Shown here in pieces: positions 1-64,000 of a stretch of DNA of 64,000 nucleotides. A program made the translations under genes and the position numbers. Numbering within the stretch: the first letter of the stretch is position 1; each line of letters starts with the position of its first letter. Under the pieces are notes generated by a model. That model was not told the origin of the DNA. It ran no database searches and worked only from the letters and a program-made list of their open reading frames with translations. The DNA is taken from positions 1 to 64,000 of the forward strand of contig NZ_LMAU01000003.1 of NCBI RefSeq assembly GCF_001441535.1, read 5' to 3'. This stretch comes from Tsuneonella troitsensis. GTDB taxonomy: Bacteria > Pseudomonadota > Alphaproteobacteria > Sphingomonadales > Sphingomonadaceae.

Positions 1-84
1 TTCGACCTTTGGCTCACCAAGGTCAGCAAGTGTCCCCGTGTACCCAACTGGAAGCGCTGGGGCTGCAACAGTTACGCCGCCTGA
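1..84 (+). CDS. virB3: VirB3 family T4SS protein, C-terminal end only
   Basis: The first reading frame of the window is open from base 1 to a TGA at 82-84 and gives 27 residues, beginning FDLWLTK and ending RWGCNSYAA. VirB3 proteins characteristically end in a short basic tail followed by a W-G-x-x-S-Y motif, and virB3 normally lies directly before virB4, as here. The gene is truncated by the window edge, so the membrane-spanning N-terminal part is not visible. VirB3 is an inner-membrane subunit that associates with the VirB4 ATPase in type IV secretion. The call rests on the tail motif plus position and is therefore moderately secure. Confidence 0.6.
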   Translation, partial: FDLWLTKVSKCPRVPNWKRWGCNSYAA

Positions 85-100
85 TGGAAGGATTCGGCGA

Positions 101-2536
101 ATGAAGAAATGGATCGGCGCCGCCGCCTGGAGCGCGAAGGAAGCCCGCGCTGGCGACCGCCTGCCCTACGCCCGCCTCATCGACGGCAATACCGTGCTTT
201 TGCGCGACGGTAGCGTGATGACCGCTCTGCAGGTCCCCGGACTGCTGTTCGAGACCGAGGATTCGGACGCGCTCAACCACCATGCCGCGACGCGTGAGGT
301 GATGCTGCGCTCGACGCTCGATGCGCGGTTCGTGCTGTATCACCACGTCATTCGCCGCCGGGTGCAGATCGAGCTCGACGCGGAGTTTCCCGATCCCCTC
401 AGCGCGCACATCGACCGCCGCTGGAAAGAGCGGCTGGGCAGTGGTTCGCTGTTCGTCAACGATCAGTTCGTCACGCTCGTTCGGCGACCGGCGCGCGGCA
501 AGGCGGGCCTCGCCGAAAAGGCGGCGAAGATGTGGAGCAGGAAGGGGCAGCGGGAAGTCGACGCCGATCCCAAGGACGTGCGCGCCTTAAGGGCGGCGGC
601 CACCGGGCTCGTCGCCTCGCTGCAGGCTTATGGCGCGACGATGCTCGACGATTACGAGGGCCCGAGCGGCGCCCTCAACAACGAGATTCTCGAACTGCTG
701 AGCGCGCTCTACAACGGCGAGATGCGCCCGGTGCGCCGTCCGGCCGACGAGACCGACATCGGCCAGATGCTGCCCTATCGCCGGGCGAGCTTCGGCCTCG
801 ACGCGATGGAGCTGCGCGGCAGCGGCGAACCGGACTTTGCCGCGATCCTCAGCCTCAAGGACTACCCCGAGGCGACCAGCCCTGGCCTGCTCGACGCGCT
901 GCTGCGCCAGCCGTTTGAGATGGTTGTGTCCGAAAGCTATGCTCCGTCCGAACGCACGACGGCGCGCGAGCGGATGGACCTGGCGATCCGCCGCTTGAAG
1001 AGCGCCGACGAGGAGGCGATGGCCGAGCGGCACGACATGCTCGCCGCCCGCGACGCGCTGGGCAATGGAGCTGTCGGTTTCGGCGACCACCACCTCACGG
1101 TCCTCGTGCGCGAACGGACCTTGCCGCTTCTGGACGAGGCGACCGCCGCCTGCGCCGCGGCGCTGGCCGATACGGGCGCCATCGTGGTTCGGGAGGATAC
1201 CAACCTCGAGCCGGCGTTCTGGGGCCAGTTTCCCGGAAACGAGGGCTATATCGCCCGCCGCGCGATGATCTCGAGCGCCAACATGGCGAGCTTCGGGTCC
1301 TTGCACGGCATGGCGCTCGGCCAGGCCGAGGGGAACCACTGGGGCGATGCGGTCACGCTGCTGCAGACGACCAGCCAGACCCCGTTCTTCTTCAACTTCC
1401 ACAACGGCGACCTCGGCAACTTCACGGTCATTGGTCCCTCGGGCTCCGGCAAGACGGTAGTGATGAATTTCGTCGCCGCGCAGGCGCAGAAATTCAGCCC
1501 TAGGACGATCCTTTTCGACAAGGATCGCGGTGCAGAACTCTTCATTCGGGGCATCGGCGGGCGCTACGACCGGATCGCCAGCGGCGAACCCACCGGATTC
1601 AATCCGCTCGCTCTTCCCGACACGCCCGGCAACCGCGCCTTCCTGCGCGACTGGCTGGCGGTGCTGCTGAAGGCCGATGGACCAGAGGAACTGGCGACGA
1701 TCGCCGGAGCGGTCGATGCCGCTTATGCCAACGATGCCGGATTGCGCAGGTTGAAGCATTTCCGCGAACTGCTGTCGGGCGCCAAGCGGCCGCAACCGGG
1801 TGACCTGGCCGACCGGCTCTCCGCCTGGATCGCGGGCGGCGAGCATTCGTGGCTGTTCGACAACGCCGAGGACAGGCTCGATCTGGGTGCGCGCGTGCTC
1901 GGATTCGACATGACCGCGCTGCTCGAGAATCCGCGCTTGCGCACGCCGACGATGATGTACCTGTTCCACCGGATCGAGGAACGGCTCGACGGCAAGCCGA
2001 CGATGATCCTGATCGACGAGGGGTGGAAGGCGCTCGACGACGAGGTGTTCGCGGCCCGCATTCGCGACTGGCTCAAGACCTTGCGTAAGCGCAACGCGCT
2101 GGTCGGCTTTGCCACCCAGTCGGCGCGCGATGCGCTGGATAGCCGCATCGCCACCGCGCTGGTCGAGCAGACGGCGACGATGATCTTCATGCCCAACGCC
2201 CGCGCACGGGCGGAGGACTATTGCGACGGTTTCGGACTGACCAGCCACGAGCTTGCCCTGATCCGCTCGCTGCCGGCCCACAGCCGCGCGTTCCTCATCC
2301 GCCAGCCCGATGCGAGCGTCGTGGTAAGGCTCGACCTTTCCAACGCGCCCGAAGTGCTTGCGGTGCTGTCGGGCCGCGAGGGCACCGTCCGCCGTCTCGA
2401 CCTGTTGCGCGAGGCCGTCGGCGATAGTCCTGCCGACTGGTTCCCGGCGCTCACCGGCCACGCCTGGCCCGGAGGGACGACTGTCGACGAAGACGTGCCC
2501 GCAAGCGTCGAAGCACTGAAGCTGGCCGCCGAATGA
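101..2536 (+). CDS. virB4: VirB4 type IV secretion ATPase
   Basis: An 811-residue protein of the VirB4/TrbE/CagE ATPase family, the large cytoplasmic motor of type IV secretion systems. The Walker A loop GPSGSGKT is at about residues 445-452 and the Walker B segment MILIDEGW at about 635-642, in the order and spacing expected for the C-terminal RecA-like domain. The frame is open from base 38, but the ATG at 101 is preceded by a GGAAGGA ribosome site eight bases upstream and gives the family's usual length, so that start is preferred. It follows the virB3 end by 16 bases and overlaps virB6 by four bases (ATGA), indicating a translationally coupled operon. Confidence 0.93.
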   Translation: MKKWIGAAAWSAKEARAGDRLPYARLIDGNTVLLRDGSVMTALQVPGLLFETEDSDALNHHAATREVMLRSTLDARFVLYHHVIRRRVQIELDAEFPDPLSAHIDRRWKERLGSGSLFVNDQFVTLVRRPARGKAGLAEKAAKMWSRKGQREVDADPKDVRALRAAATGLVASLQAYGATMLDDYEGPSGALNNEILELLSALYNGEMRPVRRPADETDIGQMLPYRRASFGLDAMELRGSGEPDFAAILSLKDYPEATSPGLLDALLRQPFEMVVSESYAPSERTTARERMDLAIRRLKSADEEAMAERHDMLAARDALGNGAVGFGDHHLTVLVRERTLPLLDEATAACAAALADTGAIVVREDTNLEPAFWGQFPGNEGYIARRAMISSANMASFGSLHGMALGQAEGNHWGDAVTLLQTTSQTPFFFNFHNGDLGNFTVIGPSGSGKTVVMNFVAAQAQKFSPRTILFDKDRGAELFIRGIGGRYDRIASGEPTGFNPLALPDTPGNRAFLRDWLAVLLKADGPEELATIAGAVDAAYANDAGLRRLKHFRELLSGAKRPQPGDLADRLSAWIAGGEHSWLFDNAEDRLDLGARVLGFDMTALLENPRLRTPTMMYLFHRIEERLDGKPTMILIDEGWKALDDEVFAARIRDWLKTLRKRNALVGFATQSARDALDSRIATALVEQTATMIFMPNARARAEDYCDGFGLTSHELALIRSLPAHSRAFLIRQPDASVVVRLDLSNAPEVLAVLSGREGTVRRLDLLREAVGDSPADWFPALTGHAWPGGTTVDEDVPASVEALKLAAE

Positions 2537-3744
2537 GCGCGGCCTGCGATCAGATCGCCGCCAACGTCGGCAACGGGGTTTCCGCCGCACTGCAGGCGGT
2601 CGATTGCGTGGCCGGCGAGACGATGGCGGCATCGTTCGGCCGGCTGTTCGCGCCCGGCGGAGCGCTGGTCACATCGCTCACCATCCTGCTGACCCTCGTG
2701 ATCGCGTGGTTCGCGATCAACCTGATGCTCGGCCGCGCCAGCCTCAGCGTGCGATCGGTCACGCCGCGCATGATGACGATCGGCCTCGTGCTGACGTTCG
2801 TCACGAGCTGGGTCGCCTACAGCACGATGGTCTGGAACCTGGCGATCGGCGGCCCCGACTGGATCGCTGGGGTCATTACCGGCAGCCGCGAAAGCGCGAC
2901 ACAGGTCTTCGCGCAAAAGATCGACGTGGTGTTTCAGGCGCTTCAGCAGGCAAGCCCGCAGGATGCCGCGGGCGCGGAAGGCGGCAACCGCGATGTCAGT
3001 GCCTTTTCTCCCGAAGGTATGATGTGGCTGGGGGCGATGCTGTTCCTGCTTGGGACGGTGGGCGTTCTCGTCACCGCCCGGATCGCACTGGCCGTGCTGG
3101 TAGCGGTCGGGCCGATCTTCGTGGTCATGGCGCTGTTCAACGGCACCCGCGGCCTGTTCACCGGTTGGCTCAAGGGGATCGTGATGCTGGCGCTGGTGCC
3201 GCTGTTCGCGGTGCTCGGCGGCAGCGTGATGCTGGAACTGGCGGTCCCGATCCTCGCGGCGCTTGCCGCGACGCCGGGGCAGATCGATCCGCAAGCGGCC
3301 ATGGCCTTTTTCCTCGTCGGTGCGGTCCACATGGCGTTGATGGTCATGATCCTCAAAGTGACCAGCACGATGGTCGCCGGTTGGCGCGTATTCGGCCTCG
3401 TTCCGGAAAAGGGCGAACGCGGAGACACCGGAAGCGGCGCATTCGGCGGCGCATCCGCTACCCCCATGTCGACGGCGGCAGCTGCCACGATGGCGCAGTC
3501 GTCCGCCGCCGGCGACCGGCGCATACCCGTGGCCGCATTCGCGACCGCTCCTGCCGCCAACGACGGCGGATCGATTCCCCAAGCGGGGCGCCGCGACGTT
3601 CGCGTCGTCGAACAGATGGGTGCTTCGGTGCCCGGACAGGCTGCTTCCGCCACCGCCGCCACGTCGCGCGTTCGCGGCATCGGCAGCCGCTTCAAGGCTC
3701 CTCCGCCACGATCGTCGGCGGGATTATCGGAGAAAATGAAATGA
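2533..3744 (+). CDS. virB6: VirB6/TrbL-like inner-membrane T4SS protein
   Basis: A 403-residue polytopic membrane protein. Hydrophobic segments appear near residues 35-60, 80-100, 155-180, 185-205, 215-245 and 255-280, followed by an Ala/Ser/Thr-rich soluble tail of about 110 residues. This topology, and its place between virB4 and virB9, fit VirB6, which forms part of the inner-membrane translocation channel. The ATGA overlap with virB4 and the four-base overlap with virB9 tie it into one transcript. The low-complexity tail is longer than in the Agrobacterium protein and may be cytoplasmic or periplasmic; that cannot be settled here. Confidence 0.85.
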   Translation: MSAACDQIAANVGNGVSAALQAVDCVAGETMAASFGRLFAPGGALVTSLTILLTLVIAWFAINLMLGRASLSVRSVTPRMMTIGLVLTFVTSWVAYSTMVWNLAIGGPDWIAGVITGSRESATQVFAQKIDVVFQALQQASPQDAAGAEGGNRDVSAFSPEGMMWLGAMLFLLGTVGVLVTARIALAVLVAVGPIFVVMALFNGTRGLFTGWLKGIVMLALVPLFAVLGGSVMLELAVPILAALAATPGQIDPQAAMAFFLVGAVHMALMVMILKVTSTMVAGWRVFGLVPEKGERGDTGSGAFGGASATPMSTAAAATMAQSSAAGDRRIPVAAFATAPAANDGGSIPQAGRRDVRVVEQMGASVPGQAASATAATSRVRGIGSRFKAPPPRSSAGLSEKMK

Positions 3745-4541
3745 TCCGCGCAAGCCTCGCGCTCGCCCTCCTTGCCGCTTCCACGGCAACCGCCGCGCAA
3801 GATAATCGCATCGTCGAGCGGTTCTACGACGCCGGCAAGGTCGTCCGCATCGACGGCAAGGCCAAGGTCCAGGCAACGATCCAGTTCGCCGAGGACGAGC
3901 GGATCGAGAACGTGGCGATCGGCGATAGCGAGGCATGGCAGGTCACGCCGAACAAGCGGGCCAACCTGCTGTTCGTGAAGCCGCTTTCTCCGACCGCCAC
4001 GACCAACATGACGGTGGTGACCGACCGGCGTACCTACCTGTTCGATCTGGTCGCGAGCGCCGGGGCGAGGCCGCTTTACGTGTTGCGCTTCACCTACCCC
4101 GACGAACCGGAACGGGAGGTGCAGATGGCCGGTGCCCAGGCTCCGACCGCCGAGGAGATCGCCGCGGCGACCCAGCCGCAGGCGGTGACCGACCCCGCAG
4201 ACCTGAACTTCGCGTGGAACGGCAGCGGCGACCGCAAGCTATTGCCCGCACGCACCTACGACGACGGCAGCGCGACGTTTCTCGCCTGGCCGGCGGGCAA
4301 TCCCGTTCCTGCGATCCTGATCAAGGACGAGGCAGGCACCGAGGGGCCCGTCAACTTCACTGTGCGCGGCGATGTTATCGTGGTCGAAGGCGTGCCCCGC
4401 GAAATCGTGCTGCGATCGGGGAAACAGGCCGCGACCCTCACGAACAGCGGCCCCGCGCGCATCGCGCCGACCGCAACCCCGGCAAGCCCGCAAGCCGCGC
4501 TCGCCCGGTCCGACATGCCCACATCCGAAGGGAACCGCTGA
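3741..4541 (+). CDS. virB9: VirB9 outer-membrane core complex protein
   Basis: A 266-residue exported protein with an N-terminal signal peptide (MIRASLALALLAASTATAAQ, cleavage likely just before the Q). Family features include the N-terminal beta domain (VRIDGKAKVQATIQF, GDSEAWQVTP, NLLFVKPL) and a C-terminal domain containing the conserved motif ending FAWNGSGDRKLLPARTYDDG, typical of VirB9/CagX proteins. VirB9 with VirB7 and VirB10 builds the outer-membrane ring of the secretion channel. The ATG overlaps the virB6 stop by four bases and the gene ends in a TGATG junction with virB10. Confidence 0.92.
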   Translation: MIRASLALALLAASTATAAQDNRIVERFYDAGKVVRIDGKAKVQATIQFAEDERIENVAIGDSEAWQVTPNKRANLLFVKPLSPTATTNMTVVTDRRTYLFDLVASAGARPLYVLRFTYPDEPEREVQMAGAQAPTAEEIAAATQPQAVTDPADLNFAWNGSGDRKLLPARTYDDGSATFLAWPAGNPVPAILIKDEAGTEGPVNFTVRGDVIVVEGVPREIVLRSGKQAATLTNSGPARIAPTATPASPQAALARSDMPTSEGNR

Positions 4542-5650
4542 TGCGTCTCGCCATGCGCCTGCCTGCCAAGAAGCCGGGCGACACCGCCGCCAACGACCGC
4601 GACCCGCGCGAAGGCGAAAGCGCCGAGATCATCGATCTGGCAAGTCGCAACGCCTTTCCCGCGGTCACCCAGCGCAAGGGCAAGTCCGATGGGCTCGGCC
4701 TCGCTGCGGGCATCGGGGTCATCGGCCTGATCGGTGCGATCACGCTTTGGAGCATGAACGCGGCGCGGACCGACCAGCCCGAAGGTGTCGGCAATCCCCA
4801 GGTTGCGCAGGCCGCGCCCGCGGTACCACCCCAGGCGATCACGCCCGTCACTCCGCCGCAAGCGCAACCGCAGCCGGTCGGCGCGCCCCGCGCGGACCCG
4901 GCACCGCAGCCGGTGCTGGCTTCCATGCCCAATCAATCGATTGCGCCGGTCGCCAATCCCTATGCCAACCCCACCGTGGTGTTCGACGCGAGCAATATCC
5001 CGGGCGGTCTTGGCGAAGCCGCGCCCGGCCAGCCGGGAGAGGCAGCGCCCGGCGGCGCCGGCGCCAGCGACTTCGCCAGCAGGATCGGCGGCGTCGGCGG
5101 TGCTCCCGCGCGCGCGGCTGCCATGGTCAATCCGCAGACCACGGTTACGCAGGGAACGCTGATCCCGGCCGTTCTGGAGACCGCGATCAATACCGACGTG
5201 CCGGGCTATGTCCGTGCGGTCGTCAGCCAGGACGTGCGCAGCTTCGACGGTACCCGCGTTCTCGTCCCCCGCTCGAGCCGGCTGATCGGCCAGTACCAGT
5301 CCGGTCTGCAGGCCGGGCAGAAGCGGGCCTACGTCATTTGGACCCGCCTGATCCGCCCCGACGGAGCATCGGTGAACCTGGCTTCGCCCGCGACCGGCTT
5401 CGACGGGACGACGGGGCTTGCCGGGCAGGTCAGCAGCCACTTCTTCCGGCGGTTCGGGTCTTCGATGCTGCTTTCGGTCATCGGAGGTTTGACGACCGGG
5501 GGAGCTTCGGTCGTGCTTGGTGGCGGAACGAGTGCAGCATCGACCGCACTCCAGCAGAATGGCCAGATTGCCCCGACCGTGCGCGTCCGGGCGGGGGAGC
5601 CGATCCGCGTATTCACCGCGCGCGATCTCGATTTCTCGGCGGTGAAGTAG
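4541..5650 (+). CDS. virB10: VirB10 T4SS scaffold protein
   Basis: A 369-residue bitopic protein: a short cytoplasmic N-terminus, a single membrane span near residues 50-70 (GLGLAAGIGVIGLIGAITLW), a proline-rich periplasmic linker (about residues 80-140), and the C-terminal TrbI/VirB10 beta-barrel domain with the signatures QGTLIPAVLETAINTDVPGY and RSSRLIGQYQSG. VirB10 spans the envelope and transmits the energy state of the ATPases to the outer-membrane pore. Start chosen at the TGATG junction with virB9. The antenna-region hydrophobic stretch expected near residue 300 (SMLLSVIGGLTTGG) is visible. Confidence 0.93.
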   Translation: MRLAMRLPAKKPGDTAANDRDPREGESAEIIDLASRNAFPAVTQRKGKSDGLGLAAGIGVIGLIGAITLWSMNAARTDQPEGVGNPQVAQAAPAVPPQAITPVTPPQAQPQPVGAPRADPAPQPVLASMPNQSIAPVANPYANPTVVFDASNIPGGLGEAAPGQPGEAAPGGAGASDFASRIGGVGGAPARAAAMVNPQTTVTQGTLIPAVLETAINTDVPGYVRAVVSQDVRSFDGTRVLVPRSSRLIGQYQSGLQAGQKRAYVIWTRLIRPDGASVNLASPATGFDGTTGLAGQVSSHFFRRFGSSMLLSVIGGLTTGGASVVLGGGTSAASTALQQNGQIAPTVRVRAGEPIRVFTARDLDFSAVK

Positions 5651-5654
5651 GGCG

Positions 5655-6653
5655 GTGGCCGCAGACGTCCATCCCCTGCCGACCGTTGGAGGTCCCGGCG
5701 GCGAGCGCAGCGTCTATCTCGACGCCTACCTCGCGCCGTTCCAGCGCTGGCTGGACGTCGATACGATTACCGAAATCCTGGTCAACCGGCCCGGCGAGGT
5801 CTGGATAGAGGACGCCGCGCATCCCGGAATGCAGCGGATCGACGCGCCCGAGATCGACGATCGGCTGGTCCAACGTCTGGCGGAGCAGGTCGCGCGTGTC
5901 AGCCATCAGGGCATCAACCGCGAGCACCCGCTGCTCGGCGCGACCTTGCCCGATGGCGCGCGCGTCCAGTTCTGCGGGCCGCCTTCGGCCCGCCGCCACT
6001 GGGCGATGGCCATTCGTCGGCACCGCCGGCTCGACCTGCCGCTCGACGCGTATGACTCGGGGCCGCTGGGCGCTGCGGAAGCGCCGCCGATGCCGGACTC
6101 GCAGGCCCAGCCCATCGCTTTCCTGCGCGAGGCCATTCGCCAGCGACGGACCATCCTGATTTCCGGTGGCACGAGCACCGGCAAGACGACGTTTCTCAAC
6201 GCGATGCTCGGCGAAATTCCGCGCGGCGAGCGGGTCATCCTGGTAGAGGACACGCCCGAATTGCGGCTTCCGGGCGAGAACGGCGTCGGGCTCGTCGCGG
6301 TGAAGGGCGAACTGGGCGAGGCGAAGGTCACCGCCAACGAATTGCTGCAGGCTGCGTTGCGCCTTCGCCCGGATCGCATCGTCCTGGGCGAGCTTCGCGG
6401 GGCGGAGAGCGTCAGCTTCCTGCGGGCTATCAACACCGGCCATCCGGGAAGCTTTTCCACCATTCACGCCAACTCCCTGCGCGGTGCGCTCGAGCAACTG
6501 GCGCTGATGGTCATGCAGACGGGGATCGGCCTGACGCGCAGCGATACCATCGCCTATGCATCGGGGGTTATCGACGTGATCGTGCAGCTCGGCCGTGATG
6601 CGAATGGCAAGCGCGGCATAGTTGCCATAGCCGAAAGTGCGACGCTGGTGTGA
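5655..6653 (+). CDS. virB11: VirB11 traffic ATPase
   Basis: A 332-residue hexameric AAA-type ATPase of the VirB11/PulE family. The Walker A motif GGTSTGKT lies at about residues 171-178, followed by the Asp box EDTPEL, the His/Walker B region LGELRGAE and the conserved GHPGSFSTIHAN. The N-terminal domain has the typical DITEILVNRPGEVW-like segment. Translation probably starts at the GTG at 5655, four bases after the virB10 stop; no ATG in a better position is present. It closes the visible virB operon. No relaxase or coupling protein is seen in this window, so whether the system moves DNA or protein is unknown. Confidence 0.93.
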   Translation: MAADVHPLPTVGGPGGERSVYLDAYLAPFQRWLDVDTITEILVNRPGEVWIEDAAHPGMQRIDAPEIDDRLVQRLAEQVARVSHQGINREHPLLGATLPDGARVQFCGPPSARRHWAMAIRRHRRLDLPLDAYDSGPLGAAEAPPMPDSQAQPIAFLREAIRQRRTILISGGTSTGKTTFLNAMLGEIPRGERVILVEDTPELRLPGENGVGLVAVKGELGEAKVTANELLQAALRLRPDRIVLGELRGAESVSFLRAINTGHPGSFSTIHANSLRGALEQLALMVMQTGIGLTRSDTIAYASGVIDVIVQLGRDANGKRGIVAIAESATLV

Positions 6654-6882
6654 CGTCTGGTCGAGGGCGGAAGTCTGCTGCTCGAACGTCATTCGTACGA
6701 AGGTGTAAGATTCCGTAGCGGAAATCGTCAGCCCCCAGCAATTTGACGCTGCGCAATATTGTATCGCAAATTCGCATCTGTGCGGATCGATCGGCAACCT
6801 ATTGCCAGTATGATGGAAATTGCATTAGCTTCCCTTCCTGAACGAGGCCGCGCCTAGACGGCCCATTCAAAGGAGAGGACAC

Positions 6883-9491
6883 ATGAGGGGTAAAGCCGCC
6901 CTGCTTGCAGGCATTTGCGCATCCGCATTCCCGTAACCGCCATGGCGCAGGACGCAGGCGACGACGAGAGCGATCCGAGCGTCATCATCGTCACCGCGAC
7001 GTTGCGCGCCGCCGACGTTCAGGACATTCCCATCGCGGTGACCGCGGTGCAGCCCGCCGAACTCGATCGGCAGGGCGTCGTCGACATCAAGACGCTGTCG
7101 GCCATTTCGCCCAGCTTCAGCATCCAGTCCTCGCAAACCGAGACCCAGGGCACCTCGATCCGCATCCGCGGCGTCGGTACCACGGGCAACAACACGGGCC
7201 TCGAAAGCTCGGTCGGCGTGTTCCTCGACGGCGTGTACTTGTCGCGTCCCGGCATCGCGCTGGGCGACTTGCTCGACCTTGAGCGGCTGGAAATCCTGCG
7301 CGGGCCGCAGGGCACCCTGTTCGGCCGCAACACGTCCGCCGGTGCGCTCAACATCTCGACGAAGCGGCCCAATCTCAACGAGGTCGAGGGTTTCGCCAAC
7401 GCGACCTACGGCAACTTCGATTATTACGGCGCGCAGGCCGGTGTCAGCGTTCCCATCGTCGAGGGCCAGATGGGCGTGCGTCTGTCGGGCGCCTATCGCA
7501 AGCGCGACGGGATCATCACGAGTTCAACGAGCGGCGCCGAGAGCGGCAACCGCGATCGCTACATCCTTCGCGGACAGATGCTGTGGGAGCCTTCGGCGGA
7601 CGTGAGCGTGCGCCTGATCGGCGACTATGCCGAATCGGACGAAAACTGCTGTACCGCGGTCATCATCCGCGAAACCGAACTGCGCGCCGCCGGTGCGTTC
7701 GCCGCCTACGGCCCGCCGGCCAACGGCGGAGTCATCGATTCCGGATCGAACGCCGTGCAAAACCGCCTGTCGAGCGATGACGGCTACATCAACACCACCA
7801 AGCAGTGGGGCGTCTCCGGCGAGCTGAAGGTCGGACTCGGCGCTGCCGACGTCACCTACATCGGGTCTTATCGCAAGTTCACCGCGCAGTCCGCGCAGGA
7901 CGATTTCGTGGGCCTCGATGTCTACAACGTCGGTCCTGCTTCGTATGCGCCCAATGCCCCGTTCAGCGGCGGGACCAACAAGGTCATGACGCACGAGCTG
8001 CGGTTCCAGGGCACGGCGTTCGACGACCGGGTCGACTGGCTGCTCGGCGCCTATTACTCGGACGAAAAGATCGACGAGACGCAGGCGATGACGCTCGGGC
8101 CGGATTACCAGGCTTACGCCTCGACCCAGCTCTTCAACGCGCTGGGCAACGGTTTTGCGCCGTTCGGGCCCAACCCGTTGTTCGCCCTTACCCGATTGGC
8201 GCAGGCGACCGGGATCACGGTCATCCCGAATGTGGGGCCGGTGCCGAACTTCGCGTTGCCCAATGTCGTCGGCATCAATTCGAACGGCAGCTTCGCGGTC
8301 AATCGCTTTACCCAGGATGCAAAGAGCTTCTCGGTGTTCACGCACAACGTGATCGACCTGACCGACAATATCAGCCTGACCCTGGGTGCTCGTTATGTCG
8401 ACGAAAAGAAGGACGGCGCGTTCGACCAGCTCGCCGGAAGTTCGCCGGCGTGTACTGCGATCGCGAATGGTTTCAACAACATAATCACCAACCTGACGAC
8501 TGTCGTCGGGTTGCCTGCTGCCACTGCCAATGTCCTTGCCGGTGGCGCGCTCGGCCTCAGCTGCTTCCCTTTCGCGACGCAGGCCAACCTGCCTGCATCG
8601 ACAGTGCTGCCCCTGCCGCGTGAGTATGACCTGACGTTCAAGGACGACGAGCTGACCTACACGGCGCAGATCGCCTACAACAACAACGACGGGTTCCTGG
8701 CCTACGCAAGCTATGCCCACGGGTTCAAATCGGGCGGCTTCAACCTCGATCCGGCGGCGGCGGCGGGTGGTCTCGACCCGCGCTTCGCCTCGGAAAAGGT
8801 CGACGCGATGGAAATCGGCTTCAAGACCAGCTTCGCCAACGACCGCATCACCGCGAACGTCGCCCTGTTCCAGATGGACATGGACGATTTCCAGGTCCTG
8901 GAATTCACCGGCGTGCAGTTCCAGACCTTCAACGTCGCGAACGCCCGTTCGCGCGGCGTCGAGCTGGAAATGGTGGGTCGGTTCGATCCCAACATCACGG
9001 TCAATTTCTCGACCACATATGCGGACGCGAAATATGGCGACGATTGCGACGCGGGCATCACCGGTTCCGCCCTGCCGACGGTGCAGACGTTGTGCGGCCA
9101 ACCGCTGACCAATGCGCCGAAGTTCAGCGGCGTTGCGGGGATCACCTACGACGGTCCGCTCAACGCGTCGGGCTGGGGACTGCTCGCCAATGTCAACGTC
9201 AACTATTCGGACAAGCGCCGAACCAGCACGACGCCGACCGAGACGGCAGCGCCGTTCGCTCCGCTGCCGTTCGATTACCAGGAGAACTTCTTCAAGGTAA
9301 ACGCTCGCCTGGGCTTCAGCGCGCCGAACGATCGGTTCGCGGTCGAGGTATGGGGCGTGAACCTGTCGAACGAGATCACCCGGGGCATCACGGCGAACAC
9401 GCCGCTGCGGGGCGGGGCCGGGCAGCGTTCGCGCATCGCCTTCCTCGACGAGCCGCGCACTTACGGCGTGACGGTACGCACCAAGTTCTGA
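6883..9491 (+). CDS. TonB-dependent receptor, apparent frameshift in signal peptide
   Basis: An outer-membrane TonB-dependent receptor of the large sphingomonad type, about 860 residues. The plug domain begins DESDPSVIIVTATLRAADVQD, contains RIRGVGTTG and LRGPQGTLFGRNTSAGALNI, and the barrel ends in the aromatic YGVTVRTKF. The best ribosome site (AAGGAGAGG at 6870-6878) precedes an ATG at 6883 that encodes MRGKAALLAGICASAF, the first part of a signal peptide, but this frame stops at 6934-6936. The receptor frame is offset by one base; adding one C to the CCC run at 6930-6932 would join the two into an intact exported precursor ending AMAQ. So either a sequencing indel or a real inactivating mutation is present. 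Without the join the first in-frame ATG is at 6942 and lacks a signal peptide. Substrate unknown. Confidence 0.85.
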
Positions 9492-9511
9492 CTTCGGTCC
9501 GAACGGTAACG

Positions 9512-9542
9512 AAGGGGCCGGGCGGAAACGTCCGGCCCTTTT
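9512..9542. terminator. Bidirectional terminator between receptor and transporter genes
   Basis: A strong hairpin with arms GGGGCCGGGCG and CGTCCGGCCC around a GAAA loop, flanked by AA on the left and TTTT on the right. It lies between two convergent genes and can serve both strands. Confidence 0.8.
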
Positions 9543-9543
9543 G

Positions 9544-10281
9544 CTATGCGGTGCGCCCGAACGGTGAGAAGTCGGTCTGGCGGTCGAACACCTCCACGCC
9601 CTCGCGGCGCTTCAGCGCCCCGACGACGGCGTAGGTGACGGGGGTCAGCAATACCTCCCACGCGGTCTTGATCGCCCATTGCGACAGCACGACCATCATC
9701 AGTTGCTCCGGCGGCCAACCGGCGATGCCATAGAAGGCCAACGGATAGAATATGAGGCTGTCGAGCCCCTGTCCGACGAAAGTAGAGCCGATCGTCCGGA
9801 GCCAAAGGTGCCGGCCTTCGGTCCAAACCTTCAACTTCGCGAGCACGAAGCTGTTGGCGAATTCGCCCACCCAGAACGCCGTCATCGACGCGAGCACGAT
9901 GCGCCAGGAATTGCCGAACACGAACTCGTAGGCTTCCTGCCCCGGCCAGCCCGCCGCGGGCGGGAGCTTCACGACCACCCAGGCCATGAATGCCATGAAG
10001 GCGAGCGCGGCGAAACCCGTCCAGATCACCCGCCGTGCGCGGGCGTAGCCGTACACCTCGGTCAGGATGTCGCCGATGATGTAGCTGATCGGAAAGAACA
10101 GCACGCCCGCACCGAACGCCCACTGCGTACCGCCGGGCAAGGTCACGTAGCTCGGCTTGGACGCACCGATGATGTTCGACAGCAGCAGGATGGCGACGAA
10201 GGCCGCCATGATGAGGTCGTAATAGCGGAAGTGCCGCGGGGCCGCGGCATTTCCTTCGATCGCGGCTACCGGTTCGCTCAT
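9544..10281 (-). CDS. yhhQ: Queuosine precursor transporter (YhhQ/DUF165 family)
   Basis: A 245-residue integral membrane protein of the vitamin-uptake-like transporter family (DUF165). Six hydrophobic segments are visible, with family signatures LLLSNIIGASK, VLFFPISYIIGDILTEVYGY near residue 60-80 and FVGQGLDSLIFYPLAFYG near residue 170. In E. coli YhhQ imports preQ0/preQ1 for queuosine tRNA modification; transport of the same substrate is inferred here. The ATG at 10281 gives full family length. It converges with the TonB receptor across a shared terminator and is otherwise a lone gene. Confidence 0.88.
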   Translation of the reverse strand: MSEPVAAIEGNAAAPRHFRYYDLIMAAFVAILLLSNIIGASKPSYVTLPGGTQWAFGAGVLFFPISYIIGDILTEVYGYARARRVIWTGFAALAFMAFMAWVVVKLPPAAGWPGQEAYEFVFGNSWRIVLASMTAFWVGEFANSFVLAKLKVWTEGRHLWLRTIGSTFVGQGLDSLIFYPLAFYGIAGWPPEQLMMVVLSQWAIKTAWEVLLTPVTYAVVGALKRREGVEVFDRQTDFSPFGRTA

Positions 10282-10339
10282 GCACGCAGGATTATCGCGA
10301 TTTGTGCGCCGCGAAAAGCACGCTATGCGCGGCCCGAGC

Positions 10340-10416
10340 GCGCCCGTAGTTCAACTGGATAGAGCACGAGCCTTCTAAGCTTGGAGTTGCAGGTTCGAGT
10401 CCTGCCGGGCGCGCCA
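10340..10416 (+). tRNA. tRNA-Arg (anticodon TCT)
   Basis: A complete 77-base cloverleaf with genome-encoded CCA. Acceptor arms GCGCCCG and CGGGCGC pair perfectly, discriminator base G. The anticodon stem CGAGC/GCTTG encloses the loop CTTCTAA, giving anticodon TCT at 10374-10376 (reads AGA). The T arm is GCAGG-TTCGAGT-CCTGC. Confidence 0.97.
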
Positions 10417-10551
10417 AGCCTTCCCCTCGCCAGAGGCGGAGGGCGAAGGCTTGGCGGGTCCATAAAGGATCGCACCCGTTCGGGGTCGAAGCCGCGTAGC
10501 GGCGGAGACGAACGCGAGCGAAGCGAGCGGACAGTCCTGCCGGGCGCGCCA
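10398..10551 (+). repeat. Direct repeat of tRNA-Arg 3' end with intervening 116 bp
   Basis: The 19-base string agtcctgccgggcgcgcca occurs at 10398-10416 (end of tRNA-Arg) and again, exactly, at 10533-10551. The 116 bases between hold an inverted repeat AAGCCTTC/GAAGGCTT and a GAGCGAAGCGAGCG motif but no gene. This geometry resembles the att sites left by tRNA-targeting integrases, but the enclosed segment is too small for an element; it may instead be a tRNA-associated repeat family or a deletion remnant. Confidence 0.7.
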
Positions 10552-10583
10552 GTCTCCCTCCCCCGGTCGGCAGGAGGGAGACT
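10551..10583 (-). terminator. Hairpin downstream of the M16 peptidase gene
   Basis: A perfect 11-bp inverted repeat, agtctccctcc (10551-10561) and ggagggagact (10573-10583), with an 11-base loop. It lies 14 bases beyond the stop of the minus-strand peptidase gene. There is no clear T-run, so it may act as an RNA 3'-end stabiliser rather than an intrinsic terminator. Confidence 0.5.
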
Positions 10584-10596
10584 GACAGATCGCCCC

Positions 10597-13497
10597 TTAC
10601 TGTCCGGGTGCCGCGCGCGGGACGCCGCGGATTTCGAGCGCAGCTGCGGGATCGAGATAGAGGCGGGCCGCAGCCTGGATGTCGGCCGGGGTGATCGCCT
10701 CCATGTTGGCAACCCGCATCCGTCGCCGCTCCAGTATCTCGGGCCGGCTCTGTGCGTCAACCACGACACTGGTCCATCCCGCGTTCTCACGCGATTGCCG
10801 CTCCCACCGTTCGAGCACCGGCTGTCGGGCGCGCAGCACTTCGTCGGCTGTCGGCGGTGCGCTGCGCAGGTCACTGGCGATGCGCTTCACGGCCTGTGCG
10901 ACGGTATCCATGGACGCGGGCTCGACCGGGGCGAACGCAGCGAGGAAACCGTAGTCCTCGAACGTCAGCGACGCGCTGGACAAGGCCTGCGGGGTGTACG
11001 AAGCGCCCAGCTCCTCGCGCAGCACGTCGGTCAGGCGAAGCTGCAGCACTGCTGCCAGCATATCCCGTTCGAGCATCGACTTCTGGTCCATGCCGTCATC
11101 GCCTTGCCAGGCCAGCGCGATGAGTCCCTGGTCTGCAGCACCGTCATGAGCGACCGTCTGGATCGCCCGATCTGTCGGGAAACGCAGGGGACGTACATCC
11201 TGGCCGACCGATCCGGCAGGCTGGCGCGTAGGAAGGGCACCGAGGGTGGCGGCGACCGCATCGATCATCGCCTGCTCATCGATATCGCCGACGATCGCGA
11301 TCTCGATCCGGCCATTGGCGATCTGCGGCCCGATTGCTGCGCGAACATCGTCGAGGGTGATGGCGGTCAGCGCGGTTGGATCGCCAAGGCCCACGCGGCT
11401 GTCGCCGCCCGCCAGTACATTCGGCAGGGCGGACATGAACCGCTGGGTCGGATTGCCAGAGATGTTCTTGGCGACGACCGGTGCAAGTCCGGCCCATTGC
11501 GATGCGGTGGAGGCCCGCCAGGCAGGATCGGAAATCTGCGCTGCGATCAGCTTGAGCTGCAGCGCGATATCCTCGCGCGTGGTCGCACCCGTGGACACCA
11601 GTGCATCCGTTTCCGCGGTAAGGCCGGTCGCCACCTTTCGTCCCGCGACGATGCGGCGCAGCTCGTCGGGATCGTGCTGACCCAATCCGTCGATCTGGGT
11701 CATGATCGCCACCGCGGTATCGAGCCCCGGCTTGCCCGGCGCGAAGGTGCGCGTTCCGCTGCCGATCTCGGCGCGCCAGAGAACCTGGCCGGGCACGAAA
11801 TCGGTTTTCTTGAGGTTGAGCGCCACCCCGTTTGCGAACCGGACCGTGCGGATCCCCAGATCGGCAACGGTCGCATCGGACGCGACTGTTCCAGGTGTTC
11901 CGAACGAGTCATAGGCGAAAGCCTTGCTGGCCTGTTCGACCGGAGCCGTAACGGCCACCTTCGCGCTTTCCGCCAGCGCTGCTGCGATCTCCTCGTTTCC
12001 GCCGGGGACTGCGGCCTTGGTCGAAATATGGACCAGGGTCGGACCGCCGTCCCAGGCAGACTTGAATGCGCTGCTGACCGCTGCGGCATCGATAGACGGC
12101 TCGATCGCTTGGAACAGGGCAAGCGCGGCTTCGGGTGCGACCGGTACTTCGTCTGCCAGCGACGCAGATGCCAGCCTGTCGGCGATTGCGGCGTTGGTGC
12201 GACCATTCGCCTGCTCGACCGCGTTGGTCAGGTTGGCTCGGATGTTGGCGGTCAGCTCCGTGATTTCCGAAGCGGTGAAACCGAACTCGCGCGCCTGCCG
12301 CAACTGCTGCTCGCCCAGAACTGTGGCGGCCTGCCACTGGCCGTCCTTCGCAACGACGAGGACGCTCGATGTGTCGACGCTGCGACCGACTTCCTGCGCC
12401 AGGGCCTGACCGCCGATGATCGGGCTGCCTTCCTGCTGGGCGAGCGAGTTGAGACGATTGGAGAGCGCCTGGTTGGCGATGGCCTTGAGGTAATCGCGGC
12501 GCGTTTCCTCGACCGTGTTGGCCGCGGGCACGAAGGGCGTGACGCGGTCGAACTGGATCAGCTCGGCAGTGGACGGATCGGAGAACGTGGCGATCCGGGG
12601 CTGGCCGGGGATCGTGACGTCCGGCAGATAGTTCGCGCGCGCTTCGCCGGTCGGCTTCCAGTCGGAAAAACGGTTGCGGATTTCCGCTTCCATCGCATCG
12701 ACGTCGACATCGCCGACGATGACGAGCGTCGCTCTGTCGGGGCGATAATAGCCTTCGTAAAACGCGCGCAGACTTTCCGGCGTAATCGCCCGGATGCTGT
12801 CCGGATCGCCGACGAGGCCGGGGCCGAAGCGCGATTCCGGAACGCCCTCCTCGAGAACATCGAGCGCGCGGCGCAGCGGCGGGGTGTTGCGCTGGTTGTA
12901 TTCGGAAACGAGAATGCCGCGTTCACGCTCGACCGCCTCCGGGCTGATCGTCAGCTCGGAGGCGATTTCGCGCATGAAGGTCAGCGCGGCATCGACGATT
13001 TCGGGCTGAACCTTGGGCAGATCGAGCTTGTAGCTGGTGTAGTCGACATCCGTCACCGCGTTGGTATCCGCGCCGAATGCCAGGCCGAGACGCTCCAGCC
13101 GCTTGACCAGCTCGCCTTCGGGAATGTTCTTGGAACCGTTGAAGGCCATGTGTTCGACGAAGTGCGCGGCATTGATTTCGCCTTCGCCTTCCTCGCGCTT
13201 GCCGACTTCGATCGCGAAGCGGACCGAAGCCGTTCCCTTGGGATTTTCGTGGCGCTGGATCGCATACCGCATTCCGTTGGGCAGGGTCCCGAACCGGACT
13301 GCGGGATCGGCCGGAAGGTCGGTACTGGCGATCTGCCATGCGGGTATGCCCGTTGAGGTGGCTTGCGCGGGCGCCTGTTGTGCTGCGACTGGGAGCGCAA
13401 GCAGGGAGCCGCCGGCAGTGACTATAGCAAGCGTCGACGCGCGGAAGGCCAGTGTCGCCAGACTGAAGCGGCGTAGCTGCTGGGTGGTGCGGCGCAT
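10597..13497 (-). CDS. Periplasmic M16 family zinc metallopeptidase
   Basis: A 966-residue exported peptidase of the M16 (insulinase/pitrilysin) family. The inverted zinc motif HxxEH appears as HFVEH at about residues 112-116, with the distal glutamate expected about 75 residues on. A second, inactive M16 half occupies the C-terminal part, making the two-domain clamshell expected for this length. The N-terminus RRFSLATLAFRAST...GGSLLALPVAAQ is a twin-arginine-like or Sec signal region. The frame extends upstream, but the ATG at 13497 is preceded by a GAGGGGAC ribosome site. Such enzymes degrade peptides in the periplasm; the substrate is unknown. Monocistronic. Confidence 0.9.
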   Translation of the reverse strand: MRRTTQQLRRFSLATLAFRASTLAIVTAGGSLLALPVAAQQAPAQATSTGIPAWQIASTDLPADPAVRFGTLPNGMRYAIQRHENPKGTASVRFAIEVGKREEGEGEINAAHFVEHMAFNGSKNIPEGELVKRLERLGLAFGADTNAVTDVDYTSYKLDLPKVQPEIVDAALTFMREIASELTISPEAVERERGILVSEYNQRNTPPLRRALDVLEEGVPESRFGPGLVGDPDSIRAITPESLRAFYEGYYRPDRATLVIVGDVDVDAMEAEIRNRFSDWKPTGEARANYLPDVTIPGQPRIATFSDPSTAELIQFDRVTPFVPAANTVEETRRDYLKAIANQALSNRLNSLAQQEGSPIIGGQALAQEVGRSVDTSSVLVVAKDGQWQAATVLGEQQLRQAREFGFTASEITELTANIRANLTNAVEQANGRTNAAIADRLASASLADEVPVAPEAALALFQAIEPSIDAAAVSSAFKSAWDGGPTLVHISTKAAVPGGNEEIAAALAESAKVAVTAPVEQASKAFAYDSFGTPGTVASDATVADLGIRTVRFANGVALNLKKTDFVPGQVLWRAEIGSGTRTFAPGKPGLDTAVAIMTQIDGLGQHDPDELRRIVAGRKVATGLTAETDALVSTGATTREDIALQLKLIAAQISDPAWRASTASQWAGLAPVVAKNISGNPTQRFMSALPNVLAGGDSRVGLGDPTALTAITLDDVRAAIGPQIANGRIEIAIVGDIDEQAMIDAVAATLGALPTRQPAGSVGQDVRPLRFPTDRAIQTVAHDGAADQGLIALAWQGDDGMDQKSMLERDMLAAVLQLRLTDVLREELGASYTPQALSSASLTFEDYGFLAAFAPVEPASMDTVAQAVKRIASDLRSAPPTADEVLRARQPVLERWERQSRENAGWTSVVVDAQSRPEILERRRMRVANMEAITPADIQAAARLYLDPAAALEIRGVPRAAPGQ

Positions 13498-13626
13498 TAT
13501 GACTAGTCCCCTCAGTCGATTTGGTGTGGCCCCAAGGGTAGCGGCTGGTCCCATAGGGTCAAGGAAGCGGTTGGTTTTCGGCGGCTTAGCAGTCCGATGT
13601 GACGGATCGAGGGCTATCGGCCGGGC

Positions 13627-14397
13627 TCAGGCCCGCGCAGCGGTGCTCAGGGGCTCGCCCGGTACGGGGTAGCCGGCATCGTCGCGGATCATCAGCCATC
13701 GTTCTCCGTCGCGATCCTCCATCCACGGCGTGATGGTCTTCACCGGTATGGCCTCTGCCTGCGCGCGGGCTTCGGCGAATGAAGCGAATTCGGCGAGGCG
13801 TTCGAGGTTGCGGCGGGTGGGGAAGATCAACCCCAGTTCCCCTCGCTCGGCCGCGGCCAGCGCATCGCTCGCTGTTGTCCAGAACAGGTGGGTCGTTTCG
13901 GTCTCGTCGATTTCGAGTTCGACCGCCCCTGTCCCGAGGTCGGCCAGGTAGAAGCGTGTGTCGAAAATGCGCGGGATGCGCTCGTTCTTCGGGTGCCACC
14001 GCGCGAACGGAACGACGCTGTCGAGGTCGAGCGTCCAGCCCATCGCGGCCAGCACCGGTGCAAGAGCTCCTTCGGCGAGCAACAGCTCTCGTGCGCGCCG
14101 TACGTCCTCCACCGTAGGCTGTTGGGAGATCCCGATGGCGAGGCCGGTTTCCTCAAGGGCCTCTCGGACCGCGGCGATCCGGTGCGCCACCTCGTCCCGG
14201 TCCCCCGGCAGGCTCGCGGCGAGATCTCGGTCCGCCTGATCCACCCGGCCTCCCGGGAAGACGGCCATTCCACCCGCAAACGTCATGGCCTGGTGACGGA
14301 TCGTCATGAGGATTTCAGGCGGTCCGCCGCTACGAGAATTGCGAAAAACGACGACGGTGGCTGCGGGAATTGTGGGGCGATCTTCGCTGTCGGTCAT
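13627..14397 (-). CDS. Nudix hydrolase (NUDT7/8/19-like)
   Basis: A 256-residue Nudix hydrolase. The Nudix box is split by an insertion: FPGGRVDQADRD lies about 25 residues before REALEETGL, an arrangement found in the NUDT19/NUDT7-type coenzyme-A-diphosphatase-like group rather than in MutT. The conserved metal-binding glutamates of REALEETG are present. Members of this group cleave nucleoside diphosphate derivatives such as CoA or acyl-CoA; that substrate is inferred. The ATG at 14397 gives an N-terminus that runs directly into the first beta strand (PAATVVVFRN). It lies alone on the minus strand. Confidence 0.85.
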   Translation of the reverse strand: MTDSEDRPTIPAATVVVFRNSRSGGPPEILMTIRHQAMTFAGGMAVFPGGRVDQADRDLAASLPGDRDEVAHRIAAVREALEETGLAIGISQQPTVEDVRRARELLLAEGALAPVLAAMGWTLDLDSVVPFARWHPKNERIPRIFDTRFYLADLGTGAVELEIDETETTHLFWTTASDALAAAERGELGLIFPTRRNLERLAEFASFAEARAQAEAIPVKTITPWMEDRDGERWLMIRDDAGYPVPGEPLSTAARA

Positions 14398-14638
14398 TGC
14401 GCGAGTGTGCCGTGCGATCGGTTTCGTGCCAATACCGATTATCGAGCCAGAACCTGTCGGAAAACCTTACACCGCGTCTCTCTCGTTTAATGGCCTTAAC
14501 CATCACGACGCCCGGTTTCCGGTCATTTCGCACAGTTGGCACGGACCGTGCACAGTAACCGATACCCAAACGGTCTTCCCAACGAGGCGGGACCACCGGT
14601 CTCCCGGTCCTGCCTCCCCGAACACCCGAACCCATACG
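14398..14638. other. Non-coding gap between nudix and grxD genes
   Basis: About 240 bases with no credible gene on either strand. It should contain the promoter of the minus-strand Nudix gene. On the plus strand TGGCAC-N5-GTGCA at 14537-14552 resembles a sigma-54 -24/-12 element with one mismatch, about 90 bases before the hairpin at 14644-14670; see the findings. Confidence 0.4.
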
Positions 14639-14670
14639 AAAAACCCGTCCGGCCTACCCAGCCGGACGGG
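14639..14670 (-). terminator. Rho-independent terminator of grxD
   Basis: Perfect 10-bp stem cccgtccggc / gccggacggg with loop ctaccca, followed on the minus strand by five T residues (AAAAA at 14639-14643). On the plus strand the tail is attttcattt, so it could also act in that direction. Confidence 0.8.
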
Positions 14671-14697
14671 ATTTTCATTTCGCGACAGTTGGAGCCG

Positions 14698-15030
14698 TCA
14701 GCTGGCGGTGGTCGGAACGCCCTGGTCGCTGAACAGCGTTTGCAGTTCCCCGGCCTCGAACATCTCCATCATGATGTCGCTGCCGCCCACGAACTCGCCC
14801 TTGACGTAAAGCTGGGGGATCGTCGGCCAGTCGCTGAACGACTTAATGCCCTGGCGGATTTCCATGTCCTGCAGCACGTCGACGCTCTCATACGTGACGC
14901 CGCAGTGATCGAGGATCGACACCGCGCGGTTGGAAAACCCGCATTGGGGGAAGAGCGGAGTGCCCTTCATGAAAAGCACGACATCGTTCTTTTCGACGAT
15001 GTCGGCGAGGCGCTGATTGACGTCGGACAT
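14698..15030 (-). CDS. grxD: Monothiol glutaredoxin, Grx4 family
   Basis: A 110-residue monothiol glutaredoxin. The active site CGFS is present (FPQCGFSNRAV, about residues 29-32), as are WPTIPQLYVKGEFVGGSDI and the GSH-binding TIP segment. Proteins of this family bind a bridging [2Fe-2S] cluster and work with BolA in iron-sulfur trafficking; bolA is the next gene upstream on the same strand, 38 bases away, supporting that role. Ends before a clear terminator. Confidence 0.95.
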   Translation of the reverse strand: MSDVNQRLADIVEKNDVVLFMKGTPLFPQCGFSNRAVSILDHCGVTYESVDVLQDMEIRQGIKSFSDWPTIPQLYVKGEFVGGSDIMMEMFEAGELQTLFSDQGVPTTAS

Positions 15031-15068
15031 GGCCGCAACCTTGCTGTGGATAGGGGTGGAATGGAGAT

Positions 15069-15302
15069 TCAGTTGGGGAGGGCGGTGGTCAGTTGCAAGG
15101 CGTGCAGTTCGCCGCCCATCCGGCCGCCGAGCGCATCGTACACCAGTTTGTGCTGCTTCACGCGCGGTATTCCGGCGAACGAAGCGCTCACCACATGCGC
15201 GGCGTAGTGGTCGCCGTCGCCCGCAAGATCGCGGATCTCGACCTGGGCATCGGGAATTGCGGCGCGGATCAGCGCCTCGATGTCCGCCGCCTGCATGGGC
15301 AC
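15069..15302 (-). CDS. bolA: BolA family protein
   Basis: A 77-residue BolA-fold protein, with the family's DGDHYAAHVVSASFAG and RVKQHKLVYDALGGRMGGELHALQL segments; the RV-K-H-K-V-Y helix-turn-helix-like motif and the conserved histidines that ligate clusters shared with monothiol glutaredoxins are visible. Two in-frame ATGs (15302 and 15296) are possible starts. It lies between grxD and the DUF1476 gene on the same strand, with 4 bases to the latter, so the three are probably co-transcribed. Likely role: regulator or cluster partner of the adjacent Grx4 protein. Confidence 0.93.
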   Translation of the reverse strand: MPMQAADIEALIRAAIPDAQVEIRDLAGDGDHYAAHVVSASFAGIPRVKQHKLVYDALGGRMGGELHALQLTTALPN

Positions 15303-15306
15303 GCTA

Positions 15307-15630
15307 TCAGCCCTCGCTCATGAACTGGCGACGTGCTTCGACCGACTTTTCATCGAGCGCGGCGCGCACTTCGGCCTCGTCGATATCGCATCCGGCGCTT
15401 GTGAGATCGCCGAGCACCTTGCGGATCACGTCCTCGTCGCCCGCTTCCTCGAAATCGGCTTGGACCACCGCCTTGGCATAGGCGTCGGTCTCTTCCGGCG
15501 TCAGCCCCATCTTTTCGGCCGCCCAGTGGCCGAGCAGACGGTTCCGGCGTGCCGCGACGCGGAAGGCCGTCTGCTCATCCATGGCGAACTTGGCTTCCTC
15601 GGCGCGTTCGCGATCCCTGAAATCGGTCAT
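15307..15630 (-). CDS. DUF1476 / F1Fo-ATPase inhibitor zeta subunit
   Basis: A 107-residue alpha-helical protein typical of alphaproteobacteria (DUF1476), starting MTDFRDRERAEEAKFAMDEQ. In Paracoccus denitrificans this family is the zeta inhibitor, whose N-terminal helix blocks reverse rotation of the F1 ATPase. The ATG at 15630 is preferred to the upstream ATG at 15645 because a GAGAGGA ribosome site lies just ahead of it. Co-directional with bolA and grxD. Confidence 0.88.
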   Translation of the reverse strand: MTDFRDRERAEEAKFAMDEQTAFRVAARRNRLLGHWAAEKMGLTPEETDAYAKAVVQADFEEAGDEDVIRKVLGDLTSAGCDIDEAEVRAALDEKSVEARRQFMSEG

Positions 15631-15687
15631 ATGGTCCTCTCGCAATATGGGAGGCGCAGATAGGCCTTCCTCAGCAGCGCGGCAAGC

Positions 15688-16686
15688 TTAGTCCATGGTG
15701 ACGACGAGCTTGCCCACCGCCTCGCGCGCCTCGAGCTTGGCGATCGCCTCGCCGCCGCGCTCCAACGGGAAGGTCTCGGAAATGAGCGGATCGATCTTGC
15801 CCGCCTTCATCAGCGCGAACAGTTCGTCGGCCTGGGCACGGAATTTCTCCGGCTCGCGCGCGGTGAAGGCGCCCCAGAACACGCCGCAGATGTCGCAACT
15901 CTTCAGCAGCGTCAGGTTGAGCGGCATCTTGGGAATGCCCGCCGGGAAGCCGACCACCAGGAAGCGTCCTTCCCACGCGATCGCGCGCAGCGCCGGCTCG
16001 GAATACTGGCCCCCGACGATATCGTAGACGATATTGGCGCCTTCCGGGCCGCAGGCGGACTTGAACCGGTTTGCCAGATCCTTCGATGCGTCCTTGTCCA
16101 TCGCGTCGCGCGGATAGATCACGACATCGTCGGCACCCGCCTTGCGCGCGACTTCGCCCTTGGCCTCGCTCGAGACGGCGGCGATGACCTTCGCCCCGAA
16201 CGCCTTGCCCAGTTCCACAGCGGACAGGCCGACACCGCCCGCCGCGCCGAGCACCAGCATCACGTCGCCGGGCTTGATGTGCCCGCGATCCTTGAGGCCG
16301 TGGATCGTCGTGCCGTAGGTCATCATCAGGGAGGCGGCCTTTTCGAAGGGCACGCCGTCGGGCACCTTGAACAACCGGCCCTCGGCCACGCAGACCTTTT
16401 CGGCCAGACCGCCGTTCCCGATGCCCGCGAGAACGCGGTCGCCGACCGCCCAGCCTTCCACGCCTTCACCGACCGCCTCGATCGTGCCGGCGATTTCGCC
16501 ACCGGGCGAAAAGGGCCGCTCGGGCTTGAACTGGTACAGGTCGCGCACGATCAGTCCGTCGGGATAGTTGATCGCGCAGGCCTTCACGTCGACCAGCACC
16601 TGGCCCTTGCCCGGCGAGGGCACGTCGATCTCGTCGAGCGTCAGCGTCTCCGGGCCTCCGACGGCGTGCGAGCGTAGGGCTTTCAT
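15688..16686 (-). CDS. NADPH:quinone oxidoreductase family protein
   Basis: A 332-residue medium-chain dehydrogenase/reductase of the quinone oxidoreductase (QOR) group. The GroES-like N-domain begins [20 protein letters not shown] and the Rossmann domain carries [19 protein letters not shown] at about residues 147-165. Zinc ligands of classical alcohol dehydrogenases are absent, as usual for QOR. Such enzymes reduce quinones or other enones with NADPH. The ATG overlaps the leuD stop by four bases (ATGA), placing it at the end of the leu operon; a metabolic link to leucine synthesis is not established. Confidence 0.9.
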
Positions 16687-17285
16687 GCAGCTTTCTCCGT
16701 TCCTGTGACCAGCCAGGGCATCTCGCGCGCCTGACGGGCTTCGTAGTGTCCGATCGCCGCATCGCGGGCCATCGTCAGGCCAACCTCGTCGAGACCCTCC
16801 AGCAGGCAGTGCTTGCGGAAAGGGTCGATATCGAATGCGAAGCGATCCTGAAAAGGTGTGGTCACGGTCTGCGATTCAAGATCGATCGAGACCGGATGAT
16901 CCCGCGCGACTTCAAGCAGTCGGTCGACCTGCTCCTGCGGCAATTCGACTGTGAGGACGCCGTTCTTGAACGCGTTGCTGGCAAAGATGTCCGAAAAGCT
17001 GGGCGCGACGACTGCCCGGACGCCCATGTCGAGCAGCGCCCACGCCGCATGTTCGCGGCTCGATCCGCAGCCGAAGTTGTCGCCCGCGATCAGGATCGGC
17101 GCGCCGGCAAAATCCGGATCGTCGAACACGTTGCCGGGCTGGGTACGCACCGTTTCGAATGCGCCTCGGCCCAGGCCCTCGCGGGTGATCGTCTTGAGCC
17201 AGTGCGCGGGGATAATGACGTCGGTATCGACGTTCTTGGCGCCATACGGGATCGCCCGGCCCTCGACCTCGCGAAGAGGTTCCAT
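16683..17285 (-). CDS. leuD: 3-isopropylmalate dehydratase small subunit
   Basis: A 200-residue LeuD swivel-domain protein. Motifs: [17 protein letters not shown] near residue 17, [17 protein letters not shown] near residue 68, and [12 protein letters not shown]. It pairs with LeuC to isomerise 2-isopropylmalate to 3-isopropylmalate in leucine biosynthesis. The ATG at 17285 is chosen from a longer open frame because the protein then starts at the family N-terminus and a GGAGAGCC ribosome site precedes it. leuC lies about 1.1 kb upstream in the same orientation, with three other genes between. Confidence 0.95.
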
Positions 17286-17313
17286 CACTGGCTCTCCTTC
17301 GGAAATGCCGCTG

Positions 17314-17472
17314 TCAATCGGTCTCGGGCGGCTCGCCGGAAGGTGCCTGCGGCGGCTTGGCGGCCTTTTTTTCGTCCTTGCGCTTGTTCGCGTAGAGAAG
17401 TGCGGCGGCGACTGCGGCGGAGCCGATCGCGGCGCCGGCAGCAAGGGCCTTTCCGGTAAGTTTCTTCGTCAT
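17314..17472 (-). CDS. Small membrane protein, 52 residues
   Basis: A short frame not long enough to be caught by usual cut-offs: [20 protein letters not shown] at the start, one hydrophobic Ala/Gly-rich helix (about residues 9-28), then a basic stretch ([12 protein letters not shown]) and a Pro/Glu tail. The positive charges after the helix suggest a single-span inner-membrane peptide with a cytoplasmic C-terminus. It sits 28 bases ahead of leuD in the same direction and is therefore probably in the leu operon. No family recognised. Confidence 0.6.
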
Positions 17473-17514
17473 GGCCCATCCATGCTGCGCGGCGCGGAGC
17501 CGCGCAAGGGGGCA

Positions 17515-18000
17515 TCACAGGAAATCGCCTAGTCGCGCCCAAAGTCGCTCTTTCTGCGCGAGAGGCATCGCTGCGTAGGCGGGCGAGGAAGACGGAAGAT
17601 CGATCAGCGCAAGAGGACATTCCAATAGCTGGGCGCGTCCGATCGCACCCGCCTTGCGACCATTGAAAGCGACCGCACGCAGATCGGGCAGTTTCTCGAT
17701 CAGTTCGGCCAACGGGGTGTGTTCGGCCTGCTGGATCGCCGCATCCAGACTGCCCTCGCGCCATGCCGACTCGACCGTGTCCCAAAGCGCTATCCGCCGC
17801 GCCTGCAGGACTGCAAGGCGATCTTCGTATTCCAGCGGTGTCAGATCGATGCCGACCGCGTGGCCCACGAGAGGCCAGAAGAGGTTCCGGGGATGGGCAT
17901 AATATTGGCGGGCCGCTAGCGATGCCTCGCCGGGCAGGCTGCCGAGAATCAGGACCCGCGCATCGGGTGCGGCAACCGGAGCGAAGGATGCCCGCCTCAA
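17515..18000 (-). CDS. DNA-deoxyinosine glycosylase (UDG superfamily, family 6-like)
   Basis: A 161-residue protein of the uracil-DNA glycosylase fold. The N-terminal motif LILGSLPGEASLAARQYYAHPRNLFW region (residues about 17-42) matches hypoxanthine-DNA glycosylases, where G-S-x-P-G-x-x-S and the YY-x-HPxNxFW segment line the base pocket; the C-terminal LIDLPSSSPAYA corresponds to the intercalation loop. It would excise hypoxanthine or uracil from deaminated DNA. The stop overlaps the GFA-protein gene's coding end by four bases and the gene lies inside the leuC-leuD operon. Confidence 0.82.
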   Translation of the reverse strand: MRRASFAPVAAPDARVLILGSLPGEASLAARQYYAHPRNLFWPLVGHAVGIDLTPLEYEDRLAVLQARRIALWDTVESAWREGSLDAAIQQAEHTPLAELIEKLPDLRAVAFNGRKAGAIGRAQLLECPLALIDLPSSSPAYAAMPLAQKERLWARLGDFL

Positions 18001-18398
18001 AACGCCATGCCGTCGCCGATCCTGCCGGTTGCGGTGCAGGGGACTTCGCTGTCACCGCGCTCCCGCGACCGCCCATCGTAATAGCGCACCTCGATTCCCT
18101 CGAGCTCTTCTTGGGCGAACAGGCGCGTGTTCACGCCGGTGCCCTCCGCGCCCGGAAGAATGACCTCAAAGTGGGTGGTGCAGCCGCACGTGGGGCAGAA
18201 ATGGCCGCGCGCCTGCGGTTCGCCCAGGTCTTGTCGACCATAAGCGGCGGTCGTGCCGGTGATGGAGACGTCGGCGGGCAAATAGTAGCCCCACGCCGCG
18301 CCCATCCCGCGACAGAATTTGCAGTTGCACACGTTGATGAATTCCGGTGCCTTTTCCACTTCGATGGAAACCCGGTTGCACAAGCATTGGCCGATCAT
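17997..18398 (-). CDS. GFA-domain (CENP-V-like) zinc protein
   Basis: A 133-residue protein with the cysteine pattern of the GFA/CENP-V fold: CLCN at residues 5-8, CNCKFC at about 24-29 and CPTCGC near 69-74, giving two zinc sites. Some members bind glutathione-formaldehyde adducts; most, including this one, have no assigned reaction. The ATG at 18398 overlaps the leuC stop by four bases and its own stop overlaps the next gene, so it is translationally coupled in the leu operon. Confidence 0.82.
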
Positions 18399-19837
18399 GC
18401 CGGCTGTTTCACGAGTTCCCGCACATCGGTCAAGCGCCCGGTGACTGCCGCAGCCGCCGCCATCGCGGGCGATACGAGGTGGGTGCGCGACCCCGGTCCC
18501 TGGCGGCCAACGAAGTTTCGGTTGCTGGTCGATGCGCACCGTTCGCCCGGCGGCACCTTGTCGGGGTTCATGCCGAGACACGCGGAACAGCCCGGCTCGC
18601 GCCATTCCAGGCCAGCGTCGATGAATACCTTGTCGAGCCCCTCGGCCTCTGCCTGTGCTTTCACGAGGCCCGATCCGGGAACGACGATGGCCCACTTCAC
18701 CCCGGCGGCCTTGCGCCGACCGCGCAGCACTTCGGCGGCGGCGCGCAGATCTTCGATGCGGCTGTTCGTGCAGCTTCCTATGAAGACGTTTTCGATCGAA
18801 ACGTCGGTCATGCGCTGGCCCGGCTCCAGACCCATGTAGGCGAGACTGCGGCGTGCGGCATCCTGCTTCGACGGGTCGGCGAAGCTCTCTGGCGCCGGAA
18901 CGCTGCCGCCGATCGGAACGACGTCTTCGGGGCTGGTGCCCCAGCTCACCGTCGGCTCGATTGCGGTCGCGTCGATGACTACCGACTTGTCGAACTGTGC
19001 GCCCTCATCGGTCGGAAGCGAGCGCCACCAGGCGACGGCGCGGTCCCAATCGGCGCCGGAGGGGGCCAGCGGCCGACCCTTGAGATAGGCGAAGGTCCTG
19101 TCGTCCGGCGCGATCAATCCGGCCCGTGCGCCAGCCTCGATGCTCATGTTGCAGACCGTCAATCGGCCTTCGACGCTCATCGTCTCGAACACGGGACCGC
19201 GGTACTCGATCACATGGCCGGTTCCGCCCGCCGTGCCGACCACGCCGACGATGTGCAGGATCAGGTCCTTGGCGGTTACCCCGGGGCCGAGGTCGCCTTC
19301 GACCCGCACCTCCATCGTCTTCGACTTACGGAGGAGCAGGGTCTGGGTTGCAAGGACGTGCTCAACCTCGCTGGTGCCGATACCGAACGCAAGGGCACCG
19401 ACGCCGCCGTGGGCGGCGGTATGGCTGTCGCCGCAAACGATCGTGGCGCCGGGAAGCGAGAAGCCCTGTTCGGGACCGACCACGTGTACGATTCCCTGCG
19501 ATGCATCGGTCGCGCCGATGTAGCGGATGCCGAAGGCCGGGGCATTGGCTTCTAGCGCGGCGAGCTGGGCGGCGCTTTGCGGGTCGGCGATCGGCAGGCG
19601 GTTGCCCGCCGCGTCGGTCCGTGCGGTCGTGGGGAGGTTGTGATCGGGAACGGCCAGGGTCAGGTCGGGACGGCGGACCGGACGGTTCGAAACGCGCAGC
19701 GCTTCGAACGCCTGCGGACTCGTGACCTCGTGGACGAGGTGCCGGTCGATGTAGATGAGCGCGGTTCCGTCGTCGCGGGTCTCGACGACGTGCGTGTCCC
19801 AGATCTTTTCGTAAAGCGTACGGGGGCGGCTGGCCAT
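18395..19837 (-). CDS. leuC: 3-isopropylmalate dehydratase large subunit
   Basis: A 480-residue aconitase-family protein, normal for LeuC. The cluster ligands are seen in [18 protein letters not shown] and in [13 protein letters not shown], and the substrate motif [19 protein letters not shown] is intact. Together with LeuD it carries out the second step of leucine synthesis using a [4Fe-4S] cluster. First gene of the minus-strand operon leuC-GFA-glycosylase-small membrane protein-leuD-QOR; its promoter should lie in the 160-base gap 19838-19997. Confidence 0.97.
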
Positions 19838-19997
19838 GTGGGATTGGCTAGGCGTGCGTTACGGGGCTGGACAAGATGGGAAATCTTGCCCGCGCCATGC
19901 CCAAAGGTTGGCGTGTCGCAACGGTTGTGAGGTTCCGGATCGAATAAACTTCGCCCCGGTCATGGAAACGCAACGGGTTTGCGACTAACTTACAGAT

Positions 19998-20396
19998 ATG
20001 TCAGCAGCCCCCTTCCATTTCCCGATTCGGATCGTCCCCGGCGATATCGATTTCATGGGGCACGTGAACAACGCCCGCTATCTGGGCTGGGTGCAGGACG
20101 CCGTGCTCGCGCACTGGAAAGACCTGGCGCCGCCCGATGCGGTGGCAGAGCGTCTTTGGGTCGCCCTCAAGCACGAGATTACCTATCGCCGTCCCGCGTT
20201 CCTGGAAGACGACGTGATTGCCCGCACCGTCCTGGAAAAGATCCACGGCGCTCGCGCGTTCTATCACACGGTCATCGAGCGCGGAGAGGAAGTGCTGGCC
20301 GAAGTCCGTTCGAGCTGGTGCTGCGTCGATGCCGGGACCTTGCGCCCCGCGCGCATCGGCGAGGAAATCTCGCGCTTCTTCTTCCCCGCCGACTGA
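19998..20396 (+). CDS. Acyl-CoA thioesterase, hotdog fold (4HBT family)
   Basis: A 132-residue single hotdog-domain protein. The signature DIDFMGHVNNARYLGWVQDA at about residues 16-35 is that of the 4-hydroxybenzoyl-CoA thioesterase/YbgC group, including the active-site Asp and the HVNN turn. The second half (RRPAFLEDDVIARTVLEKI, FYHTVIERGEEVLAEVRSSW) completes the fold. The natural acyl-CoA substrate cannot be told. It is divergent from leuC and ends at a strong terminator. Confidence 0.85.
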   Translation: MSAAPFHFPIRIVPGDIDFMGHVNNARYLGWVQDAVLAHWKDLAPPDAVAERLWVALKHEITYRRPAFLEDDVIARTVLEKIHGARAFYHTVIERGEEVLAEVRSSWCCVDAGTLRPARIGEEISRFFFPAD

Positions 20397-20400
20397 ACGC

Positions 20401-20441
20401 GAAAAGGGCGCCCCGCCTTTCGGTGGGACGCCCTATCGTTT
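20401..20441. terminator. Bidirectional terminator
   Basis: Stem AGGGCGCCCCGCC / GGTGGGACGCCCT with loop TTTC, followed by ATCGTTT on the plus strand and preceded by GAAA, which gives a T-rich end on the minus strand. It lies between the convergent thioesterase gene and the secreted coiled-coil protein gene. Confidence 0.75.
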
Positions 20442-20454
20442 CACAATTCAGCGA

Positions 20455-20892
20455 TTACCAGCGGCGACCGTCGTTGTCGCGACGTTCGTAGGCAAGGCGC
20501 TGACGCACCTGCTGGATCCGCTGCTGCAGGACCTGCGCTTCGCGCTGGGTAAGCCCGTTGCGGCTGTAGACGTTATACTGCTGGCGCAGTTCGTAGACCG
20601 CACGGCGCAGACTCGCCGCTTCGCGTTCCGAGATACGGTCCCGGTTGTCGGTCCGGCGGACGCGCTGTTCAAGCTGCGCGATCTGCGTACGGAGGGCATT
20701 GGCCTGACCGCGCGAATCCCAGCGATCGTAGCGACGATCGTCGCGGCGATCTTCGTAGCGGTCATCTCGGTCGTAGCGATCGTTCTGCCAGTCGCGCGAC
20801 TGCGAGTAATTCTGTGCCTGGGCCGGGATGGCGGTGGCAAGCGCGGCGCTGCCGACCAGGACCGAGGCAATGAGCTTGGTGCGAATACCCAT
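20455..20892 (-). CDS. Secreted Arg/Asp-rich coiled-coil protein
   Basis: A 145-residue exported protein. A signal peptide (GIRTKLIASVLVGSAALATA, cleavage after AQA) is followed by a segment of about 30 residues made almost wholly of D, R, Y and W (repeated RYDRDDRYEDRRDDRRYD), then an alpha-helical region (QIAQLEQRVRR...REAQVLQQRIQQVRQRL) likely to form a coiled coil. The ATG at 20892 follows an AAAGGAGC ribosome site, whereas an upstream ATG has none. No enzymatic motif. Charge-alternating periplasmic proteins of this type are common and uncharacterised in sphingomonads. Confidence 0.75.
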   Translation of the reverse strand: MGIRTKLIASVLVGSAALATAIPAQAQNYSQSRDWQNDRYDRDDRYEDRRDDRRYDRWDSRGQANALRTQIAQLEQRVRRTDNRDRISEREAASLRRAVYELRQQYNVYSRNGLTQREAQVLQQRIQQVRQRLAYERRDNDGRRW

Positions 20893-20993
20893 GGGGGTGC
20901 TCCTTTTCTTCAGCCGCTGATTCGGCCTCACGTTCAGGTTTGGGCCTTTCAATATGAACGAAGCGGAAACCGAATAGTGAGCTGGATGAAAGA

Positions 20994-21551
20994 ATGGTCG
21001 CACCTTCGGGCGTGGCACATTATATGATCGGCATGGCCTGGATCGTCCCCGTCGTCGTCGTCATTGCAACCGTTCTCGCGATGGAACTCGTCGCATGGAG
21101 CAGCCACAAGTACGTGATGCACGGGTTCGGCTGGGCGTGGCACCGCGACCATCACGAACCGCACGACAACGTACTGGAAAAGAACGACCTGTATGCGCTG
21201 GTCGGCGCTGCGATGAGTATCTCGATGTTCGTCTGGGGCAGCCCGCTCGTGCTCGGCGATGCCGCGTGGATTCCGGCGACCTGGATCGGGATCGGGATCC
21301 TAGTTTACGGGATCATTTACACGCTGGTGCACGACGGACTTGTCCACCAGCGGTATTTCCGCTGGGTACCGAAGCGCGGATACGCCAAGCGGCTGGTGCA
21401 GGCGCACAAGCTGCACCACGCGACGATCGGCAAGGAAGGCGGGGTCAGCTTCGGCTTCGTGTTCGCCCGTGATCCCGCCAAATTGAAAGCCGAACTCAAA
21501 CGCCAGCGCGAGGCTGGAATTGCCGTGGTGCGGGATAGCGTGGGCTACTGA
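20994..21551 (+). CDS. crtZ: Beta-carotene hydroxylase (CrtZ family)
   Basis: A 185-residue integral membrane di-iron hydroxylase of the fatty-acid-hydroxylase superfamily. Histidine clusters typical for CrtZ are present: HKYVMHG and HRDHHEPH around residues 39-58, and the distal HDGLVHQRY and HKLHHA. Four hydrophobic segments fit the fold. It converts beta-carotene to zeaxanthin by 3,3'-hydroxylation, a step consistent with the yellow-orange pigments of this bacterial group. An alternative ATG at 21024 would shorten it by 10 residues. No other carotenoid gene is nearby, so the pathway is split elsewhere. Confidence 0.92.
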   Translation: MVAPSGVAHYMIGMAWIVPVVVVIATVLAMELVAWSSHKYVMHGFGWAWHRDHHEPHDNVLEKNDLYALVGAAMSISMFVWGSPLVLGDAAWIPATWIGIGILVYGIIYTLVHDGLVHQRYFRWVPKRGYAKRLVQAHKLHHATIGKEGGVSFGFVFARDPAKLKAELKRQREAGIAVVRDSVGY

Positions 21552-21564
21552 CCCAAATGCTCCG

Positions 21565-21969
21565 CTAAGGCTTCGGCGGTGCCTCTGCGGCCTTGACACC
21601 GGCGCGCCTGAGGCCGCCGCTCACCCGGATGGTCGACCCATTGCCCAGGACATAGGATGGCGCATCGGTCCGCTCGAGCGGATCGACGTCGGCAGGAAGC
21701 GGTATCGCGAAGTTGGCGCCGCCTCTGGTTCGGCGCGGATGAGTGGTTACCGAAGAAGGCTGGACGCGGGACCGGTTGGCTGCGGCGACCGCGTTGGCGG
21801 CATTGCCCATCGATCGGGATATCGACGATCCGAGCGATTTCTGCGCCTTGCCTTGCGCCTGCCCGGTACCGCTAAGGATGATCGCGGTTTCGGCGGCGTC
21901 CTGCGCCGCGAGCGGCACCGCGAAGGTGGTGGCTGCTGCGAAAGCGAGGAAGTGGAATGCGCGGGCCAT
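21565..21969 (-). CDS. Secreted hypothetical protein
   Basis: A 134-residue protein with a signal peptide (MARAFHFLAFAAATTFAVPL, then AAQ) followed by a low-complexity Ala/Ser/Gly/Arg-rich mature part without recognisable domain. The ATG at 21969 is preceded by GGAGAT at a good distance, so it is chosen over the longer open frame. It converges with crtZ, with 13 bases between the stops. Function unknown. Confidence 0.6.
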   Translation of the reverse strand: MARAFHFLAFAAATTFAVPLAAQDAAETAIILSGTGQAQGKAQKSLGSSISRSMGNAANAVAAANRSRVQPSSVTTHPRRTRGGANFAIPLPADVDPLERTDAPSYVLGNGSTIRVSGGLRRAGVKAAEAPPKP

Positions 21970-22036
21970 CGGCAATCTCCAGTCGCCGCGCATCGTATAC
22001 CTCTTCCTATCGAGGTCAACGCGCATGCCTTGGGAG

Positions 22037-22456
22037 CTATCCGGCAGCGATACGCTCGGCGTGCCGTTTCACGAGGGAGATCATGTTGGGGACCCCTTGG
22101 GTGCGATTCGAGCTCAACTGGTTCTTGAGGTCGAACGGCGCCAGCGCTCCGGAGATATCCATCGCGGCGACTTCGGCGGCGGGGCGATCCTGCACGGCCG
22201 CAATGACGAGCGCGACGATGCCCTTGGTGATCGCGGCGTTGCTGTCCGCGAGGAAATGCAGCTTGGCCGCATCGCCGGTGGGATAGACCCAGACGGCGGC
22301 GGAGCAGCCGCGCACCAGCGTCGCATCGGTCTTGAGCGCATCGGGCATCGGCTCCAGCTCGCGCCCCAGATCGATGAGCAGGCGATAGCGGTCGTCGGTG
22401 TCGAGGAAGTCGTATTCTTCGGCGATGTCGGCCAAGGGCCGGGAGGCGGTGCGCAT
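22037..22456 (-). CDS. sufE: SufE-type sulfur acceptor protein
   Basis: A 139-residue SufE family protein. The conserved region LLIDLGRELEPMPDALKTDAT is followed by VRGCSAAVWVYP, in which the Cys is the persulfide acceptor of SufE. SufE receives sulfur from the SufS cysteine desulfurase for Fe-S assembly. The ATG at 22456 gives the family N-terminus (PLADIAEEYDFLDTDDRYRLL). No other suf gene is next to it. It stands just downstream of the expanded psp operon, on the same strand. Confidence 0.92.
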   Translation of the reverse strand: MRTASRPLADIAEEYDFLDTDDRYRLLIDLGRELEPMPDALKTDATLVRGCSAAVWVYPTGDAAKLHFLADSNAAITKGIVALVIAAVQDRPAAEVAAMDISGALAPFDLKNQLSSNRTQGVPNMISLVKRHAERIAAG

Positions 22457-22482
22457 GGCGCGCGCCTCTAGCCCAGCCGGTC

Positions 22483-22659
22483 CTATCCCGCCAGCCCGCC
22501 GGGCCGGGTGAAGGCGTAATAGATGACGTAGAACCAGCCGAAGAACCCCTGGACGATCGCCCACAGGATCGACTTGTGGAGCGACCACGATATGGCAACC
22601 GCGATCGCGCTTCCGAGGCCGATCCCGGCCTGAGCCGCATTGGTGGCCGGGCCGCTCAC
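22483..22659 (-). CDS. Small two-span membrane protein at end of psp operon
   Basis: A 58-residue frame starting at GTG, whose first four bases overlap the stop of the preceding gene (GTGA). It contains two hydrophobic stretches, AGIGLGSAIAVAISWSL and ILWAIVQGFFGWFYVIYYAF, joined by a short HKS linker, and ends TRPGGLAG. The tight coupling and clean composition argue for a real gene although it is very short. Unlike its five neighbours it has no coiled-coil tail. Family not recognised; a role in the stress operon is inferred from position. Confidence 0.65.
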   Translation of the reverse strand: MSGPATNAAQAGIGLGSAIAVAISWSLHKSILWAIVQGFFGWFYVIYYAFTRPGGLAG

Positions 22660-22919
22660 AGATCGACCCCGCTGGCGATGGCTTCCAGCTTGCGGATTCG
22701 CTCCTTCAGGTCCGAGATCTCGATCCGCGCGGCGCCCAGCGCACTGCCGGTTTCACGCTCGTTTCGCTGGGCGCCGTCATGGCGGGCGTCCGCGACGATG
22801 CGTTCCAGCTCGTGCTCCTTGAGCGTCAGCCAGCCCTGCCAGCCACGCAGCATTGCGAATGCGACGATGGCGATCGCGGTAAGCGAGGTCGCAGCAGTAA
22901 TGATCTGGTCGGTGATCAT
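22656..22919 (-). CDS. PspB-like small membrane coiled-coil protein (array member 5)
   Basis: An 87-residue protein with one N-terminal span (about residues 8-26), a hydrophilic helix and a terminal coiled coil ending SDLKERIRKLEAIASGVDL. The RIRKLEAIA segment corresponds to the RVxVLERIVTD motif of the neighbouring proteins, but the following GY...EALR part is missing, so this is the most diverged or shortened copy. The ATG at 22919 is 30 bases after the preceding gene. Probably an inner-membrane protein with a cytoplasmic helix, as in PspB. Confidence 0.72.
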   Translation of the reverse strand: MITDQIITAATSLTAIAIVAFAMLRGWQGWLTLKEHELERIVADARHDGAQRNERETGSALGAARIEISDLKERIRKLEAIASGVDL

Positions 22920-22949
22920 GACGTTGGTCTTCCCTTGAACCCGTGGCCG

Positions 22950-23240
22950 TTACGAATTTTCCGTGGTCCGAAGCGCCTCGATCTCGTCCGCCACGCGGCG
23001 CGTCTCGAGGGCAGATGCGGAGTTGCTGTCGGTCGCGATGCGTTCGAGCACCTTGATGCGTTCGCGAAGCTCGGCGATCTCGCGCTGCTCGGCTTCACGC
23101 TGTTCGGCCAGAAGGCGCTCGTCGGCATCCCTCGCGCCCTTCGCGCGCTCGGTCCGACCCAGCGTCTCGTAACGCTTCATGATGACCGCTGCACCCATCG
23201 TCACCAGGACGATGATCACGAGGGCGACCCACATGTTCAT
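22950..23240 (-). CDS. PspB-like small membrane coiled-coil protein (array member 4)
   Basis: A 96-residue protein: a membrane span at residues 3-21 (MWVALVIIVLVTMGAAVIM), then a charged helix with LRERIKVLERIATDSNS and EIEALRTTENS. These match the LERIVTD and IEALR motifs of its neighbours. Its ATG overlaps the stop of array member 3 by four bases. Cytoplasmic coiled-coil domain and topology are like PspB, but it is longer than the usual 70-75 residues. Function in the stress complex is inferred. Confidence 0.78.
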   Translation of the reverse strand: MNMWVALVIIVLVTMGAAVIMKRYETLGRTERAKGARDADERLLAEQREAEQREIAELRERIKVLERIATDSNSASALETRRVADEIEALRTTENS

Positions 23241-23575
23241 TGCACCTTCTCCTTGCCGTCACGCAGGCGTTCGATTTCGTGCGTGAGGCGATAACCGCCG
23301 TCGGTCACGATCCGCTCCACCGTTTCCAGCCGCTCGCGCATTGCGCCGAGTTCGGCCTTGAGCTGGGCGTTTTCCTGGGTGAGGAGATGGACCCGCGCCA
23401 TCGCTTCCTTGTCGGTGTGCGGCTTCAATGACTGGCCCCACATTCCTTCGAGCGGGTAACCGTTCTTGATCTTCAGCTTGGTGGTATGGACCGATGCCGC
23501 GATCCCTGCCGCGCCAAGCGCAATGCCGCCGGCGATCAGGAAGCCGAGGTATGGAATGAAGTCGGTGAATTCCAT
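23237..23575 (-). CDS. PspB-like small membrane coiled-coil protein (array member 3)
   Basis: A 112-residue protein with an N-terminal span (YLGFLIAGGIALGAAGIAAS, about residues 9-28), an amphipathic linker KIKNGYPLEGMWG, and a coiled coil ENAQLKAELGAMRERLETVE followed by RIVTDGGYRLTHEIERLRD. The motif block VERIVTDxGY...EIExLRD is shared with the other members. The ATG at 23575 forms a TGATG junction with the upstream gene, and an AAGGAG site lies eight bases ahead; a GTG one codon earlier is possible. Confidence 0.8.
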   Translation of the reverse strand: MEFTDFIPYLGFLIAGGIALGAAGIAASVHTTKLKIKNGYPLEGMWGQSLKPHTDKEAMARVHLLTQENAQLKAELGAMRERLETVERIVTDGGYRLTHEIERLRDGKEKVQ

Positions 23576-23910
23576 CACACGCGCTCCTTGCGAAGGGTGT
23601 CGATCGACACTCCGCTGGCTTGGCGGTCGTCGCGCAGGGCTTCGATCTGTTCGGCCACGCCGTAACCCTTGTCGGTGACGATCCTCTCAAGCACCGCGAC
23701 ACGATCGTGCACGGTCTTCAGCTCACCGCGCAGGGCGGCATTCTCGCGCTTAAGCTCGGCACTTGCCTTCGACTCGGTGGGTTCGGTCATTCCGCCCCAC
23801 TCGTTTTCGAGCGAGTAGCCGTGCTTCGCGCGGATCCAGTTGTTGATCAGCCAACCGCCCGTGCTCACGGCGATGATAGCAATGACGAAAGCGGGGCCGC
23901 CCCAGTCCAT
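23575..23910 (-). CDS. PspB-like small membrane coiled-coil protein (array member 2)
   Basis: A 111-residue protein: membrane span at about residues 5-24 (GPAFVIAIIAVSTGGWLINN), linker AKHGYSLENEWGG, coiled coil ENAALRGELKTVHDRVAVLE, then RIVTDKGYGVAEQIEALRDD and the tail SGVSIDTLRKERV. The linker resembles the NGYPLEGMWG of member 3 and the tail is almost identical to that of member 1, showing descent by tandem duplication. ATG at 23910 in a TGATG junction, with an in-frame GTG one codon earlier, exactly as in member 3. Confidence 0.82.
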   Translation of the reverse strand: MDWGGPAFVIAIIAVSTGGWLINNWIRAKHGYSLENEWGGMTEPTESKASAELKRENAALRGELKTVHDRVAVLERIVTDKGYGVAEQIEALRDDRQASGVSIDTLRKERV

Positions 23911-24221
23911 CACACGCGCTCCCGGCGAAGGGTTTCGATCGAGACGCCGCTATCCGATTCGTCGACACGCCTCTGGTCGCGCAGGGCCTCGATCTGGGTG
24001 GCGACGTCGTAGCCCTTGTCAGTCACGATGCGTTCCAGGACGCGGACACGGTCTTCCAGCGCGGTGATCTTGCTGGCGTACTGGGCTGCCTTTTCGGCGG
24101 TCGCATCGGCGGTGGTGTGGACCTGCATCTCGGCGATCTTCTGCTGGTGCTTGGTCCAGATCGCGACGATCGGGATCATCAGCGCAATGATCGGAATGAA
24201 GACTGCGATGGTGCCTTCCAT
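23910..24221 (-). CDS. PspB-like small membrane coiled-coil protein (array member 1)
   Basis: A 103-residue protein: N-terminal span (IAVFIPIIALMIPIVAIWTK), a helix AAQYASKITALEDRVRVLER, the shared motif RIVTDKGYDVATQIEALRDQ, and the tail DSGVSIETLRRERV. The span-then-coil layout and the short loop KHQQKIAEMQ recall PspB. It follows pspC by 24 bases. The identical tail in member 2 and the repeated gene-junction sequence point to a recent tandem duplication. Confidence 0.82.
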   Translation of the reverse strand: MEGTIAVFIPIIALMIPIVAIWTKHQQKIAEMQVHTTADATAEKAAQYASKITALEDRVRVLERIVTDKGYDVATQIEALRDQRRVDESDSGVSIETLRRERV

Positions 24222-24245
24222 TGGTATTCCTCCCCCTTCAGGTCC

Positions 24246-24623
24246 TCAGCGCAGTCGCTCGATTTCGGCGGACAGGCGCGGGTTGCTGGTCACGTAATAG
24301 GTTTCGACGTCCGCCAGGCGGCGGTCGATCTCGCGGAACTTGCCGCGGATTTCGCGCGCCGTGCGCTTCGGGCTCTGCCGCACGCGCTGCCAGTACTTGG
24401 TCTCTTCCTGGTCGACATAGAGGTGTGGCGGCTTCTTGTTCAGCAACAGGCCTGCGACGAAGTAGCCAGGAAGCAGGATCGGCGCGACGGTGATCAGCAG
24501 CAAGATGAATGCCAGGCGGACCCACATGACGTTGACGCCGGTGTAGTCCGCGATCCCGGAGCAGACGCCCAGCAGCTTGGCATTCTGCTTGTCGCGATAA
24601 AGCGTGGTGCGCGGGCTGTTCAC
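24246..24623 (-). CDS. pspC: Phage shock protein C
   Basis: A 125-residue PspC. The PspC domain is clear: LYRDKQNAKLLGVCSGIADYTGVNVMWVRLAFIL and a membrane span LLLITVAPILLPGYFVAGLLL. After the usual domain comes an extra helix, EIRGKFREIDRRLADVETYYVTSNPRLSAEIERLR, whose end mirrors the VERIVT...IEALR motif of the proteins downstream. Start is GTG overlapping the pspB stop (GTGA). PspC is an inner-membrane sensor/effector of envelope stress that acts with PspB on PspA. Confidence 0.9.
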   Translation of the reverse strand: MNSPRTTLYRDKQNAKLLGVCSGIADYTGVNVMWVRLAFILLLITVAPILLPGYFVAGLLLNKKPPHLYVDQEETKYWQRVRQSPKRTAREIRGKFREIDRRLADVETYYVTSNPRLSAEIERLR

Positions 24624-24934
24624 TTCAGGGCTCCCTTCTTCTCGGCTTTCTTTTCGGCCAGCAGGCGGTCGAATTCGCGCAGCGGCTCGTCGTCGATCTC
24701 ACGCTCGTGAGTCAGCCGGGCGGGCCTGAACGAGGGGTCGTCGCTGGCAACCAGTCGTTCGACGGTGTCCATCCGCTCGTCCAGCCGCTTGGCCAGGCTG
24801 TAGAGCTCTTCCAGCAACGTTTCGTCGTCGGTGGTGATGGTGGCGGCGGTCTTCCACCGCGTGATGTAGTGCAGGATGATCCACGGCAGTCCGATGAACA
24901 GCGTGACCATCACTATGACGACGTCGAAATCCAT
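24620..24934 (-). CDS. pspB: Phage shock protein B
   Basis: A 104-residue PspB, longer than the 74-residue E. coli protein because of a charged C-terminal extension (about 35 residues ending LLAEKKAEKKGALK). N-terminal span VVIVMVTLFIGLPWIILHYI and the following TTDDETLLEELYSLAKRLDERMDTVERLVASD are typical. The VERLV element is the counterpart of VLERIV in the array proteins. It lies six bases after pspA and overlaps pspC. Confidence 0.9.
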   Translation of the reverse strand: MDFDVVIVMVTLFIGLPWIILHYITRWKTAATITTDDETLLEELYSLAKRLDERMDTVERLVASDDPSFRPARLTHEREIDDEPLREFDRLLAEKKAEKKGALK

Positions 24935-24940
24935 TGCCCC

Positions 24941-25639
24941 TTACTCCTTGTCGCCGTTGCCGGCCTTGTCATCCATGCCGAGCGCGCGCTTCATTTCGGC
25001 GAGTTCGTCGTCGATCTGGTCCTTGCCCGCGAGCGCGGCGATCTCGTCGGCCAGCGTCGGCTTGCCGGTGCCGTCGGCGATCGACAGCGCGTCGGCGCGG
25101 CCTTCCGCGTAATCCACCCTCCGTTCGAGCTGGTCGAAGCGCGCCAGCGCCTCGTCCGTGCGTTCGTTGGTCATCAGGCTGCGCAGCTTGACGCGGTTCT
25201 CCGCGCTTTCGAGCCGCGCGGCGATCGCCGTCTGGCGGCTGCGCGCTTCGCGCAGGCGGACCTGCAGCTTCTCGATGTCCTGCTCGTAAGCGCGCAGCGC
25301 ATCGTCGAGCACGGCGATCTCCTGGCGAAGCTGCTCAGCCATGTCGGCCGCCTTCTTCTTTTCCACCAGCGCTGCGCGCGCCAGATCCTCGCGATCCTTG
25401 CTGAGCGCGAGCTGCGCCTTTTCGGACCAATCGGCCTGCAGACGTTCAAGCTTTACCGTGTGGCGGTGCATTTCCTTCTGGTCGGCGATCGTGCGCGCGG
25501 CGCTGGCGCGGACTTCGACCAGCGTTTCCTCCATCTCGAGGATGATCATGCGGATCATCTTCGTCGGGTCGTCCGCCTTGTCGAGCATTTCGTTGAAGTT
25601 GGCCGCGATGATATCCCGGGTGCGGCTGAAGATACCCAT
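24941..25639 (-). CDS. pspA: Phage shock protein A (PspA/Vipp1/IM30 family)
   Basis: A 232-residue PspA. It begins MGIFSRTRDIIAANFNEMLD, the amphipathic membrane-binding helix typical for the family, followed by long coiled-coil helices (EETLVEVRASAARTIADQ, DREDLARAALVEKK). PspA both binds damaged inner membrane as an ESCRT-III-like oligomer and inhibits PspF. A ribosome site GGAG precedes the ATG. The same frame is open without a stop for 81 more codons back to an ATG at 25882, so a longer form is possible; see the findings. Confidence 0.92.
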   Translation of the reverse strand: MGIFSRTRDIIAANFNEMLDKADDPTKMIRMIILEMEETLVEVRASAARTIADQKEMHRHTVKLERLQADWSEKAQLALSKDREDLARAALVEKKKAADMAEQLRQEIAVLDDALRAYEQDIEKLQVRLREARSRQTAIAARLESAENRVKLRSLMTNERTDEALARFDQLERRVDYAEGRADALSIADGTGKPTLADEIAALAGKDQIDDELAEMKRALGMDDKAGNGDKE

Positions 25640-25878
25640 GAAGGCGACTCCGTAATTGGCGATGTCCCGTTGTGCTTGCGATTGGTTGGGGGACTGGGTG
25701 GGGGTGGGGCTGCGGCGCAGGCGCTCGACTTCGGCGTCGAGGCGCGAACCATGCGTGAATTGCTGGTGGCGGGCCGGAGCATCGTCGGCGCGGGAGGACT
25801 GGGATCCGCGCAGGGGGGTTTCGTCGCGCTCCGGCCCTAAGGGGTCGCTACCAAGGCCATCGGATGATGTCGGCTTGT

Positions 25879-26031
25879 TCATGCCAGTTCCGTCGTCACG
25901 ATCAGGCGGTCGCCGGCATAGGCCGGGGTCGCCTGGATCTGCGCGCTCAGCGCGACGAACAGCGCCATTGCGGCAACGCTCGCCATGGCGGCATGGCCGA
26001 GGCGGGTTTGCAAGAAGCGGCGGTCGAACAT
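25879..26031 (-). CDS. Small exported or membrane protein, first gene of psp transcript
   Basis: A 50-residue frame beginning MFDRRFLQTRLGHAAMAS and containing one hydrophobic helix (AAMASVAAMALFVALSAQI) followed by QATPAYAGDRLIVTTELA, so either a signal-peptide-bearing peptide or a single-span protein. A GGGAGG ribosome site precedes the ATG at 26031. It lies directly downstream of the sigma-54 promoter and its stop overlaps the ATG at 25882 (ATGA) that opens the extended PspA frame. No family recognised. Confidence 0.6.
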   Translation of the reverse strand: MFDRRFLQTRLGHAAMASVAAMALFVALSAQIQATPAYAGDRLIVTTELA

Positions 26032-26063
26032 GGATACCTCCCGTTGGATTACGTTCACCAATC

Positions 26064-26080
26064 AGCAAGGCGCGTGCCAA
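26064..26080 (-). promoter_or_regulatory. Sigma-54 promoter of the psp operon
   Basis: Read on the minus strand the sequence is TTGGCACGCGCCTTGCT, a full match to the sigma-54 -24/-12 consensus TGGCAC-N5-TTGCW. It lies in the intergenic space between pspA-side genes and divergent pspF, 33 bases before the first start codon. PspF, the bacterial enhancer-binding protein encoded next door, would activate it. Confidence 0.92.
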
Positions 26081-26169
26081 TTGTGATTTACGGATGAGGA
26101 GCGCTTTTCGACGAACGACATGATGGTCCCCATTGCCGACTGTTGGGATTTTTCGCTATTGGTTGGGGC

Positions 26170-27204
26170 GTGGAACGGGAAAGCCAGTTCATCGGCCAAT
26201 CGGACGCCTTTCTGGACGCGGTCGACCGCGCGAGCCAGGCCGCGCCGATGGACCGTCCGGTGCTGGTGATCGGTGAGCGCGGAACGGGCAAGGAGCTTAT
26301 CGCCGAGCGTCTTCATCGCCTGTCGAACCGGTGGGAAGAACCGCTGGTCACGATGAACTGCGCCGCGCTCCCCGAAACACTGATCGAGGCGGAGCTGTTC
26401 GGGCACGAGGCCGGCGCCTTCACGGGGGCCACCCGCGCCCGTCCCGGCCGGTTCGAGGAAGCGGACAAGGGTACGCTGTTCCTCGACGAGCTCGCGACGC
26501 TTTCGATGCAGGCACAGGAGCGCTTGCTGCGCGCGGTCGAGTACGGCGAGGTCACGCGGATCGGATCGAACCGCCCGATGCGGGTCGACGTGCGGATCGT
26601 CGCCGCCACCAACGAGGACCTGCCGCGGCTGGCCGACGAAGGCCGCTTTCGTGCCGACCTGCTCGACCGCCTGAGCTTCGAGGTCATCACGCTGCCACCG
26701 CTCAGGGTGCGCGACGGAGACGTGACGGTGCTGGCCGAATTCTTCGGTCGTCGCATGGCCAGCGAGCTGAGGTGGGAGAAGTGGCCCGGTTTTGCCGATC
26801 ATGTTCGCGAACAGCTCCACAACTATCTGTGGCCGGGCAACGTGCGCGAACTGCGCAACGTGATCGAGCGCGCGGTCTATCGCTGGGGCGATGCCGAAAC
26901 GCCCATCGCTCACATCGTGTTCGATCCGTTCGACAGTCCATGGAAGCCGGCCTTCACCGCGGCGCCCAAGGATGCACAGAAGGGTCAGACCCAGTCACCC
27001 CCGCACCAGGCGGCGCCCGACTTTGATTCGATCGAAGACCTGCGCGCGGCGGTGGACTCGCACGAACGCGCGATCGTCGAAAGCGCGCTCGGCCGCCACC
27101 GCTGGAATCAGCGCCAGACCGCCAGAGCGCTCGGGCTGACATACGATCAGTTACGCCATTGCATTCGCAAGCATGGCCTGATGCAGATCGATGAAGGCGA
27201 TTAA
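26170..27204 (+). CDS. pspF: PspF sigma-54-dependent activator of the psp operon
   Basis: A 344-residue enhancer-binding protein lacking an N-terminal receiver domain, as PspF does. Walker A GERGTGKE at residues 35-42, the sigma-54 contact loop GAFTGA at 82-87, Walker B GTLFLDELATL and sensor R-finger region FRADLLDRLSF are all intact; the C-terminal Fis-type helix-turn-helix is NQRQTARALGLTYDQLRHCI. A GTG at 26170 is the likely start; the open frame begins at a TTG at 26143 with no ribosome site. Divergent from the psp operon. The linker before the DNA-binding domain is rich in Pro/Gln. Confidence 0.92.
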   Translation: MERESQFIGQSDAFLDAVDRASQAAPMDRPVLVIGERGTGKELIAERLHRLSNRWEEPLVTMNCAALPETLIEAELFGHEAGAFTGATRARPGRFEEADKGTLFLDELATLSMQAQERLLRAVEYGEVTRIGSNRPMRVDVRIVAATNEDLPRLADEGRFRADLLDRLSFEVITLPPLRVRDGDVTVLAEFFGRRMASELRWEKWPGFADHVREQLHNYLWPGNVRELRNVIERAVYRWGDAETPIAHIVFDPFDSPWKPAFTAAPKDAQKGQTQSPPHQAAPDFDSIEDLRAAVDSHERAIVESALGRHRWNQRQTARALGLTYDQLRHCIRKHGLMQIDEGD

Positions 27205-27239
27205 CCGAACGTCAGTAGCAACTCGGCTATGCTGCGGTC

Positions 27240-27455
27240 ATGGAAGGCTTGATGCCCGTTTTGCTCTTGCTGGCAGGGCCAATTCTGCTGCTGGGCGTGT
27301 GGCCGTTTGCCCAAAGGGCCGCGAGGGCGGAAGCCGATCGTATGCGGCAACTGGGCGGCGACCTTCGGATCGCCAAACCGAGGGCAGTATTCGTTATCGC
27401 CGCGGTCCTGGCGATTGTGGTCGTAACCCAAATCGATCATTTGCTGCGCGGATGA
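27240..27455 (+). CDS. Small two-span membrane protein
   Basis: A 71-residue protein with two hydrophobic segments: LMPVLLLLAGPILLLGVWPF (residues 4-23) and AVFVIAAVLAIVVVTQI (49-65), joined by an Arg/Ala-rich loop. No conserved motif recognised. Its stop overlaps the ATG of the next small membrane protein (ATGA), and both follow pspF by 35 bases on the same strand. Confidence 0.6.
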   Translation: MEGLMPVLLLLAGPILLLGVWPFAQRAARAEADRMRQLGGDLRIAKPRAVFVIAAVLAIVVVTQIDHLLRG

Positions 27456-27658
27456 AGGCGTCGATCTTGCCGTTGGTCATTATCACCGCGATGATGGCGA
27501 TGGTCGTGCCATTTGCGGTGCGGCAAGGCAGGTCCCGGGAAGCTTATCTGAAAACGCTTTCGGGTTTCAAGAGCGGTCGTTACCGGGCGACCCTTGCCGC
27601 CGCGATTGTCGCGGTATTCGTCGCCATCAGTGCCTTGCGGTCGGCTTTTGGTGGTTGA
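27452..27658 (+). CDS. Small two-span membrane protein
   Basis: A 68-residue protein with spans ILPLVIITAMMAMVVPFAV and YRATLAAAIVAVFVAISALR separated by a basic loop (RQGRSREAYLKTLSGFKSGR). The layout is the same as in the preceding gene, and the two could be distant duplicates. Start at the ATGA overlap. Function unknown. Confidence 0.6.
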   Translation: MKASILPLVIITAMMAMVVPFAVRQGRSREAYLKTLSGFKSGRYRATLAAAIVAVFVAISALRSAFGG

Positions 27659-27668
27659 GGGCAACCGG

Positions 27669-28217
27669 ATGTCGAAGCGGAAGATCGGCTGCCTGGGGCT
27701 GGCCGGAGTGCTGGTGGCGGGAGTCTACTTCCTCCTCCAGACTGAAGTCGGAAAATGGTTTGGTGGCCTGTTGGTCGTCTATGGCGGCGCGATCGTGGGC
27801 ATGGCAATGCTGTACGAACAGCAGACCGCCGTCGTCGTCGACGTAAAGCCGCGCGACCATCCTATGCTGAACGGTATGATCGCGGTGGAATACACCGACA
27901 ACCTCGGCGAGCGGCGGACGGTTCGTAAGAACGCTCTGGGGCGCCCAGGTCAGCTGGACAATATCGAAGTCGGCGAGACTATTTCGATTATTGTCTGCAA
28001 GGCCAATCCGCTGAGCATCAAGATTCCATCGTTGCAGGCGCCCGGAGGAGAGCCGTGCGTCGATCCAGCGAAGCAGGCTCCGCGAACCGCTGCAACGGGC
28101 CCCCGAACTACCGTGCAATCCGACGCCAGCACAGCTGCGAGAACGGGTGCGGAAGATTACGAAGCGGACGTTGATCCGGACGCGGAGCCGGAAGCGGACG
28201 ATTGGGGCAGCCAGTAG
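27669..28217 (+). CDS. Membrane-anchored hypothetical protein
   Basis: A 182-residue protein with two N-terminal hydrophobic segments (IGCLGLAGVLVAGVYFLL and GLLVVYGGAIVGMAMLY) and a soluble C-terminal part resembling a small beta domain (MIAVEYTDNLGERRTVRKNA, VGETISIIVCKANPLSIKI), of the kind seen in DUF3592-like proteins, then an acidic tail. The identification of the beta domain is tentative. It is 10 bases after the previous small gene and ends 139 bases before rimP. Confidence 0.6.
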   Translation: MSKRKIGCLGLAGVLVAGVYFLLQTEVGKWFGGLLVVYGGAIVGMAMLYEQQTAVVVDVKPRDHPMLNGMIAVEYTDNLGERRTVRKNALGRPGQLDNIEVGETISIIVCKANPLSIKIPSLQAPGGEPCVDPAKQAPRTAATGPRTTVQSDASTAARTGAEDYEADVDPDAEPEADDWGSQ

Positions 28218-28356
28218 CACGCATTCCGATCGCACTTGCCTTCGGCGCCGGGTGCGCCTATCTGCCCGGCCAATCCCGACATCGCGAGACTGAGGGGCTG
28301 GCGCCGACAGGGGCCGGCACCGAAGGCGCTTGCGGCAGTCGCAACCAGGAATCCGA

Positions 28357-28914
28357 ATGGCCGATATCGCGCGCCTTGCAGAATTGATCGAACCCGAAGC
28401 CGCCGCGCTCGGGCTCGATCTCGTGCGCGTGAAGATGATGCCTTCGGAAGCCGGCGACGGCGGCGAGGCGCTGCAGATCATGGCCGAGGATCCGGCGACC
28501 GGGCAGCTCATCATCGACCAGTGCGCCGCATTGAGCCGCCGCGTGTCCGACATGATGGACGCGCGCGAAGAAGCCGGCGAAGTGCTGATCGAAGGCGCCT
28601 ACCACCTCGAGGTGTCGAGCCCGGGCATCGACCGTCCGCTCACCCGCGCGAAGGATTTCGCCAACTGGGCAGGACACGAAGCGCGGATCGTCATGGCCAA
28701 GGACTATGAGGGCCAGCGCGTGCTTAAAGGCGACCTCAAGGGCATCGAAGGCGATGCCGTGACCATCGTCGATCGCAAGGCGGGCGACGTCACCGTGCCC
28801 CGCGACCAGATCCATACGGCGCAGCTCGTCCTCACCGACGCGCTGATCGCCGCGACCCGACCGCTCGACACCACTGGTGCCGAGGAAGAAGTGCTCGAAG
28901 CAGAGGAAGACTAG
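28357..28914 (+). CDS. rimP: Ribosome maturation factor RimP
   Basis: A 185-residue RimP. The N-terminal domain begins ARLAELIEPEAAALGLDLVRVKM and holds the conserved YHLEVSSPGIDRPLT motif; the C-terminal SH3-like domain follows (GDLKGIEGDAVTIVDRKAG). RimP assists late 30S assembly. The ATG at 28357 has an AGGA site; the longer frame lacks one. First gene of the rimP-nusA-infB cluster, five bases before nusA. The acidic tail EEEVLEAEED is common in alphaproteobacteria. Confidence 0.95.
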   Translation: MADIARLAELIEPEAAALGLDLVRVKMMPSEAGDGGEALQIMAEDPATGQLIIDQCAALSRRVSDMMDAREEAGEVLIEGAYHLEVSSPGIDRPLTRAKDFANWAGHEARIVMAKDYEGQRVLKGDLKGIEGDAVTIVDRKAGDVTVPRDQIHTAQLVLTDALIAATRPLDTTGAEEEVLEAEED

Positions 28915-28919
28915 GAACA

Positions 28920-30572
28920 ATGGCCAGTTCGATTTCCGCCAACAAGGCAGAACTGCTCGCGATCGCCAACTCGGTCGCTTCGGAGAAGATGATCGACAAG
29001 GCGATCGTCATCGAAGCGATGGAAGAGGCTATCCAGAAGGCCGCCCGCTCGCGCTACGGCAACGAGAACGACATCCGCGCCAAGCTCGACCCGATGACCG
29101 GCGATCTGCGCCTGTGGCGCGTCGTCGAGGTGGTCGAGGAAGTCGATGACTACTTCAAGCAGGTGAACCTCGAACAGGCCGCGAAGCTGCAGGCCGATGC
29201 AAAGGTAGGCGATTATATCGTCGATCCGCTGCCCCCGGTCGATCTGGGCCGCATCGACGCGCAGAGTGCCAAGCAGGTCATCTTCCAGAAGGTCCGCGAC
29301 GCCGAGCGCGAGCGCCAGTTCGAGGAGTTCCAGGACCGTGCGGGCGAGATCATCACCGGCGTGATCAAGTCGGTCGAATTCGGCCACGTGATCGTCAACC
29401 TCGGCCGGGCCGAGGGCGTCATCCGCCGCGACCAGCAGATTCCGCGCGAAGCCGCCCGTCCGGGCGAGCGCGTGCGCGCGCTCATCACCAAGGTGGAGCG
29501 CAACAACCGCGGCCCGCAAATCTTCCTGTCCCGCGCGCATCCCGACTTCATGAAGAAGCTGTTCGCGCAGGAAGTGCCCGAAATCTACGACGGTATCATC
29601 ACCATCCAGGCCGCCGCCCGTGACCCGGGTTCGCGCGCGAAGATCGGCGTGATCAGCCGCGACAGCTCGATCGACCCGGTCGGCGCCTGCGTCGGCATGA
29701 AGGGCAGCCGCGTGCAGGCCGTCGTGCAGGAATTGCAGGGCGAAAAGATCGACATCATTCCCTGGAGCGAGGACACCGCGACCTTCGTCGTCAATGCGCT
29801 CCAGCCGGCCACCGTCAGCCGAGTCGTGCTCGATGAGGACGACGGGCGGATCGAAGTGGTGGTGCCCGACGACCAGCTTAGCCTTGCGATCGGCCGCCGC
29901 GGCCAGAACGTGCGCCTGGCGAGCCAGCTGACCGGTCACCAGATCGACATCATGACCGAGGAAGAAGCCTCGGAGAAGCGCACCAAGGAATTCGCCGAGC
30001 GTTCCAAGATGTTCGAGGAGGAGCTCGACGTGGACGAGACGCTGTCGCAGCTTCTCGTTGCCGAAGGCTTCGCCGAGCTCGAGGAAGTCGCCTATGTCGA
30101 GCTGGCCGAACTCGCCAGCATCGAGGGCTTCGACGACGATCTGGCCGAGGAACTGCAGAGCCGCGCCAAGGAAGCGCTCGACCGGCAGGAAGCCGCCTAT
30201 CGCACCGAGCGGCAGGGCCTGGGTGTCGAGGACGCGCTGGCCGAACTTCCGCACCTCAACGAGGCGATGCTGGTCACGCTCGGCAAGGCCGGAATCAAGA
30301 CTCTCGACGATCTTGCCGACCTCGCCACCGACGAATTGATCGCCAAGAAGCGCGAGGCCCCGCGTCGCCGCCAGCCGGCAGCTACCGACGGTCCGCGCCT
30401 CCGCACCGATCGTCCGAAGCAGGAAGACAAGGGCGGGGTGCTCGGCGAATACGGCCTGACCGAAGAGCAGGGCAACGAGATCATCATGGCCGCGCGCGCG
30501 CACTGGTTCGACGACGAGGATTCGTCCGGGCCAGCATCCGAGGAGGCCGCGCATGCGGACTCCGAACAATGA
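28920..30572 (+). CDS. nusA: Transcription termination/antitermination factor NusA
   Basis: A 550-residue NusA with the N-terminal RNA-polymerase-binding domain ([20 protein letters not shown]), the S1 domain ([20 protein letters not shown]), KH1 and KH2 ([34 protein letters not shown]), and two C-terminal helix-hairpin acidic repeats ([40 protein letters not shown]). It modulates pausing, termination and rRNA antitermination. Its stop lies 20 bases inside the ylxR frame. Confidence 0.97.
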
Positions 30573-31353
30573 GCGCCTGACGCCCGACATCGCTAAATCC
30601 CCCTCCCGCTTGCGGGAGGGGTCAGGGGTGGGCCAGTCAGATGGTCCGCCACCTGTAGACGCGCCCACCGCCGGCACCTCTCGCAAGCGGGAGGGGAGCA
30701 ATCCGGAGCGCAAGTGCATCCTTTCGGGGGAGCATGGTGCGCGCGAAGCGCTCGTTCGCCTGGCGATCTCGCCCGACGGGCTGGTCCTGCCGGACATTCA
30801 TGCCAAGGCTCCGGGTCGCGGCGCGTGGCTGGGCGTACCGCGCGGGGAACTCGAGACGGCCATGGCCAAGGGCAAGCTGAAGGGCGCCCTGGCGCGCGCC
30901 TTCAAGGGTGCCGTGTTGACGGTGCCCGACGACCTGCCCCAACGGATCGAGGAAGGACTTAAGCGGGCCCTGCTCGACCGGCTGGGCCTTGAACTGCGCG
31001 CAGGCCACCTGATCCTGGGATCGGACCGGATCGCGGAGAATGCCCGTGGGGGCGCGGTGGAACTGCTGCTCCACGCCGCCGATGCCAGCGCCGACGGAAG
31101 CCGCAAGCTGGACCAGGCCTGGCGCGTGGGCAGCGATGCCGAAGGGTCGGGGCAGGCGGGAACGACCTTGCCACTGGACCGGGCGGCTTTGTCTGTGGCA
31201 ATGGGCCGCGACAACGTCGTCCATATGGCGCTGGCCGATGAAGCCGCTGCCGCGCGAGTCTCGCTCGCGCTGGGGCGCCTGATACATTTCCAAGGCGGCC
31301 GACAAGCCGCTTCCGATGGCGACAGGCATACGCCTGCCGCTCTGGACGATTGA
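30553..31353 (+). CDS. ylxR: YlxR (DUF448) RNA-binding protein with L7Ae-like domain
   Basis: A 266-residue protein whose first domain is YlxR/DUF448 (NPERKCILSGEHGAREALVRL...GRGAWLGVPR), with the GRGAW motif intact, followed by an L7Ae/L30e-like RNA-binding domain (LGLELRAGHLILGSDRIAE). YlxR proteins are nucleoid- or RNA-associated regulators encoded beside nusA. The gene starts 20 bases inside nusA. Residues about 16-49 are unrelated to the family and are encoded by a palindromic repeat inserted in frame, so the protein is about 33 residues longer at its N-terminus than expected. Confidence 0.88.
   Translation: MRTPNNERLTPDIAKSPSRLREGSGVGQSDGPPPVDAPTAGTSRKREGSNPERKCILSGEHGAREALVRLAISPDGLVLPDIHAKAPGRGAWLGVPRGELETAMAKGKLKGALARAFKGAVLTVPDDLPQRIEEGLKRALLDRLGLELRAGHLILGSDRIAENARGGAVELLLHAADASADGSRKLDQAWRVGSDAEGSGQAGTTLPLDRAALSVAMGRDNVVHMALADEAAAARVSLALGRLIHFQGGRQAASDGDRHTPAALDD
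30599..30697. repeat. Palindromic repeat inserted in frame within ylxR
   Basis: About 99 bp bounded by inverted ends: cccctcccgcttgcggg on the left and the complement-related cgcaagcgggagggg on the right, with further inverted similarity (ggggtgggc / gcccaccgc) inside. Each end is itself a hairpin. The core CCCTCCCGCTTGCGGGAGGG resembles interspersed repeats common in sphingomonad genomes. Its length of 33 codons keeps the ylxR frame open. Confidence 0.75.
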
Positions 31354-31375
31354 TCGAAGGACGAAGACGAGTTTT

Positions 31376-33913
<2,538 letters not shown>

Positions 33914-33931
33914 TCCGCTCGGGCTTCTGCC

Positions 33932-34480
33932 ATGCCGCGCTACGTCGCCCTGCTCGGGTCGGTCAACGTCGGCGGGAATCGCCTGAAGATGGCCGACCTC
34001 AGGGCGGCGCTGGAGGCCGAAGGCTTCTCCGATGTCGCCACGGTCGTCGCCAGCGGGAACGTGTTGTTCGATCACGACAGCGAACCTGCCGATGCACTCG
34101 CCGCGAGAATCGCGGACATGGTGCAGCGCGAGTTCGGCTTCGCGAGCCTCGTCGTTGTCCTTGATCGGTCCGAACTGTCGTCAGCGATCGACGATAACCC
34201 GTTCCACGGCGATGGCCCCGATCATGGCGAGGACAAGTTCGTGCATTCGATCTTCCTCGACGGGCAGCCATCGATGGAGAGCTTCGACGCCCTGCTCGCC
34301 GAACATCGCGGCAAAGGCAGCGAACGGCTGGCGCTGGGTCCGCGGGTCCTTTATCTCGACTATGTCCACGGGGCGGGAGTATCCAGTCTCACCGGACCGT
34401 TCCTTCAACGCCGGCTGGGATGCCGCGGTACCGCGCGCAACATGACGTCCCTCAAGCGCATCCGTGATAAGATGACCTGA
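33932..34480 (+). CDS. DUF1697 family protein
   Basis: A 182-residue protein matching DUF1697: MPRYVALLGSVNVGGNRLKM at the start, TVVASGNVLFDHDSE in the middle and the basic terminal GCRGTARNMTSLKRIRD. Members are small alpha/beta proteins of unknown biochemical role. Here it sits between infB and rbfA, 18 and 3 bases from its neighbours, an insertion into an otherwise conserved cluster. Confidence 0.88.
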   Translation: MPRYVALLGSVNVGGNRLKMADLRAALEAEGFSDVATVVASGNVLFDHDSEPADALAARIADMVQREFGFASLVVVLDRSELSSAIDDNPFHGDGPDHGEDKFVHSIFLDGQPSMESFDALLAEHRGKGSERLALGPRVLYLDYVHGAGVSSLTGPFLQRRLGCRGTARNMTSLKRIRDKMT

Positions 34481-34483
34481 TTT

Positions 34484-34900
34484 ATGGTGCAGAAAGCCAC
34501 GACATCTGAACAGCAGTCCGTCCGCGTGCTCAAGGTGGGCGAGCGGGTGCGGCATATCCTTTCCGAATTGCTCGCGCGGGGCGAAGTGCACGACGACGTG
34601 CTGACCGCGCACTCGGTTTCGGTTACCGAAGTGCGGATGACGCCCGATCTCCGCAATGCCGCGGCCTACGTGAAACCGCTGCTCGGCAAGGACGAGGCGG
34701 TGGTGTTGAAGGCGCTGCGGACCAACACCGCGTTCTTCCAGCGCGAGGTCGCCAAGCGCCTCGGCCTGAAGTTCGCCCCCAAGCTGCAGTTCAAGCCCGA
34801 CGAAAGCTTCGACGAGGCCGAGCGGATCGAGCGCCTGCTGAACGATCCAAAGGTCGCCCGCGATCTCGACGAAGGCGATGAACCGGACGACGCGGCCTGA
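34484..34900 (+). CDS. rbfA: Ribosome-binding factor A
   Basis: A 138-residue RbfA with the KH-type core: [40 protein letters not shown] and [20 protein letters not shown]. It binds the 30S subunit near helix 1 of 16S rRNA and is needed for maturation and cold adaptation. Start ATG at 34484; ends in a TGATG junction with the thymidine kinase gene. Confidence 0.95.
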
Positions 34901-35493
34901 TGGCCAAGCTCTATTTCTACTACGCAAGCATGAACGCGGGGAAGAGCTCGACCCTGCTGCAGGCCGACTTCAACTACCGCGAGCGCGGCATGCGCACGAT
35001 GCTGTGGACGGCGCAGCTCGACAGCCGCAGCGACGGTATGGTCCGCAGCCGCATCGGGCTGGAGGCGGATGCGCACCGCTATTCCGGTGAAACCGACCTG
35101 TGGGCCGCGGTGAGCGCGGCACATTGGACCGAACCGCTCGATGCCGTGCTGATCGACGAGGCGCAGTTCCTGACGCGGGACCAGGTCTGGCAATGCGCGC
35201 GGCTGGCCGACGAGGCGAGCATTCCCGTGGTCTGCTACGGCCTGCGCACCGATTTCCAGGGCGAGCTGTTTCCCGGATCGGCGGCGCTGCTGGGGATCGC
35301 GGACAAGCTCGTGGAACTGAAGGGCGTTTGCCACTGCGGGCGCAAGGCGACGATGAACCTGCGGGTCGACGCGAGCGGCGCGGCGGTGCGGGAAGGCGCC
35401 CAGACCGAGATCGGCGGCAACGACCGCTATGTCGCGCTGTGTCGCAAGCACTTCAGCGAGGCGCTGGCGGGTTCGGGCGGGCACCCCATATGA
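34900..35493 (+). CDS. tdk: Thymidine kinase
   Basis: A 197-residue type II thymidine kinase. P-loop SMNAGKSS at residues 10-17, Asp-containing LIDEAQFLT (Walker B/catalytic Glu region), the lasso substrate segment and a CHCGRKA/LCRKH four-cysteine/histidine zinc site. It phosphorylates thymidine to dTMP in the salvage pathway. Coupled to rbfA (TGATG) and to the following protease gene (ATGA), so it has been recruited into this translation operon. Confidence 0.95.
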   Translation: MAKLYFYYASMNAGKSSTLLQADFNYRERGMRTMLWTAQLDSRSDGMVRSRIGLEADAHRYSGETDLWAAVSAAHWTEPLDAVLIDEAQFLTRDQVWQCARLADEASIPVVCYGLRTDFQGELFPGSAALLGIADKLVELKGVCHCGRKATMNLRVDASGAAVREGAQTEIGGNDRYVALCRKHFSEALAGSGGHPI

Positions 35494-36182
35494 ACGGCAT
35501 GTCCGAAACGATCCAGCTTGCGCTGCTCCTCATCCCCTGCCTGATCGTCGCGATCGTGTTCCACGAGGTCGCGCACGGGTGGGCTGCACTCGCGCTCGGC
35601 GATCCGACTGCGAAGGAACAACGGCGGTTGAGCCTCAATCCCATCCGCCACGTCGATCCGATCGGCACGCTGCTGGTGCCGGGCGCGCTGGCGCTGTTCG
35701 GCGGGCCGATCTTCGGCTGGGCCAAGCCGGTGCCGGTCAACTTTGCGCGGCTGAACAATCCGCGCGTTGGCATGATGCTCGTCGCGGCGGCGGGGCCGGG
35801 GACCAACATCCTGCTTGCGGCGCTGGGTGCGATTTTGCTGGGCCTCTATGCCGGAACTCTCGTGGCGCCGCCGGTGGGCGTGAGCGAATACGTGTTCGGC
35901 GGGCTGCAGTTGTTCATCATGATCAACGTTTTCCTCGCCCTGTTCAACCTGCTGCCGATCCCCCCGTTCGACGGGTCGCACATCGTCGAGGGGATGTTGC
36001 CGCGCAGCATGGCGCACCACTACGCGAAACTGCGCAACGTCGGGATGCTGCTGTTCATCGGCCTGATCGCGGCGACTTGGGCTTTCCCCGAGGCCGGGAT
36101 AATCGAGAACACCGTCGGCGTCCCAGTCGAATGGGTTCAGGGCCAGTTCCTGCGCCTTGCCCAGTGGGTGGCCGGCGCTTGA
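35490..36182 (+). CDS. Site-2 protease family (M50) membrane metalloprotease
   Basis: A 230-residue intramembrane protease of the M50 group. Zinc motif HEVAH at residues 25-29 in the first span, distal Asp ligand in NLLPIPPFDGSHI, and the PxxFGWAKPVPVN loop region are typical for the short S2P-like subgroup. Six hydrophobic stretches are visible. Substrate unknown; related proteins cleave anti-sigma factors or small membrane proteins. ATGA-coupled to tdk upstream and overlapping truB downstream. Confidence 0.88.
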   Translation: MNGMSETIQLALLLIPCLIVAIVFHEVAHGWAALALGDPTAKEQRRLSLNPIRHVDPIGTLLVPGALALFGGPIFGWAKPVPVNFARLNNPRVGMMLVAAAGPGTNILLAALGAILLGLYAGTLVAPPVGVSEYVFGGLQLFIMINVFLALFNLLPIPPFDGSHIVEGMLPRSMAHHYAKLRNVGMLLFIGLIAATWAFPEAGIIENTVGVPVEWVQGQFLRLAQWVAGA

Positions 36183-37192
36183 GCGGTGTCCACGGCTGGC
36201 TGATCCTCGACAAGCCGCGCGGTCTGGGCTCCACCCAGGCGGTCGGGGCGGTCAAACGCGTGCTGCGCGAAGCGGGTTACGGCCCGAGAAGCAAGGACAT
36301 GCCCAAGGTCGGCCACGGCGGCACCCTCGACCCGCTGGCCGAAGGCGTGCTGCCGATCGCGCTGGGCGAAGCGACCAAGCTGGCCGGGCGCATGCTTGAT
36401 GCCAGCAAGATCTACGCCTTCACAATCGCCTTCGGCGAGGAGACCGATACCCTCGATACCGAGGGCGAAGTCGTCGCGCGCTCGGATCGCCGTCCGCCGC
36501 TAGCCGCGGTGCAGGCGATCCTGGGGCACTTCACCGGCGCGATTGAGCAGGTGCCGCCGTCCTATTCAGCGCTGAAGGTGAACGGCAAGCGCGCCTACGA
36601 CCGCGCGCGTGCGGGCGAAAACGTGGATCTGCAGCCGCGCCAGGTCACCATCCATTCGCTGGACCTCGCCCATGACAGGGCAGCCATGCCGGTCGATTCG
36701 GCATTCGCCACCACGACGGGCCGCTCCGACCCATACGATCCATCGCCTCCGCTCGAACTGGCCGACAGCGTCACCCTGATCGCGCACGTCAGCAAAGGTA
36801 CGTATATCCGTAGCCTGGCACGGGACATCGCACGCGCGCTTGGCACGGTCGGTCACGTGACCTACCTCAGGCGCACGAAGGCCGGGCCGTTTGCCGAAGC
36901 GACAGCGATTTCACTGGACTTGCTGAACGAAATCGGTAAGGGCGCGCGCCTTGAAGACCACCTCCTGCCGCTCGAGGCGGGGCTGGACGGTATCCCGGCC
37001 CACCCTCTCGATCCGGAAAGCGCGCAGGCGGCCCGTCAGGGCCGGGTCGTTTCCGGACATGCCCTTCCCGACGGGCTCTTCCTTGGCACGGCCGGTGGTA
37101 TTCCGGTGGCGCTGATGGAATCCGACGGGGTGGCGGCGAAAGTCGTCAGGGGTTTCAATCTCCCCGATACCGCGAAGAAAGACGAAACATGA
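36179..37192 (+). CDS. truB: tRNA pseudouridine(55) synthase TruB
   Basis: A 337-residue TruB. The catalytic Asp lies in [15 protein letters not shown] (D51), and the family motif [18 protein letters not shown] opens the protein. [22 protein letters not shown] is the conserved tRNA-binding segment. Start is inferred at TTG 36179, which overlaps the protease stop (TTGA) and places the N-terminus exactly at the family start; a GTG five codons earlier is the alternative. Modifies U55 of the T loop. ATGA overlap with rpsO. Confidence 0.95.
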
Positions 37193-37458
37193 CCGTTACT
37201 GCCGAAAAGAAGCAGGAAATCATCAAGGACAACGCCCAGGCATCGGGCGATACCGGTTCGCCGGAAGTGCAGGTCGCGATCCTCACCGAGCGTATTCGCA
37301 ACCTGACCGAGCACTTCAAGGACCACCACAAGGACAACCACTCGCGCCGCGGTCTGTTGATGATGGTCAACAAGCGCCGCAGCCTGCTCGCGTACCTGAA
37401 GAAGAAGGACGTAGAGCGGTACAACGCGCTGATCGCGAAGCTCGGGCTTCGCAAGTAA
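37189..37458 (+). CDS. rpsO: 30S ribosomal protein S15
   Basis: An 89-residue S15 with the expected length and the motifs [35 protein letters not shown] and [13 protein letters not shown]. It binds the central domain of 16S rRNA early in assembly. It is preceded by truB (ATGA overlap) and followed by a hairpin and then pnp, the usual order. Confidence 0.98.
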
Positions 37459-37470
37459 GAGTTTCTCGGA

Positions 37471-37497
37471 GGGGCGGCTTCGGTCGCCCCTTCGTTT
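37471..37497 (+). terminator. Rho-independent terminator or attenuator after rpsO
   Basis: Stem ggggcggc / gtcgcccc with TTCG tetraloop, followed by TTCGTTT. It lies 13 bases beyond rpsO and could reduce read-through into pnp; in E. coli a similar intergenic hairpin is a processing site. Confidence 0.7.
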
Positions 37498-37623
37498 ATC
37501 CGGCCTGCCGCATCCGGCGGCACGGCCCATGGGGCGCGAAGAGCCCCGCACCGGACCGGGACGGATTACCCGGCAGCAAACCTGCGCCGTTGCAATAGGG
37601 CCGGCGCGGGCAAGGAAAACCAG

Positions 37624-39951
37624 ATGTTCGACACCAAGACTGTATCGCTGGAGTGGGGCGGCAAGACCCTCACTCTGGAAACCGGGCGTATCGCCCGTCA
37701 GGCCGATGGCGCGGTCCTCGCGACCTACGGCGAAACCGTGGTCCTGTGCGCCGTCACCGCGGCCAAGAGCGTGAAGGAAGGGCAGGATTTCTTCCCCCTT
37801 ACCGTTCACTACCAGGAAAAGTTCTCGTCGGCCGGGCGCATCCCGGGCGGCTTCTTCAAGCGCGAGCGCGGGGCGACCGAAAAGGAAACGCTGACCAGCC
37901 GCCTGATCGACCGTCCGGTCCGTCCGCTGTTCCCCGAAGGCTTCTACAACGAAATCAACGTGATCGCGCAGGTCTTCAGCTATGACGGCGAGTGCGAGCC
38001 CGACGTCCTGGCGATGATCGCCGCTTCGGCCGCGCTGACCATCTCGGGCGTGCCCTTCATGGGTCCGATCGCCGCCTGCCGCGTCGGCTTCAAGGATGGC
38101 GAGTACATCCTCAACCCGAAGCAGGCGACCGCGCTGGCCGACGATGGCCGTCTCGACCTGGTCGTCGCCGCCACCGGCGATGCCGTGATGATGGTGGAAT
38201 CGGAAGCCAAGGAGCTGACCGAAGAGGAAATGCTCGGCGCCGTGATGTTCGCACACGACGCGATCCGTCCGGTGGTGAACGCGATCATCGACCTGGCCGA
38301 AAAGGCCGCGAAGGATCCGTGGGACGTCGCCTCGCAGGACGGCAACGCCGACATGAAGGCTTCGATCAAGGCGATGATCGGCGACGACATCGCCAAGGCC
38401 TACAAGACTACCAGCAAGTCCGATCGTTCGGACATGCTCAATGCCGCTCGCGACAAGGTCAAGGCGCACTATGCCGCCGACACCTTCGACGGCCAGCAGC
38501 GCATGACCGCGATCAAGCTGACCAAGAAGATCGAGGCCGACATCGTGCGCGGCGCGATCCTGGCGGACGGAACCCGCATCGACGGTCGTAAGCTCGACCA
38601 AGTTCGCCCGATCGAGGCGATGGTCAGCGTCCTGCCGCGTGCGCACGGTTCGTCGCTGTTCACTCGCGGGGAAACGCAGGCGCTCTGCTCGACCACGCTC
38701 GGCACCAAGGAATCCGAGCAGATGATCGACGGGCTGGAAGGCCTGACTTACGAGCGCTTCATGCTGCACTATAACTTCCCGCCCTACTCGGTCGGCGAAG
38801 TGGGCCGCTTCGGTGCGCCTTCGCGGCGTGACACCGGCCACGGCAAGCTCGCCTGGCGCGCGCTCAAGAGCGTGTTGCCCGAAAAGGACGACTTCCCGTA
38901 CACCATCCGCGTCCTGTCCGACATCACCGAGTCCAACGGCTCGAGTTCGATGGCGACGGTCTGCGGCGGCTGCCTCAGCATGATGGATGCCGGCGTGCCG
39001 GTTACCCGTCCTGTGTCGGGCATCGCGATGGGCCTGATCCTGGAAGGCGACAAGTTCGCCGTCCTCAGCGACATCCTCGGCGACGAGGATCACCTGGGCG
39101 ACATGGACTTTAAGGTGGCCGGTACCGAAAAGGGTATCACCACCATGCAGATGGACATCAAGGTCGCCGGCATCACGCAGGAGATCATGGGCAAGGCGCT
39201 CGAGCAGGCGAAGGCCGGCCGTGCGCACATCCTGGGTGAGATGACCAAGGCCCTGGGTTCGGCTCGCACCGAACTGTCGGCTCACGCTCCCCGCATCGAG
39301 ACGATGCAGATCGACAAGGCGAAGATCCGCGACGTCATCGGCACGGGCGGCAAGGTCATCCGCGAGATCGTCGCGGAAACCGGTGCCAAGGTGGACATCG
39401 ACGACGAGGGCCTGATCAAGATCAGCTCGTCCGACCTCAGCCAGATCGAAGCGGCCCGCAAGTGGATCTCCGGCATCGTGGAAGAGGCCGAAGTCGGCAA
39501 GATCTACGACGGCAAGGTCGTGAACATCGTCGATTTCGGCGCGTTCGTGAACTTCATGGGCGGCAAGGACGGCCTCGTCCACGTTTCCGAGATGCGCAAC
39601 GAGCGCGTCGAAAAGCCGACCGACGTCGTGTCGGAAGGCCAGGAAGTGAAGGTCAAGGTCCTCGAGATCGATCCGCGCGGCAAGGTTCGCCTGTCGATGC
39701 GCGTCGTCGACCAGGAAACCGGCGAGGAGCTGGAGGACACCCGTCCCCCGCGCGAACCCCGTCCGGATCGTGGCGGTGACCGCGGCGATCGTCGCGGACC
39801 GCGCAGCGGCGGCGGCGGCGGCGACCGTGGTGGACGTGGCGGCGATCGCGGAGGCCGCGGTGGCGGCGACCGGGGTCCTCGTTCGGACCGCGGCGATCGA
39901 GGTCCGCGGGAAGGTGGCGACAACCACATTCCCGACTTCCTCAAGGACTGA
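37624..39951 (+). CDS. pnp: Polyribonucleotide nucleotidyltransferase (PNPase)
   Basis: A 775-residue PNPase with two RNase PH domains ([20 protein letters not shown]; the second with [20 protein letters not shown]), a KH domain ([20 protein letters not shown]) and an S1 domain ([20 protein letters not shown]). It degrades RNA phosphorolytically from the 3' end. The last about 60 residues form an RGG-rich tail of repeated GGDRGGRGG units ending [11 protein letters not shown] 166-base leader separates it from rpsO, so it may have its own promoter and autoregulatory site. Confidence 0.97.
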
Positions 39952-39979
39952 TGTCCCGCTAAAAGTCTGAAAATGCCGG

Positions 39980-40018
39980 AAAGGCCGCGCGGACCCTGGT
40001 TCACGCGGCCTTTCCTGT
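39980..40018 (+). terminator. Terminator of the rimP-pnp cluster
   Basis: Perfect 10-bp stem aaaggccgcg (39980-39989) / cgcggccttt (40004-40013) with a 14-base loop and a T-rich tail, 29 bases beyond the pnp stop. Confidence 0.8.
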
Positions 40019-40048
40019 ATGCGGCGAACTTTCGCCGAGGGGTGCGCG

Positions 40049-41101
40049 ATGAGTGAAGCAAACGTAACGGGCCATGTGCCTTTCCTGACCCGGCTTCCGC
40101 TCGCGCGGGACCGGCCGTGGATGGGCTATGCGGTCGCGGTGGGACTGGCTCTGCTGGCGTGGTTCGTCCGCTGGGAAATCGGCGAAGGCCTGCCCCCGGG
40201 CTTTCCGTTCCTGACTTTCTTCCCAGCGGTGATCGTCACCGCCTTCTTCTTCGGGCTGAGACCGGGGATCGTGTGTGCGGCGCTCTCGGGGCTCGCCGCC
40301 TGGTATTTCTTCATCCCTCCGCTCAACAGTTTCGCGGTCGGATTCGACACGGCCCTCGCTCTGCTGTTCTATGTGTTTATCGTGGCGGTGGAGATCGCGC
40401 TGGTGAATTGGATGCAAGCTGCCAATCGCGATCTTCTGATAGAGCGCCGGCGAAGCCTCGACCTTGCGGAAAACCGCGAGCTGTTGTTCCAGGAATTGCA
40501 GCACCGGGTGGGCAACAACCTGCAGATGGTGTCCTCGCTGATCGCTCTCCAGAAGCGCCGCCTGACCGACAAGGCGGCGATCAGCGCGCTGGACGAGGCG
40601 AGCCGTCGACTCGGCCTAGTCGGGCGCATTCACCGCCAGCTCTACGATCCCGCAGGCGCTCAGCTCAGCCTGGCAGCATACATCGACCAGATCTCGCGCG
40701 ACGTGATCGCCGCATCGGGTCGCGACAACCTGACTTATGCGTTCGAGGCGCAGACCGACCCGGCGCTCCCCGCCGACAAGGCGATCCCCACCGCGCTGGT
40801 CGTCGCCGAAGCGCTTAACAACGCCATCGAGCATGGCTTCGGCGCGGGCGGGGGCGGCCACGTGGTTGTGACCGTTGCGCCGATCGAAACCGGCGTCGAG
40901 GTGACCATCGCCGACGACGGCGCCGGTCTGCCCGCAAACTTCGACGTAGACGCCAGCGAAAGCCTCGGCCTCAGGATCGCGCGCACGCTGGCGGTATCGC
41001 TCGGCGGGCGGTTTTCGCTGGCGGCCGCGCCGGTGGGACGCGGGACGATCGCCCGTCTAGAGATCGAGTTGGCCCAACCCGAACCCCCGGTGCTTGGATG
41101 A
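40049..41101 (+). CDS. DUF4118-HisKA_2 sensor histidine kinase
   Basis: A 350-residue membrane histidine kinase. Four hydrophobic segments in the first about 120 residues form a DUF4118-type sensor (as in KdpD). The phospho-acceptor box is LFQELQHRVGNNLQMVSSLI, characteristic of the HisKA_2/HWE-related group, and the ATPase N box EALNNAIEHGFG and G box DDGAGLP follow. The ATG at 40049 has a GAGGGG site six bases ahead and is preferred to 40019. Kinases of this type often act in the alphaproteobacterial general stress or light response; no response regulator is adjacent. ATGA-coupled to the next gene. Confidence 0.85.
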   Translation: MSEANVTGHVPFLTRLPLARDRPWMGYAVAVGLALLAWFVRWEIGEGLPPGFPFLTFFPAVIVTAFFFGLRPGIVCAALSGLAAWYFFIPPLNSFAVGFDTALALLFYVFIVAVEIALVNWMQAANRDLLIERRRSLDLAENRELLFQELQHRVGNNLQMVSSLIALQKRRLTDKAAISALDEASRRLGLVGRIHRQLYDPAGAQLSLAAYIDQISRDVIAASGRDNLTYAFEAQTDPALPADKAIPTALVVAEALNNAIEHGFGAGGGGHVVVTVAPIETGVEVTIADDGAGLPANFDVDASESLGLRIARTLAVSLGGRFSLAAAPVGRGTIARLEIELAQPEPPVLG

Positions 41102-41778
41102 TCCCGCGCGAAACGATCGCCACCGCGCGGATTCCGGGCGGCGATACGCTGACGCTGGTGAAGCACGGCGGCGACCACGTCGTCATGCTCGGCCGCGACG
41201 AGCTGATGGGCACGCGGATGCGCTTTTCCGAAGAACAGCTTGCCGAACTGACGATCGCCGAACTCGAGACCGACGCACCGCGGCTCTTGATCGGCGGCTA
41301 TGGCATGGGCTTCACGCTACGCGCCGCACTCGCGCGCATGAGCGAGCGGGGTAGCGTGACCGTGGCGGAAATCGTCCCCGAGATCGTGGAGTGGGCCAAG
41401 GGCCCGCTCGCGCACCTTACCGGCGACAGCCTGTCCGATCCGCGCGTTCACATCGAACTGTGCGACGTTGCCGCCCTGATCGACGATGCCGTCGACGGCA
41501 CGAGCGAGCGCTGGGACGCGATCCTGCTGGATGTCGACAACGGTCCCGACGGGATCGTCCGCGACGGCAACGAACGGCTCTACACCCGCACCGGATTGGC
41601 GCGCGCACGCGATGCCCTGGCACCCGCTGGGGTGTTGGCGGTGTGGTCCGCCGCGCCCGATCCCAAGTTCGCCCGGCGCCTCAAGGATGCGGGCTTCGTG
41701 GTCGACGAGCGGACGGTGCGCGCGCGGCCCAACAACAAGGGCCCGCGCCACACGATCTGGTTCGCCCGGCGGCCCTAG
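41098..41778 (+). CDS. Spermidine synthase-like methyltransferase-fold protein
   Basis: A 226-residue protein of the spermine/spermidine synthase superfamily. The SAM/dcSAM-binding loop LLIGGYGMGFTLRAAL (about residues 62-77) and the acidic LLDVDNGPDGIV segment are present. It is short relative to true spermidine synthase (about 280) and lacks the N-terminal beta domain, so it may be a methyltransferase-like protein with another substrate. Its ATG overlaps the histidine-kinase stop; it converges with and overlaps the DUF1993 gene end by four bases. Confidence 0.75.
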   Translation: MIPRETIATARIPGGDTLTLVKHGGDHVVMLGRDELMGTRMRFSEEQLAELTIAELETDAPRLLIGGYGMGFTLRAALARMSERGSVTVAEIVPEIVEWAKGPLAHLTGDSLSDPRVHIELCDVAALIDDAVDGTSERWDAILLDVDNGPDGIVRDGNERLYTRTGLARARDALAPAGVLAVWSAAPDPKFARRLKDAGFVVDERTVRARPNNKGPRHTIWFARRP

Positions 41779-42296
41779 GGCTTGATCCGGACCCGGCCCA
41801 TGAAGTCGCGCTTGCCCACCGGCACGCCCTTCATCCGCAGGATGTCGTAGGCAGTCGCGCAGTGGAAATAGAAGTTGGGCTGGCTGAAGCTCAACAGGAA
41901 ATCCTCTGCCGTGAAGTTCATTGCGCTATCGCGGAATTCGAAGCGCATCGGCTGGCCCATGAAACCTTCCATGTCGGCTTCGGTAAGGGCCTCCATCGCC
42001 GCGACCGCGTCGGCCAGTTTCGTGCGCAGGGTGGCAAAATCGCCGGGGGGCGGCGCGAGGTCGGGCGAGTAGACACCCTTGCGTACGCCCTCGACCGCGC
42101 CCTGGGTGTGCTCGGCCACGCACTTCACCTGGTACGAGAACGGCAGCATGTCGTCGATGATGCGCGTACCGATCAGTTCCGCCTCGTCGCACCCGGTTTC
42201 GGCGCACCAAGCTTCGGCTTTGTCGACGAGGTGGCGGGCGGTGCCCAGCATCTGGAGCGCGCCTGGGACATAGGCGGCGTGGAGCGAAATCGGCAT
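41775..42296 (-). CDS. DUF1993 family protein
   Basis: A 173-residue helical protein matching DUF1993 (PISLHAAYVPGALQMLGTAR; MRFEFRDSAMNFTAEDFLLS; FYFHCATAYDILRMKGVPVG), a DinB-like four-helix group of unknown function. Two adjacent ATGs (42299, 42296) follow AAGGAG; the second has the better spacing. Confidence 0.85.
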   Translation of the reverse strand: MPISLHAAYVPGALQMLGTARHLVDKAEAWCAETGCDEAELIGTRIIDDMLPFSYQVKCVAEHTQGAVEGVRKGVYSPDLAPPPGDFATLRTKLADAVAAMEALTEADMEGFMGQPMRFEFRDSAMNFTAEDFLLSFSQPNFYFHCATAYDILRMKGVPVGKRDFMGRVRIKP

Positions 42297-42316
42297 CATG
42301 CTCTCCTTCAATCGAA

Positions 42317-42346
42317 AGGCCCGGCAGTCTCGCGACGGCCGGGCCT
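42317..42346 (-). terminator. Terminator of gcrA
   Basis: Nine-base stem aggcccggc / gccgggcct with a 12-base loop. On the minus strand the stem is followed by TTTCGATT, 18 bases beyond the gcrA stop. Confidence 0.65.
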
Positions 42347-42363
42347 TGTCGTTGTTGTGATGA

Positions 42364-43071
42364 TCAGCGGACCCGAGGACCGCCGAAGGGCAGCGGCGGA
42401 GGGGGACGGCGCGCGCCGCGAGGCAGCTGGGCCTGGTAGGCCCGGCCACAATGCTCAACGCAATACGGGAAGCCGGGGTTCACCGCCTGCCCGCAGAAAT
42501 GGAAGTCGGGTTCGCCCGGATGGCCCATCGGCCAGCGGCAGACGCGTTCGCTGAGGTCCAGCAGGCTGGTCTTGCCGGCGATTTCCGGGCTCGGCTTGGC
42601 GGGCACCAGGCGGCGCGGCGGAGCCGGCGGGATCGGAGCCTGCTGATCGCCGGGTCCCTGGCGCAGGAAGCCGCCGGGGCCGACCGAGACGACCCTGGGC
42701 AGGCCATGCGTCGGATTGGGGATGGGCTGGCTCGGGATGTCGCTTTGCGGCGCGCGGGGCGCTGCTTCGGCGGCAGGAGAGGGCGCAGGTGCAGCCGCGG
42801 GCGCAGCGGCGGTTGCCGGACGCGGTGCGACAGGGGCGGGCTTCTTCACGGCGGGCTTCGCGGGCGCGGAGGTGGCGGCGGCCTTCTTTGGCTCGGGCTT
42901 GTCCTCGTTCGGTTTGACCGGAGACGGGCGCGCCTTGAGCCCGAGGCGATGCGCCTTGCCGATAACGGCGTTACGGCTCACGCCGCCCAGTTCGTCGGCG
43001 ATCTGGCTGGCGGTAGACCCGCCCTCCCACATCTTCTTCAACGTCGCGATGCGTTCGTCAGTCCAGCTCAT
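42364..43071 (-). CDS. gcrA: GcrA cell-cycle regulator
   Basis: A 235-residue GcrA. The N-terminal helix-turn-helix is intact (MSWTDERIATLKKMWEGGST, then SQIADELGGVSRNAVIGKAH), followed by an Ala/Pro/Lys-rich linker and the sigma-70-interacting C-terminal domain with cysteines CRWPMGHPG, FHFCGQAV and PYCVEHC. GcrA works with CcrM methylation of GANTC to activate cell-cycle promoters. The ATG at 43071 is chosen by family alignment. The linker is longer than in Caulobacter (173-residue protein). Confidence 0.95.
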   Translation of the reverse strand: MSWTDERIATLKKMWEGGSTASQIADELGGVSRNAVIGKAHRLGLKARPSPVKPNEDKPEPKKAAATSAPAKPAVKKPAPVAPRPATAAAPAAAPAPSPAAEAAPRAPQSDIPSQPIPNPTHGLPRVVSVGPGGFLRQGPGDQQAPIPPAPPRRLVPAKPSPEIAGKTSLLDLSERVCRWPMGHPGEPDFHFCGQAVNPGFPYCVEHCGRAYQAQLPRGARRPPPPLPFGGPRVR

Positions 43072-43155
43072 CCGAAGGTATCTCGTCCTGTCATTCGTGC
43101 GCGGTGCCAACCGAGCTGCTTGTCACCGGGGGCGCTTGGCCCTAGTCGCCGCGCC

Positions 43156-44022
43156 ATGGCCGATCAAGTCCAGCCCATCGAGAGCACCGCGCCCGCCACC
43201 GCTGCATTTCGTCCGCGGGGCGAGCCGGTAATCCTGGGCGTCAACCGGATCGGGTTGTGGAGTCTCTATATTAAGGAGGTTCGCCGGTTTCTCAAGGTGC
43301 AGACGCAGACCGTCTGGGCCCCGGCGGTCACGACGCTGCTGTTTCTGGTCATATTCACCGTCGCGCTCGGACGCGAGGGTCGTGAAATGCTCGGCGTGCC
43401 GTTCGCCACCTTCGTCGCCCCCGGCCTGATTGTCATGGGGATGATGCAGAACGCGTTCGCCAATTCCAGCTTCAGCTTTTTGTCGGGCAAAATCCAGGGA
43501 ACGATCATCGACCTGCTCATGCCGCCGTTGTCGCATGGCGAACTGATGACCGGCATCGTCGCCGCCGCAGTGACCCGAGCGGTGCTGGTCGGCGCCGCGG
43601 TCGGCTTTGCGATGCTGCTCTATCCGGGCGTCAGCCTGACGATGGCGCACCCGTGGGCCGTGGCATGGTTCGGATTGATGGGAGCCACCATGCTCGCGCT
43701 GCTGGGCCTGCTGACCTCCATCTGGGCAGAGAAGTTCGATCACGCGGCGGCGATCACCAACTTCGTCGTCGCGCCGCTGAGCCTCCTGTCGGGCACGTTC
43801 TACGTCATCGACAACCTGAGCCCGGCTTTCCAGGCGATCAGCCGCGCCAATCCGTTCTTCTACGTGATCTCGGGCTTTCGCTTCGGGTTCCTCGGCCAGA
43901 GCGACATCGGCAGCACCAATCAGGCCGTGCTGTGGAGCGCGGCTGGCCTTGCCATGTTCAATCTGGTTCTGGGCGGAGCGACCTACGCACTGCTGCGCAG
44001 CGGGTGGAAGCTCAGGAGCTAG
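43156..44022 (+). CDS. ABC-2 type transporter permease
   Basis: A 288-residue polytopic permease of the ABC-2 family (YadH/NodJ-like). It begins with a cytoplasmic segment, LWSLYIKEVRRFLKVQTQTV, and six spans follow; the FVVAPLSLLSGTFYVIDNLS and FYVISGFRFGFLGQSDI segments match the conserved end of the family. No ATP-binding partner is adjacent, which is common where the pair is split or encoded on the other side of the divergent gcrA. Substrate unknown. ATG at 43156. Confidence 0.88.
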   Translation: MADQVQPIESTAPATAAFRPRGEPVILGVNRIGLWSLYIKEVRRFLKVQTQTVWAPAVTTLLFLVIFTVALGREGREMLGVPFATFVAPGLIVMGMMQNAFANSSFSFLSGKIQGTIIDLLMPPLSHGELMTGIVAAAVTRAVLVGAAVGFAMLLYPGVSLTMAHPWAVAWFGLMGATMLALLGLLTSIWAEKFDHAAAITNFVVAPLSLLSGTFYVIDNLSPAFQAISRANPFFYVISGFRFGFLGQSDIGSTNQAVLWSAAGLAMFNLVLGGATYALLRSGWKLRS

Positions 44023-44399
44023 TGCGTGAGACCGCGGCGCAGCTTGTAGCGGCCGTCGGCGAAATCGTCGAACAACTCGCCTACCTGAGGGTGGTCGACT
44101 GGCCCGTTCTCCGCATCGCGCAGCAGGTTCTGCTGGCTGACATAGGCGACGTAGGACGATTCGCCGTTCTCGGCGAGCAGGTGATAGAACGGCTGGTCCT
44201 TGTGCGGGCGTACTGCCGCGGGAATCGCCTCGTACCATTCGTCGCTGTTGGCGAAGACCGGATCGATATCGAACACCACGCCGCGGAAATCGAACACCCG
44301 GTGGCGCACGACCTCTCCGATCGCGAAGCGAGCACGCGCGTGGCGCGGCGCCTCGATGGTGCGGCCAGCGGTGGCGGAGAAGAAGTGTGCACGGTCCAT
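44019..44399 (-). CDS. hspQ: HspQ heat shock protein (YccV-like)
   Basis: A 126-residue HspQ/hemimethylated-DNA-binding domain protein: ARFAIGEVVRHRVFDFRGVV, DPVFANSDEWYEAIP, QPFYHLLAENGESSYVAYVS. In enterobacteria HspQ is a specificity-enhancing factor for Lon. The ATG at 44399 is taken rather than the longer frame, which would run back towards the tRNA-Ser gene. It overlaps the end of the ABC permease gene by four bases. Confidence 0.9.
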   Translation of the reverse strand: MDRAHFFSATAGRTIEAPRHARARFAIGEVVRHRVFDFRGVVFDIDPVFANSDEWYEAIPAAVRPHKDQPFYHLLAENGESSYVAYVSQQNLLRDAENGPVDHPQVGELFDDFADGRYKLRRGLTH

Positions 44400-44559
44400 T
44401 TCGCCAGCGAATATAGGCCTTCGCAGGTGCGAAACAAGCAAGGCCGGATTATCGTCCACCACCGGATGCGAGGTTCGCTCTTGGCAAGTGCAAACGCCTC
44501 GGCTAGGCGGCGCCCTCGTTTCGACCGGGTCCATCGGGCCTCAAGCGCACGAACCTCGC

Positions 44560-44649
<90 letters not shown>

Positions 44650-44764
44650 ATTACCAATTCCCTATACTTCCCGGATTGTCTCTAAAAGCGGCGGATTTCC
44701 GCCATTTTCTGGCTTGCTGTCATCTCAGTTGTTCTCTATATGTTTCACGACATCTCCCGCATGG

Positions 44765-44785
44765 TGTGGGGAAGAATGTGGGGAA
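44765..44785 (+). repeat. Two direct repeats TGTGGGGAA before the integrase
   Basis: The nonamer tgtggggaa occurs at 44765-44773 and 44777-44785, 12 bases apart, between the attachment tRNA and the integrase start. Spacing near one helical turn suits an integrase arm-type or regulatory binding site; function inferred. Confidence 0.4.
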
Positions 44786-44802
44786 AGGAGTGTGGCGGAC
44801 GC

Positions 44803-46008
44803 ATGGGAAGCCTAACCGCAATCAAGGTTAGAAACCTCAAGGATGCCGGACGCTATTCCGACGGCAGCGGGTTGATCCTTGTCCTCAACCAGTCGGGCAA
44901 GGCTAGCTGGATCGTGCGTGTGCAGAATGCCGGACGCCGAAGGGATATAGGAATCGGCTCCTATCCTGAAATTTCATTGGGCGAGGCGCGCGAGACCGCT
45001 GCGGATGTGCGCCGACAGGCCAAGGCCGGGATCGACGTGATCGCCGAGCGCAAGAAGGAAAAGAACGTCATTCCCACCTTCCGCGGCGCCGCCGTGAGAG
45101 TCCACGAAGAGCACAAGGCCAGTTGGAAGAACGGCAAGCATCAGGCCCAATGGTTGGCGACGTTGCAGACCTATGTATTTCCTCACATTGGCGAGCGGCT
45201 CGTCTCGGAGATCGAAGGCCCGGCAATTCGTGATGCCCTAGCACCAATCTGGCTCGCTAAGCCGGAAACCGCCCGCCGGGTTCGGCAGCGAATAGGCACG
45301 ATCCTCGACTGGTCCTATGCGAAGGGTTATCGGACTACCGAAGCACCAATGCGCTCAATCGCGAAGGGATTGCCAAGGCAGCCCAGGAAGTCGGGCCATT
45401 TTGCGGCGATGCCTTTTGAAGAGGTCCCTGCGTTTCTCGCGAAGTTGCGTAGCCGCACCTCAATCGGCCGCTTGGCCTTGGAGTACCTGATCCTCAACGC
45501 TTCGCGCTCGGGCGAGGTGCGGGGGGCATGTTGGTCGGAGATCGATCTCAAGGCAGCGGTTTGGACGATTCCTGCCGAGCGCATGAAAATTAACCGCGAG
45601 CATCATGTTCCACTTACGCCCCAAGCCCTGGATGTCCTTGAAAGAGCCCAGGTATTCCGCTGTGAGGCGAGCGACCTTGTCTTCCCTGGGCAACGACCGA
45701 AGCTTCCGATGTCCGACATGACATTGCTGAAGATCGTGCGTGACATGGATCTCGATTGCACCGTCCACGGCTTTCGCTCCTCGTTTCGCGATTGGGTCGC
45801 CGAGGAAACTGATTATCAGGGAGAAGTGGCAGAGGCGGCTCTCGCCCACACAATTTCGAACAAGGTTGAAGCCGCGTATCGGCGAACCGATTTCTTCGCG
45901 AAGCGCAAGAACCTGATGCGGGATTGGGCGGATTTCTGTTTAAGCAGGGAGCAAAGGTCAATGGGCCGGAGAACCGATCCAGGCGGCCCGCAGCCGATCG
46001 AGTCCTGA
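44803..46008 (+). CDS. int: P4-type tyrosine integrase (DUF4102 N-domain)
   Basis: A 401-residue phage-P4-like integrase. The N-terminal DUF4102/arm-binding domain is seen in RNLKDAGRYSDGSGLILVL and RRRDIGIGSYPEISLGEARE. Catalytic residues of the tyrosine recombinase core are present: Arg in NASRSGEVRG, HGFRSSF (His-x-x-Arg), LAHTISNKVEAAYRR (His and nucleophilic Tyr). The ATG at 44803 gives the normal family start (SLTAIKVRNLKDAG); in-frame ATGs upstream at 44740 and 44776 are possible. It catalyses site-specific recombination, probably into tRNA-Ser. Its 3' end overlaps the convergent small gene by 51 bases. Confidence 0.93.
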   Translation: MGSLTAIKVRNLKDAGRYSDGSGLILVLNQSGKASWIVRVQNAGRRRDIGIGSYPEISLGEARETAADVRRQAKAGIDVIAERKKEKNVIPTFRGAAVRVHEEHKASWKNGKHQAQWLATLQTYVFPHIGERLVSEIEGPAIRDALAPIWLAKPETARRVRQRIGTILDWSYAKGYRTTEAPMRSIAKGLPRQPRKSGHFAAMPFEEVPAFLAKLRSRTSIGRLALEYLILNASRSGEVRGACWSEIDLKAAVWTIPAERMKINREHHVPLTPQALDVLERAQVFRCEASDLVFPGQRPKLPMSDMTLLKIVRDMDLDCTVHGFRSSFRDWVAEETDYQGEVAEAALAHTISNKVEAAYRRTDFFAKRKNLMRDWADFCLSREQRSMGRRTDPGGPQPIES

Positions 46009-46155
46009 AACTACGCCTTCGGCAATGATGTCGTTACCCACAAGAGCGCTATCGGGTGCGCAATCTTCGAGGATCCAACGTTCACCTGCATCGGTAATGA
46101 CCGCGAATCCGCGGGGAGTGTGTTCAAGGCGTCCGGTGATGCGTTTGCGATTCAT
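45958..46155 (-). CDS. Small conserved protein (DUF5818-like)
   Basis: A 65-residue protein, MNRKRITGRLEHTPRGFAVI and onward, ending VSGLDRLRAAWIGSPAH. It looks like a single small beta-barrel domain (strands ITGRLEHTPRGFAVITD, ERWILED, GNDIIAEGVVSG). Short proteins of this form, which I associate tentatively with DUF5818, occur next to plasmid and element genes in sphingomonads. It lies just after the lytic transglycosylase gene on the same strand (5 bases) and overlaps the integrase end. Confidence 0.6.
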   Translation of the reverse strand: MNRKRITGRLEHTPRGFAVITDAGERWILEDCAPDSALVGNDIIAEGVVSGLDRLRAAWIGSPAH

Positions 46156-46160
46156 GTCGA

Positions 46161-46745
46161 TTAATTTGTGTATGCCATCCAACGACCGAGAACGTTGCGC
46201 ACATAACCCGGCGTCTCGCGATTCCTTGGAATCCCGCCTGCCTTCCTCACGGCGCCGGGTCCAGCGTTGTATGCGGCAAGGGCGAGATGTACCGATCCGA
46301 ACCGATCTAGCATCTGCCTGAGGTAGCGCGCACCACCCTCGATATTCTCCCTCGGATCATGCCGGTTTGCGACGCCGAGTTCGCGGGCGGTGGCCGGCAT
46401 CAGTTGGGCCAGACCTGCCGCCCCTGCGGGACTGACCGCAAGCGGGTTGAACCGGGACTCCGCCCAGATCAGAGCCTGAAGAAGCCGCGGCGGTAGCCGA
46501 TACCTTAACTCGGCGTCGCGGATGAGCGGCAGGTAGATCGCTTCCCGATAGCCGGAAACGACTGCGCGAAACGCAAGTGTACTTTCCGTCGAGCGCGGAC
46601 TGCTTTCGCTGCCCAAGCTTTCCGCACTGGGCCCAACCGACGCTCCATAGTCGTGATCGAAAATTCGAAATTCCTGAGCGATTGCTCCTTCGGCAGCCGT
46701 CAGGCTCGCTGCACAGATCAAGCCTGCAATGAACCGGCTTACCAT
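46161..46745 (-). CDS. Lytic transglycosylase (SLT domain)
   Basis: A 194-residue exported protein: signal peptide (VSRFIAGLICAASLTAAEGA, then IAQ), then a goose-type SLT domain with catalytic Glu in LIWAESRFNPLAVSPAGAAG, the LAQLMPATARELG motif and AAYNAGPGAV. It cleaves peptidoglycan glycan strands. In conjugative elements such enzymes (VirB1/P19-like) open the wall for the transfer apparatus; that role is inferred from context. The ATG at 46745 has GAGGAG before it. Confidence 0.88.
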   Translation of the reverse strand: MVSRFIAGLICAASLTAAEGAIAQEFRIFDHDYGASVGPSAESLGSESSPRSTESTLAFRAVVSGYREAIYLPLIRDAELRYRLPPRLLQALIWAESRFNPLAVSPAGAAGLAQLMPATARELGVANRHDPRENIEGGARYLRQMLDRFGSVHLALAAYNAGPGAVRKAGGIPRNRETPGYVRNVLGRWMAYTN

Positions 46746-46876
46746 TTCGCGTTCTCCTCGATTACTCCGAATCACAAGAGAACATAAAAAGAACATCAAC
46801 CTGTAGGAAAGCGATTAAACACCGCAAAGAGGAGAGGCAGCGCTGGGGACGCGAGCAGACGATACGGAGTCTTCCG

Positions 46877-47788
46877 ATGCAGGTCCGAAGTGAAGGTCAG
46901 AACACACAATCCCTCGAAGCAACTGCTCGCCAGCTCTGCAAAAGCCGCGGCGGGCGCTGGTCCGGTTCCAAGGGCATGGCCCGGTGCCCGGCTCACGATG
47001 ATCGCACTCCCTCGCTCGGCGTCACGCTGGGCCGACGTGCTATCCTGTTCCATTGCTTTGCCGGGTGCGACCAAGCGAGCGTGATTGACGCTTTCAGAAG
47101 GGAGGGGCTTTCGCCCGCGCAGCTGTTCGGCGGCCTTCCGCCGAATGCCGGAGAATCGACGGTTGAGCGGTTGCCCTCGCGGGGTGCGCTCCGGACATGG
47201 CATGGCGCCTCGCCCCTGAACGACAGCCCGGCCAAAGCTTATCTCGAAGCGCGGGGTATCACGGCTGTCTCGCCCGCGCTGCGCTTCAACTCCCGAACGC
47301 CTCTAGGGCCCAAAGGCCGCGCGCAATTCATTCCAGCAATGATTGCAGCCGTCAGCCTCGACGAAGGGCCAATCGCTATTCACCGAACATTTCTCGATGC
47401 GGAGGCGCCCAGCCTCGCTGCATTCGACGGCCCGAAGCGTGCACTCGGTGCGCTCCGATCAGCCGCCGTGCGACTGTTCCCTGCGATCGATGGAGTGCTG
47501 GGCATCGCCGAAGGTGTTGAAAGCGCGCTCTCAGCTCGCGCACTCACCGGCGTCCCGTGCTGGGCAACGCTTGGTAATGAGCGCTTTGCGCTCGTCTCGA
47601 TCCCCGAGAGTGTCACCGAGCTCCATCTCTTTGTCGATTACGATGCAGGCGGCCAAGTGGCGGTGGAACGCGCGCTCCAGAGCCATGCGCTCGAAGGCCG
47701 GACCATCCATGTCCGGCGTCCTTCAAGGCGCGACACCGACTGGAACGACGAACTGGTGAACTGGCTCGCCCGCAAGCGGGCTTCGTAG
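46877..47788 (+). CDS. Toprim-domain protein with CHC2-like zinc finger
   Basis: A 303-residue protein combining an N-terminal zinc-ribbon resembling primase CHC2 (ARCPAHDD near residue 36 and FHCFAGCD near 59) with a C-terminal Toprim domain (GIAEGVESALSARAL and LFVDYDAGGQVA). The order zinc finger-linker-Toprim is as in mobile-element primase/helicase accessory proteins (DUF7146-type). The RNA-polymerase core of DnaG is not complete, so true primase activity is uncertain. It is the first plus-strand gene after the integrase, followed by a conserved-looking leader and the giant helicase. Confidence 0.82.
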   Translation: MQVRSEGQNTQSLEATARQLCKSRGGRWSGSKGMARCPAHDDRTPSLGVTLGRRAILFHCFAGCDQASVIDAFRREGLSPAQLFGGLPPNAGESTVERLPSRGALRTWHGASPLNDSPAKAYLEARGITAVSPALRFNSRTPLGPKGRAQFIPAMIAAVSLDEGPIAIHRTFLDAEAPSLAAFDGPKRALGALRSAAVRLFPAIDGVLGIAEGVESALSARALTGVPCWATLGNERFALVSIPESVTELHLFVDYDAGGQVAVERALQSHALEGRTIHVRRPSRRDTDWNDELVNWLARKRAS

Positions 47789-47859
47789 AGAAGAGAAAGC
47801 TTTGGCCTCGTGATCGGCAGAAGGCTTCGTGCCCGATGCCTCCATCAGGAGGACCAACA

Positions 47860-50800
47860 ATGCTTCAGTTCGAACTTTTAGAACCCGATGCTGAACCTCG
47901 TGCCCAGCCCTTGGCGGTGACGATCGGCGAACGGATAGCCTCTCGTCTGGCCGACGGCTGCCATCTTACGCGTAGCTCCATTTCTGCGCTCTTTGCCGAA
48001 GAGACCGGGATCCAGACCTGGGGGACGGGTTGGTCCATCGACGACTACAACGATGCGATCGAGATCGGCGCGCTCGTGTGGCTGAAGTCTCACGGCTGGA
48101 TTACGCTCGGTACCGCGATTCATGAAGCGGACGCGCGCTTTGAATGGCTCGAAACCGCCTTGCCTCCCCGCCATGTGCGTAGCGAAGGTCAGATCGAGCT
48201 GCAGCAGTTCTCGACCCCGCCCATGCTGTCCTGGCTCATGGCGCGAGCGGCTCAGCTTCGCTCATCCGATCATGCCCTCGAGCCTTCGGCCGGCAACGGC
48301 GCACTTGCCCTATGGCCGGCCATTCAAGGCTCCGACCTCACGCTCAACGAGATCGATCCTGCTCGCCGACAGTCACTTGCCCATCTGTTTTCCGACGCAG
48401 CAGTGACCGCTCACGACGGTGAGGTCATCGAACATCTCCTGACCCACAGGCCGCCAACCGTCGTCCTCATGAATCCGCCGTTTGCGCGCAGTCGCGAACG
48501 CGGGGCCAGTGCGGCAACGGCGTTGCGCCATCTTCGCAGCGCGCTCCGACTCTCGAAGAGAGGCGCACGGCTCGTCGCGATCATGCCGGAAGGATTCGAT
48601 GCTTCTCGCTTCGCCAGCTCGTTGAGCGATGCCAGCCTGCGGCTCGATGTGCGCATCACCGGCGCGTTTCGCAGGAACGGCACAGGCATTCCCGTGCGCA
48701 TGGTGGTGTTCGACAAAACCGTCGTCGACCAGCCGGTGGTCACTGCGGAAGCGGACGATTTGTCCGATCTGGCAACGCTGATCGGCCAACTCCCGCCGCG
48801 CACTCGCGATACTCCGGAAATTCCCGTGCTGACCGCGCGGCCCGCGACCGGCACTTTGAGAAAGCCAGCGAACGCCCGGCCCGCGGCTCCGTTTGGAACT
48901 CGCCCTGCACCTGGCGAGCCGTTCGAAGAGCTCGGCTATGTGACGCTCGATGAGCCCGCGCCCGTCCCGGAGCAGACAGGGATCTATCTTCCCTATCGCC
49001 CGAGCCGGGTTCAGATCGGAGGCGCGCCCGTCCATCCGACGCCGCTTGTGGAATCCATCGCGATGGGGTCGGTCGCGGCTCCGAAACCCACCGTGCGCCC
49101 AAAGATGCCCGCCGACTGGCGAACACGCGAACTGCTTTCCGAAGCCCAACTCGAAACGCTCGTCTATGCCTGCGAGGCGTTTTCGCACGATCTGCCAGGG
49201 CGCTTCCGAGCCACTCAGGAAGGAACCACGCTCGAGCAGGCGGATGATGGAGCCCGTTATCGCCAGGGCTTTTTTCTCGGCGACGGCACCGGAGCGGGAA
49301 AGGGGCGGCAGATTGCGTCGGTGATCATGGATCGCTGGCTTGACGGCGAACGCCGACACATCTGGATTACCAAGAATGAGGCGCTGCTCGAGGATGCCCG
49401 CCGCGACTGGGAAGCACTCGGCGGCATGCGCCTCGACATTCAGCCACTCTCCAGTTGGAAGCTGGGAGTACCGGTTTGTTGGTCCCAGGGCATCCTCTTC
49501 ATTACCTATCCGACGCTTCGCTCGGGTCGCGCAGACGATACGCGGCTTGACCAGATCCTCGCTTGGACTGGCGATGATTTCGACGGCGTGATCGCGTTCG
49601 ATGAGGCCCACGCGATGGCCAACGCCATAGGCAGCCGTAATGCGCGCGGCGCTTCCAAAGGCTCCGAACAGGGCATGGCTGGACTAAGACTGCAGAACCG
49701 GCTTCCTCGCGCCCGGATCCTCTACGCCTCGGCTACCGGCGCTTCGGACATTTCCAACCTCGGATATGCGACCCGCCTCGGCTTGTGGGGGGCCGAAACC
49801 GCTTTCCCGACACATGAGGCGTTCACGACCGAAATCCGGGCAGGCGGTGTCGCGGCGATGGAGCTCGTCGCCAGGGATCTAAAGGCTCAGGGCCTCTACC
49901 TTTCCCGCGCTTTGTCATTCGCGGGAGTCGAGTACGAAATCCTCGAGCACCGTCTGACCGATGCGCAGATCGCCATCTACGATGCTTATGCCGAAGCCTG
50001 GGCAATCATTCATCGCAATCTCGACGAGGCGCTTCAGGCGACGCGGATAGTCGATGAGGACAGCGGCGACACACTCAACCGCAACGCTAAGGCTGCTGCG
50101 CTGTCCATTTTCGAAGGCACCAAGCAGCGGTTCTTTGCGCAGCTCCTGCTCTCAATGAAACGCCCGAGCCTAGTTCCCGCGATGGAGGAGTCGCTCGCGA
50201 CCGGCCACTCGGTCGTCGTGCAGCTGGTCTCGACCGCCGAGGCGATGCTCGACCGCCGCTTGGCCGATCTCACTCCCGAGGAACGCGAAGCGCTCGATAT
50301 CGACCTCTCGCCGCGCGAGTATGTCATCGACTATCTCGCAAAGAGCTTCCCCACTCGCCTGATGCAGATCTTCACCGACGAAGACGGCAATCTGCGCTCC
50401 GAACCGATGAGCAACGACGATGGCAATCCGGTCATGTGTCCACGCGCCGTCGCCGCGCGCGATGCGCTGATCGAACAGCTCTGCGCCCTGCCGCCGATCG
50501 CAACCGCGCTCGATGCGATCATCGAACACTTCGGAACCAGCATCGTCGCCGAAGTTACGGGCAGGACGAGACGGCTGGTCCTGGGGCGGGACGGACAGCA
50601 GCGGCTCGAACGCCGCGGCGGGTCTGCCAATGTTGCCGAGGCTCAGGCCTTCATGGATGGCGCCAAGCGCATCCTTGTCTTTTCCGACGCCGGCGGGACG
50701 GGCCGGTCCTATCACGCCGACCTCAATTGCCAGAACCGGCAGCGGCGCGTGCATTTCCTGCTTGAGCCGGGGTGGCGCGCCGACAATGCGATCCAGGGCC

Positions 50801-52092
50801 TGGGGCGGACCAACCGCACCAACCAGGCTTCGGCGCCGCTGTTTCGTCCCGTGACCACCGATGTGAAGGGTGAGCGGAGGTTCATCTCGACGATCGCGCG
50901 GCGGCTCGACAGCCTCGGCGCGCTCACCCGCGGACAGCGGCAAACGGGTGGACAGAACCTGTTCGATCCGGCCGATAATCTGGAAAGCGATTACGCCAGA
51001 GACGCGCTGACCCGCTGGTTCCACCTGCTATACGACGGCAAGCTCGAGGCGACGAGTTTCGCCCATTTCGTGCGCCAGACCGGCCTACGGCTCGAAGGTC
51101 CCGAGGGCGGTCTTACAGACGACCTGCCCTCGATCCAGCGCTGGCTCAACCGCGTGCTCGCGCTGCCGATCGGGATGCAGAATGCGATCTTTGACGAGTA
51201 CCTTGCCCTCATCGAAGCGCGCATCGAAGCTGCGCGAGAAGCGGGAACACTCGATCTCGGGCTCGAAACGGTCAAGGTCGACAGCTGTCGAGTTATCTCG
51301 GATCAGATCCTTCGGACCGACCCGTTGACCGGCGCCGAAACCCGCCTCCTCTCGCTGGAGATCGAGCGGCACTTGCGGCCACTGCGCTTCGGGCGGCTCG
51401 CGCGGCTGCATGACATTGACTCGCCTGGTGCCATACCACTCCACAACGCCCGTTCGGGCCGGGTGGCTCTCAGCGTTCCCGCGCGCCGTTTGATTGCCGA
51501 CGACGGCAGTGTGATCGAGCGGCGGCGTCTGCTGCGACCGCTCAAATCCGACAACTGGACCCGCGAGGCGCTCGCCGAAAGCGCCTGGGAGGCCATCGAT
51601 TCGGCTTCGTTCGAACGTCTCTGGCGCGCCGAAGAGATCGAAGCCGCCAAGGAGCCGGTCCGCGAACGCGTGCACCTTGCAACCGGGCTGCTACTCCCGG
51701 TCTGGAAGCGCCTGCCCGACGATCACGTGCGCGTGACCCGTATCGTCTCGGCCGACGGAACCTCCATCATCGGCCGCGAGGTGGCGGCCGCGGATATCGC
51801 CAAGGTGTCGCAGACCTTCGGCCTCGGCAACCCGGTCTTGCCTACTCCCGGCGAACTGGCCGCTCTCGTCCTCTCGAGCGGCACCGCACAGTCCTTGCAG
51901 AGCCATGATCCGCTGACGGTCAAGCGCAGTCTCGTCGGCGGCGAGCAGCGCATCGAGCTGACTGGCTTCGCGCCCGACCGGCTCGACTGGTACAAGGCCA
52001 AGGGCTGCTTCTCCGAGATCATCCGCTACCGGACGCGCCTGTTCGTGCCTGTGGCCAATGGGCCGGCCATTCTCGAAGCGCTTGTTCCCTGA
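47860..52092 (+). CDS. Methyltransferase/strawberry-notch-like helicase fusion protein
   Basis: A 1410-residue protein. The N-terminal third is a class I SAM-dependent methyltransferase-like domain: ALEPSAGNGALALWPAI and the catalytic VVLMNPPFARSRERG (NPPF near residue 205). The C-terminal part is an SF2 helicase of the strawberry-notch kind: Walker A-like GDGTGAGKGRQIA (about 474), DEAH-type FDEAHAMAN (about 581), and the helicase-C motif with NAIQGLGRTNRTNQA. Such proteins are markers of sphingomonad plasmids and integrative elements and may act in DNA modification or defence evasion; the activity has not been shown. Start at ATG 47860 after AGGAGGA. Confidence 0.85.
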   Translation: MLQFELLEPDAEPRAQPLAVTIGERIASRLADGCHLTRSSISALFAEETGIQTWGTGWSIDDYNDAIEIGALVWLKSHGWITLGTAIHEADARFEWLETALPPRHVRSEGQIELQQFSTPPMLSWLMARAAQLRSSDHALEPSAGNGALALWPAIQGSDLTLNEIDPARRQSLAHLFSDAAVTAHDGEVIEHLLTHRPPTVVLMNPPFARSRERGASAATALRHLRSALRLSKRGARLVAIMPEGFDASRFASSLSDASLRLDVRITGAFRRNGTGIPVRMVVFDKTVVDQPVVTAEADDLSDLATLIGQLPPRTRDTPEIPVLTARPATGTLRKPANARPAAPFGTRPAPGEPFEELGYVTLDEPAPVPEQTGIYLPYRPSRVQIGGAPVHPTPLVESIAMGSVAAPKPTVRPKMPADWRTRELLSEAQLETLVYACEAFSHDLPGRFRATQEGTTLEQADDGARYRQGFFLGDGTGAGKGRQIASVIMDRWLDGERRHIWITKNEALLEDARRDWEALGGMRLDIQPLSSWKLGVPVCWSQGILFITYPTLRSGRADDTRLDQILAWTGDDFDGVIAFDEAHAMANAIGSRNARGASKGSEQGMAGLRLQNRLPRARILYASATGASDISNLGYATRLGLWGAETAFPTHEAFTTEIRAGGVAAMELVARDLKAQGLYLSRALSFAGVEYEILEHRLTDAQIAIYDAYAEAWAIIHRNLDEALQATRIVDEDSGDTLNRNAKAAALSIFEGTKQRFFAQLLLSMKRPSLVPAMEESLATGHSVVVQLVSTAEAMLDRRLADLTPEEREALDIDLSPREYVIDYLAKSFPTRLMQIFTDEDGNLRSEPMSNDDGNPVMCPRAVAARDALIEQLCALPPIATALDAIIEHFGTSIVAEVTGRTRRLVLGRDGQQRLERRGGSANVAEAQAFMDGAKRILVFSDAGGTGRSYHADLNCQNRQRRVHFLLEPGWRADNAIQGLGRTNRTNQASAPLFRPVTTDVKGERRFISTIARRLDSLGALTRGQRQTGGQNLFDPADNLESDYARDALTRWFHLLYDGKLEATSFAHFVRQTGLRLEGPEGGLTDDLPSIQRWLNRVLALPIGMQNAIFDEYLALIEARIEAAREAGTLDLGLETVKVDSCRVISDQILRTDPLTGAETRLLSLEIERHLRPLRFGRLARLHDIDSPGAIPLHNARSGRVALSVPARRLIADDGSVIERRRLLRPLKSDNWTREALAESAWEAIDSASFERLWRAEEIEAAKEPVRERVHLATGLLLPVWKRLPDDHVRVTRIVSADGTSIIGREVAAADIAKVSQTFGLGNPVLPTPGELAALVLSSGTAQSLQSHDPLTVKRSLVGGEQRIELTGFAPDRLDWYKAKGCFSEIIRYRTRLFVPVANGPAILEALVP

Positions 52093-52196
52093 TCAGTGGC
52101 AGTACGTCCCACAGCAGAGAGAAGAGAGTGCCTTGGGCTGGCGAACCTTGTGGGATGCACCCGCACCGGTTCGTTCAATCCATCAGGAGACGATCG

Positions 52197-54170
52197 ATGA
52201 TCCAGTCTATTCCCTTGAAGAAGCTCGTCCCGAGCCCCCGCAACGTCCGGAAAGTAAGCGATGCTACCGCCGATGCCCAGCTCAAGGCCGATATCGCCGC
52301 TCGCGGCCTTCTCCAGAATCTGGTCGTGCGCAAGGCGACGCGCGGCAAGTTCGAAGTCGAGGCCGGCGGCCGGCGGCTTGCCGCATTGCATTCGCTTGCC
52401 GAGGACGCCGCAATTCCCACAACCCACGAAGTGACCTGCCTCGTCATCGAAGGCGACGAATGCGAAATGCGCGAAGCAAGCCTGGCCGAGAACTTCCAGC
52501 GCCTGGCCATGAATCCCGCTGACGAAGCGCAGGCCTTCGCCGCAATCATCGAAGCGGGCGCCACCACGGAGGACGTCGCCCGGCGCTTCGGCCTGACCGT
52601 CCGCTTCGTCGAGGGCCGACTGCGGCTCGCTTCGCTTGCGCCGTGCGTCTTCGAAGCGCTGGTGGAAGGCGCGATCACCCTCGACATGGCCAAGGCCTAT
52701 GGCGCGGTCTCGGATACCGAGCGGCAAGCTCATGTCTTCGCCGAGCTGCAGGACGCCTGGTATCAGGTCACGCCCGACACGATCCGGCGAATGGTGCTGG
52801 ACGCGACCGTGCGCGGCAGCGACCCGCGCGCGATCCTGGTTGGCCGCGAGGCCTATCTTCAAGCCGGCGGGCGGATCGAGCGCGAGCTTTTCGACGACGA
52901 TGCCAGCGAGAGCTGGGTCGATATCGCGCTGCTCGAGGGTCTCGCTCAAAAGAAAATGGAGGAGGCAGCGAGCGTCAAAGCGCGGGAACTCGGCCTAGCG
53001 TGGGTCCGTCCGACACTCGGGGCCTATGTCTGCCACGAACTGATCGAGGGGCTCAGCCGCCTTTCCGCCGAGCCGGCCCCGCTGAATGAAGCGGAAGCCG
53101 TGGAGCTGTCGATACTCGAGGCAGACTACGACCGTGAAGCGGCAGTCCTCGAGGACGAGGACAGCAGCGAGGAGGAGGTCGCCAGAGCCGAGGAGCAACT
53201 GGCCCGCATCGATCGGGCCATGCGAGCGCTCAACGATCGCCCGCCGGTGCTTGCCGAAGATCTGAAGGAAGAAGCGGGAGCCTTCCTGGTCCTGTCGCGC
53301 GGTGGCGAGCCTACCCTTGTTCCGCAGTACTACACCGCAAGTGAGGTAGCACAGTCCGACGAGGGCATCATCGAGCCCGTCGAAGATGGCGGTGATGCGT
53401 CGAGCAAGCCTGCAACTTATTCGCAGCGACTCCTCGACGAACTGGCGATGCAGCGCCGCGATGTCCTCGCCATCCATCTCGTCAACGACCCAGGCCTGGC
53501 GCTCGACCTTATGATCTTCACGCTGGCCGATGCCGATGGTCACGACTGGCGCGCCAAAACGGCAGTCACGATCTCTGGGCCGGCTGCGAGCGGCCCGGTC
53601 TCGGGGTTCGAAGCCAAGGATGCTCCGGCGAGTGCGGCGCTGGCGGAGTTCACTGGTTCGCTCGACGAAAGTTGGCGCGCCGGCGCTTCGGAAATCGAGC
53701 GTTTCTCAGCGTTCCGAGGGCTTCCCGATGAAGCACGGAGCCTCTGGCTTGGCTTCGTGGTCGCCCGTACGCTCATTGCCAGCCTCAATACCGATGGTGA
53801 GCGCGGACTCCCGCTCCACGACGCGCTGGGCGCCTTGCTCGAGATCGAGATGGCGCATTGGTGGAGGCCGACGGCGGCGAACTTCTTCGATCGCGTGCCC
53901 AAAGCGCGCATCCTCGAAGCCTTCGATGCCGTGGGCGGGCCCGAGCTTGTCAGCCGCTATGCCGGTTCCAAGAAGGCCGATCTTGCTTCGGCTGCCGAAC
54001 GCATCTTCTCGGGCGAGTTCATCGGCGAGAAGGACGTCAAGGAGCAGGCATTGGCTTGGCTTCCGGCCGTCATGCGCTTTGGCATTCTTAAGGAGGAAGC
54101 CGCTAGCGACGAAGAAACGTCTGCTGGGTCGGAGGACGCTGGCAACGAACTGACCGAGCAAGCTGCCTGA
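52197..54170 (+). CDS. ParB/RepB/Spo0J-like nuclease-domain protein
   Basis: A 657-residue protein. Residues 1-100 form a ParB N-terminal domain (LKKLVPSPRNVRKVS; DIAARGLLQNLVVRKA; EVEAGGRRLAALHSLA; EASLAENFQRLAMNPADEAQ) with the GERR/R-like box as GGRR and the ENFQR motif; a helix-turn-helix follows (TTEDVARRFGLTVRFVEGRL). The remaining 450 residues are an acidic helical region common to plasmid-borne ParB-like proteins. There is no adjacent ParA, so it is more likely an accessory regulator or CTP-dependent clamp than a classical partition protein. ATG after CAGGAG. Confidence 0.85.
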   Translation: MIQSIPLKKLVPSPRNVRKVSDATADAQLKADIAARGLLQNLVVRKATRGKFEVEAGGRRLAALHSLAEDAAIPTTHEVTCLVIEGDECEMREASLAENFQRLAMNPADEAQAFAAIIEAGATTEDVARRFGLTVRFVEGRLRLASLAPCVFEALVEGAITLDMAKAYGAVSDTERQAHVFAELQDAWYQVTPDTIRRMVLDATVRGSDPRAILVGREAYLQAGGRIERELFDDDASESWVDIALLEGLAQKKMEEAASVKARELGLAWVRPTLGAYVCHELIEGLSRLSAEPAPLNEAEAVELSILEADYDREAAVLEDEDSSEEEVARAEEQLARIDRAMRALNDRPPVLAEDLKEEAGAFLVLSRGGEPTLVPQYYTASEVAQSDEGIIEPVEDGGDASSKPATYSQRLLDELAMQRRDVLAIHLVNDPGLALDLMIFTLADADGHDWRAKTAVTISGPAASGPVSGFEAKDAPASAALAEFTGSLDESWRAGASEIERFSAFRGLPDEARSLWLGFVVARTLIASLNTDGERGLPLHDALGALLEIEMAHWWRPTAANFFDRVPKARILEAFDAVGGPELVSRYAGSKKADLASAAERIFSGEFIGEKDVKEQALAWLPAVMRFGILKEEAASDEETSAGSEDAGNELTEQAA

Positions 54171-54198
54171 ACCTCCTGACAGGTGGTTTTGCGCGGTT

Positions 54199-54230
54199 GG
54201 CGGCCCGTCCATTCCGGACGGGCCGCCTTT
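54199..54230 (+). terminator. Rho-independent terminator after parB-like gene
   Basis: Perfect 12-bp stem ggcggcccgtcc / ggacgggccgcc with loop attcc, followed by TTTAGTCGTTTT. Ends the module that started at 46877. Confidence 0.9.
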
Positions 54231-54354
54231 AGTCGTTTTGACCAAGTCTGAACCGTCAGTCGTTCTACCTAGTGGATGAGACGTCTTCGCTAGATATTCA
54301 GCAGGAACGCCGTTGCGAACGTCTGCCTGGAGCTCCATGATGAGCAGCGAGGGG

Positions 54355-54718
54355 ATGCGAGATCGATCACGCTACAGCCAACCTGCCGTCGAGGGATTTT
54401 GAGGTCACCTCAAAATTTTTCGCCAAGTTGGGGTTCGGGCAGGACTGGCGGGATGACGGCTGGATGATCTTGAAGCGTGACAGCATGATACTGGAGTTCT
54501 TCCCACATCCAGACCTGAACCCAGCCGAAAGCTGGTTCAGTTGCTGTCTTCGGCTTGATGACGTGGCCGCGTTTTACTCGGTTTGTTTAGACGCTGGAGT
54601 GCCAGAGCAATGTTGGGGTCACCCCCGGGCTCAGCCCCCGCAGCAGGAAGATGGCGGTCTCCTGATCGGAGCCCTGATCGATCCGGACGGAACCCTCATT
54701 CGCCTTATCCAAAACTGA
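54355..54718 (+). pseudogene. Bleomycin-resistance-like VOC protein, frameshifted at N-terminus
   Basis: The frame ending at 54718 encodes a VOC-fold protein like bleomycin/glyoxalase resistance proteins: NLPSRDFEVTSKFFAKLGFG, RDDGWMILKRDSMILEFFPH, FSCCLRLDDVAAFYSVCLDA, GALIDPDGTLIRLIQN. The matching sequence begins at about 54371, yet that frame has no ATG, GTG or TTG before 54428, well inside the domain. The only plausible start, ATG at 54355 just after GAGGGG, is in the next frame, whose reading stops at 54400-54402. So a one-base indel has probably occurred near 54360. If the TTG at 54428 were used, the first beta strand would be lost. Likely inactive. Confidence 0.65.
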
Positions 54719-54859
54719 TTGCCGCGCCGGCCTTCAAGGTCACCAGAAATCGACGAGCGCATTGATTGTCAGCGGGGTCACATCCCAGTGGACAGCCTTT
54801 GATCCTCTTGGGGAACCCGTACCAACTACAGCATCGTTCTCCTATTGAGGAGCGCGCAA

Positions 54860-56200
54860 ATGCACTACGATTTGATCATCATCGGCACGGGCACGGCGGC
54901 AATGGTCGCAGCGATGCGGGTGCGCGATGCAGGCTGGACGGTTGCTGTCGTCGACGAGAAGCCGTTTGGTGGCACCTGCGCCTTGCGCGGTTGCGATCCC
55001 AAGAAGATGCTCGTCTCCGGAGCGGAGGTCATCGATGCGGAGCGCCGGATGAGCGGACACGGCATCGACGGTGATTTGCGGATCGACTGGCCGGAATTGA
55101 TCGGTTTCAAGCGCACCTTTACCGATCCCGTGCCGGAGAAGCACGAGCACCGCTACCGCAATAAGGGCATCGACACTTTGCACGGTGCGGCCCAGTTCAC
55201 CGGCCCGAACACCCTCAAGGTCGATGCAGCAGAGCTAAGCGGCCGTCATGTACTGATCGCCTCCGGCGCCGCTCCCGTGCCGCTCGGGATCGCAGGTGAG
55301 GATCATCTGGTCGACAACGAGTTCTTCCTGGCCATGGAGCAACTGCCACGGCGGATCGTCCTGGTCGGCGGCGGCTACATTGCAGCGGAGTTTTCCAACA
55401 TTGCGGCACGCGCTGGCGCTAAGGTGACGGTGATCCAGCGCGGTTCGCGCATGCTGACGCATTTCGAGCCGGAGCTCGTCGGCTGGTTGACGGAGTCGTT
55501 CGACAGTATCGGGGTGCAAGTCATGACCGATACGACTGTGGTTGCGATCGAGCGCAACGACAGCGGATTTGTCGTGCATGGCGAAAGACGCGACGACAGG
55601 ATCACGGTGGAGGCCGACCTGGTCGTCCACGCCGCTGGCCGCGCCCCTGCTCTCGACCGACTGAACCTCGAAGCAGCCGATGTTGCTGTCGCTCAAGGTC
55701 GGCTCAAACTCAACGAGTACCTGCAGAGCGTCACCAATCCGACAGTTTATGCGGCCGGCGATGCTGCCCAGCAAGGACCGCCGCTGACGCCTGTTTCGAG
55801 CCATGATGCGAAGGTGGTCGCGGACAACTTGCTCGGAGGCAACCAGCGAACGCCCGACTATCGTGGCGTGCCGAGTGTCGCCTTTACACTGCCGCCCATT
55901 GCCGCTGTGGGAATGGGCGAGGAGGAGGCGCGCAGATCGGGAGCGCAATTCCGGTTGAAATGCGAGCGTGCTTCGCGCTGGTACACTGCGAGGCGGCTTG
56001 CCGAGCCGGTTTACGGATACAAGACGCTGGTCGAGGAAGGCACGGGTCGAATTCTGGGTGCGCACCTCGTCGGTCCTCACGCGGACGAGGTCATCAACAT
56101 CTTCGCCCTGGCTATCCGGCACAATCTCACCGCCGATGATCTGAAGAGCACCATGTTTGCTTATCCTACCGGGGCATCGGACGTAGGCTACATGCTCTAG
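54860..56200 (+). CDS. FAD-dependent pyridine nucleotide-disulfide oxidoreductase (MerA-like)
   Basis: A 446-residue flavoprotein. FAD-binding DLIIIGTGTAAMVAAMR at residues 4-20; redox-active cysteines in GGTCALRGCDPKK (C40 and C45); NAD(P) motif VLVGGGYIAAEFS; FAD2 motif VYAAGDAAQ. It resembles glutathione/mercuric reductases but lacks the C-terminal vicinal cysteines of MerA, and the catalytic His-Glu dyad (HPT..E) is replaced: the end reads AYPTGASDVGYML. So the reaction is unlikely to be standard glutathione reduction. A MerR gene converges with it (four-base overlap). Start ATG 54860 with TGAGGAG upstream. Confidence 0.82.
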   Translation: MHYDLIIIGTGTAAMVAAMRVRDAGWTVAVVDEKPFGGTCALRGCDPKKMLVSGAEVIDAERRMSGHGIDGDLRIDWPELIGFKRTFTDPVPEKHEHRYRNKGIDTLHGAAQFTGPNTLKVDAAELSGRHVLIASGAAPVPLGIAGEDHLVDNEFFLAMEQLPRRIVLVGGGYIAAEFSNIAARAGAKVTVIQRGSRMLTHFEPELVGWLTESFDSIGVQVMTDTTVVAIERNDSGFVVHGERRDDRITVEADLVVHAAGRAPALDRLNLEAADVAVAQGRLKLNEYLQSVTNPTVYAAGDAAQQGPPLTPVSSHDAKVVADNLLGGNQRTPDYRGVPSVAFTLPPIAAVGMGEEEARRSGAQFRLKCERASRWYTARRLAEPVYGYKTLVEEGTGRILGAHLVGPHADEVINIFALAIRHNLTADDLKSTMFAYPTGASDVGYML

Positions 56201-56601
56201 GGGGCAACGCCGTCCAGCATGTCGATGACCGGACAGTCGGGCACGTGCCCACCCGAACAGCGCTCGACCGTCGAGGCGAGCAGCCGCTCCAGTCGCTCGA
56301 GGTCCGCCATTTTGCGCCTGACCTGGTCCAGATGATGAACCGCGATTTCGCGAACTTCATCGCAGCACGCCTCTTCGGGGCCGCCCAGTTCAAGGATGGC
56401 GCGCACTTCGCCAGGCGTGAAGCCAAGCTCCCTCGCCCGCTTTATAAAGCTCAGGGCCCTGACATGCTGGTCGGTAAAGACCCTGTGGCCGCCTTCTGTT
56501 CGATCGGGCTCGGCGAGCAGGCCAACTTTTTCGAAGTAGCGAATTGTCTCGATATGCACGCCTGTGCGGCGGGCGAGTTCGCCTATCGAAAGACCGCCCA
56601 C
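56197..56601 (-). CDS. merR: MerR-family metal-responsive regulator
   Basis: A 134-residue MerR-type regulator. The winged helix is LSIGELARRTGVHIETIRYF and RTEGGHRVFTDQHVRALSFI; the dimer coiled coil follows. Metal ligands fit a mercury or related sensor: a Cys pair in EEACCDEVREIAVHHL and CSGGHVPDCPVIDML. The loop between the last two Cys is seven residues, one shorter than in Tn501 MerR, so the metal specificity is uncertain. The GTG at 56601 is seven bases after AAGGAG; an ATG just upstream is out of frame. Divergent from the MerT-like gene. Confidence 0.85.
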   Translation of the reverse strand: MGGLSIGELARRTGVHIETIRYFEKVGLLAEPDRTEGGHRVFTDQHVRALSFIKRARELGFTPGEVRAILELGGPEEACCDEVREIAVHHLDQVRRKMADLERLERLLASTVERCSGGHVPDCPVIDMLDGVAP

Positions 56602-56612
56602 GCATAAACTCC

Positions 56613-56643
56613 TTGATCCTGTAGCTACTACAGGTGGCACATA
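56613..56643 (+). promoter_or_regulatory. MerR-type promoter with dyad operator
   Basis: The dyad cctgtag-cta-ctacagg (56618-56634) follows a -35-like TTGATC (56613-56618) with about 19 bases to a weak -10 (CACATA, 56638-56643). Over-long spacers with a dyad between the boxes are the hallmark of MerR-regulated promoters. It would drive the MerT-like gene. Confidence 0.7.
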
Positions 56644-56732
56644 GCGCCGAATCGCGCTGGAGACGAGACCTGACTGATCGAAGTGCCCCTCCCGTTATCC
56701 GATTGCAGGGACCCGAGCGAGGTGTCGCTGCC

Positions 56733-57068
56733 GTGGGAACGGCGGCCAGCTTGACCGCCCTGTTCTCTGCTGCTGCGTGCTGCGTGCTGCCTCTCGCGCT
56801 CGCCGGACTAGGGCTCGGAGCAGGCGGTCTCGCTGTATTCGTCCCCTACCGATGGCCGATGACAATCATCGCCTCGGTTCTGATCATTGCGGGTTGGATG
56901 CTCTACCTGCGCAAGCATCGCGCTTGCTCTGCTGACGCGGACTGCGCGGTGCCGGCGCCAGGTCGAGCCACGCTGGCGATGCTCGTGGGTGCGACGGTGA
57001 TCGTCGTTATCAGCGCTTTGTGGGGTTTTATCGAGCAGCCGCTGATGCGCGTGCTGGGCGGCGCGTGA
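56733..57068 (+). CDS. merT: MerT-like mercuric/metal transport protein
   Basis: An about 111-residue membrane protein with three or four hydrophobic segments. The first contains a vicinal Cys pair, SLTALFSAAACCVLPLALAG, as in MerT, where it accepts Hg(II). A second Cys-containing loop RKHRACSADADC lies between spans. The start is unsure: the open frame reaches back to 56634, which overlaps the promoter, so the GTG at 56733 (AGG ten bases ahead) is preferred and gives the usual MerT length. No MerP gene follows. Its stop overlaps the next gene (TGATG). Confidence 0.75.
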   Translation: MGTAASLTALFSAAACCVLPLALAGLGLGAGGLAVFVPYRWPMTIIASVLIIAGWMLYLRKHRACSADADCAVPAPGRATLAMLVGATVIVVISALWGFIEQPLMRVLGGA

Positions 57069-57295
57069 TGCAGACCACCTCTACCATCACATGTCCCAAG
57101 TGCGGCGGCACCTCAGTCGAAACGATGCCGACCGATGCCTGCTGGTTTTTTTACGACTGTCACCATTGCGGCGTGAAGCTTAGACCGCTCTCCGGCGATT
57201 GTTGCGTCTTCTGCTCCTTCGCAGATGTTCCGTGCCCGCCGATTCAGGAAGCCCAACAATCCGGTTCGCCGTCCGGATGCTGCGGGGCTGGATAG
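57068..57295 (+). CDS. GDCCVxC domain-containing (semi)metal protein
   Basis: A 75-residue cysteine-rich protein: TCPKCGGTSVETMP near the start, CHHCGVKLRPLSGDCCVFCS in the middle with the diagnostic GDCCVxC box, and CCGAG at the end. Twelve cysteines in 75 residues suggest a metal-binding zinc-ribbon-like peptide. Such proteins occur in mercury operons; it probably hands over metal or acts as a scavenger. Overlaps merT (TGATG). Confidence 0.85.
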   Translation: MQTTSTITCPKCGGTSVETMPTDACWFFYDCHHCGVKLRPLSGDCCVFCSFADVPCPPIQEAQQSGSPSGCCGAG

Positions 57296-57488
57296 CAGAT
57301 ATTCCCCGCGCCGCACCGCTCGAGGCGGAAGACGCCGGCCGCACCTATGCGACTCATGGGCGAGATCTACAGGCTCTCCGCAGCAGTCGTCGCAGAGCGC
57401 AAAGCTGACACGACGTCCAGATGAGAGGAAAGAAGGCTTCTTCTGATTGCCACGGGACAATCTCGTTCCGGCAATCGGGAGACACCTC

Positions 57489-58424
57489 ATGTCCAAGTTC
57501 AAACGCCGCAGCGGCGGGCAATCCCCTGCTGCACAAATCACCTCCGTGATTATCGAGAAACTCGAGCAAGGAACCAGACCATGGGTAAAGCCATGGCGCG
57601 GGGTTCCGGTATCACGACCCCTGCGCAGTTGCGGCACGCCCTACCGGGGCATGAACACCTTCTGGCTCTGGATGATCGCCGATGCTGCCGGGTTCCTGTC
57701 GCCCTACTGGATGACGTACCAGCAGTGCCAGAAGCTCGGTGGGCAGGTTCGCAAGGGCGAGAAATCGACGATCGCGATCTTCTACAAGAGCTACGACAAG
57801 CAGGTGGAGCGCGAAGATGGCGAAGATGGCACCGAGAAGCGGCGTGTCCTGAAGGCCTATGCGGTCTTCAACGCCGACCAGTGCAATGACTTGCCCGAAA
57901 TGTATCGTGCCAAGCATGAACTCGAACCAGTCGAACCTGCCGGGCGGGAAGAGCGGCTCGACACCTTCTTTTCAGATGTGGGCGCCGACCTTCGGCATCA
58001 GGGGGCCGAAGCCTACTACGAGCCTGTCCTGGATCGGATTACGATGCCAACGGCGGCGCTGTTCGACGGCTATGACCACTACTATGCAACGCTGGCGCAC
58101 GAACTCTCGCACTGGACCGGGCATGGTTCACGTCTGGGTCGGGATCTCAAGAACCGCTTCGGAAGCGAATCCTACGCGGCCGAAGAACTGGTGGCGGAGC
58201 TGTCCGCCGCGATCCTTGGCGCAGAGCTCGGTCTTCCCGTCACGCATCTCGACCACCATGCGAGCTACATCGCGCAATGGCTTGAGCTTCTGAAATCCGA
58301 TGATCGAGCCATGCTCACGGCAGCCGCGAAGGCAGAAGAGGCTGCGAGCCTCATCCTGAGGCTCGGAGGGCGTTCGGGTGCCGGTAGCGAGGCTGCGGCA
58401 GCCGATCTCGCCGAAGCGGCTTGA
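57489..58424 (+). CDS. ArdC-like antirestriction protein with zincin domain
   Basis: A 311-residue protein with an N-terminal ssDNA-binding domain (PWVKPWRGVPVSRPLRSCGT, YRGMNTFWLW, WMTYQQCQKLGGQVRKGEKS) and a C-terminal zincin-like metallopeptidase domain (TLAHELSHWTGHGSRLGRD with HELSH; YAAEELVAELSAAILGAELG). This DUF1738 family includes ArdC of plasmid pSA, which protects incoming DNA from restriction. The ATG at 57489 follows GGGAG. Preceded by a 193-base leader that contains a hairpin gattgcc/ggcaatc just before the ribosome site. Confidence 0.88.
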   Translation: MSKFKRRSGGQSPAAQITSVIIEKLEQGTRPWVKPWRGVPVSRPLRSCGTPYRGMNTFWLWMIADAAGFLSPYWMTYQQCQKLGGQVRKGEKSTIAIFYKSYDKQVEREDGEDGTEKRRVLKAYAVFNADQCNDLPEMYRAKHELEPVEPAGREERLDTFFSDVGADLRHQGAEAYYEPVLDRITMPTAALFDGYDHYYATLAHELSHWTGHGSRLGRDLKNRFGSESYAAEELVAELSAAILGAELGLPVTHLDHHASYIAQWLELLKSDDRAMLTAAAKAEEAASLILRLGGRSGAGSEAAAADLAEAA

Positions 58425-58436
58425 GGGAGGTGCATG

Positions 58437-58871
58437 ATGGGACGTTCCGTTAGCTATCCGTCCGGCGCAATCGTCGCCTTCCGCACTCTGGAGATCGACG
58501 ACGAGGACGATTGGGAGTGGGAATATGAGTGTCTGGTAGAGGAGGTGACCGAAACTGCACGCATCACCTTTCCCTCACTTGAAGCCTGCAACGGGTGGCG
58601 CGGCCGCGAAGATCGAATCCTGCTACGCAACGCCTTTGCCGATTGCGGGATCTCCACCTACTGCGACCTTGTCGCCATCTGGCTCGCCGAGCGCGACGAC
58701 GGTGGTTACTGGGATGCCGATGCCTATCACCCGCGATCCGGGCGCGCGCAGCGCTGGCTTTCGCAGGTGGCGAGCCGGTTCGAAGCGAAATTCGGCGAGC
58801 TCCGCATGATTGGGCGGTTTTCGAATGGCGAGGCCATCTTTGAACGCAGACCTGTTCAAGTGAGTAGCTAG
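58437..58871 (+). CDS. Conserved hypothetical protein of mobile elements
   Basis: A 144-residue acidic, tryptophan-rich soluble protein (DDEDDWEWEYECLVEE; EACNGWRGREDRILLRNAFA; LAERDDGGYWDADAYHPRSG). No enzymatic motif or membrane span. It follows the ArdC-like gene by 12 bases and is probably co-transcribed. Acidic proteins in such positions are sometimes DNA mimics or anti-defence factors; this is only a suggestion. Two ATGs (58434, 58437); the second has better spacing from GGAGG. Confidence 0.65.
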   Translation: MGRSVSYPSGAIVAFRTLEIDDEDDWEWEYECLVEEVTETARITFPSLEACNGWRGREDRILLRNAFADCGISTYCDLVAIWLAERDDGGYWDADAYHPRSGRAQRWLSQVASRFEAKFGELRMIGRFSNGEAIFERRPVQVSS

Positions 58872-58903
58872 GTGCTATATTGTGCATATGAAAGGATGCG
58901 CCG

Positions 58904-59281
58904 ATGGCAACGAGAGCCGCTGAAGTCGAGGAGGGAGATGGCAAGGTTCTGACCAACGCAATCTCCCGAATTGCGGAATTCTGGGGTCTGACCAATGCCA
59001 AGCTTGGATCGATTCTTGGGCTGTCTCAGGCCACCGTCTCGCGTTTGCGCGCGGGCAAATCCGAGCTCGATCCGGCCAGCAAGTCGTTCGAAGCCGGCCA
59101 GTTTCTGTTGCGCCTGTTCCGCTCGCTCGACGCGCTGCTCGGGAGCGACGATCTGGCTGCGCGAGCCTGGCTCGCGACCCCAAATCTTGACCTCGAGGCG
59201 CGGCCCCTTGAGCTGATCGACAGCTTCAAGGGTCTCATGACGGTTTGCGACTATGTGGACGCCCACCGCGCTCGCGTCTGA
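58904..59281 (+). CDS. Xre/MbcA/ParS-type antitoxin
   Basis: A 125-residue antitoxin of the Xre-MbcA-ParS group. The N-terminal helix-turn-helix is LTNAKLGSILGLSQATVSRL; the C-terminal toxin-binding DUF2384-like domain is LFRSLDALLGSDDLAARAWL and LEARPLELIDSFKGLMTVCD. It neutralises and probably represses the RES toxin encoded next, overlapping by 29 bases. Upstream, CTATATTGTGCATATGAAAG (58875-58894) holds an ATAT...ATAT dyad and a -10-like box, a candidate self-regulated operator. Confidence 0.88.
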   Translation: MATRAAEVEEGDGKVLTNAISRIAEFWGLTNAKLGSILGLSQATVSRLRAGKSELDPASKSFEAGQFLLRLFRSLDALLGSDDLAARAWLATPNLDLEARPLELIDSFKGLMTVCDYVDAHRARV

Positions 59282-59981
59282 GCTGCGCCGCTACCGCAGG
59301 ACCGTCTGGCGCGTGGTCGAAGCGCAGCACCGAATCTCGACCAACCGGCTCGCCGCCAATCTCGCTGGCCAGAAGCGGCTCGAGGAGCTCGCCGATGCAG
59401 CCAAGCCGGATCTGCCCAAGTCAGCGCGCGGTCTTCATTACCTGCTCGCCTCGCCCTTTCGCTATGGCCACGGCGTGGCCAGCCGCTTTCGGCGTGCGAA
59501 CGAGCGGCCCGGCATCTTCTATTCCAGCGAAAGCGAGCAGACCGCGATCACCGAGACCGCCTACTGGCGGCTCCGTTTCATCAGCCGCTCACCGGGCTTT
59601 CTTCCGGGCAACCGGACGAGCGAACACCTGAGCTTCTCCGTTCCTGTCTCGATTGCCCGGCTGCTCGATACCACGCGGCCGCCGCTGTCGCGCGAAAGCG
59701 AACGCTGGATCGACCCGGCCGACTATTCGGCGTGTCAGGATCTCGCCGAAGCTGCTCGTGCCGCGGGTGGACAGGCGATCCGCTCGCCTTCGGCGCGCGA
59801 CCCGCAGGGGATCAATCTCGCGTTGTTCGATCCCGCGTGCTTTGCCAGGGCCGAGCCCGATCACGGACGCGGCTGGCACCTGCGCCTCGAAGGCCGGCGA
59901 CTCATTGCACTGGCTGCGTTTCCTTCCGGCGAGGTGCTGGAATTCACGGCCGAGCGGTTCGGACTGCCTTCGCTCGGCTGA
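59253..59981 (+). CDS. RES-domain NAD+-degrading toxin
   Basis: A 242-residue RES family toxin, with the name-giving residues visible: Arg in YRRTVWRVVEAQHRIST, FRYGHGVASRFRRAN, and GIFYSSESEQTAITETAYWR containing the Tyr/Glu site, and a conserved Ser near the end (IRSPSARDPQGINLALF). RES toxins cleave NAD+ by phosphorolysis or hydrolysis to arrest growth. Begins inside the antitoxin gene, at ATG 59253. Longer by about 60 residues than compact RES toxins (about 150-180). Confidence 0.88.
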   Translation: MWTPTALASELRRYRRTVWRVVEAQHRISTNRLAANLAGQKRLEELADAAKPDLPKSARGLHYLLASPFRYGHGVASRFRRANERPGIFYSSESEQTAITETAYWRLRFISRSPGFLPGNRTSEHLSFSVPVSIARLLDTTRPPLSRESERWIDPADYSACQDLAEAARAAGGQAIRSPSARDPQGINLALFDPACFARAEPDHGRGWHLRLEGRRLIALAAFPSGEVLEFTAERFGLPSLG

Positions 59982-60255
59982 AGCTCGACTCGCGTAGTCC
60001 CTCTTTGCGCGGCCTGCCGGAGTCTGATTTCCTGCCTGTCCTGTTCGCTCGCGCGGGCCCTGGACCGGTCCGGTTCCGCCGCAACCCGCGCAAGGCTGCG
60101 GCCCGTGTGGCCCGCGCCAGCCTTGCCTTGCGGGGTTTCCCGCTGCGCGGTGCGGCGGCCCCCTCGACCCGGTCCCTTTTGGGCCCGGCGAACAGGCCGC
60201 AGGAAACTTCTCTCTTGTCCTGCGGCAGTCGCCTTCGCTCAGGAGGAAATGACCC

Positions 60256-61194
60256 ATGTACGACAGCTTCACCGCCCAGCTTGCCGGAATCGATCTGACT
60301 GGCTTTTCGGTTCAACCCGCACCTTTCAACGAAACCGATTTTCCCGCCGAAGAGGCGAGCGAGCAAACCCTCGCGGCCGTCTGGTCGGACATGTTCGCCC
60401 TGTTCGCCGACACCGCGCTCGAGGCCGATGCCGAGGACATTGCGTGGGGCTTCGTCAATCTCTTCCACCGCGCGGCGACCCGCAAGTCCGCGCAGGTCGA
60501 TCGCGCGAGCGACGAGATCCGGGCGCTGCTTTCCGCGGCCGATGGCTCGGAAGTTCACTCGAGCAACCTCGAAGAGCAGGTCGAGCGCGCACAGGCAGCC
60601 GAAGCCAGCATGCTCGCCTTCGAGCACATGCGCGAGGTCGCGGCGATGCTGTACCGCGAAGAGACCGGGGCATCCTGGAAGCCGATGACGGGGTCGCGCG
60701 TAGCGCACGGAAAGAACCTCACCTCTGCGGTCATCGATGCGCGCGATTTCCTCAAGGTCCGCTCAGAACGTCGGCGCGCCGCACTCACGCCCGAAGGCAC
60801 CGCCGTGGTCTTCGCCGGAGGACGCGCGAGCTTCGCCACGACCGAGGAGGCGAAGAGCTATGCGGACAACATCTGGGCCACGCTCGACCGAGTGCGCGAG
60901 CAGGTGCCCGATATGCTCCTCGTCCATGGCGGCGATGGCAAGGGCGCCGATCGGCTTGCAGCCGCCTGGGCCGAACGCCACGAGGTACAGCAACTCACCT
61001 TCGGTCTCGATCGCAGATTGGGCGCCCGGGCCGGGTTCAGGCGCAACGAACAGATGTTGGCGATGGCCCCGCGCTACGTGATCGCCTTTCCCGGCAACGG
61101 CGTCACCGAACGTCTCGTCATCGAGGCCAAGGCGCGCCGTGTCACGGTGGTCGATCGTCGCGGACCGCTGGGGACAAGGCCTTCCGGCAGCTAA
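60256..61194 (+). CDS. DUF2493 (SLOG-related) protein
   Basis: A 312-residue protein. The C-terminal about 110 residues form DUF2493, related to the SLOG/DprA-Rossmann group: VVFAGGRASFATTEEAKSYA, LLVHGGDGKGADRLAAAWAE and YVIAFPGNGVTERLVIEAKA. SLOG domains bind nucleotides or their derivatives and occur in defence systems. The N-terminal 200 residues are helical, without a recognised domain. ATG 60256 is preceded by CAGGAGGA. A 274-base GC-rich non-coding segment with an inverted repeat (gcaaggctg / cagccttgc) lies before it. Confidence 0.85.
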   Translation: MYDSFTAQLAGIDLTGFSVQPAPFNETDFPAEEASEQTLAAVWSDMFALFADTALEADAEDIAWGFVNLFHRAATRKSAQVDRASDEIRALLSAADGSEVHSSNLEEQVERAQAAEASMLAFEHMREVAAMLYREETGASWKPMTGSRVAHGKNLTSAVIDARDFLKVRSERRRAALTPEGTAVVFAGGRASFATTEEAKSYADNIWATLDRVREQVPDMLLVHGGDGKGADRLAAAWAERHEVQQLTFGLDRRLGARAGFRRNEQMLAMAPRYVIAFPGNGVTERLVIEAKARRVTVVDRRGPLGTRPSGS

Positions 61195-61407
61195 GCGCCC
61201 CAATAGCGGCCATAAAGTCAGGCGAGGACACGCTTGAAAGCTGCCGTTCCAAAGTTTCGTCTGATTGAGGAAAATAAGCCTTCAATCGCAATAGGTCGAA
61301 AAATTTTCTTCGCGATGCTTCTTGGTCGCTGAAGTGAGGCGCATGAAATCCTCGTTAAGTTCGGCTTTGCCGTATCGTGACCGTGCACGAATTAAGTTGC
61401 TCCTTCA
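61195..61407. other. Intergenic region, lower GC
   Basis: Between convergent DUF2493 and UbiB-like genes. No credible gene seen. Composition is noticeably richer in A and T (e.g. around 61290-61320) than the flanks, which may mark a junction between modules. Confidence 0.4.
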
Positions 61408-62994
61408 TTATGACTTTCGGATGAGCACCACCCCAGCAATCACAAGCGCGCCGCCAGCCAGAAGCCAGGATTGATCGACAAGCAACGCGCTAGCTATGAT
61501 CAATGCGGCAGCTAGAGGGCCTTTCAAGGACTGACGCTCATTGCGAAGTCCAGCGAGCTGCTCGATACTGAGCGGATCGAGCTGAACCGGCACATATCCT
61601 GACTTTGCGATCGAGTTCGCAGTGGCAAGTATGTCGGGCAAGGACGCCGACAAACCCAGCAGCTGACCGCGAAGTCTCTTCAAACCCGACCGAGCGCTGC
61701 CGAGCGAGAACCGCTCGGCGAGAAGCTCCGTCATGATCGGCCGGGTCTCTTCGGCGATGTTGTAGTCCGGTGCCAGCGATCGGACGAAGCCCTCTGCAGT
61801 CAACAAGGTACGCAGAAGAATGGCCAGATCAGGTGGCAGAACCAGTCGATAATCCCGCAACAGGTCGAAAGCGCGGGAAAAAATCTGCGAGAACTCGATG
61901 CCAGATAGCACGGTCCCCCTGAACTCTCCGATCAACTGATCCAGATCCACCGCGAGCGCATCGCGATCCACCTTCGGCTCCCCCGCCCATGCGAGCAGGA
62001 CATTCGCGACATCGCTGGTTTCCTCACCAGCGATCGCAAGGACGAGGCGGACGATCTCGTCGCGCCTGGCCTTGGTGAGCGTCCCGACCGATCCAAAGTC
62101 GATGAAGCCGACATCCTGCTCGCCGATCATGAAGACGTTACCGGGATGGGGGTCGCCGTGAAATTCGCCGTTCAGGATGATCATCCGCAGGACAGCGTTG
62201 GCATAGCTTTTAGCGAAAGCCGCCACCCGCGGGTCGCCCGATGGGCTGCCCAGCGAAGACGCGGGCCTGCCGTACAGGCGTTCCTGAACGTTCACCCGCA
62301 GCCCGGTCAGTTCCCAATGGATGGCCGGGGACCTGACGCCGATGGTATCGAGATATGCGCCGATCCGCTCGCAGGCTCGGGATTCCGCAGCGAGGTCCAT
62401 CTCCCAGGCAAGATTGCGGCCGAAGGTCCGCAGAAACTCGACTGGCCGGTAACGCGCGATGTCCGGCGACCGTGCTTCCACGATCCCGGCAAGGCGTATA
62501 AGGAGGCGCACATCAGCCTCCATCCGAGCGGCAGTGCCTGGCCGCCGAACCTTCACGATGACCTCGCTTCCGTCCCGCAGTCTGGCGGAATAGGTTTGCG
62601 CTATGGAGGCAGAGGCCAAAGGCTTTTCGTCGAACTGCGCAAAGTCGCTCCGCCAGTCCTCACCCCAGCTTGAAGCAAGTACGGGCTCGATATCTGCGAA
62701 GGGCACTGACGACACCTGATCGTGCAGGGTTGAGAATGCCGTGATCCAGTGTTCGGTAAACAGATCGCTTCGGGTGGCGAGGAGTTGCCCCAGCTTTATG
62801 CCGACTGGCCCGATGTCACGGAGGAACGCCACAACTGCAGCCGGACGAAATTCGCGAGGATCGATGACATTGCTCGAAGAGGGAATAAATCCGAAGGCTC
62901 CGGCGAGATTCTTCGCGCCGTGCCTCATTAGGATTTGGCCGATCTCCGCGGCGCGAGCGATGCTGCTGATAGGCTTTTCCGGGGGCGATGCCAT
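61408..62994 (-). CDS. UbiB/ABC1-type atypical kinase
   Basis: A 528-residue ABC1/ADCK/UbiB family protein. Motifs in order: the KxGQ motif in GPVGIKLGQLLATRSDLFTE, the Ala-rich loop LASASIAQTYSARLRDG, VKVRRPG, HGDPHPGN catalytic loop, and the metal-binding DFGSVG. Two hydrophobic helices at the end (LAAALIIASALLVDQSWLLAGGALVIAGVVL) anchor it to the membrane. UbiB proteins support ubiquinone synthesis or lipid handling. The ATG at 62994 is 4 bases from the end of a MarR gene, which is unusual for ubiB and suggests induction by a small molecule. Confidence 0.88.
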   Translation of the reverse strand: MASPPEKPISSIARAAEIGQILMRHGAKNLAGAFGFIPSSSNVIDPREFRPAAVVAFLRDIGPVGIKLGQLLATRSDLFTEHWITAFSTLHDQVSSVPFADIEPVLASSWGEDWRSDFAQFDEKPLASASIAQTYSARLRDGSEVIVKVRRPGTAARMEADVRLLIRLAGIVEARSPDIARYRPVEFLRTFGRNLAWEMDLAAESRACERIGAYLDTIGVRSPAIHWELTGLRVNVQERLYGRPASSLGSPSGDPRVAAFAKSYANAVLRMIILNGEFHGDPHPGNVFMIGEQDVGFIDFGSVGTLTKARRDEIVRLVLAIAGEETSDVANVLLAWAGEPKVDRDALAVDLDQLIGEFRGTVLSGIEFSQIFSRAFDLLRDYRLVLPPDLAILLRTLLTAEGFVRSLAPDYNIAEETRPIMTELLAERFSLGSARSGLKRLRGQLLGLSASLPDILATANSIAKSGYVPVQLDPLSIEQLAGLRNERQSLKGPLAAALIIASALLVDQSWLLAGGALVIAGVVLIRKS

Positions 62995-62998
62995 GATT

Positions 62999-63490
62999 TT
63001 ACTCAGCCTCGGCCCGGAGTTGGTCCAGATTTTCCGATACCCTTGCAAGAATCTGCTGCAACGTTTGCTTCTCGTCGGCGGCAATGTCGCGCCAAAGCAG
63101 ATCATGAAGCCTATCCGCGGAGCCTCTCAGTTCGGGCAGCATATCATCTAGCTGCTCCGTGAGGATGAGCCGCCACGCTCGCCGATCCGTCTCAGCTCGA
63201 AGCCTTTTCATCAGCCCGCGTGCGCAAAGACCTGCAACCGCCTGGCCGATGGTCGCCGATTCCAGTTCCAGTTTCTTGGCGATTTCAGCCTGCGTAAGGG
63301 CAGGATCGCGAAGAAGTTGTCCGATGATCCTCCACTGTGTCTGATTGAGACCGATCCTGGCGACCCTCGCATCGTACACTCTGCGCGCGCCGCGACTGAT
63401 CTCGTCCATAAGATAGAGAATGCGGTCATCATCGGTGATGACCTTCTGCCGACGCTGAGACCGTGACATGGTATCTGGTTTTTCATCCAT
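62999..63490 (-). CDS. MarR family transcriptional regulator
   Basis: A 163-residue MarR protein. The winged helix is WRIIGQLLRDPALTQAEIAK KLELESATIGQAVAGLCARG with the wing DRRAWRLILTEQ. MarR dimers repress divergent promoters and release on binding phenolic or amphipathic ligands. It is divergent from the EmrA-like gene (125-base gap) and likely controls both that pump and the UbiB-like gene. The longest frame from ATG 63490 is used; ATG 63469 is possible. Confidence 0.9.
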   Translation of the reverse strand: MDEKPDTMSRSQRRQKVITDDDRILYLMDEISRGARRVYDARVARIGLNQTQWRIIGQLLRDPALTQAEIAKKLELESATIGQAVAGLCARGLMKRLRAETDRRAWRLILTEQLDDMLPELRGSADRLHDLLWRDIAADEKQTLQQILARVSENLDQLRAEAE

Positions 63491-63500
63491 AGCGCTGTGT

Positions 63501-63557
63501 AGTCGGATAGCCTCGGATGCCCAAATGCAAACTGCTAAATGCCTTTACTATCTGACT
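63501..63557. promoter_or_regulatory. Candidate MarR operator region
   Basis: Between marR and the efflux gene, agtcggatag (63501-63510) and ctatctgact (63548-63557) form an imperfect inverted repeat (9 of 10 matches) about 37 bases apart. It spans the expected divergent promoters. Confidence 0.4.
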
Positions 63558-63615
63558 CACGGCTCATAGGGCGCGAGACGCGTTCACCTTTTACTGAGGC
63601 TGCCGAAAGAGTCAG

Positions 63616-64000
63616 ATGACCGATAACTCCAACCAACCGGAGCAGGAGGGCACAACCCCAACGAAACCGCAATCGCGGCGTGGCTTGCGCATCGCGCTAA
63701 TCATCGTTGGTCTTGCCGTGCTGCTTGGCGGGATCTGGTGGTACTACCGGCACGTAACCTACGGACAGTACATGCAGTCGACCGATAACGCCTATGTCGC
63801 TGCCGACAGCGTCGTTATCTCTTCCAAGGTAGCGGGATACGTCGAAGAGGTCTTCGTGGGGGAGAACGAGCAGGTTGCTCGCGGCGGAGCCCTCGTACAA
63901 CTGGATCTGCGGGATTATCAGGCGCAAGCGCAACAGGCGCGCGCACAGATCGCTGCGACCCTGGCCGGTGCCGACACAATCCGTTCTCAGGTAGCCGAAC
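63616..64000 (+). CDS. EmrA/HlyD-type membrane fusion protein, 5' part
   Basis: The first 128 codons of a periplasmic adaptor; the gene runs off the window. Cytoplasmic N-terminus with Pro/Gln/Arg, one span (LRIALIIVGLAVLLGGIWWY), then the barrel-sandwich start YMQSTDNAYVAADSVVISSK and VAGYVEEVFVGENEQVARGG, a typical lipoyl-like motif, followed by coiled-coil helix (LRDYQAQAQQARAQIAATLA). With an inner-membrane EmrB-type partner and an outer-membrane factor it would export toxic compounds. Divergent from marR. Confidence 0.9.
   Translation, partial: MTDNSNQPEQEGTTPTKPQSRRGLRIALIIVGLAVLLGGIWWYYRHVTYGQYMQSTDNAYVAADSVVISSKVAGYVEEVFVGENEQVARGGALVQLDLRDYQAQAQQARAQIAATLAGADTIRSQVAE

Follow-up and report, generated by a model that had tools for sequence, protein, structure and literature searches.

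A paralogous array of one-span membrane proteins with a PspC-type C-terminal module, predicted in the phage-shock operon of Tsuneonella troitsensis and its relatives

Gene content and promoter of the operon

We analysed a window of 64,000 nucleotides from Tsuneonella troitsensis, the whole stretch of DNA under study, in which pspF is followed by the divergent pspA-pspB-pspC, then by the genes M1 to M5, M6 and sufE. The activator gene pspF (26143..27204, plus strand) encodes a sigma-54 enhancer-binding protein (TIGR02974, 489.3 bits, cut-off 443.55). On the minus strand, the core (short form) of pspA (24941..25639; TIGR02977, 275.8 bits, cut-off 242.95), pspB (24620..24934; TIGR02976, 89.2 bits, cut-off 51.7) and pspC (24246..24623; TIGR02978, 128.3 bits, cut-off 104) were identified by scores above the NCBIfam cut-offs. 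A first-pass annotation, made from the sequence alone, had placed five one-span proteins and a sixth small protein after pspA-pspB-pspC, which gene coordinates and coding signal bear out: M1 (23910..24221), M2 (23575..23913), M3 (23237..23578), M4 (22950..23240), M5 (22656..22919) and M6 (22483..22659), a 58-aa membrane protein whose gene overlaps and is coupled to M5, all lie on the minus strand and all carry coding signal, lowest for M6 (12.8). The accompanying statement that nearly all genes overlap by 1-4 bases was too strong: a 4-base overlap is found at five of the nine junctions from pspA to sufE, with gaps of 6, 24, 30 and 26 bases elsewhere. Within the arrays of relatives' operons, 268 of 374 junctions measure -1 or -4.

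Two parts of the operon were absent from the earlier annotation, a 50-aa leader gene and an N-terminal extension of pspA. The leader, S0 (25879..26031, minus strand), encodes one hydrophobic segment, has coding signal (the prediction picked a longer GTG start at 26058) and has homologues shorter than 75 aa in 63 of 80 named loci; its stop shares 4 bases with the start of the long PspA.

Upstream lies a sigma-54 -24/-12 promoter, TGGCACGCGCCTTGCT (26064..26079, minus strand), the sole match in the window with 0.08 expected. The exact pattern is present in 62 of the 80 named loci; the 57 loci that yielded both features have it 300-599 bases upstream of the canonical pspA ATG. The genome encodes rpoN. 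With the conserved site, the divergent pspF and rpoN all found, PspF dependence of the operon stands as a prediction, and it is supported that the array lies behind one conserved PspF/sigma-54 promoter as a predicted member of the regulon.

The C-terminal module and its relation to PspC and PspB

M1-M5 are predicted to share one anatomy: a transmembrane anchor at the N-terminus is followed by a juxtamembrane stretch of positive charge and then by a long helix, and the protein closes with a PspC-type module. Using hydropathy and positive-inside counts, we found more K+R after the span than before it in 411 of 414 M1-M5 sequences. The module comprises a helix 1 of the form R[VLI]xx[LV]ERI[VA]TD and a helix 2 of the form EIExLR in M1 (23976..24059), M2 (23629..23712), M3 (23258..23341) and M4 (22968..23069); M5 has a looser helix 1 (RIRKLEAIASG, 22668..22709) without helix 2. 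The motif first described for M1-M4 is therefore present, although its R-V-x-V-L-E wording is only approximate because M3 reads RLETVERIVTD. In M1, mean identity is 0.85 over the module, the most conserved part, versus 0.49 over the span; its residues R58 and E63 are invariant. An AF2 model of M1, of modest confidence (pLDDT 71, pTM 0.29), consists of one helix at residues 3-90 plus another at 95-101. Since this is essentially one long helix, a search by fold would be expected to match helices indiscriminately. A comparison of the M1 alignment with the sequences of solved structures gave 68 weak matches at E<=1, the best (0.039) being a potassium channel, followed mostly by HA2 and CREB coiled coils among the best 60 of the 68; the same comparison with the PspC alignment gave no match.

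To define the specificity of the module, a 35-column element model was built from M1-M4 and used with a threshold of E<=1. In the 80 relatives it matched 414 proteins in the array spans, PspC in 79 of 79 cases and PspB in 67 of 79, and it matched 3 of 1,225 other proteins (neither PspB nor PspC, and defined by position outside the array spans rather than by profile labels). All three were weak matches to PspA (E 0.11-0.95), itself a coiled-coil protein, which was matched in 3 of 156 predictions. All 75 M5 homologues were matched at E<=1e-3, though M5 was not in the model. Likeness to generic coiled coils had been named at the outset as what would undo the motif, and by these counts the motif is more than chance.

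Groups were then compared profile against profile with local hhalign, using 20 heptad-preserving column shuffles per pair as the control. M1-M4 matched each other with a probability of 98-99.9% (0/20 shuffles as high). PspC matched M3, whose module is the nearest to it, with 94% (columns 91-126), M4 with 84%, M2 with 63% and M1 with 56%, each reached by 0/20 shuffles. M5 was matched by M1 (93%) and M4 (94%) and hardly by M2 (12%), and its likeness to PspC was absent in this comparison (18/20 shuffles as high). PspB gave 34% with M1 and 1% with M4; in these alignments its likeness to PspC (1/20 shuffles as high) and to M4 (2/20) is marginal. PspB-PspC similarity is not demonstrable from these hhalign alignments, and its sole support here, besides PMC11237479, is a weak TIGR02978 match to PspB (E=0.023). 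Together, the comparisons support, as annotated at first, that the array members are true paralogues with a helix module in common at their C-termini, and by the same profiles the module of M1-M4 is closer to the C-terminus of PspC than to PspB. The element had also been reported in PspB (helix-1-like, 24728..24793) and in PspC (24249..24326); of the two, PspB is the less alike. What was called an extra helix of PspC is part of the standard protein, as the TIGR02978 match runs over positions 2-121 of 121.

The designation "PspB-like" fits in one respect, an N-terminal span with a cytoplasmic helical tail, but the proteins fall below the curated PspB cut-offs: M1, M4 and M3 score 23.5, 18.4 and 14.6 bits against 51.7 for TIGR02976 (E=4.9e-5 for M1, 2e-3 for M4), and M1 and M4 score 13.1 and 11.8 bits against 25.6 for Pfam PF06667. 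M2 and M5 have no NCBIfam match at all, no M1-M5 protein matched PF04024 (the PspC domain) in the Pfam search, and TIGR02978 is covered only at positions 53-121 by M1 and 72-121 by M3. Because the array proteins of the window lie below family cut-offs, genes of this type can readily end up annotated as hypothetical proteins. M1-M4 thus resemble PspC (TIGR02978/PF04024) in their C-terminal helix, turn and EIExLR helix and in being encoded in the psp operon, whereas M1-M5 have a single N-terminal span in place of the PspC domain. They resemble PspB (TIGR02976/PF06667) in the span and cytoplasmic helix, and differ from it in the PspC-type helix 2 of M1-M4, in numbering up to 9 copies and in lying downstream of pspC, while the genuine pspB keeps its usual place between pspA and pspC.

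For 412 of the 414 array members the nearest relative belongs to another operon, so the copies appear old and kept distinct. M6 has no similarity to the other groups (every profile comparison below 2% probability); it has 39 homologues in named operons, with dN/dS of 0.18-0.25 in the five of six comparisons that gave a match.

The PspA tail and the distribution of the array

The N-terminal tail of PspA (25640..25882, minus strand) is in frame and 81 codons long. Its motif lies in an open upstream frame in 71 of the 73 named loci in which the PspA start was found; since the frame runs open into PspA, a separate open reading frame is the less likely reading. Within the tail, a PspC-derived PSSM located a helix, SRLDAEVERLRR (25712..25747, minus strand), that nearly duplicates the helix at the C-terminus of PspC: SRLDAEVERLR scores 17.2, a value reached by 0/20,000 shuffles and 0/5,010 real windows. 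The fit to an M1-M4 matrix is poorer (19/20,000 shuffles and 17/5,010 real windows as high). Judged by the PspC matrix, the shared helix extends to PspA. The tail also contains a ribosome-binding-like GGAG (25648..25651, minus strand), placed 8 bases ahead of the canonical PspA ATG, and a site of this kind (GGAG, GAGG, AGGA, AAGG or GGAA) precedes the canonical start in all 75 named loci with a tail, so that a short PspA form of 232 residues is probably made besides the long one of 313. PspA starts were located in 73 of the 80 named and in 32 divergent loci, and with a wider pattern in 76 and 38; in L185 and L190 none was found, though the PspA of L185 is predicted to be long. The tail is present in 75 of 76 named loci versus 1 of 38 divergent loci, and mean array size is 5.33 with the tail (n=70) versus 3.74 without it (n=38), a comparison that ignores kinship between genomes.

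Array size ranges from 2 to 9 members in 74 complete named operons (excluding L104, where no PspA was parsed, and five operons without sufE in the stretch) and from 0 to 6 in 40 divergent operons, which were hand-picked, mostly one per genus, and include 7 counted without sufE. Among the divergent operons, L204 has no array members and L198 and L217 have one each. Of the genomes in the family, 13 gave no match to PspC; none of these has a PspA match either and 12 lack array matches, the exception being 66% complete: family genomes that lose pspA/pspC lose the array with them. Outside the family, one or two matches occur in 45 of 61 Sphingomonadales genomes, and single members often lie outside the psp operon, as judged by visual identification of the neighbours in 16 of 20 loci; in several AT-richer ones of these (L166, L167, L171, L178) gene prediction was poor with a predictor trained on the Tsuneonella window. 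An orphan soluble member adjoins an ABC/MlaD-like lipid-transport operon in the same genome.

Possible roles of the array

In Yersinia, PspA is reported to be bound by the C-terminal domain of PspC once the response is switched on (PMC5596341), and in E. coli the leucine-zipper region of PspC is needed for PspA binding (PMC3068692). Because of this role of PspC, M1-M5 may give PspA further or alternative places to dock. On balance we think that the array is an enlarged set of membrane-anchored phage-shock partners, with candidate PspA-binding or partner-switch modules. Its members would keep PspA bound or let it go, thereby acting on PspF too, and would place PspA at the membrane; differing anchors might confer different sensitivities. 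The grown array and the matching helix in the PspA tail suggest that the switchboard with which the cell senses damage to its membrane has become larger, and the hetero-oligomer with PspA that was first proposed is plausible. Against the docking-site reading, the tail is dispensable for the array, only one of the 38 divergent loci having it. The marginal PspB similarities, the missing PspC-M5 likeness, the psp operons with one array member or none, the single members outside psp in other families, the modest M1 model and the poorer fit of the tail helix to the M1-M4 matrix also count against it. As the tail carries a copy of PspC helix 2, long-form PspA could also compete with helix 2 of the M1-M4 and PspC modules or take its place. 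A full exchange mechanism, in which two PspA forms exist and the tail helix swaps into PspC and array modules (up to nine per operon) for graded release of PspA from many membrane sites, strikes us as unlikely; were it true, PspA, which is ESCRT-III-like and repairs membranes, would in the course of evolution have become a molecular mimic of the protein that regulates it.

M1-M5 might also be effectors rather than sensors, that is structural anchors or scaffolds bringing PspA polymers to the membrane, with copy number setting the dosage and no regulation of PspF. We regard this as possible though doubtful: the putative PspA-facing module is common to all members while the M1 span is far less conserved, the tight overlaps (-1/-4 at 268/374 junctions) fit near-equal expression, and copy number varies from 2 to 9 across the 74 complete named operons, but nearest relatives in other operons for 412/414 members fit distinct roles better than dosage. 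In a self-contained coiled-coil assembly, members would mostly bind each other in a separate envelope function and merely be co-induced with PspA. The single members often found outside the psp operon in other Sphingomonadales families and the orphan soluble member beside the lipid-transport operon agree with this, but loss of the array with pspA/pspC in the family and the match of the module to PspC make such an assembly quite improbable. That small helical membrane proteins of separate origin converged on a generic coiled-coil motif would fit the lack of any family match above cut-off for M1-M5 (none in NCBIfam for M2 and M5), yet the 3/1,225 other proteins matched by the element model (3/156 for the coiled-coil PspA) and the 98-99.9% mutual matches of M1-M4, with 0/20 shuffles as high, leave it with very little likelihood. 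Convergence is by these comparisons already disfavoured for M1-M5, and stays true for M6.

If the array does consist of PspA partners, it bears on the way in which PspA is shifted between its regulatory and repair roles by PspB and PspC, a question on which the mechanistic work consulted comes from enterobacteria, where each of the two proteins is present once. This clade would have multiplied the switching module several-fold, kept the copies distinct and grafted a matching helix onto PspA, and could serve as a natural dissection of the switch residues and binding partners.

The claim that a multi-copy PspB-like array was undescribed holds in part. PMC11237479 (mSystems 2024) mentions "PspB duplicates" in pspFABC and "PspC fused to a divergent C-terminal PspB", in outline the same phenomenon of extra PspB-like genes and a PspB-like PspC end, to which its main text gives a single clause, citing AOL22920.1 as the one example. 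In that main text we found nothing on array size, on the module, on co-loss or on a PspA tail, and no survey across the clade. Our other literature searches likewise gave no description of the array size, the PspC-type module, the co-loss or the PspA tail. The protein AOL22920.1 presumably comes from Erythrobacter. PspD, PspG and the Toastrack partners are likewise described, in passages of PMC11237479 and PMC9239133, as accessory genes tied to psp operons, and the array resembles them in gene context.

The array lies behind a sigma-54 promoter

The psp operon of the window occupies 26079-22483 on the minus strand. It opens with a sigma-54 site (26064-26079), followed by S0 (leader gene, 25879-26031), pspA, pspB, pspC, the five related one-span proteins M1-M5 (23910-24221, 23575-23913, 23237-23578, 22950-23240 and 22656-22919), the sixth small membrane protein M6 (22483-22659) and then sufE (identified by eye from sequence), with pspF divergent on the plus strand. 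PspF, PspA, PspB and PspC passed their NCBIfam cut-offs, and M1-M6 all carried a coding signal by codon usage, weakest in M6. The genome (2.9 Mb) is of the Erythrobacteraceae and Tsuneonella-like, and the closest named match of its PspA was from T. litorea (96% identity).

The pattern TGGCACN5TTGCW occurred once in the 64 kb against 0.08 expected, and was present in 89 of 112 loci (some overlapping one another) and in 62 of the 80 psp loci from relatives (named loci), lying 300-599 bases upstream of the canonical pspA ATG in the 57 loci with both located. Among the 18 named loci lacking the exact pattern, 13 had a relaxed site at a similar place, L074 and L091 had a relaxed site only, and elsewhere, and L058, L095 and L111 had neither an exact nor a relaxed site, the L058 stretch beginning too near pspA. 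The genome also encodes rpoN (417 bits). The first-pass annotation had staked its reading on PspF dependence, with which the conserved site, pspF and rpoN are consistent at the sequence level. S0, immediately 5' of pspA, is a 50-aa leader that contains a hydrophobic segment and whose end is AxA-like; homologues were found in 63 of the 80 named loci, and it overlaps the long PspA frame by 4 bases.

Array members carry a PspC-type C-terminal module

None of M1-M5 scored above an NCBIfam cut-off. M1 matched PspB (TIGR02976, E=4.9e-5) as well as the C-terminal region of PspC (TIGR02978, E=4.7e-4), M3 matched PspC (E=2.3e-3) and M4 PspB (E=2e-3), with no NCBIfam match whatever for M2, M5 or M6. We aligned the sequences of 46 array members, combining 4 of the window with 42 from named loci chosen for diversity. 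R58 and E63 of M1 were invariant, and I65, T67, D68, I77, L80 and R81 were conserved in 90% or more; we read these residues as a helix 1, R[VLI]xx[LV]ERI[VA]TD, a turn, and a helix 2, EIExLR. A 35-column model of this module, including M1-M4 and excluding M5, was run on the 2,069 predicted proteins of the 80 loci with a threshold of E<=1. It matched all M1 (153/153), M2 (37/37), M3 (76/76) and M4 (73/73) and, although M5 was absent from the model, all M5 (75/75), together with 79/79 PspC (best E 5e-3, median 0.028), 67/79 PspB (median E 0.13), 3 of 156 PspA predictions and no sufE or M6. By position, 414/414 M matches fell in spans 3' of pspC; outside the array spans, and excluding PspB and PspC, 3 of 1,225 proteins matched, all PspA (E 0.11-0.95).

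Local profile comparisons gave 98.4-99.9% probability between pairs of M1-M4. M5 reached 94% with M4, 93% with M1, 51% with M3 and 12% with M2; PspC reached 94% with M3, 84% with M4, 63% with M2, 56% with M1 and 0.1% with M5; PspB reached 34% with M1 and less than 7% with the remaining groups, and M6 less than 2% with every group. Out of 20 heptad-preserving shuffles each, none reached the score of PspC against M1-M4, while 1 did for PspB-PspC, 2 for PspB-M4 and 18 for PspC-M5. From these comparisons and shuffles, the array joins a PspB-like anchor to a C-terminal module of the PspC type. The common element proposed for the array, PspB and PspC holds between M1-M4 and PspC (56-94%, 0/20 shuffles) and is weaker for PspB (34% with M1). 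The PspC helix previously described as extra is instead standard, as TIGR02978 was matched over positions 2-121 of 121.

Positive charges (K+R) were more numerous after than before the span in M1 (148/149), M2 (37/37), M3 (77/77), M4 (75/76), M5 (74/75) and PspB (79/79), which by the positive-inside rule puts their predicted tails in the cytoplasm. The AlphaFold2 monomer model of M1 is one helix (3-90) and a short helix (95-101; pLDDT 71, pTM 0.29), so the turn between helices 1 and 2 is not visible in it; in that of PspC the last two helices span 85-113 and 115-124 (pLDDT 73, pTM 0.33). M6 is a 58-aa membrane protein without a family match above cut-off, overlapping M5 and kept in 39 named operons; its charge bias is reversed (K+R greater after the span in 1/39).

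Array size, distribution and joint loss

As the first-pass annotation had suggested, we surveyed gene number between pspC and sufE, using the 74 complete operons of the 80 named loci, and found a multi-gene array of 2-9 genes of the M1-M5 type: 2 (1 operon), 3 (1), 4 (12), 5 (29), 6 (22), 7 (7), 8 (1) and 9 (1). Forty divergent loci, hand-picked within the same GTDB family and with sufE inside the stretch in 33, had 0 (1 locus), 1 (2), 2 (6), 3 (6), 4 (14), 5 (6) or 6 (5). Within the order, the array profile was matched by 230 of 247 genomes, 185/186 inside the family and 45/61 in other families, the latter with one or two matches apiece, part of the weak second matches being PspB itself (L180, from G585). 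Several of 16 loci inspected from other families had a single member apart from psp, next to rpoD, flagellin or acetyltransferase genes (by eye); in L162 and L165 a single member terminates a pspF-pspABC-short-pspC operon.

At the level of the class, 18 of 387 genomes matched, 6 being the window's own or of the same family, two of one other family matching strongly (E about 1e-14; two tandem members each, outside psp) and ten weakly (3e-6 to 7e-4), at least one through a second PspB (L157). Tandem one-span, module-bearing pairs outside psp lie at L155:3227-3709 and L156:3371-3856 (minus strand) in a distant alphaproteobacterial family, neighboured by an RDD-family gene (L155) and a dut-like gene. 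In another alphaproteobacterial family, L157:2954-4780 (minus strand) reads pspA-pspB-short pspC-second pspB-second pspC (named by eye), apparently an independent expansion. A soluble protein of 111 aa that has a CxxC in its N-terminus and the same module at its end (L154:4270-4605, minus strand; genome contig C4:192272-192604) lies immediately 3' of an ABC/MlaD-like lipid-transport operon, with a full-length match in 1 of 20 relatives searched.

The array is lost together with PspC. A PspC match was absent in 13 of 199 family genomes (10 with completeness of 90% or more and contamination of 5% or less), 12 of which also lacked an array match; the remaining one, G082, is a 66% complete assembly of 360 contigs. 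PspA matched in 0/13, with the query's own gene (5.8e-139) as the positive control.

For 412 of 414 array members the best match lay in another operon, so the copies predate the sampled species splits and were not homogenised. Against six relatives, dN/dS of M1-M6 was 0.08-0.78, the upper values including M4, and M2 against non-orthologous copies (L032, L033, L037, L040). Mean identity of M1 was 0.85 in the module versus 0.49 in the span. Neighbouring genes share 1 or 4 bases at 268 of 374 array-internal junctions.

An N-terminal tail of PspA and possible docking

The PspA frame is open 5' of the canonical ATG (25639) up to position 25882, where a further ATG overlaps the stop codon of S0. The resulting in-frame N-terminal tail (25640-25882, minus strand) is conserved; it contains a copy of the C-terminal helix of PspC and has kept an internal ribosome-binding-like site. 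The window tail reads SRLDAEVERLR, often followed across loci by SPTPT, and R[LIFV][DE]xE[VIL]Ex[LMV]R, a motif chosen post hoc once seen, occurred in the open upstream frame of 71 of 73 named loci with the start located. PspC itself ends in PRL[TNS]AEIERLR in 68 of 76 extracted ends. R[LIFV]xxE[VI]ExLR was found in PspC (75/79), M4 (35/73), M3 (7/76), M2 (2/37), M1 (0/153), PspA (37 of 156 predictions, many with the start called short) and none of 1,231 label-free proteins. With a PspC-derived matrix the window tail outscored all 20,000 shuffles and all 5,010 real windows; with an M1-M4 matrix, 19/20,000 shuffles and 17/5,010 real windows scored as high. In 8/8 tail comparisons third codon positions differed most (dN/dS 0.23-0.88). 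A Shine-Dalgarno-like site precedes the canonical ATG in 75/75 named tail loci and 37/37 unnamed no-tail loci, which makes two PspA forms likely.

The leucine-zipper region of E. coli PspC is required for PspA binding, though the same paper puts it in the periplasm in the standard topology (PMC3068692). M1-M4 may thus be further PspA docking sites of the PspC kind and M5 a relative with helix 1 only, while the PspA tail could compete with, or swap in for, helix 2. PspB duplication in psp operons is already known (e.g. AOL22920.1), and a divergent C-terminal PspB is possible on PspC (PMC11237479). In the literature covered, mostly abstracts with few subscription papers, we found no description of the array, the PspC-type module or the PspA tail; 'sphingo', 'Erythrobacter' and 'Novosphingobium' have zero occurrences in the main text of the survey PMC9239133.

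Among named loci 75 of 76 carried the tail, but of the 38 unnamed divergent ones only L181 did, which suggests a later origin for the tail than for the array. Mean array size was 5.33 with the tail (n=70) versus 3.74 without (n=38), kinship ignored.
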